Shown here piece by piece: positions 1 through 41,597 of a stretch of 41,597 nucleotides of DNA. The notes beneath the pieces are model-generated. The model made no database searches and was not told the origin of the DNA. It was given only the letters and a program-made list of their open reading frames with translations. Within the stretch, counting starts at the first letter, position 1. Each line of letters begins with the position of its first letter. Origin of the DNA: a virus. The stretch covers positions 1-41,597 of the IMG/VR virus record IMGVR_UViG_3300005563_000016. One strand, given 5' to 3'. Made by a program: the position numbers and the translations under genes.

Positions 1-70
1 TCCTGGATCACCGGCAGCCCCGCGCTCACGACCGCACCGGCTTTCGCTCGAACGGGTCGGGCATCTCGAT
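1..70. repeat. Left copy of 70-bp terminal direct repeat
   Basis: Bases 1-70 are identical to 41528-41597. The gene at 26-760 ends inside this copy, and its upstream neighbour across the junction (41180-41518) lies at the other end of the window. The repeat therefore marks a circular or circularly permuted molecule. Its short length is what an assembly overlap would give; a true short terminal redundancy is the alternative. Confidence 0.95.
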
Positions 71-760
71 CGCCGCGCGCAGCTCCTTCGCGCCAGGGAA
101 CGCCTCGGGTCGCGGAATGTTGCGGAGTACGGCGCGTGCGGCGACCTCCAGCGCGAACTCGCGAGCGTTGGCCGGGTCGAGACTCGGGTCCGGGCTCGCC
201 CCCACCGTCGCCTCCTGCACGGGTGCGGGTGGAGGGCCGACGCGCGCGAGAACGGCGTCGAGGTCCGTCTCCGACATCCCGCCAGGAACCTGCACGAGCG
301 GGCTCTGCGTGCGGAACCGCGCGGCGTTCACCACGTCGCGGACCCATTCGCGCATCTCGCCGACAGACCATGGAGGCGGGCCGGCCGACTCCATCGCCTG
401 TGCAAGCTCTGTCGCGTCTAGTCGCCGCTCGTCCTCTACGCGTGCCGCGCCCATCTGCGCGCAGCGCTCGCCCCACGCGCGCCAGTCATGCACCGCTTCT
501 GCGAGTGCGTCGAGCCACTCTGGCAACAGGCCCGCCCCGTGCTGCGCGCGCCAAGACGCCGCCGCCTCCCTCAGCGCATCCACGCGCGCCGTCCGCAACG
601 CCGCCTCTGCGGCCTCTGCTCGTTGGGTGGCGGTGGTGAGGGCGGTGCGGGCGTCGTCGAGGAGGGCGAGCAGAGCGCATGCGTCGCAGTCGTCGACGGA
701 CGGCGCCTCGGCATGTCGCTCGCGTATCTCCTTCTCTCGCTCCGGCGTGGGCTTGCTCAT
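26..760 (-). CDS. Ala/Arg-rich hypothetical early protein, 244 aa
   Basis: A soluble 244-residue protein with no known enzymatic motif. The N-terminus (charged, then a DxCDAC pair and a leucine/alanine-rich heptad-like stretch at about residues 30-75) resembles small phage proteins that begin with an E..I..RH segment followed by a coiled coil; the family link is by eye only. ATG at 760 overlaps the stop of the 25-codon ORF upstream as ATGA. The 3' end lies in the 70-bp terminal repeat, so its last codons occur again at 41553-41597. It is the last gene before the junction, and 41180-41518 precedes the junction on the other side. Function unknown. Confidence 0.75.
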   Translation of the reverse strand: MSKPTPEREKEIRERHAEAPSVDDCDACALLALLDDARTALTTATQRAEAAEAALRTARVDALREAAASWRAQHGAGLLPEWLDALAEAVHDWRAWGERCAQMGAARVEDERRLDATELAQAMESAGPPPWSVGEMREWVRDVVNAARFRTQSPLVQVPGGMSETDLDAVLARVGPPPAPVQEATVGASPDPSLDPANAREFALEVAARAVLRNIPRPEAFPGAKELRAAIEMPDPFERKPVRS

Positions 761-834
761 CGCGTCTCCTCCGACGGGTCGATGCCCAACAGGTCACGCG
801 CCGCCTTCTCGATCGCAAGATTCCTGGAGGTCAT
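757..834 (-). CDS. 25-residue mini-ORF bridging two genes
   Basis: A 25-codon frame starting at ATG 834 and ending in TGA at 757-759. Its start overlaps the stop of the HNH gene (ATGA) and its stop overlaps the ATG of the 244-aa gene (ATGA), so it exactly bridges what would otherwise be an untranslated gap. The product is charged and helix-prone (starts MTSRNLAIEKAARDLLGI). No recognised domain. It may be a real micro-protein or mainly a way to keep ribosomes coupled between neighbours. Confidence 0.5.
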   Translation of the reverse strand: MTSRNLAIEKAARDLLGIDPSEETR

Positions 835-1361
835 GCTCGCCAAGCCTTCCCGTGTACGATTTTGTCGATAGTTGCTGGGGCTACGCCGAGTGACCTTGCT
901 ATCGCTCTAGCGCTCTCTCCGGACGCATGGCGCGCGCGTGCCGAACGCACCATGTCCCAGCTAAGCCGCGCCCTTCCGTTGCGCGCGCCGGTCGCTCTAT
1001 TGGCCACCGAATGGCGACCCTTTCGCATCATGTCGGCCACGTTGTCGGCGTCCGTCCCGAGGAACAGGTGGGCCGGGTTGCAGCACGGCGGGTTGTCGCA
1101 GCGGTGCAGGACGCACATGCCGTCTGGGACGGGCCGCCCGTTGGCAAGCTCCCACGCGAGTCTGTGGGCGAGAACACGGCGTCCACCAAACTCAGCGCCG
1201 CCTGATGCGATTGTGCCGTGCCCGAAGGAGTGTCTTTGACCCTGCCACTCCCAGCATGCGTCATCGGCCCCAGCCCGGACGTTGCGATGGAACCGAGTCA
1301 GAAGTGACAACTTCAACTCCTCATCGCTCCACTTCCTAGATCTAGCCTCTGCCCTGGTCAT
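831..1361 (-). CDS. HNH endonuclease with C-terminal helix-turn-helix
   Basis: A free-standing HNH nuclease of the HNH_3 type, 176 aa, probably a homing endonuclease. The ββα-metal core is at about residues 88-120, with the signature VLHRCDNPPCCNPAHLFLGT followed by N..DM..KGR; the His of LHRCDN and the NPAH motif are the expected catalytic and metal-binding positions. A tryptophan-containing CWEWQG..... segment precedes the core, as is usual in this family. The last 45 residues (SWDMVRSARARHASGESARAIARSLG) look like a resolvase-type helix-turn-helix that would aid DNA recognition. It sits between two very small genes with ATGA overlaps on both sides. Such genes are mobile within phage genomes; an intron or intein is not evident here. 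Confidence 0.88.
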   Translation of the reverse strand: MTRAEARSRKWSDEELKLSLLTRFHRNVRAGADDACWEWQGQRHSFGHGTIASGGAEFGGRRVLAHRLAWELANGRPVPDGMCVLHRCDNPPCCNPAHLFLGTDADNVADMMRKGRHSVANRATGARNGRARLSWDMVRSARARHASGESARAIARSLGVAPATIDKIVHGKAWRA

Positions 1362-1522
1362 GCCTCCTCCGCTTCTGCTTCTTCGCTCACGAGGTACGCG
1401 CTCGGGTCCGAGACGACCTCGGTCTTAGCCTTCTCTTCGGCCTCGTCCTTCGTCTCGGTGAACACGCGCACGACGAACGTGTGCACAACCTCCACGTCCC
1501 AAGCTCGCTTCTTCGTCGCCAT
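1358..1522 (-). CDS. Small acidic protein, 54 aa
   Basis: ATG 1522 follows a clear GGGAGG ribosome-binding site about eight bases upstream. The product has a β-strand-like N-terminal half (W-D-V-E-V-V-H-T-F-V-V-R-V) and a strongly acidic Glu/Ala C-terminus. This pattern, a short β sheet followed by E/A/K repeats, is common in small phage proteins, but I cannot name a family. The stop overlaps the ATG of the HNH gene (ATGA). Confidence 0.72.
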   Translation of the reverse strand: MATKKRAWDVEVVHTFVVRVFTETKDEAEEKAKTEVVSDPSAYLVSEEAEAEEA

Positions 1523-1557
1523 ATCCCAACCTCCCGCGTCTCCGCGTAGTCATTGAT

Positions 1558-2181
1558 TCACACTTCGCCGCGCGACTTGCGCCAGTGGCTCTCAGCCTCG
1601 TTGATGAGTGCCCGCTCCGCCGCGTTCAGCTTGCCCCATGCCTCACGACAGGCGTTGTCAGCAGCGAGCTTGGCTTTGGTGTCTTGTGCCGCCTCCATCT
1701 GAGCCAGCAGGGCCTTTGCCTTCGGGCCAATGGGCTCAGGGGCGGCGTCTGCCACGTGCGCCTGCTCCTTGTCATAGAGGGCGAGCCCCAGTGGGTCGCC
1801 TAGCGTCTTGCAGCAGCGCTTGAGCGCGTCGGTCGCGGCCTCCTTGGCCGCCTTCTCGATCGCCGCGCTAGGTCGCTTGCTGTTGCCCTGGCCGGCGCCC
1901 ACGTCCTCGATCACACAGTCGCCAACCGTCAGCACGCAGCGCCCCAGGTACGTGCACACGAAGTTGCCTTTCTCGTTTGTGCCGTCCCATTCCTTCGCGA
2001 CAGTGACTCGGTACGACCATCCGCCGTGCCCGAAGATGCGATTCATCTCTCGGATCACGTAGTGGCCGTGTAGGTACGACAGTTCGGCCGGCCCGTCACC
2101 GTCACTGTTCTTGCGCGTGGCTACGGCGTTTGGGCTCAGCGCCTTGCTCAACTCGGCTTGCTGCTCCTTGGTGATGGCCAT
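1558..2181 (-). CDS. Rad52-family single-strand annealing protein
   Basis: A recombination mediator of the Rad52/DdrA superfamily, 207 aa, expected to form rings that anneal complementary single strands during phage recombination or replication. The diagnostic core is seen at about residues 35-140: Y-LHGHYVI-EMNRIFG-GGWS, then the β strands with VCTYLGRCVLTVGD, then DVGAGQGNSKRP, and the helix with KAAKEAATDALKRCCKTLGDPLGLALYD. The C-terminal 70 residues are a charged helical tail. ATG 2181 is chosen because it forms TGATG with the stop of the preceding gene; a GTG one codon earlier is possible. No cognate 5'-3' exonuclease was recognised in the window. Confidence 0.9.
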   Translation of the reverse strand: MAITKEQQAELSKALSPNAVATRKNSDGDGPAELSYLHGHYVIREMNRIFGHGGWSYRVTVAKEWDGTNEKGNFVCTYLGRCVLTVGDCVIEDVGAGQGNSKRPSAAIEKAAKEAATDALKRCCKTLGDPLGLALYDKEQAHVADAAPEPIGPKAKALLAQMEAAQDTKAKLAADNACREAWGKLNAAERALINEAESHWRKSRGEV

Positions 2182-2414
2182 CACCGCACCCTGTCGTGAG
2201 GAGGGCTCATGTCCGTGTCTGCTCGTGCGGGCTCTTGGGCTCGCATCGCGTCGGCCTCGTTCGCGAGGAACACGGCCACCCTGTCGTACGCCTGCGCCTG
2301 CTCTTCCGCCTCTGCTCCAGACAAGGCGTGTACCGTGCGCAGGGTGTCCGCCTGACGCTGGGCTCCCTGGGCCATGTTCACCAGGGCAAGGCGGTATCGG
2401 GCGTCCGGAGTCAC
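2181..2414 (-). CDS. Hypothetical helical protein, 77 aa
   Basis: It starts at GTG 2414, inside the stop of the 71-aa gene upstream (GTGA), and ends in TGA overlapping the ATG of the Rad52-like gene (TGATG). The sequence is mostly helical (MAQGAQRQADTLRTVHALSG), rich in Ala, Gln and Glu, with an acidic/basic C-terminus; no domain is recognised. Being wedged between and coupled to the annealing protein gene suggests co-expression with recombination functions. Confidence 0.65.
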   Translation of the reverse strand: MTPDARYRLALVNMAQGAQRQADTLRTVHALSGAEAEEQAQAYDRVAVFLANEADAMRAQEPARADTDMSPPHDRVR

Positions 2415-2626
2415 GACACGGCCCACAGAGCGGTTCGGCGAGTGGACGGCCGGCGTGCCTTGCTCGGACCGTCGTGCGCGTAGGTCATCCGTGTGGCCGA
2501 TGCCACCGCTCGGATGCGGGTCCCATCCGGCGCGATGTCCACGATGCGCAGGCGCTTGCCGCCCTTCATCCCGTGCATCTTCTGCCAGGCCCGTCGCGTC
2601 TTCTTGAAGTGCTCGATCTTGTCCAT
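2411..2626 (-). CDS. Basic hypothetical protein, 71 aa
   Basis: A short, highly basic product (Lys/Arg clusters at the N-terminus and before the C-terminus) with a β-strand-like middle, RLRIVDIAPDGTRIRAVA. The open frame continues far upstream, but the ATG at 2626 is preferred because it avoids overlap with the gene at 2650-2922. No known domain. The charge suggests nucleic-acid binding; this is inference only. Confidence 0.65.
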   Translation of the reverse strand: MDKIEHFKKTRRAWQKMHGMKGGKRLRIVDIAPDGTRIRAVASATRMTYAHDGPSKARRPSTRRTALWAVS

Positions 2627-2649
2627 GCTCTCCGTCCTTCCTTCGTTGT

Positions 2650-2922
2650 CTACCTGAGCCACTCCGGCCCTGAATCGATCGCCCACGATGCCACCCAGAA
2701 CCCACCTCCGCCGAAGTGACGAGCCTGGTAGGCATCCGCTACGAACCGAGGCTCCTCCGGGTCTGGGAACTCCTCGCCCCTCATCTGTGCCAGGGCTTCC
2801 GCGTTGTCCGCGTGGACGATAGCAGCGAGGGACGGGGCTACCCCGTGGGCGGCTTGTTCCTTCTGGGCCCAAAGTCGCTCGTAGTAGGCGTCATCGGGGT
2901 ACAGGTCTCGGTCAGAAAGCAT
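2650..2922 (-). CDS. Hypothetical acidic protein, 90 aa
   Basis: ATG 2922 is preceded by a GGGGA ribosome-binding site and overlaps the 83-aa gene upstream by 11 bases. The protein begins with an acidic, tyrosine-rich segment (DRDLYPDDAYYERLW) and has a second acidic proline-rich stretch near residue 55 (FPDPEEPRFV). No family recognised. Confidence 0.65.
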   Translation of the reverse strand: MLSDRDLYPDDAYYERLWAQKEQAAHGVAPSLAAIVHADNAEALAQMRGEEFPDPEEPRFVADAYQARHFGGGGFWVASWAIDSGPEWLR

Positions 2923-3163
2923 CGTGCATCCCCAAGTTCTCGATGGCGTCCAGCAGGCTATCGCCACGACCCACGAGCGTCACGCCTTCCCGCTCCACGC
3001 TCACGGTGCAGACGCGGCCACGCGCCCAGGCTCGGACCGGCCACCCCTCCACCTCGGCACGGCGCAGGGTCCGCAGCCCCTCCACGATGGCGCCCTCTGG
3101 GCCGTCTGACTTGCCGTTGAGAGAGTCTAGGACCTGAGCCCAATACGCCTGCGCGCGGTCCAT
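2912..3163 (-). CDS. Hypothetical protein, 83 aa
   Basis: A small α/β-looking protein: an N-terminal helix (MDRAQAYWAQVLDSL) followed by β-strand-like segments (RVCTVSVEREGVTLVGRGDS) and a short C-terminal helix. No motif is recognised. It follows the 113-aa gene after three bases and overlaps the next gene by 11 bases. Confidence 0.65.
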   Translation of the reverse strand: MDRAQAYWAQVLDSLNGKSDGPEGAIVEGLRTLRRAEVEGWPVRAWARGRVCTVSVEREGVTLVGRGDSLLDAIENLGMHDAF

Positions 3164-3166
3164 GGC

Positions 3167-3508
3167 TCAGCCCTCCTCGTCGTTGTCGGGTCCGTACACG
3201 CTCTCTAGAGCGGAGGCGTGATCGCCGTCCATGTCGTCGCTGGCGTCATCCTCGTCCTCCGACCGTTCCGAGGCGTGCTCCCAGCCCAGCGCGTACTGCT
3301 TGTGCAGGGCCTTCTCCACCGCCAGAGCGATACGGTCTAGGCAGTAGACTTGGTCAGCCTCGGTAGGCGGGATGTACGTGCGCAGCGGGTTACGCTCCCT
3401 GGCTTCCACGAGGTCCCGCAGGATGTCCACCGCTGCCGCTGCCTCGGGAGTTTCACCGAGGAGAGCGTGGACGGAGGAGAGCGACTTCTCGACTGACTTG
3501 GATGCCAT
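3167..3508 (-). CDS. Hypothetical acidic-tailed protein, 113 aa
   Basis: The start ATG 3508 is chosen over the much longer open frame because it lies two bases after the stop of the 61-aa gene. The protein is helical through about residue 80 and ends in a strongly acidic Asp/Glu tail (SEDEDDASDDMDGD). Such tails are common in DNA-mimic or chaperone-like small phage proteins, but no identification is possible. Confidence 0.7.
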   Translation of the reverse strand: MASKSVEKSLSSVHALLGETPEAAAAVDILRDLVEARERNPLRTYIPPTEADQVYCLDRIALAVEKALHKQYALGWEHASERSEDEDDASDDMDGDHASALESVYGPDNDEEG

Positions 3509-3510
3509 GG

Positions 3511-3696
3511 TCAGCCCACCAGCATCGAGATTTGGTCGCGCACGCTCTGGCACGCGGCGGCGTTGACGCGGCCACCGGCCACCTCGGAGATGCGAGCGTC
3601 CGTTGCCCACGCCTCGACCTCGTGCTCTTCCTTGCCAGCCTCGCGAGCCGCGATGACCACGTAGCGCGCCACCGTCCGGATTTGCAGATTCGTCAT
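3511..3696 (-). CDS. Hypothetical protein, 61 aa, first gene after a shared upstream element
   Basis: ATG 3696 has a purine-rich GGAAGGAAG-type site upstream and is the first gene after an intergenic element shared with three other sites. The product is a compact helical protein (MTNLQIRTVARYVVIAA...). No family recognised. The position suggests it leads an operon running leftwards through 1558. Confidence 0.7.
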   Translation of the reverse strand: MTNLQIRTVARYVVIAAREAGKEEHEVEAWATDARISEVAGGRVNAAACQSVRDQISMLVG

Positions 3697-3740
3697 GTTC
3701 TCTTTCTTCCTTCCGAAGCGCCTTCCAGCGCGACACCGAG

Positions 3741-3779
3741 AACCTAATCCGGCCCCAGACTTTCCGCAAGCACTTTCTA
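3741..3779 (-). promoter_or_regulatory. Upstream element / candidate sigma70-like promoter
   Basis: On the minus strand a TTGCGG hexamer (3764-3769) is separated by 17 bases from TAGGTT (3741-3746), a plausible though weak -35/-10 pair. The 14-mer gcaagcactttcta at 3766-3779 is repeated exactly at 7040-7053 and 8135-8148, and the 16-mer at 3756-3771 recurs at 38790-38805. All four copies precede first genes of likely transcription units. Whether it is a promoter, an operator or both is inference. Confidence 0.5.
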
Positions 3780-3808
3780 ACATGGCCCCGTCGATTTCTA
3801 TGGCGAGC

Positions 3809-4087
3809 CTATTTTGTAGACTGATTCCTGAGCGGGCACCAGCCAGGAGGTGCCGACGTTGCGCATGTGGCGTCGGGTTCTGGCCACTGTCCGGACTGCT
3901 CGGCCAGCGGATGCGCGCATCTGTCGTTCACGTTGCCGATGTCTGGGCTCTCGTCGCAGTGCGAGCATGCTCCGCACGTCTCGATCACCGGCAGCGAGAA
4001 CCGCTCTATCGCAGCCTCTAGAGCCTCTCTGTGGTCGCCTTGGGCGAAGCTGTGTAGCAAGCGGAGGGTGTTCAAGTGGTCGGTCAT
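3809..4087 (-). CDS. Cysteine-rich putative zinc-binding protein, 92 aa
   Basis: The N-terminal half is helical (TLRLLHSFAQGDHREALEAAIERF). The C-terminal half carries a CGACSHC cluster at about residues 38-44, then C at about 57 and 75 and a GWCPLR motif near the end, a spacing suited to a structural zinc site. Small phage proteins often carry this CPL-type ending, but no function is assigned. It is separated by about 110 bases from the next gene downstream, a gap that holds the repeated upstream element. Confidence 0.75.
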   Translation of the reverse strand: MTDHLNTLRLLHSFAQGDHREALEAAIERFSLPVIETCGACSHCDESPDIGNVNDRCAHPLAEQSGQWPEPDATCATSAPPGWCPLRNQSTK

Positions 4088-4326
4088 GGCTTCTTCCCGA
4101 GCAGGGCGAGGCGGATGTCATGCACGGCCGAGAGCAGGCCGGAGGCGTAGTCCACGTCCTCGGCCATCTGATGGTCATTCCGCCACTCTACGGCCTCAGC
4201 TTCCAGCGCCTTGCATGCGGCCTCCACGTTGGCCTTGATGCCTCGCGGCTTCTTCTCCGCGGCCAGCCTCAGGTTCCGCACGAGAAGGCCGTAGGAGCCC
4301 GTCCCAGGCTTGGCGTTGCCGGTCAT
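4084..4326 (-). CDS. Hypothetical helical protein, 80 aa
   Basis: Starts at ATG 4326, overlapping the winged-helix gene upstream (ATGA), and ends overlapping the ATG of the Cys-rich gene. It is helical and charged (NVEAACKALEAEAVEWRNDH) with no recognised motif; an uncharacterised member of this early cluster. Confidence 0.7.
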   Translation of the reverse strand: MTGNAKPGTGSYGLLVRNLRLAAEKKPRGIKANVEAACKALEAEAVEWRNDHQMAEDVDYASGLLSAVHDIRLALLGKKP

Positions 4327-4613
4327 GTGGCGACCCAGACGACCGCGAAGCGACCGCTACGAGTCCGGCGACGCTGTCCGGAGTCCTTGACCAACCCGCG
4401 AGCCACCAGCTCTATGCGGCGGGGGCGCTGGGTGGATGGCCGCCAGAGCGGCGTTCCTGACCCACCGTCCTGCATCTGCTCGTCCGTGAGCCCGTTAGGG
4501 TACCGCCTGAGGTCGGCCAGTAGTAGTTGCTGTAGACGGCTGAGGTGCGGCGCTATGGCCTCAGCGGCCTCTTCACTGGTATCTGAGCCGGGTACGAAGG
4601 GGGCGCCAGTCAT
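4323..4613 (-). CDS. Winged-helix DNA-binding-like protein, 96 aa
   Basis: Residues 20-96 fit a winged helix-turn-helix: a first helix (AEAIAPHLSRLQQLLLADLRR), then GLTDEQMQ as the second helix, STQRPRRIELVARGLV as the recognition helix, and the β-hairpin wing DSGQRRRTRSGRFAVVWVA. The R-R.ELV..GLV.DSG.RR.T..GR pattern is common in phage wHTH proteins. The short start at ATG 4613 is used because it overlaps the upstream stop. Likely a transcription or replication accessory factor; its targets are unknown. Confidence 0.75.
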   Translation of the reverse strand: MTGAPFVPGSDTSEEAAEAIAPHLSRLQQLLLADLRRYPNGLTDEQMQDGGSGTPLWRPSTQRPRRIELVARGLVKDSGQRRRTRSGRFAVVWVAT

Positions 4614-5050
4614 GACGCGTCCACTCCCCACGAGATGGGACGGGTTGCCCATAGCTCGCAGAGTCGGCGGTGCGCTGCGTACGCCTCGGCGCGTGTGTTG
4701 GCCGGCGCGAAGTCCAGCTCTTGTCCGTCCGCGTGATACTCGCCCCCGCACTCCGGTTCTGCGCACGCGGCGCCAGCACGAAACACCATCGTCTCGTACA
4801 GCCGCTTGTGCCCGATGGTGGTCGGCTGGGCGCTCTCCCCGTGCATCTTGGTGTCGTAGGCCGAGACGTACTCGCCGACGGTGGACACAAGCCACTGGCC
4901 CACGACAGTCGCTAGATGGAAGCGGCACCACGGCCCACAGATGAAGTGTGCGGCGGAGCCCTGCCAGACCCATGACTCGCGCGGGTGGAGTAGGCCGGGC
5001 GCTCTCTGCGTAGCCGCTCTTTCTGCCGCCTCTAGTTCTTCGATCTTCAT
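4610..5050 (-). CDS. Conserved-looking phage protein, 146 aa
   Basis: After an N-terminal coil (MKIEELEAAERAATQ) comes a segment with WCRFHLATVVGQWLVSTVGEY and later RLYETMVFRAG, followed by a cysteine pair region (ACAEPECGG) and LDF. I recall this combination (FHLxTxVGxWLVSTVGEY and YETMVFxAG) from uncharacterised phage proteins, but there is no known activity. Cys/His positions in the middle may bind a metal. ATG 5050 lies 9 bases after the stop of 5060-5422. Confidence 0.75.
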   Translation of the reverse strand: MKIEELEAAERAATQRAPGLLHPRESWVWQGSAAHFICGPWCRFHLATVVGQWLVSTVGEYVSAYDTKMHGESAQPTTIGHKRLYETMVFRAGAACAEPECGGEYHADGQELDFAPANTRAEAYAAHRRLCELWATRPISWGVDAS

Positions 5051-5059
5051 GACTTCACC

Positions 5060-5422
5060 TCAGTTGTCGAAAAAGTACAAGAGACGGACGGTCCCGGGCG
5101 TCTGGAAGTCGGCATCGTAGCCAATCCGAGCGACGAGTCTCTGGACGCTGTCCGAGTGGTAGGCTTGCAGCTCCTCCAGCGTGGCCCAGGAATGCGAGTG
5201 GTCATCGTTGACGTAGTCGGCCAACAGGTCCAGGTGCGAGCCGGAGGCGTCCGGAGGGGTCCCACGGCGTGGATGGATGACGGCCACCTCCGGCGCCCGC
5301 TGCCGCACTCCAGCCAGCTCCGCGAAGAGCGTGTAGTTACGGCTCCGGTCCAGGGTGTCCCGTCGGCCTATCCACCGCCCGTTTTTCAGGACCTCCAACG
5401 TCCAGTGAATGTCGGTTCCCAT
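5060..5422 (-). CDS. Conserved phage protein of the MGTDIH type, 120 aa
   Basis: Begins MGTDIHWTLEVL and continues with DRSRNYTLFAELAGVR, then RGTPPDASG and SWATLEELQAY. Proteins starting MGTDIH and carrying RxYxLFAxLAxVR plus RGxPxDxS are widespread in phages and some bacteria without assigned function. ATG 5422 is preferred to an upstream start in the same frame because this motif normally stands at the N-terminus. The stop precedes the next gene by about 10 bases. Confidence 0.8.
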   Translation of the reverse strand: MGTDIHWTLEVLKNGRWIGRRDTLDRSRNYTLFAELAGVRQRAPEVAVIHPRRGTPPDASGSHLDLLADYVNDDHSHSWATLEELQAYHSDSVQRLVARIGYDADFQTPGTVRLLYFFDN

Positions 5423-5452
5423 CGCTCCCCTTCCTTTCACGGCATCTTGCCG

Positions 5453-5869
5453 TCAGTCGCAGTTAGGTCCGCACACCACGCCCACGCACTCTACGGGCAC
5501 CACCTTCGGATAGGTGTACTCGCTTCTCGCGGTGAACCGGACGCGCCACCACCCTTCGGTGGACTCGGCGAGTCGGTCGGTGTCTAGCCGTAGATCGACG
5601 ATCTCGGTGAACACGTCCCACCCGAGGTTGCCAAGCATCTCGTTGGCCTTCTCGATCCGCTCCGTTGTCCACCCGGATTCGCCGTAACAGCCGACCTCGC
5701 ACATGAAGCCGCCCACGGCCTCCTTGTGGTCGACTGCAACGGCTATCACGGCACCCTCTACGCTCGGATGGCTGCACATTATGCCGCCGACCTGCGCCTC
5801 GTACTCCACTCCCGTGGGCTTCTCGGCGATGAGGTACAGGTGTTCTTGCTCGCACAGACTGATTCTCAT
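5453..5869 (-). CDS. Hypothetical protein, possibly DUF6210-like, 138 aa
   Basis: The N-terminal part (LYLIAEKPTGVEYEAQVGG, CSHPSVEG) recalls the DUF6210 pattern of a PTG-VxYExQxGG segment followed by HPxVEG; this is from memory and needs a profile search. The protein then has a W-T-ERIEKANEMLGNLGW helix and a C-terminal β-rich region with two cysteine pairs. The start overlaps the stop of the replication-like gene (ATGA). No function known. Confidence 0.65.
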   Translation of the reverse strand: MRISLCEQEHLYLIAEKPTGVEYEAQVGGIMCSHPSVEGAVIAVAVDHKEAVGGFMCEVGCYGESGWTTERIEKANEMLGNLGWDVFTEIVDLRLDTDRLAESTEGWWRVRFTARSEYTYPKVVPVECVGVVCGPNCD

Positions 5870-6438
5870 GGTGTCCGCCCTATCCTTCCGACTACCTTCG
5901 CCAACTGTGCCGCCATCTCTCGGGCCGTCGCCTCGTCTGCTACCGGCTCAGACCGGGCCGGCTCCTCGGTAGGCTTGATCCACAGCGTGCGCTTGGGCGC
6001 CTTGCTCACGAAGCCGTCCAGCTTGTCCATGCTCCGGAAGATGAGCCCAATCTCGTTGAAGACCCGCCCGTCCTTCTGGCCGTTGTGCTCCGGGCTGGCC
6101 TTGCACCCGTCGATCGCCAGCTTGCACCGCTCCACAGTAGCCCCCTCGGCGAGCCTGGCAGCAATGAGGGCCGCCCTGTCGTCTGTGAGCTTGGTAGCCG
6201 CGTTCTTGTGAAATGCCTGGCACCAGTAGCTGAACACCGCCTGAACGTCAGCAGTGACCGATACGGGGTCCCTGGGGGCTCTAGGAGCCTTTGGAGGGCT
6301 GCCGGCCACAATCCAGTCGGCAAGCTTCCGAAGGCGTCCAGCGAGGGCGTGGGGGTCTGCATCAGGGGACGTGGCCGCTACCAGCACTTGAGCGATGGCG
6401 TGAGGTACTGAGAGGCGGCCAGGCTTGGGGGTGGTCAC
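5866..6438 (-). CDS. Replication-initiator / helicase-loader-like protein, 190 aa
   Basis: The C-terminal two thirds match the phage replisome-organizer tail (Phg_2220_C-like): VQAVFSYWCQAFHKNAATKL, then LIAARLAEG.TVE..KLAIDGC-ASPEHNGQ and VFNEIGLIFRS-DKLDGFV. That order (YW..., RLxEG, AIDGCxxSPxH, LxLIxR) is typical of proteins that recruit the host helicase at a phage origin. GTG 6438 is chosen because it overlaps the upstream stop (GTGA) and has AGGAAG upstream. The first 35 residues are nearly repeated in the truncated ORF at 7178-7351. It would act in DNA replication; with no phage polymerase seen, the host replisome must be recruited. Confidence 0.75.
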   Translation of the reverse strand: MTTPKPGRLSVPHAIAQVLVAATSPDADPHALAGRLRKLADWIVAGSPPKAPRAPRDPVSVTADVQAVFSYWCQAFHKNAATKLTDDRAALIAARLAEGATVERCKLAIDGCKASPEHNGQKDGRVFNEIGLIFRSMDKLDGFVSKAPKRTLWIKPTEEPARSEPVADEATAREMAAQLAKVVGRIGRTP

Positions 6439-6557
6439 CAGGCTTCCTGACGTGTTCTCGCGTACGGGACCATGAGCGGGTGCTCGGGTGAGCCATCCTT
6501 CGTCTGTCCCAACTGCCAGAGCGGGAACTCTCCGCACCGCTCCTCGTAGTCGCTCAT
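6435..6557 (-). CDS. Small protein, 40 aa
   Basis: A 40-codon ORF starting at ATG 6557 (overlapping the stop of the 65-aa gene) and ending at TGA 6435-6437 inside the GTG start of the replication-like gene. The product has CGEFPLWQLG and a C-terminal VPYARTRQEAW. No domain recognised, but overlaps on both sides support it as a genuine translated gene. Confidence 0.65.
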   Translation of the reverse strand: MSDYEERCGEFPLWQLGQTKDGSPEHPLMVPYARTRQEAW

Positions 6558-6751
6558 CGCGCACACACCGCTTCGACCCACAGGTCAGCAAGAGCGCCCG
6601 CCTCCTCTGCGTACCGGCGCATGTCGTCCTCGTCAGGCGCCCCGGCTCCGCGCGCCATCTTGTCGTGGCACTCGCGAGTGATTGACGCGGCTTGGATGGC
6701 CACGCGCATGTGCAGCTTCCACGTCTCGAAGTCGTTGAGAGGGTGGGTCAC
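6554..6751 (-). CDS. Helical small protein, 65 aa
   Basis: Starts at GTG 6751, within GTGA shared with the stop of the 80-aa gene. The product is all-helical: FETWKLHMRVAIQAASITRECHD, then an acidic turn and MRRYAEEAGALADLW. No function known; part of the operon led by the element at 6996-7053. Confidence 0.7.
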   Translation of the reverse strand: MTHPLNDFETWKLHMRVAIQAASITRECHDKMARGAGAPDEDDMRRYAEEAGALADLWVEAVCAR

Positions 6752-6990
6752 GAGAGCACCGCCCGGGCAACCGCCGTGAGGACCCGGCACCACTGCGCGT
6801 CCCCGGAGTCGTCCGCCGAGTTGGCCGCGTCCGTGATGAACAAGAACGCCTCGCCAACAGGGCACGCCACCGTCAGCGTGCGGCTCACGAGGGACAGGCC
6901 CGCCGGTCGCTCCTCGTCGTGGATACTCTCGAAGCAGTACGTGTTCAGCGCGGCCACCTGCCCAACCGTCACCTTGATCTGCTTGCTCAT
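6748..6990 (-). CDS. Hypothetical protein, 80 aa, first gene after repeat copy A
   Basis: ATG 6990 lies five bases after the 58-bp upstream repeat (6996-7053), whose GAAGGAAGGGCGG end supplies the ribosome-binding site. The protein starts MSKQIKVTVGQVAALNTYCF and contains a hydrophobic VGEAFLFITDAANSA segment; no transmembrane anchor is clear. No family recognised. Confidence 0.72.
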   Translation of the reverse strand: MSKQIKVTVGQVAALNTYCFESIHDEERPAGLSLVSRTLTVACPVGEAFLFITDAANSADDSGDAQWCRVLTAVARAVLS

Positions 6991-6995
6991 GTCGT

Positions 6996-7053
6996 CCGCC
7001 CTTCCTTCGGATTACCCTTCCCACACTCCCCGAGTAACTGCAAGCACTTTCTA
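6996..7053 (-). promoter_or_regulatory. 58-bp duplicated upstream element, copy A
   Basis: This 58-bp stretch matches 8091-8148 at 54 of 58 positions with no gaps. On the minus strand it runs from the shared 14-mer (TAGAAAGTGCTTGC) to a purine-rich GAAGGAAGGGCGG directly before an ATG, so it combines a probable transcription signal with the ribosome-binding site. TTGCAG could serve as a -35, but no good -10 lies at the usual distance, so a non-sigma70 factor or an operator role is possible. Confidence 0.6.
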
Positions 7054-7177
7054 CCACCACGCACCAGGTAGACCGAGCCCCATAGGAGAAGAACCCGTCA
7101 GTATGCTACTGAACCGGCCTACCCCCAGGCTCTCCCAGGCGTCCCTTAGAAGTGGCCGACCCCGCTGATTCCTCAAC
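7054..7177. other. Intergenic stretch between truncated duplicate and repeat copy A
   Basis: About 125 bases with no credible ORF or strong hairpin. It separates the end of the truncated duplicate from the next upstream element and probably represents debris of the duplication. Confidence 0.4.
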
Positions 7178-7351
7178 TCAGATTCTCCGCCCGTCTCGGA
7201 GGCCAATCCCTAGGGTCCGTCCAAAGCCCTCGTGAGAGGACCCCCGGCGTCCTGCGAGCGCGTGGGGGTCGCAATCCGGTTGGGTGGCCGTCACTAGCAC
7301 CTGAGCGACGGCGTGAGGGACTGAGAGGCGGCCGGGCTTGGGATCGGTCAC
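7178..7351 (-). pseudogene. Truncated duplicate of the replication-like protein, 57 aa
   Basis: From GTG 7351 the first 35 residues closely match the first 35 of the replication-like gene (5866-6438): both run PKPGRLSVPHA(I/V)AQVLV.AT.PD.DPHALAGR, differing at only a few positions. After that the reading frame diverges into an unrelated 20-residue tail and stops, so the conserved C-terminal organizer domain is missing. It looks like a decayed tandem duplicate, although the N-terminal piece may still be expressed: the GTG overlaps the upstream stop (GTGA). Confidence 0.7.
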
Positions 7352-7572
7352 TTCGGCTTGGCGAAGTCGACCAGCTCGGATGCCACCGACTCGCCGGCCT
7401 GGGAGAAGATGGCGAGCTGTGTACGGGCGGTCCTCAGAATCTCGCGCGCCTGGGACGCCACGGCATCGGCCGAGCCAGGCGTCATCTCGCCGCTGCGCAC
7501 CTTCTGTAGCGTGTCCCACAGCGCCGCCTTGAGGTTCACTGCGTTCAACTTCTCTTCGGTCTTCTTGCTCAT
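7348..7572 (-). CDS. Helical small phage protein, 74 aa
   Basis: Starts MSKKTEEKLNAVNLKAALWDTL and continues with VRSGEMTPGSADAVASQAREIL; the whole product is predicted helical and soluble. Small phage proteins of this pattern (QxVRSGE...AD.V..QAR.IL) occur in several phages without known role. ATG 7572 overlaps the stop of the 172-aa gene by four bases. Confidence 0.72.
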   Translation of the reverse strand: MSKKTEEKLNAVNLKAALWDTLQKVRSGEMTPGSADAVASQAREILRTARTQLAIFSQAGESVASELVDFAKPK

Positions 7573-8087
7573 GTTCTCAACTCTCCTCTTTGCCTTCGGT
7601 TCATCCAGTAGTGCCCACGGCGGCCCTTGGCCCGCTCGTATCGATCAGGAACGAGACGCACGATCTCCCGCTCCAACTCTAAGAGAAGCCGCCAAGCGTC
7701 GGCCCACTCGCCGTAAGACCCGGCAGCCCTGGCTATGTCGTACTCGTGCTTGGCTCGTCGGTTCTCCGGGTCGGCCATGTAAGCGACCTTGTACGCGGCG
7801 ATTTGAGCGGCGGTAGCCAGGCGGAGAGCCTTGGCCTTCTCGGGGTCGTACGTGCGCTTGTGGTGGGCCGCCTTCGCAGCCTTGATCTGGTCCGCCAGTC
7901 GCTCACGTCGCGCCCGGTCGTAATCAGCCTTGATCGCCTTCCGCTCTGCCGCGGTCCTGTCGTTCCTGCGCGCCAGACCAGCGCACACGCGATCGCAGTA
8001 CTTCGGAGCGCCAGCACGGTCCGCGCGATTCACGTCGCCCGTAGGCTTCTCGCTCGTCTTACCGCAGTGCGCGCACGTGACCAGCAT
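7569..8087 (-). CDS. Zinc-finger phage protein, 172 aa
   Basis: The N-terminus holds a treble-clef-like pair: CAHCGK at about residues 5-10 and CDRVCAGLARR at about 32-42, joined by the conserved GDVNRADRAGAPKY spacer. A long basic helical region follows (RRERLADQIKAAKAAHHKRTYDP), then YGEWADAWRLLLELEREI. I recognise this architecture from uncharacterised phage proteins that share VNR-G-YC-CAGL-RR and KRTYDP. ATG 8087 is used because repeat copy B supplies its ribosome-binding site. DNA binding or an HNH-derived role is possible. Confidence 0.78.
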   Translation of the reverse strand: MLVTCAHCGKTSEKPTGDVNRADRAGAPKYCDRVCAGLARRNDRTAAERKAIKADYDRARRERLADQIKAAKAAHHKRTYDPEKAKALRLATAAQIAAYKVAYMADPENRRAKHEYDIARAAGSYGEWADAWRLLLELEREIVRLVPDRYERAKGRRGHYWMNRRQRGELRT

Positions 8088-8090
8088 CCC

Positions 8091-8148
8091 CCGCCCTTCC
8101 TTCGGAGTAGGCTTCCCACATTCCCCGAGTAACTGCAAGCACTTTCTA
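8091..8148 (-). promoter_or_regulatory. 58-bp duplicated upstream element, copy B
   Basis: Partner of 6996-7053 (54 of 58 identical). It lies between the 69-aa gene and the ATG of the zinc-finger gene, in the same orientation as copy A. The shared 14-mer is at 8135-8148. The role is inferred as in copy A. Confidence 0.6.
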
Positions 8149-8358
8149 TCAGAACCGTCCGCAGACCCTATCGGCCAGGGCTTTCAACGCTTCCTGACGC
8201 GTCCGACCGTCCGCGCTGACGTAGTTGTACCCGCCCTCCCCGTTGCCAGGACGGCGCGCCCAGACGATCCAAGCGATGCCCGCCGGGTTGTCGTCGGGCC
8301 TGTAGGGACACTCCCAGCCGGCGGACTTGATGCGGGCTAGCTGCTCTTGGCGCTTCAC
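8149..8358 (-). CDS. Small basic protein, 69 aa
   Basis: Begins MKRQEQLARIKSAGWECPYR and has a β-rich middle (GGYNYVSADGRT) with a C-terminal helix (QEALKALADRVC). The shape resembles small double-stranded RNA/DNA-binding-like αβ folds, but this is only a visual impression. ATG 8358 overlaps the upstream stop by four bases. Confidence 0.68.
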   Translation of the reverse strand: MKRQEQLARIKSAGWECPYRPDDNPAGIAWIVWARRPGNGEGGYNYVSADGRTRQEALKALADRVCGRF

Positions 8359-8693
8359 GTGTTCCTCCGTCGTGGGAACCTGGGGTCAGGTGGTGTCGGG
8401 TCATCTTCGCATGGTCCTAGCGCCGTGGGGGGCCTAGGAACCCGTTTCGGCATTGGGAGCGCCCGACCTCGCTTCCTGCCCTGGCCGAGCCGTGCCGCCG
8501 CCCACAGGTCCGCCGTCGGGACACCGAAGGCGACCGATGCCGCCTTGGTCGCGTGTAGCCACGCCTGCCGCCCGTTCTGGCCTCGGGCGATGGCTGCTAC
8601 CGCTTGCTCCGTCCGGTACGCCTGAGCGGCTCCTAGGTCCCCTTGCTGGCCTAGTGTTCCGAGTGTCTTCCTGAGCTGGTGTCTGCTGGGCAT
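8355..8693 (-). CDS. Basic hypothetical protein, 112 aa, first gene of the early block
   Basis: ATG 8693 follows AGAAGGA and is the first gene after the long non-coding region, so it probably heads the leftward early operon. The N-terminal half is helical (LRKTLGTLGQQGDLGAAQAYR and NGRQAWLHATKAASVAFG); the C-terminus is rich in Pro and Arg. No homology recognised. Confidence 0.7.
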   Translation of the reverse strand: MPSRHQLRKTLGTLGQQGDLGAAQAYRTEQAVAAIARGQNGRQAWLHATKAASVAFGVPTADLWAAARLGQGRKRGRALPMPKRVPRPPTALGPCEDDPTPPDPRFPRRRNT

Positions 8694-9069
8694 GGGTATC
8701 CTTCTGGGAATAGTTAAGGGATGGTCGTGAGCCTATGGGAGGGCTTGCGAGGGGCTGTGGTCCTGTGGAGGTGGGACCCGTCACCTATCTCATCGACCCC
8801 CGGTCAGTGTCGTTCCTCCCACCCATCCGACGCACCACCGTCAGCTGCCCGAAGGCGTGCTGATGAGGCGTTCTCACATGCAGGACGGCCACGTCTTGGT
8901 CCGCCCACCCGGCCGGCTAGTCGGGGTGGGAATGAGGGATCTTTTCGCCTCATCTAGCAAGGCGCCGCACTAAGCCTGCGGACGGCGTAGGTACCTCTCT
9001 GGACCACACGCAACCCTCTGGCAGGTCGCGTACGAGATGGTTCTAGCGCATCTTAGCCTCGCTGTCCAC
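8694..9069. other. Non-coding control region
   Basis: About 375 bases without a convincing ORF on either strand. It separates the end of the late/lysis block and the tRNA from the first early gene. A GC-rich inverted repeat (CCCACCC at 8904-8910, GGGTGGG at 8924-8930) is visible. No clear sigma70 promoter could be picked by eye, but the early leftward promoter, and perhaps an origin, would be expected here. Confidence 0.5.
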
Positions 9070-9092
9070 AACGACGAAACCCCTACCGGGGT
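9070..9092 (-). terminator. Possible intrinsic terminator downstream of the tRNA
   Basis: On the minus strand a 5-bp GC stem (ACCCC/GGGGT, tetraloop GGTA; 9079-9092) is followed by a short TTTCGTCGTTG tract. It stands about 75 bases downstream of the tRNA. The U-run is weak, so termination may be partial. Confidence 0.4.
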
Positions 9093-9167
9093 CCAGACGG
9101 CAGGGGTCACGAAGGCTCTTGGGAGCAGGCTCTCGACTATCCTAGCACATGTCCAGGCCTGTCGGGA

Positions 9168-9238
9168 TCGCGGTCTGGAGAGTCGAACTCCACTTGACTG
9201 GCTTATGAGGCCAGTTTGCCGTCCCCGGCTGCACCGCG
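9168..9238 (-). tRNA. tRNA-Met-like gene (anticodon CAT), short D arm
   Basis: Reading the minus strand from 9238: a 7-bp acceptor (six pairs and a G-G mismatch at position 7), a D arm reduced to GCC/GGC with a 6-base loop, a perfect 5-bp anticodon stem CTGGC/GCCAG around the loop CTCATAA (anticodon CAT at 9205-9207), a 5-base variable region, and a perfect 5-bp T stem with loop TTCGACT. CCA is not encoded. The D arm is about three bases shorter than normal, and position 8 is C instead of U. It could be an elongator, an initiator or a lysidine-type Ile tRNA; CAT alone does not decide. Confidence 0.75.
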
Positions 9239-9253
9239 TCGTGCTGACGGCTT

Positions 9254-9281
9254 CCCTGAGCGTTGCCTAGGCTACTCAGGG
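9254..9281. other. 7-bp inverted repeat upstream of the tRNA
   Basis: CCCTGAG (9254-9260) pairs perfectly with CTCAGGG (9275-9281); the 14-base loop itself holds the palindrome GCCTAGGC. It lies just 5' of the tRNA on its strand and may be a processing hairpin or a terminator of the lysis operon; there is no U-run. Confidence 0.4.
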
Positions 9282-9293
9282 TCACCGGCAGCG

Positions 9294-9307
9294 AGAAGAC
9301 GCTAGCA
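9294..9307. repeat. 14-mer intergenic repeat, copy 1
   Basis: The sequence agaagacgctagca at 9294-9307 recurs exactly at 12252-12265, also intergenic and in the same orientation. On the minus strand it reads TGCTAGCGTCTTCT, which contains an extended -10-like TGCTAGC. Confidence 0.5.
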
Positions 9308-9314
9308 CACCCCG

Positions 9315-9509
9315 TCAGCCCTTACCAGTACCTACGGGTACCTCGATGCGGGAGGTGATGTCCTCGCTACGGGAAGTGCGCGCCTCATGCTCTGCCTTGA
9401 TGCATTTAGGGCACGTTTTGCAGACCACACGCGGTGTATGTGGCCCCATGCATCGGCACTGCCGGACCACCTCTCCGCACTCGCACACGTCGATTCCGTG
9501 GCCGCTCAC
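9315..9509 (-). CDS. Cys-rich zinc-ribbon-like small protein, 64 aa
   Basis: Eight cysteines in the first 36 residues (CECGEVVRQCRC, then C..CP.C) form two likely metal-binding knuckles, followed by a polar tail. Small phage proteins with a CxCG....CRCM start are familiar but have no known role. GTG 9509 overlaps the stop of the membrane protein gene (GTGA). It closes the late block before the tRNA. Confidence 0.72.
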   Translation of the reverse strand: MSGHGIDVCECGEVVRQCRCMGPHTPRVVCKTCPKCIKAEHEARTSRSEDITSRIEVPVGTGKG

Positions 9510-9808
9510 GGCTCCTCGCTCAGCGTGTGCTCTACGCTCTGCTGGTCAGCCGGACCCGTACCCTCCTCGGACCCCAGGACGGCCTCTCCAACATCGCAGA
9601 CGAGAGCGATGGCAGCACACGCCTCGGCGTCTCCCAGGGCCTCACAGAGCTTCTTGGCGCCTCCACAGACCCACGGAACAGCCGTCTTGATGACGTGGAG
9701 CGTCTCGGCGGTCTGGGCAGCCGTGCAGCCTTGGAGACCCGCACCAAGCGCCAGGACGAGCAGGAGGCCAGCGGCAGGGCTTGCCTTGGCTCGAAGGTAG
9801 AGAGCCAC
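9506..9808 (-). CDS. Possible embedded outer-spanin-like lipoprotein, 100 aa
   Basis: Inside the 160-aa gene, in the same frame, GTG at 9806-9808 is preceded by a GGTGGAG ribosome-binding site at normal distance. The resulting product begins MALYLRAKASPAAG, a basic n-region, then a leucine-rich h-region and a lipobox LQGC, i.e. a proper lipoprotein signal. An o-spanin is expected next to an i-spanin-like gene (10148-10606) in a phage of a Gram-negative host. Production of two proteins from one gene is inference. Confidence 0.35.
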   Translation of the reverse strand: MALYLRAKASPAAGLLLVLALGAGLQGCTAAQTAETLHVIKTAVPWVCGGAKKLCEALGDAEACAAIALVCDVGEAVLGSEEGTGPADQQSVEHTLSEEP

Positions 9809-9988
9809 AGCGGCTCCACCAAGCGTCGAGAACGCGATGGCCGTCACCGGGTCGGTGAGGAAGTGTCCCAGCTTCTCCCAGCGCTCCGTGGGCACTGCGA
9901 TTCCAGCCACCGTCGCGCAGACGAGCAGGACGATAGCCACAGCGCCCAGAATCTTGATGCGCAGCTCGCGCTCTGCCTCAGTGCTCAT
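9506..9988 (-). CDS. Membrane protein of the lysis cassette, holin-like, 160 aa
   Basis: Residues 12-32 (IKILGAVAIVLLVCATVAGIA) and about 48-66 (VTAIAFSTLGGAAVALYL) are hydrophobic enough for two transmembrane helices, the usual shape of a class II holin. A third hydrophobic stretch (74-85) ends in a lipobox, LQGC with Cys at residue 88, and is followed by an Ala/Cys-rich domain and an acidic tail. It lies three genes after the endolysin. ATG 9988 overlaps the preceding stop (ATGA). An internal GTG may give a second, lipoprotein product (see 9506-9808). Confidence 0.6.
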   Translation of the reverse strand: MSTEAERELRIKILGAVAIVLLVCATVAGIAVPTERWEKLGHFLTDPVTAIAFSTLGGAAVALYLRAKASPAAGLLLVLALGAGLQGCTAAQTAETLHVIKTAVPWVCGGAKKLCEALGDAEACAAIALVCDVGEAVLGSEEGTGPADQQSVEHTLSEEP

Positions 9989-10146
9989 GATGCGTTCAGC
10001 CTCTCAAAGAATGCCACGAGACCAAGGGCCACCGCCATACGAACCTGAGCGCAGTGCGGAGGCCCGACCTTGCCGAACTCTCCGCGCTCCAGCTTCCGAA
10101 GCCACGACCGGCAGCTACGCTGCGCGATTCGATCGCCGATGAGCAC
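9985..10146 (-). CDS. Small basic protein, 53 aa
   Basis: Starts at GTG 10146 just after the stop of the coiled-coil gene, with a GGAGGG site upstream, and ends overlapping the ATG of the membrane protein gene. The first half is basic (DRIAQRSCRSWLRKLERG), the second half is a hydrophobic helix (VRMAVALGLVAFFERL) that could sit on or in the membrane. The position inside the lysis group suggests a lysis accessory role; not proven. Confidence 0.65.
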   Translation of the reverse strand: MLIGDRIAQRSCRSWLRKLERGEFGKVGPPHCAQVRMAVALGLVAFFERLNAS

Positions 10147-10147
10147 G

Positions 10148-10606
10148 TCACCCTCCAACCTTCGGGAACCCCGGGTTACTCGCCGGGCGCTTGGCTAGCT
10201 CCACCTTAACCGATGCCTTGAACTCGGCCAAGTCTTCGCGGCACTTGTCGTGCGCCGCTTCCATCACTTGGAGGCGTGGCTCTAGCTGGTCCACGTGGCC
10301 GCGCAGCTCGCTCACCAGGGCCAAGCACTCGTGACGCCCCTTGGTCTCTTCCTCAGTGCGCGCCCGGGCCTTCTCGGCTTCGTCGATCAGCCTTGCCCGT
10401 TCTCCTCGCATCTCGCCGATGAGAGCCGACATGAGCCCTAGGGCTTCCGTAGCAGCCTCCGTGTGGGATACCTCGATGGTAGCCGCTTCCTTCTTGGAAT
10501 CTACCCGCTCCTGACGGCGTGCGGCTAGCTGAACGCCTACGGCTCCGATGATGGCGGAGAGGGTGCCGCCACCAGCCACGGCCCCTAGCAGCTCCACGAC
10601 GGTCAC
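10148..10606 (-). CDS. Membrane-anchored coiled-coil protein (i-spanin-like), 152 aa
   Basis: An N-terminal transmembrane helix (about residues 3-28, LLGAVAGGGTLSAIIGAVGVQLA) is followed by a long charged coiled coil running to about residue 140 (KKEAATIEVSHTEAATEA... ELRGHVDQLEPRLQVMEAAHD). This N-in, coiled-coil-out architecture is that of inner-membrane spanins. ATG 10606 overlaps the endolysin stop (ATGA), the classic order endolysin, then spanin. A tail chaperone or holin is a less likely alternative. Confidence 0.6.
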   Translation of the reverse strand: MTVVELLGAVAGGGTLSAIIGAVGVQLAARRQERVDSKKEAATIEVSHTEAATEALGLMSALIGEMRGERARLIDEAEKARARTEEETKGRHECLALVSELRGHVDQLEPRLQVMEAAHDKCREDLAEFKASVKVELAKRPASNPGFPKVGG

Positions 10607-11064
10607 AGACGCACCGTCGGAACCCGCCAGCCCACCACACGCGACTCGTCATAGTCGTTGATGCCGATGCGGTTGGCCTGATTCCCGCCACAGCCTTGGA
10701 ACCACCCAGGCTTGCCGGTCGCAGGCCCGACGTAGAGCGTCACGTGCCCGTGCTTGACGTTGGGTTGTGATGGGTCCACCCGGTCCAAGACGACCACGCA
10801 GCCACGCCTAGGGGCATCCAAGGCCGCGCCCCAGGCCAGAGCCCCACGAGCGGCAAAGACGCGGGGCCACCGCTTCCACCCAGCTCGCTCATGCACGGCG
10901 TTGCAGGCAATCGCACACCACGGACTCGTGTCGTCCTGATAGCGCTTGGGGTCTAGCCCCAGCGTCTCATAGAGCGAGGCGATCACCGGGTTGATGCCTG
11001 TCCCCTTCACCTCGCGCGTATCCTGATGGGATAGCTCCAACATGATGGCGAGCGGTTCCGTCAT
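10603..11064 (-). CDS. Endolysin, NlpC/P60-like peptidase (TIGR02594 type), 153 aa
   Basis: A cysteine peptidase of the TIGR02594 group that would cut the peptide part of peptidoglycan. The catalytic Cys is at about residue 50 in DDTSPWCAIACNAV, the His at about residue 107 in HGHVTLYVG, and the family segment GCGGNQANRI follows. The N-terminal helix (ASLYETLGLD) and an ALAWG motif are as expected. No signal peptide is present, so export would need a holin; a candidate is the gene at 9506-9988. ATG 11064 is selected over a longer frame because the domain begins right there. Confidence 0.88.
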   Translation of the reverse strand: MTEPLAIMLELSHQDTREVKGTGINPVIASLYETLGLDPKRYQDDTSPWCAIACNAVHERAGWKRWPRVFAARGALAWGAALDAPRRGCVVVLDRVDPSQPNVKHGHVTLYVGPATGKPGWFQGCGGNQANRIGINDYDESRVVGWRVPTVRL

Positions 11065-11089
11065 TGGCGGACAGTGCCACAGAGAGTGG

Positions 11090-11890
11090 CTACTTGCTAC
11101 CCTTCGCCAGCCTCCACGCACTCACCGCTAGTTCACGGGTGGCGTACAACGCAAAACATCCATCCTCGTCACGTTCAGCCAGGCAATGCGTCCAAGCCTC
11201 TTCCGGAATCGTCTTGGTGTAGTCGTCGGAGAAGAGCGGCTCACGCCACACGTCGGCAGTCTCCGGTCGCTCCCCTGGGCCGTTGAACACGGGTCCCAGA
11301 ATGCGCGGCTCCTCCGGCTCAGGTAGGCGGCACCCGCCCACCCGATTGCAGGAGATACCCAGGAAGCCAGCGTCAGCCCCGCAGCGCAAACAGGACACGC
11401 GGCCGGCGTTGGGGTCCACGACGTGACGCGGGAGGACGCAGGCGGCCACAGCCTCATCCTGTAGAGCCTTGACCTTGCCCCAAACCATCGCTCCGCCAGT
11501 CGCGGCGATGTCCAGCCGCTCAGGGTTCCGGTAGCAGCATCCAGGCGCCGACTTGACGCACCGTTCATCGTTGCACTTGGGCGCCTTCCGCTCCGCCTCC
11601 ATAGCTAGTGCGCGACGGGCGGCGTCGGCGAGGGATGTGACGACTCGCGCGTCTACCCAACGCCCCTCCGGATGCGGCTCACCCGGCGAGTCGCTCGCCC
11701 AAACGTGGACGGTGCGCTCGGCAAGGATCACGTCACCGCGACGCCGAGCGCACCTCCATCCGGGAAAGTCATCGTCGTCCTGCTCTGCCTCGGTGACGAC
11801 CGCCACCCGCCGTCCATCCTTCGCTAGCAGATCGAACGCAGAAATTGCCCATTCCGGTACATCTCGACCCAGAGCATCCTTACGAGACAT
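11090..11890 (-). CDS. Cys-cluster hypothetical protein, 266 aa
   Basis: An unrecognised protein with two likely zinc sites in the middle: C-NDERC-...-GCCY (about residues 125-138) and CLRCGADAGFLGISCNRVGGC (about 168-188). The N-terminal part has β strands (DGRRVAVVTEAE, GDVILAERTVHVWA), and the C-terminus has CFALYATRELAVSAWRLA. ATG 11890 has a GAGGGTGG site; a GTG at 11923, overlapping the preceding stop (GTGA), would add 11 residues. It lies between the tail genes and the endolysin. Confidence 0.65.
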   Translation of the reverse strand: MSRKDALGRDVPEWAISAFDLLAKDGRRVAVVTEAEQDDDDFPGWRCARRRGDVILAERTVHVWASDSPGEPHPEGRWVDARVVTSLADAARRALAMEAERKAPKCNDERCVKSAPGCCYRNPERLDIAATGGAMVWGKVKALQDEAVAACVLPRHVVDPNAGRVSCLRCGADAGFLGISCNRVGGCRLPEPEEPRILGPVFNGPGERPETADVWREPLFSDDYTKTIPEEAWTHCLAERDEDGCFALYATRELAVSAWRLAKGSK

Positions 11891-11919
11891 GACGCCACCC
11901 TCTTTCTTTCTTGCTTGAG

Positions 11920-12246
11920 TCACGGCGCCCTCGCGATGAGCCGACGGACAGCCTCAGGACGGCCCACGCCCTCGTCCTTGGCTACCTTCACCACCTTGGC
12001 CTGGACCTCGCCGTGCACCCGGACGTAGATCGACTCACCATGAAGCGGCGGACGCCCCATCTGGCTCCCGTAGGCCCCGATGCCATCCGTGCCGTCCAGC
12101 GACATTCTCGGCACGCGGAGACGTGGTCGATTCTCTGCTCCGCAATCGCACGTCCGCACGCCCGCCTTGTACCAGCCACACTCAGCGGCGTGGTCGAGCA
12201 GGCCAGACTTCTTCTTACGCTTCCGCAGTGGCTTGGTGCTCGGCAT
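11920..12246 (-). CDS. Ribbon-helix-helix-like DNA-binding protein, 108 aa
   Basis: The C-terminal 45 residues (GESIYVRVHGEVQAKVVKVAKDEGVGRPEAVRRLI) fit a ribbon-helix-helix fold: a β strand followed by two helices. The N-terminal part is basic with a C-GWY-C-CDCG cysteine group that may bind zinc. ATG 12246 is close to the 14-mer repeat at 12252-12265, which might be its promoter; no clear ribosome-binding site is seen. A repressor or late regulator is plausible. Confidence 0.6.
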   Translation of the reverse strand: MPSTKPLRKRKKKSGLLDHAAECGWYKAGVRTCDCGAENRPRLRVPRMSLDGTDGIGAYGSQMGRPPLHGESIYVRVHGEVQAKVVKVAKDEGVGRPEAVRRLIARAP

Positions 12247-12251
12247 CACGC

Positions 12252-12265
12252 AGAAGACGCTAGCA
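12252..12265. repeat. 14-mer intergenic repeat, copy 2
   Basis: Exact copy of 9294-9307, placed six bases before the ATG of the RHH-like gene on the minus strand. If it is a -10 region, the transcript would start almost at the start codon. Confidence 0.5.
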
Positions 12266-12289
12266 GAAACGCGGGCGGGGCGCCAGCGT

Positions 12290-12757
12290 TTACGACTCCG
12301 CATCCTCGGAGTCGAACCCAGCCATGCGCGCGTAGAGCGCGACGAGCGTGCCGATAGGTCCGCCGTCCACGGGCGCGGCAGGCGGCCCGCTCCACACGTG
12401 CGGTCGCTCGTCGGGCCACTGCGCCTTGATCGCGGTGGCGGTCGCGCCACCGTCCGCACGAAGCGCGGCGAGCGTCGCCCACGTCTGCGTCCACGGCAGA
12501 CCGTCGGCGGTGATCATCGTCGCGAGACGCGCGAGCACGCCCGCGGGGCCGGTGCAGACGAACGCGGCGCGGAGCGGGTTGCCCGGCGCGCGAGCGATCA
12601 GGCGTGCGTGAAAGAACGCGTCGGGACGCGCGTCGCGGCCTAGCGGGTAGAGCGTGGCCCAGCGGTTCGACTCGGGTACTACGTCCCAAGCAAGGGGGAC
12701 CAGCGGCGCATCAACCGGCGAGGCCTGCGCGCGCACGTAGCATAGAAGCGCGCTCAT
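12290..12757 (-). CDS. Hypothetical tail-associated protein, 155 aa
   Basis: Unrecognised protein with an N-terminal β-rich part (LLCYVRAQ...PLAWDVVPESNRWATLYPLG) and a helical C-terminal part (GVLARLATMITADGLPWTQTWATLAALRA). Coupled to the tail-fibre-like gene (ATG 12757 overlaps its stop). The location suggests a fibre chaperone or minor virion protein. Confidence 0.65.
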   Translation of the reverse strand: MSALLCYVRAQASPVDAPLVPLAWDVVPESNRWATLYPLGRDARPDAFFHARLIARAPGNPLRAAFVCTGPAGVLARLATMITADGLPWTQTWATLAALRADGGATATAIKAQWPDERPHVWSGPPAAPVDGGPIGTLVALYARMAGFDSEDAES

Positions 12758-13911
12758 GCGCCCCCCACGGTCGTCGCGATGCGGCCGAAGAAGTTGTTAC
12801 CAGCCGCGTTGTCAGCGCCGACATAGAGCGTCGTCGCAGCCGGCCACGCCGCGCCACTGCCCGTGTTGGTGCCGTTGCCGGTCGTAGCGCCCGCTACAGT
12901 GAGCGAGCCAGACGACGGGATCGCCGTGATGGTGAGCGCCTGCGCGCGAGAGAAGGTTACGGTCAGCGTCGCAACGATCGACCCGCCGCACACCAGCTCC
13001 ACGGCGCAGTTGGTGTTCTTGCGGATGCGCACGTAGTCGGAGGCGCCGACCTGCAAGATACGCAGGTCCGTATTGCTAGAGACGATCTCTGCGCTCGACG
13101 CATCTGGCGCAACGACGACCTTGAAGCCGGTGGTCAGGAACGCGGCGGGAAAGGAGCCGCTTGCATACGACAGCACGTCAGCGCCGCGCGTAACAGCCGC
13201 TGCGGCTGTGCGGATCGGGGACGACGGGAAGTATCCCGTCTCGACCTGCGTCAGGTCTATATACACGTCCTGTGCTGTCGCGACCTGACCGCCAATGCCG
13301 GACCAGTCGCGACCGTCGGCCGGTACGCCGCCGGCCGCGCCGGTCGCGTTGCCCGACACGCTCGGTCGCCCGTAGGTCGTGGTACGCGAGGTCGCCGCCG
13401 CAACAAGCGTTGAGCCGGCCTGTAGCATGAGCATCTGGTGGGAGACGGTGCCCGACACGGCGCGAACCCACGCCGAGAGCGTGGAATACGCGATCTGCCC
13501 GCGGCCCTGCTGGTAGGCCGAGAACTGACCGCTCGATGCGTTCTCACGGTCCGCCAGCGTCGCGCCGTCTACGCCGCCGTTCGCATTGCTCGTGAGCGTC
13601 GCCGTGCCGGCCGTCCACGACGCGTGCGTCATGTCGCGCGACTGGAGGAAGTAGTTAGTCCGGCTCCCCTCCATGAGCAGCATCGCGCCGAGCCCGTCGC
13701 CGCGGTTCTCGATGCGCCGCACGTCGACGCCGGCCCACGCGAGGAACGCCGACGAGCCGTCAGTCGGCGCGCCCGTGAGGTACGAGCCCTCCGAACCGCG
13801 GGTGAACGTGCCGCCGACCGAGAGGTCAAGCGATGGCGCGATCACGCCACCGATGCCGCGGAACCCATCTCGGCGTGCAGCGCCAGCGCCAGGGCGACGA
13901 CCGAAGGTCAC
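12754..13911 (-). CDS. Tail-fibre-like protein, 385 aa
   Basis: The N-terminal region carries the pattern T-F-TRGSEGSYLTG ... GAMLLMEGSRTNYFLQSRDMTHASWT, well known from phage tail fibres and spikes (the LLxEGSRTN/ASW motif before a jelly-roll or LamG-like domain). The rest is Ser/Thr/Ala-rich β structure with repeats of AATTxxGN and a C-terminal NNFFGRIATT that resembles LamG-type sugar-binding domains. Such proteins sit at the tail tip and contact the host surface. GTG 13911 overlaps the preceding stop (GTGA). Confidence 0.78.
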   Translation of the reverse strand: MTFGRRPGAGAARRDGFRGIGGVIAPSLDLSVGGTFTRGSEGSYLTGAPTDGSSAFLAWAGVDVRRIENRGDGLGAMLLMEGSRTNYFLQSRDMTHASWTAGTATLTSNANGGVDGATLADRENASSGQFSAYQQGRGQIAYSTLSAWVRAVSGTVSHQMLMLQAGSTLVAAATSRTTTYGRPSVSGNATGAAGGVPADGRDWSGIGGQVATAQDVYIDLTQVETGYFPSSPIRTAAAAVTRGADVLSYASGSFPAAFLTTGFKVVVAPDASSAEIVSSNTDLRILQVGASDYVRIRKNTNCAVELVCGGSIVATLTVTFSRAQALTITAIPSSGSLTVAGATTGNGTNTGSGAAWPAATTLYVGADNAAGNNFFGRIATTVGGA

Positions 13912-14264
13912 GACCGACGAACCCGCGCCGTCCCCGTACCCGTGCGTGCGCGGATGCGGAGGAATGGGTACGCCGGATCGACCACCTCTTGCGTGCTGCC
14001 ATCTGCGGTGATGAGGTCCACCAGCGTGGCATCAGGGGAGGCCGCCGAGAGAGCCGTGGCGGTCGGTGTCACGGTCGCGCCGGTGGCAGAAGCCCACGTG
14101 TAGTAGTGGGCGTCCGTCTCCACGGTGATCTTGACGTACCGACCCGCCCATGCGGTGCAGTCGAACGACACGGCCGTAGTCGTGGTGGCGGAGGCCAAGC
14201 AGCCCTGCGCGGCCTGGACCGTGATGGCCGCTCCTACGTTTGCGATCGGTTTGCTACCAGCCAT
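13908..14264 (-). CDS. Small virion-type protein, 118 aa
   Basis: A β-rich protein (AITVQAAQGCLASATTTTAVSF, VKITVETDAHYYTWA) lacking Lys-rich segments, as in head-decoration or tail-tip proteins. It sits between the 894-aa ejection-type protein and the fibre gene. The exact role is unknown. Confidence 0.65.
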   Translation of the reverse strand: MAGSKPIANVGAAITVQAAQGCLASATTTTAVSFDCTAWAGRYVKITVETDAHYYTWASATGATVTPTATALSAASPDATLVDLITADGSTQEVVDPAYPFLRIRARTGTGTARVRRS

Positions 14265-14275
14265 CGTCTACACCT

Positions 14276-16960
14276 TCACGCCGTTGCTCGGCGCGCCTCT
14301 ACCCGGTCCATGCCGGTCGCCATCATACCAGACAAATCCGGCGCTTGCCGCGCCGATTGCTCTTGTGCCGCCTGTGCCTGAGTGGCCTCGTGCGACTGTT
14401 GAAGCGCAGTCAGGATACCAGGCGTCATGCTCGGGTCAGTGGGGATACCCAGCAGCGTCCCTAGCTGCAACCGGTCCTGATAGGACGGGTGCGCACCTGG
14501 CCGTGAAAGCTCCTGAGCCACCGTCCGCACGATGAGCGCGTAGAGCTGGGGATATACCTGACGCACGGCCTGGACTGCCTCAGGCGTGAGCGTCCGGTGT
14601 CGTAGGTCGTCCATCAGGCTAGCCGGGTCATCCACCGCTCGCGCGATGCGTAGGAATCGGTCCATCTCCGCACGAGACGGAAGCGCATTCTGGCTAGGTA
14701 CGAGCGTCCCGGGAAGCACGCGTCCTCGTGGCTGCTGCTGCTGGAGGTACGCGGTAGCCCGCGCCGCTGTGGTCTGTAGCGCCGCAGTCAGACGTGGAGC
14801 CGGATGCGTGAGGTCGGCCGTGCTCCGGGCGATGTCTTGGGACAGGCGCGTGGCGTCTCGGTGCAGGGACAGTTCCCGCACCCGCGCTTCGTATGCCTGG
14901 ACGCCTCGGTACGACAGTCGGGCACCAACCTCGCCAGCTCGTAGGGCTCTGGCCGCCGCACGCTCTGCGGCCGTCGTGGAGCGTCCCAGGAAGGCGCGGA
15001 CGCTGGCTGTGATGCCGGTGTCGGTCTGACGAAGCATGCGCTCGATCGTCCCGAGTACACGAGCAGAGCGGACAGGATTGGCTACCGCAGAGCCAAGGGC
15101 CGCCGCCGCACCGAGGAGAGGGCCGCCGGCAGCCGCAGCGATGCCGCCAGTTCCCAGCGCACCAAGACCGCCGTGGCTCTCCAGCCGCGCGGCCTGCCGG
15201 AGGAGCGTCGCGTCATTGGTGGCCTGTGCGTACAGCTCGCGAAGCCGGCTAGACGCTCCACGAAGCTGCTCGGCCGCCCGGATGCCTTCCGCAGAGAACG
15301 TGCCTCCACGATTGCGGATGACCGCATCTGCGAGGTCCGAGGTGGCCTGCATCGCCTCGCGCGCGATTCGCTCGTTGGTGGCGTTGGCCGCAGACCCAGC
15401 GCCGTTGAGGTGAGAGGCGACTCGTGCAGAGTCGGCCATCATCACGCGCTCAAACCCGTGCCCCGGCTCCTCACGCATCATCATGCGGTCGAACTGAGAG
15501 CCCCAGCCGATCTCACGGTGCAGCGCCTCGTTCGTCTCGCGCTGTAGAGCCGTCGCCTCGGCACCCCAGACCGCGTCATTCTCCAGATGCGCCCGGAGAC
15601 GACCGAACAGGCTTTCGACTGGCTCGACACCAGTGTGTGCGGCGATGCCGCCAGAAACCCGGCGCAACTGGTCCATTGCCGCGAACGTCTGGGCGCTGCG
15701 TTGCTCGGCTGTGATGGTGCCTGCCTCAAACGCTGTGGCCGCCTGGGCGATCTCGTCTTCCGCTCGCTCTACAGCACCGCGGAGCGTGGTAGCGATGCGT
15801 CCCGCACGCGGACCATAATTGCCGCTGCCGCCCTGGTATCGCTGCGCGTCGGCGTCGATCACGTCGGCCAGGCGTCGAGCGTCGGCCACCAAGCCCTCGC
15901 TCGTAGCCATCTGGGCCGAGCCGTTGCTGCCGTCGATCACGTCGGCCAGCGCACGAACCTTGTTCGGCCCGTGTAGTTCGCGCTCCAGAACCGCCCGTGC
16001 GCGCGCCGCGTCGCTCTGAGCCTCACTCAACGCGGCGATGTGCCGCTCAATCCGTGCAGGACCCTCCACGAGCACCCGGCGAGCCTCGGCGCCTCCCGGG
16101 CCGAACAGGCGAGGCACGAGCCCCTCAGCGTCTCCCGATGCCACCTGAGCCAGCGGAACGCCACGACGAAGGGCTGCCTCAGCTAGTCCAGCCAGCCCCG
16201 GAGAAAGCTCCTCGCCCGTCTGCGCCAGGAACTGACGGCGGAATAGGTCGGCGGTGTGACGTGCCCCACGAGCACCCGCCTGACCAGCCTCACTCAGGAC
16301 ACCGCCACCACCGTGAGCCGCGGAGCCGATGAGAGCACCGAGCCCTACCGACCCGATGAGACGGTCGGACACGTCGCCTGGGTCTTCCCCTAGCGCCTCT
16401 TCCGTGAGGATGTGGGCGCCCTCGGTGAGACCCATCTGGGTACCACCTTCGATCGCGCCACCGAGCGTGCGCGCCGCGAGCCGCGTGCCCAGCGCAGCGC
16501 CCTCGGGGGCCAGCGTACGCGCCGCTGCCGCACCAAGGCGCTCTCCCGCGCCGATGACCGCTCGGCCAGGCGCCAGAGCCGCACGCGCCGCCAGAGACTC
16601 GCCACCGCTCGGGATGGCTGTCAGCAGAGCGCCGCCAACCTCGCCCGCACTGGTCGCGGTGGGGTTCTCGGCGGCGAGCTGCTCGAACATCTCACGCGTA
16701 CCGGTTGCCTCTTCCGCGAGGTCGGTGGCTCCGAGACTCGCCCCGCGAAGGACACCGCGAGCACCGGCTACAGTGGGCTCTACATACTGCGTCTGAATCG
16801 GCGCTTCGGTACGTCGCGAGCGTAGGTCCGCCTCTTCCGGCGTCTCCTGTCGGAACCTGCCGGATGCGATGGCCGCCTCTGCGCGGTCTGCGGGGACCTC
16901 GTAGAGAGCCCCGGACTCGTGCCGCAGTAGAACCGGCGCCGTGACCTGCGGGTCGCTCAC
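14276..16960 (-). CDS. Large internal virion / DNA-ejection-type protein, 894 aa
   Basis: Begins with a short module containing ALYEVPADRAEAAIASGRFR, common at the N-terminus of phage ejection proteins. Residues about 65-235 are Gly/Ala-rich amphipathic helices (GARGVLRGASLGATDLAEEA, GLGALIGSAAHGGGG) of the kind that insert into membranes. The remainder is a long helical, Arg/Ala-rich rod (RLRELYAQATNDATLLR, RVLGTIERMLRQTD). No lytic-enzyme motif is visible. It is coupled to the 777-aa gene (GTGA), and together with the 226-aa gene the three resemble the ejection sets of podoviruses. Confidence 0.7.
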   Translation of the reverse strand: MSDPQVTAPVLLRHESGALYEVPADRAEAAIASGRFRQETPEEADLRSRRTEAPIQTQYVEPTVAGARGVLRGASLGATDLAEEATGTREMFEQLAAENPTATSAGEVGGALLTAIPSGGESLAARAALAPGRAVIGAGERLGAAAARTLAPEGAALGTRLAARTLGGAIEGGTQMGLTEGAHILTEEALGEDPGDVSDRLIGSVGLGALIGSAAHGGGGVLSEAGQAGARGARHTADLFRRQFLAQTGEELSPGLAGLAEAALRRGVPLAQVASGDAEGLVPRLFGPGGAEARRVLVEGPARIERHIAALSEAQSDAARARAVLERELHGPNKVRALADVIDGSNGSAQMATSEGLVADARRLADVIDADAQRYQGGSGNYGPRAGRIATTLRGAVERAEDEIAQAATAFEAGTITAEQRSAQTFAAMDQLRRVSGGIAAHTGVEPVESLFGRLRAHLENDAVWGAEATALQRETNEALHREIGWGSQFDRMMMREEPGHGFERVMMADSARVASHLNGAGSAANATNERIAREAMQATSDLADAVIRNRGGTFSAEGIRAAEQLRGASSRLRELYAQATNDATLLRQAARLESHGGLGALGTGGIAAAAGGPLLGAAAALGSAVANPVRSARVLGTIERMLRQTDTGITASVRAFLGRSTTAAERAAARALRAGEVGARLSYRGVQAYEARVRELSLHRDATRLSQDIARSTADLTHPAPRLTAALQTTAARATAYLQQQQPRGRVLPGTLVPSQNALPSRAEMDRFLRIARAVDDPASLMDDLRHRTLTPEAVQAVRQVYPQLYALIVRTVAQELSRPGAHPSYQDRLQLGTLLGIPTDPSMTPGILTALQQSHEATQAQAAQEQSARQAPDLSGMMATGMDRVEARRATA

Positions 16961-19290
16961 TCTACCCTCGTGCCACCGAATTCGGCCGCATCGCGATCGG
17001 TGGCGCCAAGCAAGTCCGCTCCGCGATGGAGGTGGCCCGCGATGATCGACTGCATGATGCGGATACCGTTCCGGAGGTCCGCGTCCGAGGATAGCGCCGG
17101 GTCGCTACCCAGAATCTGATTGAACTGCTCCACCTCGCTCGGCGGCATGTTGGCGCCGGTGCGGTCGCGTCCGAAGGCATCGCGGAGATTGGTGACGTAG
17201 GCGCGTAGGTCACGGCCCTCCTGCGAGAGCAGCATCCGCGGGAATAGGCCGGTGGCGCCGAAGCCGGGGATATCCTCGCTCGCATCGCCCGGAAGGTGGG
17301 TCGTCACGAGGTCTAGAGCAGACTGCAAGTCCTCCAGCGAGGCCCGCTCGGTGCCGCTGATAGGGGCGTGCGCCGGAGGGTTCGCGTATGGCGCAGAGCC
17401 CACCGGGAACGAGGCGTGTGCGGCATCGGCCGGAGACATGCCGCCTTCAATGGCCGCCTGGAACGCCTGCCACTGCGTGTGTGTCACGGGGGCCGGAGCG
17501 CGGGTGCCACCCGACGCGCGACGACGAGCCAGCGCATCGTCAGCCGCAGCCGCTGCGCGAGCGCGGTCCGCCTGTGCTGCCCGTAGGTCCATCTGCGACT
17601 GCTGGTCCAGCGCCGCCCGCCACCGCTCCGAGGCCGCTGCGTCCATCTGCGCGCGCACTTCCTCCGCGTGATTCCGCGCCTCGTCGTCTGCGAGATAGGC
17701 TTCGTGCTCCTGCACCTGTAGCGCGGCCTGCTGGAGCATCGCGGCGTGTGCGGCTTCGTCAGCGGCTCCGCGGTCCGAGAACTCCTGACGCATGATGCCC
17801 ACCATGTTGCCCTGGAGGTCAGCGGCTGCACGGCCCGACTCGATCTCCGAGCGCTGGGCGTCGATGTCCTGCTCCACGGCTCGGTTGATCTGCTCTAGCG
17901 CTCCGTTGGTGGACTGCCCCGTCAGAGCGTTGCCGATGGCGCCGAGAGCAACGGCGATGGTCGCCCCCACCGTACCGGCGGCCCCCACATCACGGAACCA
18001 TCGGCCCGGTTCGATCCGAGCATCGGCTACGCGCGCGATGGCGTTCTGATAGGCGCGGGTCGCCCCTGCCACTGCGCGCTGCCGGTCCTGCTCTGTCTGC
18101 TGGCGCTGCTGCTCTGCCTGCGCCTCGATGTGCTGCTGAGTCTGCGCGGCCTTGGCTGCGAGGCCGGCCCGCTGGCTCTCCACGAGCATCTGACGCCCAG
18201 GGAGGTCGAGCTGCCCACCGTCTCGCGGGTCACGAGCGAGCCCGGCGATCGTTTGGTCGAATCCCGCCTGAGCCTCTGGCGTTCCCGCTAGCTGCTCTAC
18301 GAACTGCGGAGCGGTCATCGGAGCAGGAGCCACCGGACGGCCGCCTGGACCGCGCATCGACCGACGCGGAGCGACTGGCGCCGCCGCTTGTGCCTCGGAC
18401 ACCGGGACAGCCGTAGGCGTGCCATCCGGTAGCGTGCCGGGCGTGTAGTCAGCCGCAGCGGTGCTAGGCGAAACAGCGCTGTAAAGAGCCTCGGTCGCGG
18501 GCGATAGGGCCGCTTGTACCTCTGGGGAGGCCGTGCCCTCCCACGCTGCCGTAGCCGCATCGCGCACGGCCGGTAGCGCTCCGCTCACACGCTCGGACAG
18601 GATGGGCACATCACGCTCACCCATCGCCGGACGACCCGGGCCACCGGCCATCTCCTCGCGCAACCGAGCCATGTCAACGGGACCCTGCCGTCCCATCACC
18701 GACGCGCCAGAGGCGTCTGTTGTCACGGTGGCGCCATCCGGGAACGTGCGGGTTCCGGCGCCGGTCTCCGTGTGACGAAGCGCCTCGATACGGGCTGCTT
18801 CTGCCGCTTGGGCGCGAGCGCGCGCCTCAGCCTCGAACGCGCGCGGATCCGTAGTTGTGACGCGGACCGTTCGGCCGCCTGGGTATGTACGCGTAACAAT
18901 CCCATACTGATCAGGGTCGCTCACCGTGTACCCGAGCTGACGGTCAAGGGCTTCCGCCTGAGCGGCCTCCTCCGCCTCGAAACCTCGAATGCGGGCGAGA
19001 CGCTCGGCCTCGACCCGCGCGGCCTGCGCCGTTCGCATCGCGTCGCGCGAGCGCTGCATCTCAGGCGTGAGGACGGGCGCCGCGACTGGCGACGGCGCTG
19101 GGGGGCGAGCCAGCAGAGGCGGAACCCCCTCCACGGGAGGCTGCGGCGGACGAACCGGAATGCGTGCGCCAGGCGGATGTGCCACAACCATAGGGCCGTC
19201 CGTCGGATGACTCATAACAGAGTACCCGTCGAAATGCTGGATAGGCATCCCGTTCGCGTCGGCGATCGACTGTAGCTCCTCCGGGTCCAT
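16957..19290 (-). CDS. Large internal virion-type protein, 777 aa
   Basis: ATG 19290 forms TGATG with the stop of the 226-aa gene. The N-terminus is proline-rich with GYSVMSHPTDGPMVVAHPPG. Long coiled-coil stretches at about residues 100-150 and 380-600 (QAGLAAKAAQTQQHIEAQAE, QEHEAYLADDEARNHAEEVR) surround a glycine-rich hydrophobic patch (DVGAAGTVGATIAVALGAIG). The composition, position and pairing with the 894-aa gene fit an internal core or ejection protein. No enzymatic motif is seen. Confidence 0.7.
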   Translation of the reverse strand: MDPEELQSIADANGMPIQHFDGYSVMSHPTDGPMVVAHPPGARIPVRPPQPPVEGVPPLLARPPAPSPVAAPVLTPEMQRSRDAMRTAQAARVEAERLARIRGFEAEEAAQAEALDRQLGYTVSDPDQYGIVTRTYPGGRTVRVTTTDPRAFEAEARARAQAAEAARIEALRHTETGAGTRTFPDGATVTTDASGASVMGRQGPVDMARLREEMAGGPGRPAMGERDVPILSERVSGALPAVRDAATAAWEGTASPEVQAALSPATEALYSAVSPSTAAADYTPGTLPDGTPTAVPVSEAQAAAPVAPRRSMRGPGGRPVAPAPMTAPQFVEQLAGTPEAQAGFDQTIAGLARDPRDGGQLDLPGRQMLVESQRAGLAAKAAQTQQHIEAQAEQQRQQTEQDRQRAVAGATRAYQNAIARVADARIEPGRWFRDVGAAGTVGATIAVALGAIGNALTGQSTNGALEQINRAVEQDIDAQRSEIESGRAAADLQGNMVGIMRQEFSDRGAADEAAHAAMLQQAALQVQEHEAYLADDEARNHAEEVRAQMDAAASERWRAALDQQSQMDLRAAQADRARAAAAADDALARRRASGGTRAPAPVTHTQWQAFQAAIEGGMSPADAAHASFPVGSAPYANPPAHAPISGTERASLEDLQSALDLVTTHLPGDASEDIPGFGATGLFPRMLLSQEGRDLRAYVTNLRDAFGRDRTGANMPPSEVEQFNQILGSDPALSSDADLRNGIRIMQSIIAGHLHRGADLLGATDRDAAEFGGTRVE

Positions 19291-19970
19291 CAGACCGACA
19301 CCCACTGGTTGGTGGTCGGGTCCCAGCGCATCCCAGGAGGAGCCGTCATGCCTTGGGCGGAGAACCCGCCAGAGCCGATGCCTACCTGAGGCGTCTGAGC
19401 AGAGGCCATAGGAGCGGCCTGCGGGATGCCCTGGCCGCTCTGCGGGCTCAGGAGCGTGGAGCCCGGCGGCATGGCGGTCTGACCGCCGAGGATGCCACCG
19501 AGGCCCCCAGGAGCGCCGCCAATGGCTCCGCCGAGTCGGCTAGCAGCACCGCCGCCGCCGAGCGCCCCGAACGCAGGCACCGCCATCCCGAGTACCTGGC
19601 CGCCTGCTCCGATGAGACCACCGAGCATCTGTTGCGCCCACTGGCCTTGATGCTGTCGGGCCTGTAGCTCCTGGGCCGCCTGCTGCGCCGACAGTTGCGC
19701 CTGCTGCTGCACGCCCTGAGACGCGATGCGCTGGACGGCATCCGCTCCACCCTGAGCCCCAACGCGTCCGGCGAGGAACGGGTTACCGCCACCCATGGCA
19801 GATGTCGCACCAGATGCCGCCGCACGACGGGCCTCTGCCTCGTGGCCCTGGATCTGAGCGCCTAGCGCCCCCGTCTGGGCTCCGTACAGCCGCTGACGGT
19901 CGATGGACGTAGGATTGCCAAGGGCTCCGTAAAGCCCCTCTAGCGCGCCGCCTGTGCCTACGAATGCCAT
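19290..19970 (-). CDS. Gly/Ala/Gln-rich virion protein, 226 aa
   Basis: The first 100 residues are Gln/Ala-rich helices (RIASQGVQQQAQLSAQQA); then a glycine-zipper hydrophobic region (MLGGLIGAGGQVLGMAVPAF and GGAIGGAPGGLGGILGG) and a proline-rich tail ending in RWDPTTNQWVSV. It is the smallest of three adjacent ejection-type genes; small podovirus ejection proteins have this look. ATG 19970 is used because it follows the nozzle stop by only two bases. Confidence 0.68.
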   Translation of the reverse strand: MAFVGTGGALEGLYGALGNPTSIDRQRLYGAQTGALGAQIQGHEAEARRAAASGATSAMGGGNPFLAGRVGAQGGADAVQRIASQGVQQQAQLSAQQAAQELQARQHQGQWAQQMLGGLIGAGGQVLGMAVPAFGALGGGGAASRLGGAIGGAPGGLGGILGGQTAMPPGSTLLSPQSGQGIPQAAPMASAQTPQVGIGSGGFSAQGMTAPPGMRWDPTTNQWVSV

Positions 19971-19972
19971 GG

Positions 19973-22900
19973 CTACTTCCTCGCTGCGGCAGGGAGCCGC
20001 TTGTACGCGCCACGCTTGACGCCCACCTCTAGTGTTACACCAATGAGGTCGAAGCCGCGACCCGTATCTAGCTTTGCGTCGTCGGTCTCTGCGATGTTGA
20101 ACTGGATCGCCTCGCACTTCTGCGTCAGCGGCTTGACCGACAGCTCAATCCTACCAGACGAGTCCTGTAGCGCTGCCAGGTCCGCTGGAGACCATGCGCG
20201 TGTCACGTCCAGCGCGGACGTATAGTCGGCCGAACACGTGATGGTGATACCGGTGCCGGTGTTGGCGTCTCCGTAGTGCTTGAACACGAACACGGCTCGC
20301 CAGACCCGGCCGTAGCCGGCGATCCCGTTGAGCTTGACCCACGACGACTGCATGGACTGCTGAAACGGCGCATACGTCCAGACGTACGGCGTCTCTTTGT
20401 AAATGTCCGAGCCGTTGGAGGTATGGAAGCAATCGAACCACTCCACCCCGCCCACGTTGGCGTTGAAGGCCACCGGCAGCACGGTCACGCTACGGCGGGT
20501 CCACCGGTTCAATCGGTAGTTCCAGGCGAGGCCCAGCCCCGCGTTGGACGACCTGGCTGTCTTGGTCGCGAACCTGACCTCGGTCTCGCTCGGTATGATG
20601 CACGAGCTAACGACGATGCGGCTCACGCCGTCCGAAGACGCAGGCGTGAGTTGATCCATAACGGGCGCGCCGATGAAGTTGTAGGTCAGGTCACGGCCTA
20701 GGACCATAAACCCGCGCTCGCTGTGGAAGATGATGCCGAACGGACCTTCGACCACGCTCTCGACCGAGTCGCATCCAACGTCAGACGACACCAGCCGCGG
20801 AGTACGTAGGGAGCTGCTATTGCCGGAGGCGTCGCCACCGTCGCCTTCGATCACGAACACCTTGGTCCGCTTGAAGACGACCACCTTGTCGTCGATGGCT
20901 GCGATAGCCACAGAGGGACCGCCATCCTGAGGCACCCTCACGCGTAGCGTGTCAGACCATTCGGGCGCGTAACCAAGCGCGATGGGCTTGGTGTACCAGA
21001 CATCTAGGCGGTCCTCGCCGCTCAGGCCCCAAAGACGAGACTGCGTAGAGCAGATGGAGAGCAGCGCCGGGCTAGGCGTGGCCGCCAGCCCGGAACCTGC
21101 GAGCGCGGTGGTGTACAACTGGCGAGGCGTCGCGTTGCGCGGGTCCTTGGCATCCCACGTAGCCGTCACGCCAACGGAATAGGCGAGTGGCGTTCCGCCG
21201 TTGGTCAGCGCCACATACACACGGCCTTCGTCGACAGTGGTATCCGGTACAGGCGTCACGATGCCGAGGAGCCGGAAGTCCCCCGGCGCATCGTATGGCG
21301 CCGCGTACACCTCGATCTCCGGGGTGGTGCCGCGCTCTCCGAGTAGCCCCATCGGTCGCCACGGCTCGAACACGAGCTTGGCCGCTTCGCCACCACCGCC
21401 AACCAGCTCCGCGTAAAGCGCGTAGTACACGGACGACGGCGCAGACCGATGCAGAGCGCCGCGGGCATCCACGTAGCGCCACACGACGCAAAACCCCCAT
21501 TGCTTGTTGGGGTTCGGGCCACCACCCCACGGTGTGCCTGTCGTGTCGATGTGGCTGCCCGCGCCGACCGGATAGGCATTGCCGACGCTAGCCGCGTCCG
21601 AGCCGCTGATCTCCAGCCACTGCGGAGCCTCTGGCGTCATCTCCACATGCTCGTTGCCGTCGATGCTGCTGGTGCCGTGACCGCAGCCGATGATCCGCAG
21701 CGCCTGAGCGTTGACGTTGCGGGCCGGGGTAGTCGTGTGCGGCCAGCACTGCGCGATGTCCACGCCGCGCTTGAACGTGCCCAGTGTCCCGCCGAGGAAA
21801 TCAGCCATGCGGGCCGGGTACGCGGTGACTAGTCGCGGGTCAGTAGCTGACGGGTCATATGCCATGTGCGGCAGGTGCGAGGTGCCGGTAGACACGACAG
21901 GGGTGCCTACTGCGGCGTTTCCAAGAAGCTCTATCGCATCCTGACCGTAACGACCCACCGCCGCGAGCTGCATGGCGTTGTGCGTGTCGACGTAGGCGCG
22001 CACCACATAGGCAACCGGCGCGGCGCGGAACGCGGACACGGTCGGTGTCGTTGTGGTGGGGTCCTGATCTGCCGTGTAGTACGCGGACTCATGAGAGACA
22101 GCGAAGTAGCAGCATGCCGTACGGGTGATGAACGGCGAGCAGTGGCCGGCGATAGCAATCCCACCGAGGACGTTCACACCGTCGTACAGAACGGCGAACG
22201 CCGTATCGAGCACGGCCACCTGAGCGCCCATCGGACCAGCGAGAGCGGTGCCGTGCGGCCCAGCGGTAGACCGGGCAATAAGCATCCTACCAGTGGCGTC
22301 GAAAAGGCCGATGGTGGCACGGAAGAACTGCCCCGCGTACCTGCCACTCGGAGGTGCTGTAAAAGGCGTGATGACTGTGCCAACGCCACCGAACGTGTCT
22401 GCGAAGTGCTGGACGGTGCCCGTGCCGTCGATCACTACGATCTTGCTGATCGCGCTGTTGTGAATAACGTGCTGTGCGCCGGACATCGCGGTAAGCGCGA
22501 TAGTCGCCGTCGCCGTGCCCGTGTTGTCGAGCTTCTTCGCCTGGTTCGTCGCGCCAGTGAGGTACGAGACGATCGCGTACGATGTGAGGTCTGCGCTGGT
22601 GCCTAGCGCGTACTGGTTAGACCCGCCGATGCCGATGGCATCGAGCACAATCGTCCCACCAAACGTGTACGTGCCTGCCGTGGTGTCGTACGCGGCCGAC
22701 TGGATGTGCCGGGCGCCCGTGGGTAGGTCGATCCACGTCATCACGAAGTAGCGAGATGCCAGCGCCACCACGCGCGGCGCGTTGCCCACTACGGCCACCG
22801 GTGGGGCCAAGGGCCGCGGAACGTCCCCGCTGATATCCCAGAAGCCGTAATAGACTACGGGTACGGTACCCGCCGGCTTGATGACCTCCCACACGGCACA

Positions 22901-23299
22901 GGCGGTGTTACCGGCCACTGCCACGTCGGACTTGTTGGTCGTGTCATTGACCCTAACTAGAGGGTCAGAGACCAACCGCGACGGTCGTGGGGCAGACGCA
23001 TTGACGTACGACCACGACCCGAAGATAGGGTCGCGTCGTAGTGTCCCGTCAGCGGTGAGCAGGTGCGGGACTCCATCCATGTCGACGATGGAGTTCGGAG
23101 CCTTGGCAATCGCCGCCTGGGTACCAGACCCGTGGGCCACGTCCAGCGCTACGCCGTTACGCTTGCCGATCTGCTTGTCACGCGACCAGCGGACCTCGCC
23201 GATGGAGATCCACCCCGGCGGGTCACTCGCGAAGTTGTCGTCATTGTCTGACAGGCCGTCCACGAGCGGCACCGTCACAACGCGCTTGTCTAGGCTCAC
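19973..23299 (-). CDS. Tail nozzle / DNA-stabilisation protein, 1108 aa
   Basis: A very large β-rich protein. The N-terminus (VVTVPLVDGLSDNDDNF, then IGEVRWSRDKQIGKRNGV) matches the start of phage tail-nozzle or packaged-DNA-stabilisation proteins, where a V-P-L-GG-L.. segment is followed by L.E....R...G...KRNGY. The middle and C-terminal parts have repeated β-propeller-like blades (RLWGLSGEDRLDVWYTKP, VVVFKRTKVFVIEGDGGD). It would close the portal channel below the adaptor. GTG 23299 overlaps the stop of the 79-aa gene. It is the largest gene in the window. Confidence 0.75.
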   Translation of the reverse strand: MSLDKRVVTVPLVDGLSDNDDNFASDPPGWISIGEVRWSRDKQIGKRNGVALDVAHGSGTQAAIAKAPNSIVDMDGVPHLLTADGTLRRDPIFGSWSYVNASAPRPSRLVSDPLVRVNDTTNKSDVAVAGNTACAVWEVIKPAGTVPVVYYGFWDISGDVPRPLAPPVAVVGNAPRVVALASRYFVMTWIDLPTGARHIQSAAYDTTAGTYTFGGTIVLDAIGIGGSNQYALGTSADLTSYAIVSYLTGATNQAKKLDNTGTATATIALTAMSGAQHVIHNSAISKIVVIDGTGTVQHFADTFGGVGTVITPFTAPPSGRYAGQFFRATIGLFDATGRMLIARSTAGPHGTALAGPMGAQVAVLDTAFAVLYDGVNVLGGIAIAGHCSPFITRTACCYFAVSHESAYYTADQDPTTTTPTVSAFRAAPVAYVVRAYVDTHNAMQLAAVGRYGQDAIELLGNAAVGTPVVSTGTSHLPHMAYDPSATDPRLVTAYPARMADFLGGTLGTFKRGVDIAQCWPHTTTPARNVNAQALRIIGCGHGTSSIDGNEHVEMTPEAPQWLEISGSDAASVGNAYPVGAGSHIDTTGTPWGGGPNPNKQWGFCVVWRYVDARGALHRSAPSSVYYALYAELVGGGGEAAKLVFEPWRPMGLLGERGTTPEIEVYAAPYDAPGDFRLLGIVTPVPDTTVDEGRVYVALTNGGTPLAYSVGVTATWDAKDPRNATPRQLYTTALAGSGLAATPSPALLSICSTQSRLWGLSGEDRLDVWYTKPIALGYAPEWSDTLRVRVPQDGGPSVAIAAIDDKVVVFKRTKVFVIEGDGGDASGNSSSLRTPRLVSSDVGCDSVESVVEGPFGIIFHSERGFMVLGRDLTYNFIGAPVMDQLTPASSDGVSRIVVSSCIIPSETEVRFATKTARSSNAGLGLAWNYRLNRWTRRSVTVLPVAFNANVGGVEWFDCFHTSNGSDIYKETPYVWTYAPFQQSMQSSWVKLNGIAGYGRVWRAVFVFKHYGDANTGTGITITCSADYTSALDVTRAWSPADLAALQDSSGRIELSVKPLTQKCEAIQFNIAETDDAKLDTGRGFDLIGVTLEVGVKRGAYKRLPAAARK

Positions 23300-23535
23300 G
23301 GGATAGGCCCACCGAGCAGACCGGACACCGCCGCCGCCAAGCGGTTCAACGCCGCGTCCTGCGTCGTGGGGGCAGGGCTAGCCCAATCCGTCGGCGAGCC
23401 AGCCTGATAGCTCTCGGCATCGGTAGCAGCGTCGATGGTCTGGCGCCGCGCCTGGTCCAACGCGCGGCGGACCGCCGTCTCTAGCTGGACGTGGTCTGGG
23501 TTGCCGGTAGAGACGAGGTCAATCTGAGCGGTCAT
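23296..23535 (-). CDS. Small virion-region protein, 79 aa
   Basis: Helical N-terminal half (VQLETAVRRALDQARRQTIDAATDA) and an Ala/Pro-rich C-terminus with no recognised motif. Both ends overlap neighbours (ATGA and GTGA), tying its expression to the adaptor and nozzle genes. Confidence 0.68.
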   Translation of the reverse strand: MTAQIDLVSTGNPDHVQLETAVRRALDQARRQTIDAATDAESYQAGSPTDWASPAPTTQDAALNRLAAAVSGLLGGPIP

Positions 23536-24260
23536 GAACGAACCTGCATCCAGTCCCTACCATACCCGGCGTTCTCCGTGTCGCGCACGGTGCCCGGGTG
23601 GTCGAGGTCGGGTGTCCGTATCTGGGCCTGGATGTCGAGCAGGACGCGATCGCGCTCGTTCACAAGGTCCGTCGTCGAAGACTCCTCTTTGGTCAAGCAT
23701 TTGATGGCCGCGTCGAGGACCACCCACTCCTCCCAGCCATCACCCGACCAGTAGTTGTCGCCATCGGCCACTAGGTCCACGAACGACGGGACGTAGTCTA
23801 CCGTGATGACGTAGGCACCGTCAGGCGTGGGCGAGAAGAACAGTCCAACACCTCCAGCGGAAGCGTTGTTAGACTGGATGCTGAGCCGGTAGGACACCGG
23901 GAGCGCTTGCACGCCCCACGTTGACGCGTTCTCGTAGAGGGTCCGCTTCTCTGGCGTCCATCGGTCTAGCGAGCGCTGCCAGCCGTTGATGTTCGCAGCG
24001 ACGTGGAGGAGCTTGTAGAATCCCGTTTCGACGCCGTCGATCTTGGACACGGCGTAGAGCGCCGTGCCCGCCACCGTGGTCAACGTGGCGCGACACATGA
24101 AGTACGCCTCGTCATAGTCCACCATCATGGCGTGCAATCGCGCGCACGACTGGTTGACAAAGCGGGTGATCTCCGCGTCGGTGACGTGGCTATCGCCCTC
24201 CATGTCCGCACGCTGCCGGACTTCGGTGCGAAGCTGTAGCAGGGTGCGGACACGGGCCAT
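23532..24260 (-). CDS. Head-tail adaptor-like protein, 242 aa
   Basis: Starts RTLLQLRTEVRQRADMEGDSH-TDAEITRFVNQSCARL, the familiar opening of podovirus/siphovirus adaptor-like proteins (L..LR..VRxRADxxxxx.VTDxELxxxxNxS). It then has TVAGTALYAVSK, a predicted β strand pair, and a C-terminal helix with WEEWVVLDAAIKCLTKEESSTTDL. The gene lies two genes before the nozzle in transcription order, as expected for the ring between portal and nozzle. Confidence 0.75.
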   Translation of the reverse strand: MARVRTLLQLRTEVRQRADMEGDSHVTDAEITRFVNQSCARLHAMMVDYDEAYFMCRATLTTVAGTALYAVSKIDGVETGFYKLLHVAANINGWQRSLDRWTPEKRTLYENASTWGVQALPVSYRLSIQSNNASAGGVGLFFSPTPDGAYVITVDYVPSFVDLVADGDNYWSGDGWEEWVVLDAAIKCLTKEESSTTDLVNERDRVLLDIQAQIRTPDLDHPGTVRDTENAGYGRDWMQVRS

Positions 24261-24269
24261 GCGGCTACC

Positions 24270-24503
24270 TCACTCGGTGGGACTCATCAGCGCTTCGAAC
24301 ATGGAGCGGAAGGCGCGAGAAACCGCTCCAGGGTCGCCCGCCTGAACCGCTGCGATGAGGTCGGCAGAGCCAGCCTCTAGCGTCATCTGCTCGGGGTCGA
24401 CCACTTCTCCGAGGTCGTCTGCGTCTGGCTCGGCGGCTGCCATCTCTGGCTTGCCGCCGAGCATCGAACGCACCCGAGACTCTACAGCCTCGGGACCGGA
24501 CAT
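24270..24503 (-). CDS. Acidic hypothetical protein, 77 aa
   Basis: ATG 24503 forms TGATG with the stop of the structural gene upstream. A short, acidic, helical protein (DADDLGEVVDPEQMTLEAGSA; AFRSMFEALMSPTE). No family recognised; it may be a head completion or assembly factor. Confidence 0.65.
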   Translation of the reverse strand: MSGPEAVESRVRSMLGGKPEMAAAEPDADDLGEVVDPEQMTLEAGSADLIAAVQAGDPGAVSRAFRSMFEALMSPTE

Positions 24504-25192
24504 CAGACGCCGCCCGTACCGGTGATGGGCAGCTCCGCCCACGTGATCGACGCCGACGCGACGACGGCGGTACCGACCGCTCCAGGGGCGAGCGTCAGCA
24601 CCGAGCCGGGCGGCACGACGATCGACCCGTCCACGTACTCGCGGACGATCTGGTTGGGCGTGGTGGCCGCGATGGCTGCCGCGAAGCCGACCGTTGGGAA
24701 CATGCGCATGGTCGTGTGGACCAGGCCACCCGTAATGGCCGCCTGCGTGTACGCCTTGGCCGTCGAGGTGCCTGCGCGAGCCGCCTGAGGGGTCGCTGCC
24801 GAGGTCGTGGTCGCCGTGAGGGCCGCCGTGTTGCCGGCGCTCACGCACCAGTACCATGCCTGCGCGCCGTCGGTGCCAGAGATGCGTGCGATGTCGGCGA
24901 ACAGCACTTCGAAGTCGTAGGTGTTGCCCACGGGGTTGTAGAGCGACAGGAACGTCGCCGCCGCCGCCGCGGGCGGGGCCACGTTGGCCGCCACGATCGT
25001 GGTGCCCGCCGTTGCCGTGCTGGTCGAAAAGACCATGTTCTTGGCCGCCATGGCCGCGAACCGTGCGCGGAAGTCCGCGTTGAGCTGCACGCCGAATCGG
25101 TCCGACTGGACCGAGAAGATCGCGCCAGCGCCGTTCGCGCTCGGGGTGCCCAGGACTACGCCAAGGCCAATGGAGGTGTCGGTGATGCTCAT
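24503..25192 (-). CDS. Virion structural protein, 229 aa
   Basis: Ala/Thr-rich β protein beginning with ITDTSIGLGVVLGTPSANG. Internal features (FLSLYNPVGNTYDFEVLF and the later IDGSIVVPPG-type segment VDGSIVVPPGSVLTLAPG near the C-terminus, with ITWAELP at the end) recall uncharacterised structural proteins of podoviruses. Probably a head decoration or minor capsid protein. ATG 25192 is preferred to a frame opening farther upstream. Confidence 0.65.
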   Translation of the reverse strand: MSITDTSIGLGVVLGTPSANGAGAIFSVQSDRFGVQLNADFRARFAAMAAKNMVFSTSTATAGTTIVAANVAPPAAAAATFLSLYNPVGNTYDFEVLFADIARISGTDGAQAWYWCVSAGNTAALTATTTSAATPQAARAGTSTAKAYTQAAITGGLVHTTMRMFPTVGFAAAIAATTPNQIVREYVDGSIVVPPGSVLTLAPGAVGTAVVASASITWAELPITGTGGV

Positions 25193-25194
25193 GA

Positions 25195-25623
25195 TCAGGA
25201 GCCCTTTCGCGGAGTCGTGGAGTTCTTGAGGTGAATGGCGAACCGGACGGTACATCCGCTGTTCAACTCGACGGGCGTGTTGGCCGCGGAGTCGAACTGG
25301 ATGTTGATGATGCCGTCGGTGTGGACGGTCTGGCTGATGATGGTCATGGTCGGCGCGATTCGCGTACCCGCATCGAGGACGATGAAGTCCACGAACAGGA
25401 GTGGCGAAGTCAGCGTGCCAGCCGAGACGTAGTTGGCTGCGCTCTGCGGATACACATCCGCTAGCGTCAGTCGATACGCCCCGACCCCGGTACGAGACAG
25501 CGTGACGCCGTTGCAGTCCTGCGCAGTGATGGCGCCGGTAGCCCCGACGTTCATGTGCGCATAGACCACGACCACGTTACGGTCTAGCGAGCCGTACTCG
25601 CTATGTACTGTGCGGTTCGCCAT
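25195..25623 (-). CDS. Virion structural protein, 142 aa
   Basis: A β-rich product (NVVVVYAHMNVGATGAITAQ, YRLTLADVYPQSAANYVSA) located directly after the major capsid protein gene, the usual place of a decoration protein. It contains no catalytic motif. Start ATG 25623; the stop lies two bases before the next gene. Confidence 0.65.
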   Translation of the reverse strand: MANRTVHSEYGSLDRNVVVVYAHMNVGATGAITAQDCNGVTLSRTGVGAYRLTLADVYPQSAANYVSAGTLTSPLLFVDFIVLDAGTRIAPTMTIISQTVHTDGIINIQFDSAANTPVELNSGCTVRFAIHLKNSTTPRKGS

Positions 25624-25626
25624 GGC

Positions 25627-26874
25627 TCAGCCGATCGTGAACACGCCGTTGAAGCCAGGCGCGTTGCAGGCGAGCTGCGCACGGTACACGCCCTGGAACT
25701 CGACCGAGTCCGCCGTCACGACGCGCAGCATGTCGAGGCCGTCGTTGTTCAGCATCTTGGGGATGCCGCCGAGCGAGTAGAGCATCCACGTGTCCAACTG
25801 GAGCACGTACATGCGTCCACGCGGGCAGTCGCGGTCTGCGTAGATGCGGCACTCCACGTCACCGAGGATGATCTCGATGGCACGGAAGCCGACCGTCGAC
25901 GCGTCGAACGAGGGCGTCAGGACGTAGCGTGCACGCGTCCCAAGGCTGTTCTGGAGGTTCTTGAAGTCCTGCGTGTGCATGACGATCGTGTCGGGCATCC
26001 CGCCCTGACGCGACACCAGCTCGACCGCAGTGAGCAGCGCTTCCTCGATGGGAGTACCCGCGAGGCTCGCCGACGCACGGACGCCAGACAGACGCTGGAG
26101 GTCCGCCGTGCGGTCGACGCCGAAGAAGAGCGTGGCGCCAGGAGCCGTAGTGGGGATCCACGCGTCCAGGCCGCTCATCTTGAGGCCGAAGTCGCCCGAG
26201 ACGAACAGGTAGTCGCTCGTCGCCAGGCCGGTGATCTGCGTCGACCAGTTGGCGCCGCTCGTCGTGATGGTGCCGGCGTTGCGGTCGATCGCGGTGATCT
26301 GCGCCGAGCCGGTCTTGAGCGAACCGCTGGTGCCGTCGGTCGTGGCCGCCTGGATGAACTGGCCGACCTCGAACCACACGATATCCGCCGTCTCGGCGAG
26401 CGTGAGGACGAGCGAGGCGACCGTCGAGCCCGTCGAAATCTGCCCGATGGCGCCACCACCGTTGTGGTAGAGCGCATGGACCGCAGAGCGCTTGAGCTGG
26501 CGCATGGCGCCATCGATCTCGCTCTTGGCGCCCTGGATGAACGCGCCGGGGTTCGACTTCGACCGGTCGATCACGTCACCCGTGATGCGCGCCGCCGCGT
26601 AGTCGTTGACCGTCGTGATCTGGAACGCTTTGTACTTCGACGCGCTCTGACCCGAGCTTGCGCCGAGCACGGTGCCAGCCGTCGCCGACCGGCCCTGGGG
26701 CAGGCCGTAGCGGAGCGGGACCTTGATCAACTCGCCGAGTCCGGCGGCCTTGGGGTCCTTGGGGAGGATGCCGAGAAGGGGCGAGCCCTTGTAGACTACG
26801 TCCTTGGGGTATTCGCCGTTCGGGAAAACCGTCTTGAGGACCGGCGTAAATGCCGTGATGTCCAAATCAGCCAT
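25627..26874 (-). CDS. Major capsid protein, 415 aa
   Basis: Length, position after the scaffold and sequence features fit an HK97-fold major capsid protein of podovirus type. The N-terminus (FTPVLKTVFPNGEYPKDVVYKGSPLLGILPKD) is the typical N-arm; GELIKVPLRYGLPQGRSAT and YAAARITGDVID follow; the central domain with a β insertion spans about residues 190-255; and the C-terminus has IEIILGDVECRIYADRDCPRG and WMLYSLGGIPKML. The ribosome-binding GGAG lies inside a short hairpin (26881-26895). Expected to be the most abundant virion protein. Confidence 0.85.
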   Translation of the reverse strand: MADLDITAFTPVLKTVFPNGEYPKDVVYKGSPLLGILPKDPKAAGLGELIKVPLRYGLPQGRSATAGTVLGASSGQSASKYKAFQITTVNDYAAARITGDVIDRSKSNPGAFIQGAKSEIDGAMRQLKRSAVHALYHNGGGAIGQISTGSTVASLVLTLAETADIVWFEVGQFIQAATTDGTSGSLKTGSAQITAIDRNAGTITTSGANWSTQITGLATSDYLFVSGDFGLKMSGLDAWIPTTAPGATLFFGVDRTADLQRLSGVRASASLAGTPIEEALLTAVELVSRQGGMPDTIVMHTQDFKNLQNSLGTRARYVLTPSFDASTVGFRAIEIILGDVECRIYADRDCPRGRMYVLQLDTWMLYSLGGIPKMLNNDGLDMLRVVTADSVEFQGVYRAQLACNAPGFNGVFTIG

Positions 26875-26880
26875 GAGACA

Positions 26881-26895
26881 CTCCGCGGGGCGGAG
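26881..26895 (-). promoter_or_regulatory. Hairpin containing the capsid gene ribosome-binding site
   Basis: CTCCGC and GCGGAG (6 bp, 3-base loop) form a hairpin in the 32-base gap between the scaffold and the capsid genes. On the minus strand its 3' arm supplies the GGAG ribosome-binding site of the capsid ATG at 26874, six bases away. It may tune capsid translation or protect an mRNA end. Confidence 0.45.
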
Positions 26896-26906
26896 AGTCG
26901 GAAGCG

Positions 26907-27857
26907 CTACTTACGTCGCGCCACGAACTCCGCGGTAGCTCGTTCAAGCTCGCGGGCCTCGTGTTCCTGCCTCCGTCGGATGACGCTCACGGGATCATCT
27001 CCCTGAACCGTCCCCGCAGGGGCTGCCGGAGCAGCGGGCATCGCGGACTCTTGCGAGAGTCGGCCTGTAAGTGTCGTCGGACCACCCGACCCACTCACGT
27101 TGCCCGCTGTGTCTCCAGGGCTGCTAACTGACGGTGTCTTCGGTTCCACCTGGCCGGTGGGGGCGAGCGCTTTCTGTCTACGCTCCAGCCTGGTCTTTAG
27201 CCAGGACTCCATCTCTGCGGACGCCGCGTCGAACGTGAGCGCCGTAGGACGCTTATCCATATCACGGAGCGTATTGCGAATCAAGTCGGGATCGTCTTCC
27301 CACTCGATTGCCAGTAGCGGGAACTTCTCTCCAGCCGTCTTGATGTGCTCTGCCCACGTCGCTTCGATGCCCGTCCAGCGCTCCGCTACAGCCTTCTCGT
27401 GGTCGGCCTTCTGGCGTGCTTCCAGCTTGGCTAGGATGGCCTCCTCGGTGACCGGAGGCGGTGCGGCGGGTGCTGCGGGCCGCTTGGCAGACAACTTGTG
27501 CTGAGTGAGGCGCTTGTAGATGTCCGGGAACTCGCTCTCGATCTTGGAATAGTCCCCATCGTTGTACGCCTTCCGGAGAGCCTCCATCCCAGCAGAAGTG
27601 CCCTTCTCGCGCTCGGCTAGCTGCGCTTCCTTGGCCGCCACTTCCTTGGCGCGCGCTTCCACGCCTTGGCGCTCTCGCGTGAGGCGCTTCTCGGCGGCGG
27701 TGATGGCCGACCAGTCCTTGACGCCCGGGGCCGGCTTGGGCGCCTCGGGCTTCTTGACTTCTGCTGTCTCCGGCGTCTTAGCCGGCTCGGTGGGCGCCTG
27801 CACGGGTGCGGCGCCGTTGGTCGCGGGGGCAACGGTCTCGGTCGTGGCTTCGCTCAT
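26907..27857 (-). CDS. Scaffold protein, 316 aa
   Basis: Highly charged, almost entirely helical, with a Pro/Ala-rich disordered start (about residues 1-50), a long coiled coil (ITAAEKRLTRERQGVEARAK; VAAKEAQLAEREKG) and a charged C-terminus (RRRQEHEARELERATAEFVA). These traits and the place between portal and capsid genes are those of phage scaffolding proteins, which assemble the procapsid and then leave. No protease motif is present. Confidence 0.82.
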   Translation of the reverse strand: MSEATTETVAPATNGAAPVQAPTEPAKTPETAEVKKPEAPKPAPGVKDWSAITAAEKRLTRERQGVEARAKEVAAKEAQLAEREKGTSAGMEALRKAYNDGDYSKIESEFPDIYKRLTQHKLSAKRPAAPAAPPPVTEEAILAKLEARQKADHEKAVAERWTGIEATWAEHIKTAGEKFPLLAIEWEDDPDLIRNTLRDMDKRPTALTFDAASAEMESWLKTRLERRQKALAPTGQVEPKTPSVSSPGDTAGNVSGSGGPTTLTGRLSQESAMPAAPAAPAGTVQGDDPVSVIRRRQEHEARELERATAEFVARRK

Positions 27858-27875
27858 TCTTCCTCGGGTCTTGGG

Positions 27876-29741
27876 TCAGGCCGCCATCGGCATGGGTGCA
27901 GGTGGCGCGACAGGTGGGCCAGCAGGGGCAGGCATCGGCATCCCAGGCGGCGGGCCTACGGGGGCTTGCGGGCCTGGCTGAGGCGCTGCTGGGGGCGGCG
28001 CGAGCATGGCCGCTGCCTCGTTCATGAAGCGGCGGAGTAGCTCCAGAGTCTTCTCGGGGGCGCCCTTCTCGCGTTCGTCGAGGTACACAGCCTGGGTGTA
28101 CTGCACGCACACTTGGAGGTTGTCGTACGCCTCGGGGGCCTGGTAGTCGCCGTCATCCAGCATGGCGCATACGCGGGCACGGACGGCTCGCAGCGGAGCG
28201 GTAGCGATGTCGCCGGCCTCTTCCAGATCGGGGATATCCGCCAGCTCCATCGCACGCTCGGGCGTGATCCAACCAGCCTTCTGCCACTCGCTGACAGTCT
28301 GGGACCGGCCGGCGGGTGTCTGGGGTAGGAGCGACTCGGGGAAGCACTGGAGGACGTACTCATCGCGCTTTAGGTTCACGTCGAGCCACTTGATGCGGAT
28401 CTTCTGGTTCTTGTCCGGTACGTCGACCTCGAAGCCGGGGATCTCCTGCGCCTCGTCGATGCCACGGGCCACCACGTCCATGAACCATTGCTCATAGGCG
28501 CGACCTGGGATAATGAATCGCTCCGACTCGATGTCCGAGAACTCGCGGAGGGCCTTGCCGCTGTCCAGGCCAACGGGCTTGCGGGACTGCGCCGCGAGCT
28601 GGCTGATACCCACCTCGTCGAAGGCCCTCTGATAGAGCCGGTCGAGGTGCGCGAAGATCTCCGGGTGCACGCTCTGCTGCGGCACCACCGTGGGCGCCTG
28701 CGCCCCGGCGTTGACTGTCAGGATGGCACCAATGTCGTTGTTCAGGTGGGCCTTCGGTACGCCTGAGCCCGCCTGTAGGATGATCTTGGTTACGCCGAGC
28801 AGGTGCATGGAGCGCTGCACACGCTCTAGAAGCTTGTTGATCTCCACCTGAATCCCGGTGAGGCGTTCGGCGATGCCACGCCCCCACCAGCCGGCGATGG
28901 ACTTCTCCCAGCGGAACACGGCGAACGGGAAGTTGGGCCGCTTCCACTCCTCCTGAAACAGCAGGGCACCGTCCACGGCGATGACGTGGCGGCCGTCCTT
29001 GGCGTTCGGGCCGCTCTTGAGGTGCCATGACTCGTAGACCATCACCTGATCGGTAGGTCCCTGGTCGCCCCTGACCTCTTTGGTGGCCGCGCGCTGGATG
29101 GCCTCGGCGTGCTCCGGGTACGCCTCCTTGAGGACGCTCCGGTCAACGTAGGCCCGCTGCGTCATGGTCCGCGGCTTGGCCTGGAACCCGTCTTGATCCT
29201 CGATCAGGATGTCCCAGGGCAGCACGCGCTCGTTGCCGATGGTCTTCTCGTGCTTGTCCCCGATGATCTTGCTGATGCCCGTCCCGAACGTGGCGCCGTC
29301 GCGGAAGATGGTCGGCCCCAGCTCGTAGGAGCCGGACTGGTGAAGCATGCCCTTGCCGAACTTGTTGAGCTTGGGCGCCTTGCGACGCATCTCGAAGTCG
29401 GCGCCGTTGGTGAGGAACTGAGGGGCCGGCCGGTTAGCGGCGATCTTCGCCGTCGCCGTGTCGATGCACGAGGCGATCACGTTCATCTGGAGCCGAGACT
29501 CTACAGCGGCCCAGGCGGTGAACTCCCACGGCTTGAGCCCCAAGATCTCCGCGTTGCCGTACATGCGGGCGTGACGCTGGAAGAGGCGTTCCCGGTACTT
29601 CTGTGATGGCGTCTCCTCGATGTGCTTGGCGTAGGCCACCACGGCCTTGGCAAGCTCATTCGCCCCGTCCGGTTCCGTGGGAAGGTTCCACCAACGGAGG
29701 TCTGCGCGGTCGTCGGATGCTGAGAGAAAGCCGCCGGTCAT
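27876..29741 (-). CDS. Portal protein, 621 aa
   Basis: A large portal: after an N-terminal helix (NELAKAVVAYAKHIEETPSQ) come RLFQRHARMYGN, then a core with TIFRDGATFGTGISKI, VLPWDILIEDQDGF, and a stem/wing segment FPFAVFRWEKSIAGWWGRGI-ERLTGIQVEINKLLERVQRS, motifs often seen in portals of this type. The C-terminus is a long Pro/Ala/Met-rich tail. It follows the large terminase and the 70-aa gene, as in most tailed phages. ATG 29741 chosen as the start consistent with the downstream position of the 70-aa gene. Confidence 0.85.
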   Translation of the reverse strand: MTGGFLSASDDRADLRWWNLPTEPDGANELAKAVVAYAKHIEETPSQKYRERLFQRHARMYGNAEILGLKPWEFTAWAAVESRLQMNVIASCIDTATAKIAANRPAPQFLTNGADFEMRRKAPKLNKFGKGMLHQSGSYELGPTIFRDGATFGTGISKIIGDKHEKTIGNERVLPWDILIEDQDGFQAKPRTMTQRAYVDRSVLKEAYPEHAEAIQRAATKEVRGDQGPTDQVMVYESWHLKSGPNAKDGRHVIAVDGALLFQEEWKRPNFPFAVFRWEKSIAGWWGRGIAERLTGIQVEINKLLERVQRSMHLLGVTKIILQAGSGVPKAHLNNDIGAILTVNAGAQAPTVVPQQSVHPEIFAHLDRLYQRAFDEVGISQLAAQSRKPVGLDSGKALREFSDIESERFIIPGRAYEQWFMDVVARGIDEAQEIPGFEVDVPDKNQKIRIKWLDVNLKRDEYVLQCFPESLLPQTPAGRSQTVSEWQKAGWITPERAMELADIPDLEEAGDIATAPLRAVRARVCAMLDDGDYQAPEAYDNLQVCVQYTQAVYLDEREKGAPEKTLELLRRFMNEAAAMLAPPPAAPQPGPQAPVGPPPGMPMPAPAGPPVAPPAPMPMAA

Positions 29742-29760
29742 ACCGTAACGCTCGCTTTCA

Positions 29761-29973
29761 TTACCCAGCGCTCCCGTAGAACTCGCGCTCTTCTCGCTTC
29801 GCTCGCTCCTCTGGCGTCTCATCAGCGGCCACGGGTAGCTCTGGCAGCGTAGACAGCGCCGACACACCGAACGTGGCAGAGACCCCGCCCACAGAGACGG
29901 CTACAGCGCCCCAGCCCTTGAGGGTCTGGATGGCGCGCAGTGCATGGCCGTAGGGGTCGCTACCATCGCTCAT
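29761..29973 (-). CDS. Small protein between terminase and portal, 70 aa
   Basis: Starts at ATG 29973, overlapping the end of the large terminase by 14 bases (an earlier ATG at 29985 is possible). A helical N-terminal half (YGHALRAIQTLKGWGAVAVSV) is followed by a hydrophobic Gly/Ser/Val region and a charged tail, ETPEERAKREEREFYG. Role unknown; small genes in this position are common. Confidence 0.6.
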   Translation of the reverse strand: MSDGSDPYGHALRAIQTLKGWGAVAVSVGGVSATFGVSALSTLPELPVAADETPEERAKREEREFYGSAG

Positions 29974-31366
29974 AGCCGGGGACATCCTCGACACGGCGAT
30001 CGGCTGCCTCAGCCTCTGCCGCACGTTGCGCCCACCAGTCTGGCGATTGATACTCCGGCTCTACAGCCACGCGTTCGGATCTGTGCGCCTGCGAGTGACG
30101 CCAGCCGTACAGTACCGCATCAGCGCAGTGGTTCGCAAGGCCTTTGGCCTCGTCTAGCCCCGACTTGTCGTAGACCAGTGACGCCCACTCGGTAGCCACC
30201 GCATCGCACATGCCCTTGATGAGCCGGCACTCCCCTCGCTCCAAGGCACCGTTGAGTAGGCGTCGGTTAGCCCGCTTCTCGCTCTTCTCGGCTGCGATGA
30301 TGGGCAGGCCATACCGGACGCGCAGCTCGTTGCCATAGGCGTGACCTAGGGCGCCCTCGTCGATAATGCACACCAGTTCCGGGCCATGCTCGGCGATCTC
30401 AGCTTGGAACCGCTCGGCCAGCGTCGCCGGGATGATGCCCGCCTCCTTGGTCGCCTCCTCCACGAACGTGTGCGGGTGGTTCTCGTGCCATGCGAGCTGG
30501 GCGAAGCCGGTGGTGGGCTTGACCTCGGAGGCTCCAAGGTCGGCGATGAACGCCCGGTGCCAGCCCTGTGGGCTCAGTGGCCGACCGTTGGGGTCGTGGG
30601 TGGGCAGAGCCTCCACGTCGTGCTTGGCGTCGTGGCGGTAGACTCGTTGGCCATCGTCCAAGATCCACAGGCCGTGTTCGAGTTGGTCTCTCGTCGTCTG
30701 ATCGAGCTGGGCAAGCGACTTGAGGTAATCCTCCATGTCGTTGTAGGGGTTGTCCTTGCCGAACGCCTGGACGAAGGGCCGCTCGCGGTTCCGCGGCTCT
30801 ATGAACCTGGCCTTGACCCAAGCATGCCCGATGTCGCCCGGGTTGGTAGCCGCCCGCATCCGGATAGGCACGTCCGAGCCAGACCGACGGCGCAGACGCG
30901 AAAACATGTAGGTGTACATACTCTCGGTGAAGGTCGTTACCTCGTCGATGCCGATGAACTGGAACTCGGCGGACTTGTAGCGGAGCCGGTCGTCCTCGTG
31001 GTCGCAGTACCCGAAGGTGAGTCTGGCGCCGCTGGGGAAGGTGAAGCGATGGTCCGACCCGTTCCAGTGGATGCCTGGCACTTCGTCCAGCCACTGGTGC
31101 GCGCGGAACATGATCGAGCCGTCAAGGCTTAGGTCGGCGAACGTCCGACGCATCAGCATCGCGGAGTAGTCCGGCCGGTCCACGTACTGCAACGCCGCCA
31201 TTAGGAGCGCGTCAGACTTGCCGCCGCCAGCCGCACCGCCGTACAGAGCCTCCCGCTCTTGGAGGGCTAGGAACGCCCTCTGGCGCCTCGTGGGCTCGTG
31301 GGGACAGAACGGGATGGAGACCAACAGGTCAGCCCGTAGGCGCTCTAGGTCGGCTTCAACGTCCAC
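29960..31366 (-). CDS. Terminase large subunit, 468 aa
   Basis: Packaging ATPase and nuclease. Walker A is at residues 43-51 (GGAAGGGKS), Walker B at about 138-142 (GIDE), and the coupling motif RAATNPG lies at about 170. The RNase H-like nuclease half shows acidic residues in FIADLGASE, VCIIDEGALGHAYG and HCADAVLYG. GTG 31366 is the start in the open frame; no other in-frame start is clearly better. The gene ends overlapping the 70-aa gene by 14 bases. The small subunit is not adjacent: five small genes, one on the other strand, separate the two. Confidence 0.93.
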   Translation of the reverse strand: MDVEADLERLRADLLVSIPFCPHEPTRRQRAFLALQEREALYGGAAGGGKSDALLMAALQYVDRPDYSAMLMRRTFADLSLDGSIMFRAHQWLDEVPGIHWNGSDHRFTFPSGARLTFGYCDHEDDRLRYKSAEFQFIGIDEVTTFTESMYTYMFSRLRRRSGSDVPIRMRAATNPGDIGHAWVKARFIEPRNRERPFVQAFGKDNPYNDMEDYLKSLAQLDQTTRDQLEHGLWILDDGQRVYRHDAKHDVEALPTHDPNGRPLSPQGWHRAFIADLGASEVKPTTGFAQLAWHENHPHTFVEEATKEAGIIPATLAERFQAEIAEHGPELVCIIDEGALGHAYGNELRVRYGLPIIAAEKSEKRANRRLLNGALERGECRLIKGMCDAVATEWASLVYDKSGLDEAKGLANHCADAVLYGWRHSQAHRSERVAVEPEYQSPDWWAQRAAEAEAADRRVEDVPGYERW

Positions 31367-31384
31367 TGAACCGGTGTCCAGTCG

Positions 31385-31412
31385 TTGCGTCAGGCTCGAC
31401 CGTCGCTACACC
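31385..31412 (+). promoter_or_regulatory. Weak candidate promoter for the lipoprotein gene
   Basis: TTGCGT (31385-31390) and TACACC (31407-31412) are 16 bases apart on the plus strand, six bases before the lipoprotein ATG. Each hexamer matches the sigma70 consensus at only three positions. A transcript from here would be almost leaderless. Confidence 0.2.
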
Positions 31413-31418
31413 AGAAGC

Positions 31419-31718
31419 ATGCGCTACCTGATGCTCGCTCTGCTCGTCGGTTGCTCGCCCGCCTCGGTCCATCCTGACTACCTCGCTCCATGCGCTGGGG
31501 ATGCTGCTGGTCCTGACGACGGCGTCTCTACGTGCTCGCCGGGGCTCACATGCAGAGTGACCGCGGGCGGCTCGTGGTGCACAGTCAACTGTTCGGCGGA
31601 CTCTGATTGCGGGGACCACGCTTCTTGCCGGGCGTGGGGCTGCTGGTACGAGTGTCAGCAAGCGTCGGATTGCCCTCTGAGCTTGCCGTGTCACCCGGGG
31701 CACTGCGGGAACTGGTAG
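31419..31718 (+). CDS. Cysteine-rich secreted lipoprotein (moron), 99 aa
   Basis: The only plus-strand gene in the window. From ATG 31419 the product has a short lipoprotein signal, MRYLMLALLVGC, with lipobox LVGC and the lipidated Cys at residue 12. The mature part carries 12 more cysteines (25, 39, 45, 54, 58, 64, 70, 75, 79, 85, 91, 96), an even number that would allow six disulfides, and NCSADSDC and QQASDC repeats of the DxDC kind seen in secreted proteins of Myxococcota. It is flanked on both sides by oppositely oriented genes, so it needs its own promoter. A surface role in the infected host (for example superinfection exclusion or receptor masking) is a reasonable inference. The same frame opens farther upstream, but the signal peptide fixes this start. 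Confidence 0.75.
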   Translation: MRYLMLALLVGCSPASVHPDYLAPCAGDAAGPDDGVSTCSPGLTCRVTAGGSWCTVNCSADSDCGDHASCRAWGCWYECQQASDCPLSLPCHPGHCGNW

Positions 31719-31899
31719 GCCACTCGATGCTGCGGACCTGAGCCCAGGGCACGAAGGTCGACTCCTCCACAGCCGTCACGATGACACCGTGCGGCCCTTC
31801 CACGATGGTGGCCTGAGCGTCTGAGATGCTCACCAGCTCGTCGTATGCGGCGCTGCCAGGCCGGCGGACGCGGATGCTGTGGAGGAGCCGCAGGATCAT
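31585..31899 (-). CDS. Hypothetical small protein with an extended tail, 104 aa
   Basis: ATG 31899 overlaps the stop of the GNAT-like gene (TGATG) with GGTGGAG upstream. The first 60 residues form a β-rich module ending in STFVPWAQVRSIEWP, a segment familiar from small phage proteins of unknown role. The last 45 residues are low-complexity (rich in Ser, Thr, Pro) and are encoded antisense to the 3' half of the lipoprotein gene, so the frame overlaps it by 134 bases. The original protein may have been shorter. Confidence 0.62.
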   Translation of the reverse strand: MILRLLHSIRVRRPGSAAYDELVSISDAQATIVEGPHGVIVTAVEESTFVPWAQVRSIEWPTSSRSAPGDTASSEGNPTLADTRTSSPTPGKKRGPRNQSPPNS

Positions 31900-32330
31900 C
31901 ACTCCACCATCGCAGACAGAGGGTTGTACGTTAGCGAGAACTTGCGGCCCAGGTGCTCCCCGGCAGGCGTCATGTGGGACGCCTCGCATGTCCCACCACC
32001 GAGCGAGAGCGTCTGCACGAGCATCGTAGCGAGCCCTAGCCTACGCCTCTCGGGTCTGACGTGCACGTAGTGGACTACGGAGCCACGGCCGCATGCGAAC
32101 CCGAGCAGGTGGTCGGTGTCATCAGGAACGCAGGCTACGACCGTCGAGCCGTGCTCCATCGCGTGCTTGATGACCGCCGTCTGCTGTCGGCGGTAGCGTG
32201 GCCATGGGAGCTGATGACGCCACGTGCCCTTGGGAGCTGCATTCTTGTAGCTCTCCAGCCATGAGCCGATGACGAAGGCCGTGTCACGGTCCTCTGCTGG
32301 ACGTAGGAGGCAGGGGAACGGGATGGTCAC
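31899..32330 (-). CDS. GNAT-like acetyltransferase, 143 aa
   Basis: The C-terminal half shows the GNAT core: LLGFACGRG-VHYVHVRPERRRLGLATMLVQTL, where VRPERRRLGLA is the acetyl-CoA-binding motif A (R/Q-x-x-G-x-G/A type) after a β4 strand. The N-terminal half is less conserved, with AFVIGSWLESYKNAAP. It would acetylate an unknown substrate or act as a structural homologue; it sits next to the packaging genes. GTG 32330 overlaps the stop of the 54-aa gene (GTGA). Confidence 0.7.
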   Translation of the reverse strand: MTIPFPCLLRPAEDRDTAFVIGSWLESYKNAAPKGTWRHQLPWPRYRRQQTAVIKHAMEHGSTVVACVPDDTDHLLGFACGRGSVVHYVHVRPERRRLGLATMLVQTLSLGGGTCEASHMTPAGEHLGRKFSLTYNPLSAMVE

Positions 32331-32491
32331 CGCTTGGCCTTGCGCTCTCGCTTCCGCCTCGCGCGCTCCAGCCGCTCTGCTGACCCTGGCTCCGCCTTCT
32401 CCGCGGCCTCCAGCGTGGCCACCGCATCCAGCGCCGCTTGAGGGTCAGCGGCTGGAGCGCGTTCGATGAGGTCGGCAATCCAGGCCCGCAT
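32327..32491 (-). CDS. Small helical protein, 54 aa
   Basis: ATG 32491 forms TGATG with the stop of the GroES-like gene, and the stop overlaps the GTG of the GNAT-like gene. The product is a single long amphipathic helix with an Arg/Lys-rich end (ERLERARRKRERKAKR). A nucleic-acid or packaging-associated role is possible. Confidence 0.68.
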   Translation of the reverse strand: MRAWIADLIERAPAADPQAALDAVATLEAAEKAEPGSAERLERARRKRERKAKR

Positions 32492-32913
32492 CAGTGTCTC
32501 CGGCCCGCTGCCTTGAGCTTGCGTAGCTGCGTCTTCACGTCGAGCTTAGTCTCCGTGTCGATCAGGCCCGTCTCGGCCGGCTTGGGCGGTAGCGCTGCCT
32601 CGTGCTCCTCGTCGCCCTCGATGGTGGCAAGGATGGCGCTCGACGGTAGCAGCGCATAGGCCCCCGAGGCGTCCGTATGGACGTGCCAGCCCTGCGATGC
32701 GTCGATCATGATGATGTCACCGGGGACCACTGGCATGGGCTCCCGGACCATTTCACCGCCTAGTTGGACGATGCGGCCAGGCCCCACGTCGATCACCTTC
32801 GCCCGCGGGTTGCTCTCCTGATAGTCGTCGGGGAGGTCGATGGCCCCGATCTTCTTCCGCTGGATGAGCTGGCACAGGATCAGGTCGCGGTGTGGCTTGT
32901 AGCTAACGGGCAT
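32491..32913 (-). CDS. GroES-like co-chaperonin (Cpn10 fold), 140 aa
   Basis: Residues 5-100 follow the Cpn10 layout: HRDLILCQLIQRKK (first strand), the mobile-loop position KIGAIDLPDD, where IDL stands for the GroEL-binding hydrophobic triplet, then ESNPRAKVIDVGPGR, matching the GxVxAVGPGR core, VVPGDIIMI for KVGDxVLF, and YALLPSSAILATIEG for the last strand with D-I-L-A. The C-terminal 40 residues are a charged extension absent from GroES. Phage co-chaperonins such as T4 gp31 help host GroEL fold the capsid protein; the location next to the packaging genes suits that. Coupled on the downstream side to the 54-aa gene. Confidence 0.78.
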   Translation of the reverse strand: MPVSYKPHRDLILCQLIQRKKIGAIDLPDDYQESNPRAKVIDVGPGRIVQLGGEMVREPMPVVPGDIIMIDASQGWHVHTDASGAYALLPSSAILATIEGDEEHEAALPPKPAETGLIDTETKLDVKTQLRKLKAAGRRH

Positions 32914-33426
32914 CTACTCTCCCTTTCGTTGTCGGATCTCGTCTAGGTCCGCGGCCGTCTCCGCCGCGATCGTCTGTAGCCTGGCAAGCTCGGCGGCTAT
33001 CTCTGCCGGGCTCCGCTGTACACGAGGAATCAGGGGAGCGCCATCCTTGCCGGTAAGCTCCTGCTTGACCTCAGCCTCAGCCTTGGGCGGCTTGAACAGG
33101 TCCCGGCGCTTTCGTTCGAGGAGCCAGGCTTCACGCTTCCAGTCGAAGGTGTTTACTTCCATCCGAGCGAGCAGGTTCTCTTCCGACTCGGCCTGAGCCT
33201 CATGCACGTCAGCAGCGACCTCAGGGTCACGAGCCATCGCATGGTAGAGACCTCGCTCAGTCACCCGCTCACGCTCACAGGCATGACGAAGGAATGAGCC
33301 CTTCCTGATGCGGTCGCAGATGGCCTTGACCTTCTCAGGAGTGAACTTGTAGGGACCCCTTGCGGAATCCTCTTCCTCGCGTGACCCTGACATTTCGTCG
33401 TTGTTTGACATTTTGTCAGAGGCCAT
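32914..33426 (-). CDS. Terminase small subunit-like protein, 170 aa
   Basis: Residues 25-95 match TerS-type helix-turn-helix proteins: YKFTPEKVKAICDRIRKGSF, RHACERERVTERGLYHAMARDPE as the HTH, then VHEAQAESEENLLARMEVNTFDWKREAWLLERKRRDLF. The C-terminal part is a charged helix. It is separated from the large subunit by several small genes, including the GroES-like gene. The TGACATTT repeats (33388-33418) lie at its 5' end; pac sites often lie in or near this gene. A start at ATG 33411 is an alternative. Confidence 0.75.
   Translation of the reverse strand: MASDKMSNNDEMSGSREEEDSARGPYKFTPEKVKAICDRIRKGSFLRHACERERVTERGLYHAMARDPEVAADVHEAQAESEENLLARMEVNTFDWKREAWLLERKRRDLFKPPKAEAEVKQELTGKDGAPLIPRVQRSPAEIAAELARLQTIAAETAADLDEIRQRKGE
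33388..33418. repeat. TGACATTT direct/inverted repeat at the small terminase start
   Basis: TGACATTT occurs at 33388-33395 and again at 33406-33413, 18 bases apart. The second copy extends into the palindrome TGACA-TTT-TGTCA (33406-33418). It overlaps the start of the small terminase and the end of the upstream gene. It may be a DNA-binding site; a chance coding effect is possible. Confidence 0.35.
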
Positions 33427-33697
33427 AGAGCGAGCGTTCCACGAACTCGCGGTGGGCGTCCGTGGCGTTCTGTAGCGCAGTCTCGGCCTGCTGCTCGGCT
33501 GGCGTGAGCTTAGCCCATCGCCCTGCTGCTAACTCTCTGGCTCGGGTCATCTCAGCGGCACGAGCGGCCTGGTACGCCCCGGTAGGCCCATCACAGGCAG
33601 GGCACTCGTGCTCGCAGCACCCGCAGATGTCCGAGACCATGCCCGAGCCTCCGCACTCGTCGCAGGTAGTCTCCGTTTCCTTGGGACGGGAGGTCAT
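33416..33697 (-). CDS. Zinc-finger (DnaJ-like CxxC) protein, 93 aa
   Basis: The first 40 residues hold CDECGGSGMVSDICGCCEHECPAC, a compact DnaJ-type or zinc-ribbon cysteine cluster. The rest is helical (AEMTRARELAAGRWAKLTPAEQQAETALQN). ATG 33697 overlaps the upstream stop (ATGA). Possible protein-interaction or RNA-binding role. Confidence 0.7.
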   Translation of the reverse strand: MTSRPKETETTCDECGGSGMVSDICGCCEHECPACDGPTGAYQAARAAEMTRARELAAGRWAKLTPAEQQAETALQNATDAHREFVERSLYGL

Positions 33698-33864
33698 ACG
33701 ATACCCAGGAAGGCACGCTCCAGCACCTTCGCGGTTAGGGCGGCCTTCTCAGCCCGGAGAGAGCGTAGCTCGGCGAGGAGTCGGTGCATGCCGACTCGGA
33801 CAGGGGCGCGCGCCTCAGCCTCCCATCCAGCCAGTTCTTCGTCTGTGAGGGGGCCTTGGGTCAT
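33694..33864 (-). CDS. Coiled-coil small protein, 56 aa
   Basis: The ATG at 33864 overlaps the preceding stop (ATGA). The product begins PLTDEELAGWEAEARAPV and then forms a charged coil (MHRLLAELRSLRAEKAAL). Proteins with the same LTDEELxxWExxA....LLAExRxLRAE layout are common in phages and uncharacterised. Confidence 0.68.
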   Translation of the reverse strand: MTQGPLTDEELAGWEAEARAPVRVGMHRLLAELRSLRAEKAALTAKVLERAFLGIV

Positions 33865-34034
33865 CGCGGGACCCGGTTGTTTAGCTCCAGGTGAGCCGCT
33901 TCGGTGTCGTTGATCTCGTCCTGCGTGGGAACGGCCGCCAGCCCATACGAGGCCATCAGGGCTACCGCCTGCATGCGAGCGATGAGCGCCACGAGGTCCC
34001 CGGTCTGCATGTCCTTGATGACGGTGCGTTCCAT
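33861..34034 (-). CDS. Small protein, 57 aa
   Basis: Runs from ATG 34034 to TGA 33861-33863 (overlapping the ATG of the 56-aa gene). It is helical and hydrophobic in the middle (LVALIARMQAVALMASYGLAA) and may associate with membranes, although no proper transmembrane segment is clear. No family recognised. Confidence 0.65.
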   Translation of the reverse strand: MERTVIKDMQTGDLVALIARMQAVALMASYGLAAVPTQDEINDTEAAHLELNNRVPR

Positions 34035-34102
34035 GTCTGAGTCTCCACTCTAGCGCGGTTGTATGGTTAGGGCGAGTCGGTAGGCGGCTTGCGCTGCCCG
34101 TT

Positions 34103-34750
34103 CTAGAAGAGGGCGCCTTGAGCCTTCTCGTACTCCAAGCCCTGCGGGGTCTGTGACTTGCGGACGGCGAGAGGCGTAGATCCAAGCATGTGGACGCCTC
34201 GGAGCGGCGGGTAGCCCCAGACAAACCACGCATAGGTGCTCGCGTCGGTCCCGATCCCGTCGAAGCTGGGGCGGTCGGGCAGAATGAACAGGGCCGGGTT
34301 AGCGCCCACGGTACGGAAGAAGTCCACGCGCTCGTCGGACCCTAGGAAGCCAACCCGGAGGAGCATGGCCACCACGTCAGCATGGGCGAGGCACTTCCGG
34401 ATGATCTCCTCGGCCAGGTTGTATGGCGGGTTCCCGATAGCCAGCTGGTAGCGCCGCGTCGGCTGCCACGTGCGGAAGTCGGCGCCCTCGTAGAGGTGGG
34501 CGAAGGCGGCAGGCTCGCGCACGGCGTTCTTGCGGACCTCGACCCCGGTCCACTTCGGCGGAGCTAGTCGCTTGCCCATCCAGTCGACGCAGGCGGCCAC
34601 CACGGCACCGTCCCCACAGGTGGGCTCTAGCGCCTCGTTGATGTCCAGAAGCCCTGGAGCGGCCTCCAGGAGGCGCGTAACGCACCAGGCAGGCGTGGGG
34701 TAGAAGTCGAAGTCCCCGCCGTCGTGACGGCCTCGGCCCTTCGCACTCAT
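34103..34750 (-). CDS. N6-adenine DNA methyltransferase, 215 aa
   Basis: A class I adenine methyltransferase. Motif X/I region: FDFYPTPAWCVTRLLEA, then the SAM-binding LEPTCGDGAVV (residues 41-51); the catalytic NPPY is at 107-110 in LAIGNPPYNLAEEIIRKCL, and ADVVAMLLRVGFLGS follows. It methylates adenine in an unknown sequence, most likely to shield phage DNA from host restriction; no restriction endonuclease partner is adjacent. ATG 34750 is chosen from a longer open frame because it precedes the first conserved motif. Confidence 0.88.
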   Translation of the reverse strand: MSAKGRGRHDGGDFDFYPTPAWCVTRLLEAAPGLLDINEALEPTCGDGAVVAACVDWMGKRLAPPKWTGVEVRKNAVREPAAFAHLYEGADFRTWQPTRRYQLAIGNPPYNLAEEIIRKCLAHADVVAMLLRVGFLGSDERVDFFRTVGANPALFILPDRPSFDGIGTDASTYAWFVWGYPPLRGVHMLGSTPLAVRKSQTPQGLEYEKAQGALF

Positions 34751-34772
34751 TGCCCGTCCTCGGATGTGATGG

Positions 34773-34970
34773 TCATGGAAACCTACGGCGCGTCGGGTGA
34801 GCAGTATCGAACTTCTCCGGCCATCGCTTGTCGCGCAGGTCCACAGACATGAGCGGGTCGCAGAAGAAGACCACGAGCCTTTCACTGCCCGGTCCGAGGC
34901 GCTCAAAGAGGCTCGCGGCCCGCGCTGAACACGTCGGGTCGGCGAGCAGGTCATCCAACGTGATGGTCAT
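34773..34970 (-). CDS. Small protein, 65 aa
   Basis: ATG 34970 overlaps the upstream stop (ATGA), so it is preferred to two earlier in-frame starts. The product begins MTITLDDLLADPTCS and continues SLFERLGPGSERLVVFFCDP; no domain recognised. Confidence 0.65.
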   Translation of the reverse strand: MTITLDDLLADPTCSARAASLFERLGPGSERLVVFFCDPLMSVDLRDKRWPEKFDTAHPTRRRFP

Positions 34971-35332
34971 GGCTTCCGCTTCTGTCTCAGGTGCCATGGT
35001 AGCTCTTGTTCGTCTGGGCATTCTCCGTAGTCACCGGAGGATCGGGGCTTGGTGAGAGGGGGCGGCTGGAGGTCTGCCCGTCCGACGTACGCCTCACGGG
35101 TCAGGGCCTTGCTCACGGCGTTGTGACGCTTGTGCCGGATGGCGGCGTCGATGTGACGGCGGCCTGTCACCGGCGGACGACCTGGCTCGATCGGCCCGCT
35201 GGGCTCACGCCATGCCCCGTGGCCCACCTTCACGCGCGCGATTCGCTCGGGCATGGGGCCACCTGGCTGCACGTAGTCCAGATTGAACCGATACGGCACC
35301 GGCACGCCCTCGTAGTTGCGCTTCCTAGCCAC
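34967..35332 (-). CDS. Basic hypothetical protein, 121 aa
   Basis: GTG 35332 has a GAGAGGG ribosome-binding site at ideal distance and overlaps the upstream stop by eight bases. The product is rich in Arg, Pro and His (RPPVTGRRHIDAAIRHKRHN) and ends ELPWHLRQKRKP. It may bind nucleic acid; no family recognised. Confidence 0.65.
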   Translation of the reverse strand: MARKRNYEGVPVPYRFNLDYVQPGGPMPERIARVKVGHGAWREPSGPIEPGRPPVTGRRHIDAAIRHKRHNAVSKALTREAYVGRADLQPPPLTKPRSSGDYGECPDEQELPWHLRQKRKP

Positions 35333-35594
35333 GCGTAGCCCTCTCCTCCGCATCACACATGCGCTCAAGCAGAACCTCCCCAGAGCGGGTCAGCGGGCCA
35401 CGGTCCAGGTACTCCCGGAGTACGACCCCAAGAGCAAGGGTAGCCTTTCGTAGCTCCTGTGAGCCTCTGAGAGCCGCCTCTATCCGGTCGAGGGACTCAC
35501 GGGCGCTGAGAACGTCAGGGCCGGCCTGTGGCGAATGGAGAGCTAGCCGGACCCTTGCAAGGTCGTCGGCTAGTGGCTTGGGGAGGGCGGTCAC
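35325..35594 (-). CDS. Helical small protein, 89 aa
   Basis: Consists of amphipathic helices (LADDLARVRLALHSPQAG; SARESLDRIEAALRGSQEL; LALGVVLREYLDRG). No motif recognised. ATG 35594 overlaps the stop of the 109-aa gene. Confidence 0.68.
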   Translation of the reverse strand: MTALPKPLADDLARVRLALHSPQAGPDVLSARESLDRIEAALRGSQELRKATLALGVVLREYLDRGPLTRSGEVLLERMCDAEERATRG

Positions 35595-35920
35595 CGGTTA
35601 ACCAGCCCGCGCAAGATGGCGTCGAAGAGTTCCGGCGTGCGGCCATTGAGGTTGCTCATCTTCGACGCCGTGTACTTCTTCGCATACTCCGCCACGCCAG
35701 AGGCCACGCCGTCCTCGCACGCGAACACGAGCTTGGCCTTGCGCTTCTCCAACTCGGCAAGGACGGCCGGCATCACTTCCGCTTCGATGTACGAGGCCAC
35801 CGCCTTGACAACGGCCTGCTTGATCTCCGCGTCTAGCTTGCGGGTCAACTCTGACGCCATTTTGCGCGTTACCTGTGCCCGCACCTGTTCGGCTAGCGCG
35901 TCTAGTTCCGGCGGCGTCAT
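35591..35920 (-). CDS. Coiled-coil protein, 109 aa
   Basis: Long helices with heptad pattern (ELDALAEQVRAQVTRKMASE, LTRKLDAEIKQAVVKAVASY) followed by LAELEKRKAKLVFACEDG and a small C-terminal domain. Coupled on both sides by four-base overlaps. No known function. Confidence 0.68.
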   Translation of the reverse strand: MTPPELDALAEQVRAQVTRKMASELTRKLDAEIKQAVVKAVASYIEAEVMPAVLAELEKRKAKLVFACEDGVASGVAEYAKKYTASKMSNLNGRTPELFDAILRGLVNR

Positions 35921-36291
35921 CGCCCACCGTCCGGAAGGTCATCGCAAAAGCGGCCGCACGACTTCATCACCTCCTCTACCAGCGCCTCCCCTTGGATCCT
36001 CTCCTCTCGGGTACGTGCCCCTCTCACTGCTCGCATGGCTGCTACGAGACGATCGAGGAGGTCAACGGCGTGCGGCTCGTGGTGTAGCTCTCTCTCGTAG
36101 AGGCGGACGGCTACCACTGCCAGAGCGAGGGCCGGGGCGTGGTCTACGTTTTTGTCGTGGCTAGGCCCGAGGCTCACCTTGCGCTTGTCGTTCTCGGGCC
36201 AGGAGTCGTAGGCCCGGATTTGGTCCAGTAGCCTTGCGTGCATGTATTGCAGATGCCGGAGAGCGTCGGCGGGCTTCTGGTGGGAGGTCAT
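35917..36291 (-). CDS. Hypothetical helical protein, 124 aa
   Basis: A helical N-terminal part (ALRHLQYMHARLLDQIRAYD), a histidine/aspartate-rich loop (HDKNVDHAP), then ALALAVVAVRLYERELHHEP and a C-terminal helix. The H-D-x-x-x-x-H arrangement could bind a metal, but no enzyme family is evident. Confidence 0.65.
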   Translation of the reverse strand: MTSHQKPADALRHLQYMHARLLDQIRAYDSWPENDKRKVSLGPSHDKNVDHAPALALAVVAVRLYERELHHEPHAVDLLDRLVAAMRAVRGARTREERIQGEALVEEVMKSCGRFCDDLPDGGR

Positions 36292-36662
36292 CGCGAGGGC
36301 ACCTTGAGCCGGTACTCGTTGGCGATGTACATGAGACCCTTCCGCATCTTGGCGGTGAACACGGTGCCCTTCTGCTCGCCGTCGTCGTGCAGCGATTGCA
36401 TGTTGCGTATTAGGTCGCCGCGCGGGAACACGCGGAGCACTTTGGCGAATACCGGCGTGGGTACGCTTAGGATTACACCCTCCATATCCTCGGTGTAGAG
36501 GCTATCCGGGATGCACACGCCTGCCGCGCAACGGGCGCCCATGGGCCCACGGTACATGCAATAGCCATCCTTGATGCTCTGCGGCTTCTTGTCCCGCACG
36601 AACCACCGCCAGACCTTGTTGAACGCCTCTTGCTTCGTGAGTCGCTTGATCTTCTTACTCAT
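36288..36662 (-). CDS. Conserved phage protein with CAAGVxIPD motif, 124 aa
   Basis: Starts MSKKIKRLTKQEAFNKVWRW, then the recognisable core YCMYRGPMGARCAAGVCIPDSLY..DMEG, and ends with LIRNMQSLHDDGEQ and MYIANEYRL. Phage and plasmid proteins with a CxYRG..G..CAAGxxIPDExY pattern are common and uncharacterised. ATG 36662 overlaps the HNH-like gene by eight bases. Confidence 0.75.
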   Translation of the reverse strand: MSKKIKRLTKQEAFNKVWRWFVRDKKPQSIKDGYCMYRGPMGARCAAGVCIPDSLYTEDMEGVILSVPTPVFAKVLRVFPRGDLIRNMQSLHDDGEQKGTVFTAKMRKGLMYIANEYRLKVPSR

Positions 36663-37356
36663 CTTCTTCGCCTTCCTTCGTCTCCAGCCATGCCACCAGA
36701 CACTTGAGAGCGGCCTCCAACATCGCGATACGAGTAGCCATGCGGGCCGGGTTGAGGCGGTCCGGCTCAGCGTCATAGCACTCGGGAATGTACCCGAGAC
36801 GGTGCCAGTCCATGTGAGCCGCGTGCGTCAGCGGGACGCAATAGAAGTCGGATACCTTCTCGGACATGCCGCGCGAGATACCCTTGCTGGAGTAGTGGTG
36901 CGCGTCTTCCGCCATGGCACCCGTCACGGCGCAGCCCTGCATGATCACATGCTTTCGGTACGCTTGGGAGCGGGTGGGCTTGGGGGCCTTGGGTTGCGGT
37001 GCGAAGTCCCTCGGTGGGTTCCTCTTCATGGCTGCGTTAGCCTTCCTCACGGCATGGCTGGACAGGTCCACCACGCCCACGTCTCGCGGGATGACCTCTT
37101 CCGGCTCTTCGGTGTCCATCGGAGGAGGGGCCATCACTAGACGCTGAGCCCTTGCCGCTGCTTGCTGGGCTCCTCGGTCTGGTCTGGTCTCTTCACGAGA
37201 GGGGCGGACGTGGGAGGGCTTGACGCTGTGGAGGATGGTCCCAGCCCGAACCGAGATTAGACGGCCGACGAAGCCGTCCACCACGCCAGGACGCCAGCCA
37301 CCGAGGCCAGCGGTAGGCTTGAACTCGCAAGCCTGGCCGATCCGGAGGGCGGTCAC
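36655..37356 (-). CDS. HNH-type (DUF968 / RecA-dependent nuclease-like) protein, 233 aa
   Basis: The C-terminal half carries a DUF968/Ref-like HNH core: CAVTGAMAEDAHHYSSKGISRGMSEK, SDFYCVPLTHAAHMDWHRLGYIP, where HH, H-x-x-H and W-H are the expected metal/catalytic positions, followed by IAMLEAALKCLVAWLE. The N-terminal domain (IGQACEFKPTAGLGGWRPG, GRLISVRAGTILHSVKPSHV) looks like a small β barrel, unusual for the family. GTG 37356 overlaps the stop of the 44-aa gene; an ATG at 37371 would add five residues. It may work in recombination beside the Rad52-like protein. Confidence 0.7.
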   Translation of the reverse strand: MTALRIGQACEFKPTAGLGGWRPGVVDGFVGRLISVRAGTILHSVKPSHVRPSREETRPDRGAQQAAARAQRLVMAPPPMDTEEPEEVIPRDVGVVDLSSHAVRKANAAMKRNPPRDFAPQPKAPKPTRSQAYRKHVIMQGCAVTGAMAEDAHHYSSKGISRGMSEKVSDFYCVPLTHAAHMDWHRLGYIPECYDAEPDRLNPARMATRIAMLEAALKCLVAWLETKEGEEDE

Positions 37357-37487
37357 AGGTGCACCCCGCATGCACGCAGCACGTAGACAGCCAGCCACAC
37401 CATGCCGCAGAACGCGGCTACCTTGATGGTCAGGACGAGGATGACCGCCGTGCATCCGATGCCGGCCTTGAGCCCTTCGTCTGCCAT
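37353..37487 (-). CDS. Single-span membrane protein, 44 aa
   Basis: A 44-residue ORF from ATG 37487 to TGA 37353-37355 (overlapping the GTG of the nuclease-like gene). After MADEGLKAG a long hydrophobic stretch (IGCTAVILVLTIKVAAFCGM, then VWLAVYVL) makes one or two short membrane spans, broken by a Lys. It lies in the early block, away from the lysis genes, so it may be an early inner-membrane effector, not a holin. Confidence 0.65.
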   Translation of the reverse strand: MADEGLKAGIGCTAVILVLTIKVAAFCGMVWLAVYVLRACGVHL

Positions 37488-37491
37488 GGCC

Positions 37492-37884
37492 TTAGACCCC
37501 CTTCGCCGTCAGCTCGTAGACCGCATCCCGCTTGCGGCCGGGCGAGAGCGTACGCGTCACCTCACCATCGGTCACGAGTCGGAACAGGGCCCCGCTCGCA
37601 GCGCCACGGGAGACCTTGGCGACCACCGAGACCTCACCCGCCGTCATGGCTCCCAGGCGACGCAGGGCAGCGCGCACCGCGGGGCGGCTACCCACTCGGC
37701 CCTTGTCGGTCGGAGCGGGCGCCAGCGTCTGCACGGGGGCCTTCCCACCCAGCACCGCCAGAGCCTCCTCCGTCTCTGCTACGAGCGCTTGGGCGGCCTT
37801 GTGCTCTGCCTCCAAGATGGCCCGTAGGGCGGTCTGCTTGTTGGCGATGTCGCGCTGGAGTTCCTCGATCTTCGGGTTCTTCAT
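37492..37884 (-). CDS. Coiled-coil plus winged-helix protein, 130 aa
   Basis: N-terminal heptads (KIEELQRDIANKQTALRAIL; KAAQALVAETEEALAVLG) followed by a C-terminal winged helix (VRAALRRLGAMTAGEVSVVAK, SRGAASGALFRLVTDGEVTR, then LSPGRKRDAVYELTAKG as the wing). Probably a dimeric DNA-binding regulator. ATG 37884 has an AGGAAGGA site upstream and stands just downstream of the structured RNA block (37915-38081), so that RNA could control it. Confidence 0.72.
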   Translation of the reverse strand: MKNPKIEELQRDIANKQTALRAILEAEHKAAQALVAETEEALAVLGGKAPVQTLAPAPTDKGRVGSRPAVRAALRRLGAMTAGEVSVVAKVSRGAASGALFRLVTDGEVTRTLSPGRKRDAVYELTAKGV

Positions 37885-37914
37885 GTGTCTCTGTCCTTCC
37901 TTCACTACCGGGTA

Positions 37915-37940
37915 CCGACCTCGGAATCAGTCCGGGTCGG
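37915..37940 (-). other. Stable hairpin 3' of the tRNA-like RNA
   Basis: On the minus strand CCGACC/GGTCGG (6 bp) encloses a second stem CGGA/TCCG with loop CTGAT and a one-base bulge, ten pairs in all. It starts four bases after the tRNA-like element and ends about 30 bases before the winged-helix ATG. No U-run follows, so it is more likely a processing or regulatory hairpin than an intrinsic terminator. Confidence 0.55.
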
Positions 37941-37944
37941 CCTC

Positions 37945-38081
37945 TGGAGATGGCGGGGTTCGAACCCGCAACCACGCTCGCGCGTATCGTCTGGCCCTCG
38001 CTCGGGTAGCTACCCCCTCGTCCGACCAGCCGCGGTCACAGCGTCCCGTGACCCGAGCACGTCCACTCGTGCTGCATCCCC
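37945..38081 (-). ncRNA. Unusual 137-nt tRNA-like structured RNA candidate
   Basis: Non-coding, and bounded exactly by the stop codon of 38082-38465. On the minus strand GGGGATG (38075-38081) can pair with CATCTCC (37946-37952; one G-U), followed by a discriminator A. Next come CA, a D-like hairpin GCAC/GTGC (38057-38072), a hairpin GGTCAC/GTGACC in the anticodon-arm position (38034-38053), a palindromic GGGTAGCTACCC stem (38004-38015) inside CTGG/CCAG, a GCGA-tetraloop hairpin (37974-37985), and a perfect T arm GCGGG-TTCGAAC-CCCGC. The middle is far too long for a tRNA. An 8-bp helix (38000-38007 with 38051-38058) competes with the anticodon-position hairpin. A remnant tRNA 3' end (attP) is the main alternative. 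Confidence 0.55.
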
Positions 38082-38465
38082 TTACTCGTCTTGGTCCGCA
38101 AGCACGTCTTGCAGTGACCGTGCACGCTCGGCGCGGATCGTCAGCCTGTGGTGACGCGCATGGTCCACGCGGAGGACGACGGCGCGTAGCGCACGCTCGC
38201 TCGCCTCGTCCATGGACACCACGTCGCCGTCCTCGCGTTCGATCTTTGGCGACGGGCACACCTCGTTCACCCACCGCACGACCGCCTTGGCATCCGGCAG
38301 CCGCTTCATTCCCCAGATCAGCCGCGTGTTACTCGGCACGTGCGCGATGCTGAAACCGATGGAGTGCTCTGGACCGCGCGTCTTGTAACGGTGGGTGTAC
38401 ACGTCCGTTTCGTTGACCACCCACTCCCCCTTTCTGTACCGCTCCGGGCCCACCGTCGGTTCCAT
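38082..38465 (-). CDS. Hypothetical protein, 127 aa
   Basis: β-rich N-terminal half (GEWVVNETDVYTHRYKTRGP, HSIGFSIAHVPSNTRLIWGM) followed by helices (DAKAVVRWVNEVCPSP; SERALRAVVLRVDHARHH). No domain recognised. ATG 38465 lies directly after the stop of the 100-aa gene; the stop codon abuts the tRNA-like RNA. Confidence 0.68.
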   Translation of the reverse strand: MEPTVGPERYRKGEWVVNETDVYTHRYKTRGPEHSIGFSIAHVPSNTRLIWGMKRLPDAKAVVRWVNEVCPSPKIEREDGDVVSMDEASERALRAVVLRVDHARHHRLTIRAERARSLQDVLADQDE

Positions 38466-38466
38466 C

Positions 38467-38769
38467 TCAAGCCGCCTTTCCGTGGTTCTTGCCACCGCAT
38501 GAACAGTCGCAGGTGTGACCCTTGGCGCCGGTGCAGATGGCCGAGCAGACGACCTCAGCACAGAAGAATCCTTTGAGGAGCTTCGCGTCCATCTGACGGT
38601 CCGGGATGCAGCAAGTCACGTGCGGTGTCTTGTTGACCACCGGAACAGCCTCGCCAGCCTCAAGCCGAAGATGAGCCTTGCACGCCTTGCAGTTGAGGAT
38701 CCACGTCGACTTGAGCGGGCGGACATACTGAGCGGTCCAGGTCGGCTGCGTGTTCATCGTCGTCGGCAT
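38467..38769 (-). CDS. Cys-rich zinc-finger protein with CDCSCGGKNHG end, 100 aa
   Basis: Two cysteine groups: CKACKAHLRLEAGE near residue 27 and the C-terminal CTGAKGHTCDCSCGGKNHG. The latter motif is recurrent in small phage proteins of unknown function and should bind zinc. ATG 38769 lies six bases past a possible -10 element, so translation may be nearly leaderless; ATG 38757 is an alternative. Confidence 0.73.
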   Translation of the reverse strand: MPTTMNTQPTWTAQYVRPLKSTWILNCKACKAHLRLEAGEAVPVVNKTPHVTCCIPDRQMDAKLLKGFFCAEVVCSAICTGAKGHTCDCSCGGKNHGKAA

Positions 38770-38775
38770 GAGTAG

Positions 38776-38805
38776 AATCTACACCGCTTCAGACTTTCCG
38801 CAAGC
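38776..38805 (-). promoter_or_regulatory. Candidate promoter sharing a 16-mer with 3756-3771
   Basis: On the minus strand TTGCGG (38798-38803), a 16-base spacer and TAGATT (38776-38781) preceded by TG make the best sigma70-like promoter in the window. The 16-mer cagactttccgcaagc (38790-38805) is identical to 3756-3771. The predicted start would fall at or near the ATG of the next gene. Confidence 0.5.
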
Positions 38806-38848
38806 GATAATCACAACTATTTCACAAGTCGACGAAACCACACGTGTT

Positions 38849-39454
38849 CTAGTCGGGGTCGATGGCACTCAAGAACGCGTTGGCCGTCCCTCCGCACGGA
38901 ACCTCCACCCACATCCCAGACTCTAGCGCCGTTTCCAGGCGTGCCCGGTCGCAAACACGTCCGAACCATCTCGTAGGGTACCCCTCGCATGGAGGAGCCT
39001 GGGTACCAGTTAGGAGGGATACGGCGTGATCGTGTAGCCGCATCCAGTCCTGGGAGAAGTGAGCGGCCGGGAGCCTCCAGGGCCAGCCGGGCGGGCTGTG
39101 ATGGATGGGGCCCACGGGCAAGCCCAGCACCCACGCACGCCCGGTGTTCCCTGCTGCGAGGTTGGGCATCACACGCCGGAGGGCTGCGGCGAACGTCTCG
39201 CCCTCGTGGCGTCGGTTGGTCACGACTTGGAAGATGCCGCCGAGGTCCCCCAGGGCTCTCCAGTCGGCTTCATGCACCGCGGCCTGCGCCAGCATCAGTG
39301 CCGACGTGTGCGACCACCTGGGCCGTCCTGGTGCTTGGGCGAGAGCAGGGGAAGGCTCAGCTCCACAGCGCCCGAGGAGCCCTGCCAGCACGAAGAGGGC
39401 AGCGGCTACCACAGCCACACGAGCGGTACGGGTATCTTCGTTGCGGAGGGTCAT
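38849..39454 (-). CDS. Exported protein, possibly SleB-like cell-wall hydrolase, 201 aa
   Basis: An N-terminal hydrophobic segment (VAVVAAALFVLAGLLG, residues 13-28) looks like a signal anchor. The body begins ALMLAQAAVHEADWRALGDL-GIFQVVTNRRHEGETFAAALR, resembling the E...G..AVAxVVxNR pattern of SleB-type hydrolases with E as the catalytic residue, but the later conserved parts are not certain. PPCEGYPTRWFG.VCDRA follows. It is away from the lysis genes, so early modification of the wall during entry or exit is possible. Confidence 0.55.
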   Translation of the reverse strand: MTLRNEDTRTARVAVVAAALFVLAGLLGRCGAEPSPALAQAPGRPRWSHTSALMLAQAAVHEADWRALGDLGGIFQVVTNRRHEGETFAAALRRVMPNLAAGNTGRAWVLGLPVGPIHHSPPGWPWRLPAAHFSQDWMRLHDHAVSLLTGTQAPPCEGYPTRWFGRVCDRARLETALESGMWVEVPCGGTANAFLSAIDPD

Positions 39455-39984
39455 GCTCGCAGTTCTTCCAGGGTCATCATCAGCGCCACGGCTGCCGCGT
39501 CGTACTCCGCTTCGCGCGATGGCTTGGTCCTGGCCTCGGAACGCCACGAGGTCATCGCCTGGACGCCGTCAGCCACCGCTGCCTTGCTGGCATCGCGGGA
39601 CCCTCCTAGCCGCAGTTTCACCTCGTGGGCCTGTACGAGTCGCGGGTACAGCCCCGCCGCCACGAGGATGCCCAGGGTAACCCCGAACGACTGCCCAAGG
39701 GCCTTGGCGCTTGCCGCGTGCTGCGCGCCTGCTGGGGCCTCGCAGACGATTCGCGGCGACTGGTCGATGGAGCCAGCGAAAGACCTCGCCTTGAGGACGG
39801 CCTCCTCCAGCCCCTCGGCGAGCATGATCACGCGTAGCGCGTCTTGGTCTGCCGCGTACATGTGCGACTTCCTCGCGTCCTTCTCGGTGCGGATGCAGCC
39901 GGCCGACAGCACCACGTCGCGGGAGCGGTCTACGATGGCCCACCCGTAGGCCGTGAGCGACGGGTCTAGTCCCAGGACGATCAT
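39451..39984 (-). CDS. RuvC-like Holliday junction resolvase, 177 aa
   Basis: RNase H-fold resolvase. The first acidic residue is D7 in LGLDPSLTAYGWAIVD, the second is E82 in VCEAPAGAQHAASAKALGQS, and the last pair is E160/D162 in EYDAAAVALMM. The basic segment VKLRLGGSRDASKAAVADGV matches the substrate-binding K-x-x-x-G-x-x-x-A-x-K pattern of RuvC. It would cut branched DNA before packaging and pair functionally with the Rad52-like protein. Start and stop overlap the neighbours by four bases. Confidence 0.88.
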   Translation of the reverse strand: MIVLGLDPSLTAYGWAIVDRSRDVVLSAGCIRTEKDARKSHMYAADQDALRVIMLAEGLEEAVLKARSFAGSIDQSPRIVCEAPAGAQHAASAKALGQSFGVTLGILVAAGLYPRLVQAHEVKLRLGGSRDASKAAVADGVQAMTSWRSEARTKPSREAEYDAAAVALMMTLEELRA

Positions 39985-40211
39985 GTTTCCCTCTTCTGAC
40001 TTGACCTACGCGGGGGCCCCACAGGTGCGCCACCCTTCCCGTATAGCGCCGGCTCTTCTCTGGGCACCTTGCCGAACGATTGATTGAACCTCGACCGACT
40101 CTTAGCCTTGACCGGGGCAGGGGGCACATACTCACCGGCTATCGTAGCCAGGGCTCTTGCTCTTGCTGCTGTGATAGCGGCAGCGGAAGGCGAGCGCTTG
40201 GGATTGGTCAT
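39981..40211 (-). CDS. Basic hypothetical protein, 76 aa
   Basis: Ser/Ala/Pro-rich and strongly basic (KRSPSAAAITAARARALATI, PAPVKAKSRSRFNQSFGKVP). Probably disordered and nucleic-acid binding by composition. ATG 40211 overlaps the stop of the 17-codon mini-ORF; the stop overlaps the resolvase start. Confidence 0.6.
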   Translation of the reverse strand: MTNPKRSPSAAAITAARARALATIAGEYVPPAPVKAKSRSRFNQSFGKVPREEPALYGKGGAPVGPPRRSSQKRET

Positions 40212-40261
40212 GTCTCCACCGTCATCGCATCGCTGGGTGCTCGGGGGTCAGCGGGCTTCAC
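40208..40261 (-). CDS. 17-residue mini-ORF bridging two genes
   Basis: GTG 40259-40261 overlaps the stop of the 145-aa gene (GTGA), and TGA 40208-40210 overlaps the ATG of the 76-aa gene (ATGA), so the frame fills the gap exactly. The product, MKPADPRAPSDAMTVET, is too short for a fold and may act only in translational coupling. Confidence 0.4.
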   Translation of the reverse strand: MKPADPRAPSDAMTVET

Positions 40262-40695
40262 CGGCCATGCTCCATCTGTCGGCAGTGCAACGCATCGACC
40301 GTCTCGGCGAGCCGCTGCTCAGACCACAGCTCACGCGCCTTCCACGAGAGTGCGGCGTGAAGCACTCGCGCTTCTTGGTACGTCACCGGGGACTGTGCCC
40401 ACGCCAGCGCGCACGCGCGGACGATGGCCGCTGCACACCGCGGCGCGTGGGCCTGCCAACCCTTGTACGGTCGCGCGTTCTGGCGCACGAGAGCCGCGAG
40501 GGCCTCTCGCTTCGCACGCTCGACGGTTGGCTCGCTCGCGTTCTCGCCGCCCGTGCTCTGTCGGTCCCACGTGTGCCACGTGCCGTTCGACCACACGGAT
40601 GCGACGCACGCGGTGCCCCACATCAGACGATGCTCGGTGACGCCCGGCGAGGTCTGCTGGATGGTGTCGTGCCGCCACTCGACCGCCTTCGTCAC
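40258..40695 (-). CDS. Hypothetical protein, 145 aa
   Basis: A β-rich N-terminal half (AVEWRHDTIQQTSPGVTEHR, ACVASVWSNGTWHTWDRQST) and a helical C-terminal half (CAAAIVRACALAWAQSPVTY; LHAALSWKARELWSEQRLAE). No domain recognised. GTG 40695 is set by overlap with the upstream stop (GTGA). Confidence 0.65.
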   Translation of the reverse strand: MTKAVEWRHDTIQQTSPGVTEHRLMWGTACVASVWSNGTWHTWDRQSTGGENASEPTVERAKREALAALVRQNARPYKGWQAHAPRCAAAIVRACALAWAQSPVTYQEARVLHAALSWKARELWSEQRLAETVDALHCRQMEHGR

Positions 40696-41183
40696 TTCCC
40701 ACCGCCCTTCGTCTCCGCGTCCAGTAGGGCGGAGAGGCAGTCCATGAAGTGGGCCCTGTCGCCAATGCTGGCGTGCGCTTCGCTGTTGTCGTACGCGTCG
40801 CGCGCCATCTCTTCGATCTGCGCCCTCGTCCACACCTCTCCCGGCTGGCCGGGCTGGGTGCGGGAAAGGGCGGCGTCGCGCTGGGCGGCCATCTCATTGA
40901 ACAGGTACTCGAAACCTTCGAGCCTGTGCAGCTCGAACCGCAGCGCCTTCATGGCCTTGCGCGAACAGCGCTGCGCGATCGGCTTCAACGCCCGCTCGAT
41001 GCGAGCACCCAGCTTCGTCGGCTCCGGCTTCACACCGAACGCCGCGAGGCGCTCCCGCTCGTCCTCTCGGATGGCCGCGTCGAAGTCGTCGAGCGCGGTA
41101 TCGAGCACGTCCTGCGACGTGGCTTCGGACGCCGCCAAGGCGACCACGGTATCGCGCGCGTCGTTCGTCTTCTCGTCGCTCAT
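40692..41183 (-). CDS. Helical hypothetical protein, 163 aa
   Basis: Predominantly helical: DTALDDFDAAIREDERERLA, RIERALKPIAQRCSRKAMKA, FELHRLEGFEYLFNEMAAQR. It ends with a small acidic/glycine tail. ATG 41183 overlaps the stop of the preceding gene (ATGA). No known family. Confidence 0.65.
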   Translation of the reverse strand: MSDEKTNDARDTVVALAASEATSQDVLDTALDDFDAAIREDERERLAAFGVKPEPTKLGARIERALKPIAQRCSRKAMKALRFELHRLEGFEYLFNEMAAQRDAALSRTQPGQPGEVWTRAQIEEMARDAYDNSEAHASIGDRAHFMDCLSALLDAETKGGGK

Positions 41184-41518
41184 GAGTCGAACCTCCGGCA
41201 CTGGCCGCACGTCACCGCAGCGGGATCGTCTGTCAGTCGCGGATCTTCCGGCGCCCACACGGGGCCCGTCGTCTTGAGCCCGTAGCCTCGGCAACGCGGC
41301 TGCGAGCGCATCGCCACGTCCTCGTGCGCAGGACCGGTGAACACCGACGAGAGGCGACGATGCACCTTCGGTTCGCGAGGCTGGCTCACGACGGACATCG
41401 CCTCTCGGTACGTGAGCGGTTCGGCCTTCTTCGCCTTGGCCTCTGCGAGCATCGCGCGCATGGCCTCGCCGTACGTGGTGCCGTCACGGCGTGCGCGTGC
41501 TCGGATCTTGTCGGTCAC
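41180..41518 (-). CDS. Basic hypothetical protein with C-terminal CxxC, 112 aa
   Basis: N-terminal basic helix (DKIRARARRDGTTYGEAMRA), a charged linker, and a C-terminal region with C-RGYG and VTCGQCRRF, possibly a half zinc site. It is the last gene before the circular junction; across it the 244-aa gene (26-760, i.e. ending after 41553 in the repeat copy) lies immediately upstream on the same strand. Confidence 0.68.
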   Translation of the reverse strand: MTDKIRARARRDGTTYGEAMRAMLAEAKAKKAEPLTYREAMSVVSQPREPKVHRRLSSVFTGPAHEDVAMRSQPRCRGYGLKTTGPVWAPEDPRLTDDPAAVTCGQCRRFDS

Positions 41519-41527
41519 GATCGACCT

Positions 41528-41597
41528 TCCTGGATCACCGGCAGCCCCGCGCTCACGACCGCACCGGCTTTCGCTCGAACGGGTCGGGCATCTCGAT
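41528..41597. repeat. Right copy of 70-bp terminal direct repeat
   Basis: Identical to 1-70. Bases 41553-41597 repeat the last 15 codons of the 244-aa gene, so no extra gene is present here. Confidence 0.95.

Follow-up and report, generated by a model that had tools for sequence, protein, structure and literature searches.

The minus strand of a soil phage genome (41,597 nt in all, the whole stretch analysed, hereafter the window) carries a 137-nt element that is very probably a real tRNA-like RNA, with a fully canonical T arm, an acceptor stem bearing the signature of alanine and no usable anticodon. It is read here as a phage tRNA-like RNA without decoding function, a kind already known. 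The preliminary description, made from the letters alone, had located such an element on this strand, and both sequence and predicted fold agree with its position, length and tRNA-like character. Its parts and immediate neighbours are as follows.

38082..38474, minus strand: upstream same-strand gene, 130 aa from an inner ATG, without family match
37945..38081, minus strand: the complete element (137 nt), starting immediately after the upstream frame's TAA
38075..38081, minus strand: acceptor 5′ strand GGGGAUG, 7/7 pairing with CAUCUCC, one wobble (G3.U70)
38056..38073, minus strand: D-like hairpin (sequence and pair probability 0.98)
38034..38053, minus strand: H2 hairpin in the anticodon position, 8 bp and a 4-nt loop (predicted fold)
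37991..38029, minus strand: H3, a long hairpin with outer stem CUGGUC/GGCCAG, internal loops and an apical palindrome (predicted fold)
38006..38013, minus strand: apical palindrome GUAGCUAC of H3 (sequence and shuffle rarity of the motif)
37973..37986, minus strand: V-like (variable-arm-like) hairpin UACGC-GCGA-GCGUG, adjoining the T arm (predicted fold)
37953..37969, minus strand: T arm GCGGG-UUCGAAC-CCCGC, 17 nt, fully canonical (predicted fold)
37946..37952, minus strand: acceptor 3′ strand CAUCUCC (predicted fold)
37914..37941, minus strand: stable predicted hairpin immediately downstream, lacking a T run
37492..37884, minus strand: downstream same-strand gene with a weak match to a MarR-like winged helix that stays under the curated cut-off

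The minimum-free-energy and centroid folds agree on a 7-bp acceptor closing around five hairpins (D-like, H2, H3, V-like and T), with pair probabilities of 0.94-1.0 for the acceptor, 0.98 for the D arm, 0.99-1.0 for H2 and 0.80-0.91 for the T arm. The T arm and the acceptor with its single G-U pair, the D-like hairpin, the palindromic stem and the GCGA-loop hairpin had all been proposed beforehand and recur in these folds. So does a hairpin in the anticodon position lacking a usable 7-base loop, since H2 offers four loop nucleotides and no 7-nt loop with U33. The D-like hairpin has a 4-bp core stem, GCAC/GUGC (positions 10-13/22-25), and an 8-nt loop, GAGUGGAC, with GG at 18-19. Positions 8 and 14 in tRNA numbering are C8 and G14, deviating from the tRNA consensus U8/A14. 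The discriminator is A at 37945, followed by GAGG rather than an encoded CCA. The GG at 18-19, the palindrome of H3, the alanine signature and the same-layout RNAs of other phages described below extend the original description. That description had also envisaged a switch between alternative folds through a perfect 8-bp helix (38000-38007 with 38051-38058). The helix exists and clashes with H2; the switch finds no support, the helix being 6.8 kcal/mol worse, of zero ensemble probability and of a type found in 16% of shuffles.

The upstream gene ends in the TAA after which the element directly starts, as had been noted. The expected winged-helix gene on the other side is represented by a same-strand, MarR-like gene whose match is weak, and the hairpin at 37914..37941 may separate it from the element. 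A coding reading of the spacer was rejected: its (short) open frame does not show the distribution of GC over codon positions that marks the phage's genes. The record ends in a 70-bp direct terminal repeat (window 1-70 and 41528-41597), and a second contig, identical at every compared base, spans the repeat junction and gives a closed map of ~41.5 kb. Genome content is podovirus-like (internal virion protein, portal or head-tail adaptor, terminase). A conventional-looking tRNA with a CAT anticodon lies elsewhere in the window (9168-9238, minus strand). Positions 20000-41597 have no DNA-level match to cultured phages, and searches through the neighbour genes of the element return the same virus only. 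Relatives of the major head protein are 33-41% identical, except for two near-identical contigs, and their records, mostly fragments, contain no T arm in a tRNA-like context.

Dinucleotide shuffles of the upstream DNA served as the null for the rarity of the acceptor and D arm. A 7/7 acceptor partner within a total length of <=160 nt arises in 4.4% of shuffles, one with GGGG and a wobble at 3.70 only in 2.2%, and one accompanied by a D arm in 0.44%. The motif RUARYUA at the distance of H3 from the T stem occurs in 0.11%, a figure obtained partly after the fact. Overall fold stability is modestly unusual (z -1.76; 12/200 shuffles equally stable). The only close relative of the window is the second contig, which is 100% identical and thus carries no covariation information on the element itself.

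The sole acceptor wobble is G3.U70, which together with A73 constitutes the alanine signature found in tRNA-Ala and tmRNA. The third acceptor pair of tmRNA is completely conserved as G-U and is a potent determinant for AlaRS, which reads largely the acceptor and not the anticodon (PMC3985003). By these established rules, alanylation of the element is on balance to be expected. The element possesses what characterises a tmRNA reduced to its tRNA-like domain (TLD), namely G3.U70 and A73 in a 7-bp acceptor together with a canonical T arm. The deformed D loop of tmRNA and a match to the tmRNA covariance model are absent in Rfam comparisons; relaxing the threshold brings up a resemblance to tmRNA (8.5 bits) that is confined to the T arm. 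Exact matches to the 25-nt 3′ end occur across assorted bacterial taxa, in tmRNAs and one tRNA-Ala, and another viral contig has the same 25 nt within a complete tmRNA. The anticodon arm with 7-nt loop and U33 of a canonical tRNA is missing, and ARAGORN and Rfam at the gathering threshold (RF00005 included) call nothing over the element, in keeping with the initial view that it is neither a standard tRNA nor a full tmRNA. It shares arm order and alanine acceptor with class II tRNA and tRNA-Ala, and differs from them by its extra hairpin, its 137 nt and the lack of a standard anticodon arm. A nested 73-nt tRNA reading (GGGGGTA start) was discarded, its acceptor pairing only 6/7 and no D or anticodon arm being found.

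RNAs of the same layout were sought by pattern scans of viral contigs for intermediate-length RNAs with an acceptor and a T arm. A first scan served for discovery only; among the matches listed, the excess of closed acceptors was small after tRNA removal (8/44 vs 10/75). Analogues occur in contigs L066 (138 nt), L263 (130 nt), L224 (146 nt) and the group L048/L264/L261 (142-144 nt). The window has the arm order of this group, acceptor-D-H2-H3(RUARYUA loop)-V-T, and the position of its V-like hairpin is likewise occupied by a hairpin in the analogues. The H3 apex is palindromic throughout: GUAGCUAC in the window, UAGCUA in L066 and L263, and GUAAUUAC in L048, L264, L261 and L224. Within the L048/L264/L261 group, both partners differ in 13 of the 36 pairs; shuffles average 4.3 such changes, and slid controls never exceed 2. 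Three of the 13 lie in the acceptor. Since the scans selected for a 7/7 acceptor, covariation there is given no weight for any of the analogues; of the 10 informative pairs the T stem contributes three, and D, H2 and H3 together the other seven. The H2 loops of this group are UCCGGA, UCGCGA and UGCGCA, three different self-complementary hexamers at one place, as expected of a conserved loop-loop self-contact.

A covariance model of the L048/L264/L261 group gives L224 71 bits, L066 39 bits, L263 20.8 bits and the window 15.1 bits, the last two lying within the 14-26 bits that ordinary tRNAs and T-arm genes attain in that search. A MAFFT full-family alignment and the model alignment A4 were poor outside the ends and were left unused. 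The H3 motif is a post hoc observation, and the last scan made it a requirement. In T arms with this motif and without a conventional tRNA, a perfect acceptor closes 8/16, vs 12/97 for T arms explained by tRNA or tmRNA. The link between H3 loop and closed acceptor gives p = 0.011 without the two seeds and a Fisher p of 0.07 when homologues are also counted once, and is only suggestive. No proteins common to the window and the phages of L048, L066 and L224 were found in the contig DNA compared, and BLAST of the analogues against cultured phages returned no homologues except for a T-arm match. The layout common to these RNAs is suggestive; that the window descends from the same ancestor as the L048/L264/L261 group is unproven. 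L177 was rejected as a member, as it contains a nested ordinary tRNA-Ala.

Other short acceptor-closed RNAs of phages form a second group. In 12 of 15 phage contigs scanned they are recognised by the Rfam tmRNA model, with 53-76 bits over 99-140 nt; L033 likewise matches, at 56.9 bits. The short RNAs matching RF00023 are located at:

L158:176-305
L209:1092-1221
L174:5772-5902
L182:63-192
L193:3424-3543
L184:5989-6096
L178:449-567
L190:456-579
L163:602-719
L200:2911-3028
L191:9578-9676
L166:151-290
L033:5118-5246

At these lengths there is no room for an mRNA-like domain. No tag frame is evident in these mini-tmRNAs, for three of which ARAGORN proposes implausible tags; a 2025 survey counted just 9 'standard, no CDS' forms in 97,179 tmRNAs (PMC11915505). 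L158, L209, L174 and L182 have a conserved GATAACTGCCCAYGG core in common. The RF00023 family, mini forms included (L184, L193, L209, L158 and others), resembles the element of the window in G3.U70, A73 and T arm and, in the mini forms, also in length (99-140 nt). The mini-tmRNAs differ in carrying the tmRNA D-loop motif (GGUAUCGACAGG type) and in their scores of 53-76 bits, neither of which applies to the window. These scans suggest that tag-less alanine-type RNAs recur in phages; no SmpB gene was found among 30 such phage records (window included; several fragments). A separate set of tRNA-like genes (L185, L186, L196, L206, L210 and L175) shows a mostly canonical D arm, C70 and a ~50-nt insertion with a common GAGTTACTTC motif; they lie on contigs of 100-480 kb, and ARAGORN calls none of them. 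In the related viral contigs L249, L252, L253, L254, L258 and L262, tmRNA- or tRNA-type 3′ ends stand without a 5′ acceptor partner. These are probably attP cores and were used as negative controls.

Several other accounts of the element can be weighed against this evidence. The tRNA-like fold may act as mRNA punctuation, i.e. as an RNase P/RNase Z cutting site or a 3′-end stabiliser between two operon genes, as would suit its abutment on the upstream TAA, the stable hairpin and same-strand gene that follow, and the lack of any promoter or terminator called there on the element's strand. This account is rather unlikely: it leaves G3.U70/A73, the D arm and the elaborate H2, H3 and V hairpins unexplained, and in the layout analogues no stop codon of a long frame abuts the element. 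Less likely still is a self-dimerising structural RNA, in which the tRNA-like ends would serve to process and stabilise the RNA, and oligomers would form through kissing of the palindromic H3 loops (in relatives, of the H2 loops as well). Palindromes of the GUAGCUAC/GUAAUUAC type at the H3 tip of the window, L066, L263, L224, L048, L264 and L261 speak for it, as do the three different H2-loop palindromes of the last three. Against this, the loop of H2 in the window is not palindromic, and the H3 motif was spotted post hoc, demanded by the last scan and seen in few lineages.

The same H3 loop permits the element to be read as a degenerate or unusual tRNA-Ala, with H3 as an overgrown anticodon arm (loop GUAGCUA, U33 and anticodon AGC for Ala) and an extra hairpin after the D arm. 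The order acceptor-D-H2-H3-V-T is indeed that of a class II tRNA plus one arm, AGC fits the alanine acceptor, and L066 and L263 have the same type of 7-nt loop. However, purine 32 and U37 are irregular, the 7-nt register has a probability of ~7% in the window, relatives with GUAAUUA have no Ala anticodon, and no tRNA is called, all of which makes this reading improbable. A comparably low probability is assigned to an attachment-site remnant, the alternative named in the preliminary description, in which nothing but the 3′-terminal T arm and acceptor strand would be genuine, an attP copy of a host tmRNA or tRNA-Ala. The exact 25-nt matches favour it, and viral contigs with tmRNA-type 3′ ends lacking a partner 5′ strand do exist. 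Yet those attP-like T arms have no 5′ partner, whereas the acceptor and D arm of the element exceed chance; the 25-nt match spans assorted taxa and not one host, and a search of the self-closing record for tyrosine and serine recombinases, resolvases or integrases gave no match. Finally, a T-arm-like sequence may have arisen in a GC-rich spacer without any RNA function. The GC content (69%), the fold z of only -1.76 and the identity of the sole close relative would permit this, but the rarity of acceptor, D arm and H3 motif in combination, the full 17-nt canonical T arm and the presence of a non-coding spacer within a compact phage genome render it highly improbable.

Among described phage RNAs, the closest in size and make-up is T4 species 1 RNA (rnaC, 139 nt, NC_000866 70908-71046; L269:909-1047), which likewise has a V-like hairpin and then a canonical T arm at its end. 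It differs in its acceptor end, in a single long irregular arm that takes the place of D, H2 and H3, and in lacking the alanine acceptor signature. It has no match in Rfam, and the covariance model R1 scores it at 19.7 bits, the level of tRNAs. We know of no function for this RNA, whose tRNA-like reading may be worth a closer look. Bacterial YrlA Y RNAs are tRNA mimics that likewise hold a tRNA-like module inside a non-coding RNA; the element has no Rfam YrlA match. Identity as a Y RNA was dismissed, as no Ro60/TROVE gene is found in this phage or 14 other phage records; the partner could be a host gene.

The tmRNA of mycobacteriophage DS6A provides the functional parallel. According to later accounts, it is hardly more than a TLD (Mao et al. 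2009, via PMC4131195, PMC11915505), and a similar molecule, chargeable or not, is described there as strongly inhibiting tmRNA, perhaps via SmpB titration (PMC4131195; PMC11915505). Both the DS6A RNA and the element are phage-encoded, with an alanine-type tRNA-like domain and no tag reading frame. DS6A encodes a recognised tmRNA, whereas the element goes unmatched by the Rfam tmRNA model, has three additional hairpins and carries a D arm of the tRNA type.

The reading preferred here, plausible though held with reserve, is that of a processed, probably alanylated, non-decoding pseudo-tRNA serving as a decoy of the tmRNA/AlaRS/EF-Tu machinery. The element would be transcribed together with its neighbour genes. 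By established rules, RNase P would cut at G1, directly after the stop codon, and 3′ trimming and CCA addition would follow. Host AlaRS would then recognise G3.U70 and A73 and charge the RNA, which could not serve translation because it has no usable anticodon. During infection the charged molecule would occupy AlaRS, EF-Tu and possibly SmpB without decoding and so, in the manner of the TLD-only DS6A tmRNA, either weaken host trans-translation or compete for the alanine machinery. Since its D arm is of the tRNA type and not the deformed tmRNA type that contacts SmpB, the SmpB route is weakened, and AlaRS or EF-Tu perhaps fit better as targets. The decoy role itself, drawn by analogy, is tentative.

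The few unrelated viruses with same-layout RNAs suggest, as yet without proof, a little-noticed class of phage decoy RNAs. More speculatively, unrelated phages may possess undescribed 130-147-nt alanine-charged, non-decoding pseudo-tRNAs, possibly dimerised via the self-complementary H3 loop, that jam host ribosome rescue or alanine charging. Tag-less tmRNA- or tRNA-like phage RNAs have so far comprised one tested example (DS6A) and the T4 stable RNAs. The present scans suggest that they are frequent in phages and are missed by standard callers. If such RNAs do receive alanine, host ribosome rescue or alanine charging would be a recurrent target of phages.
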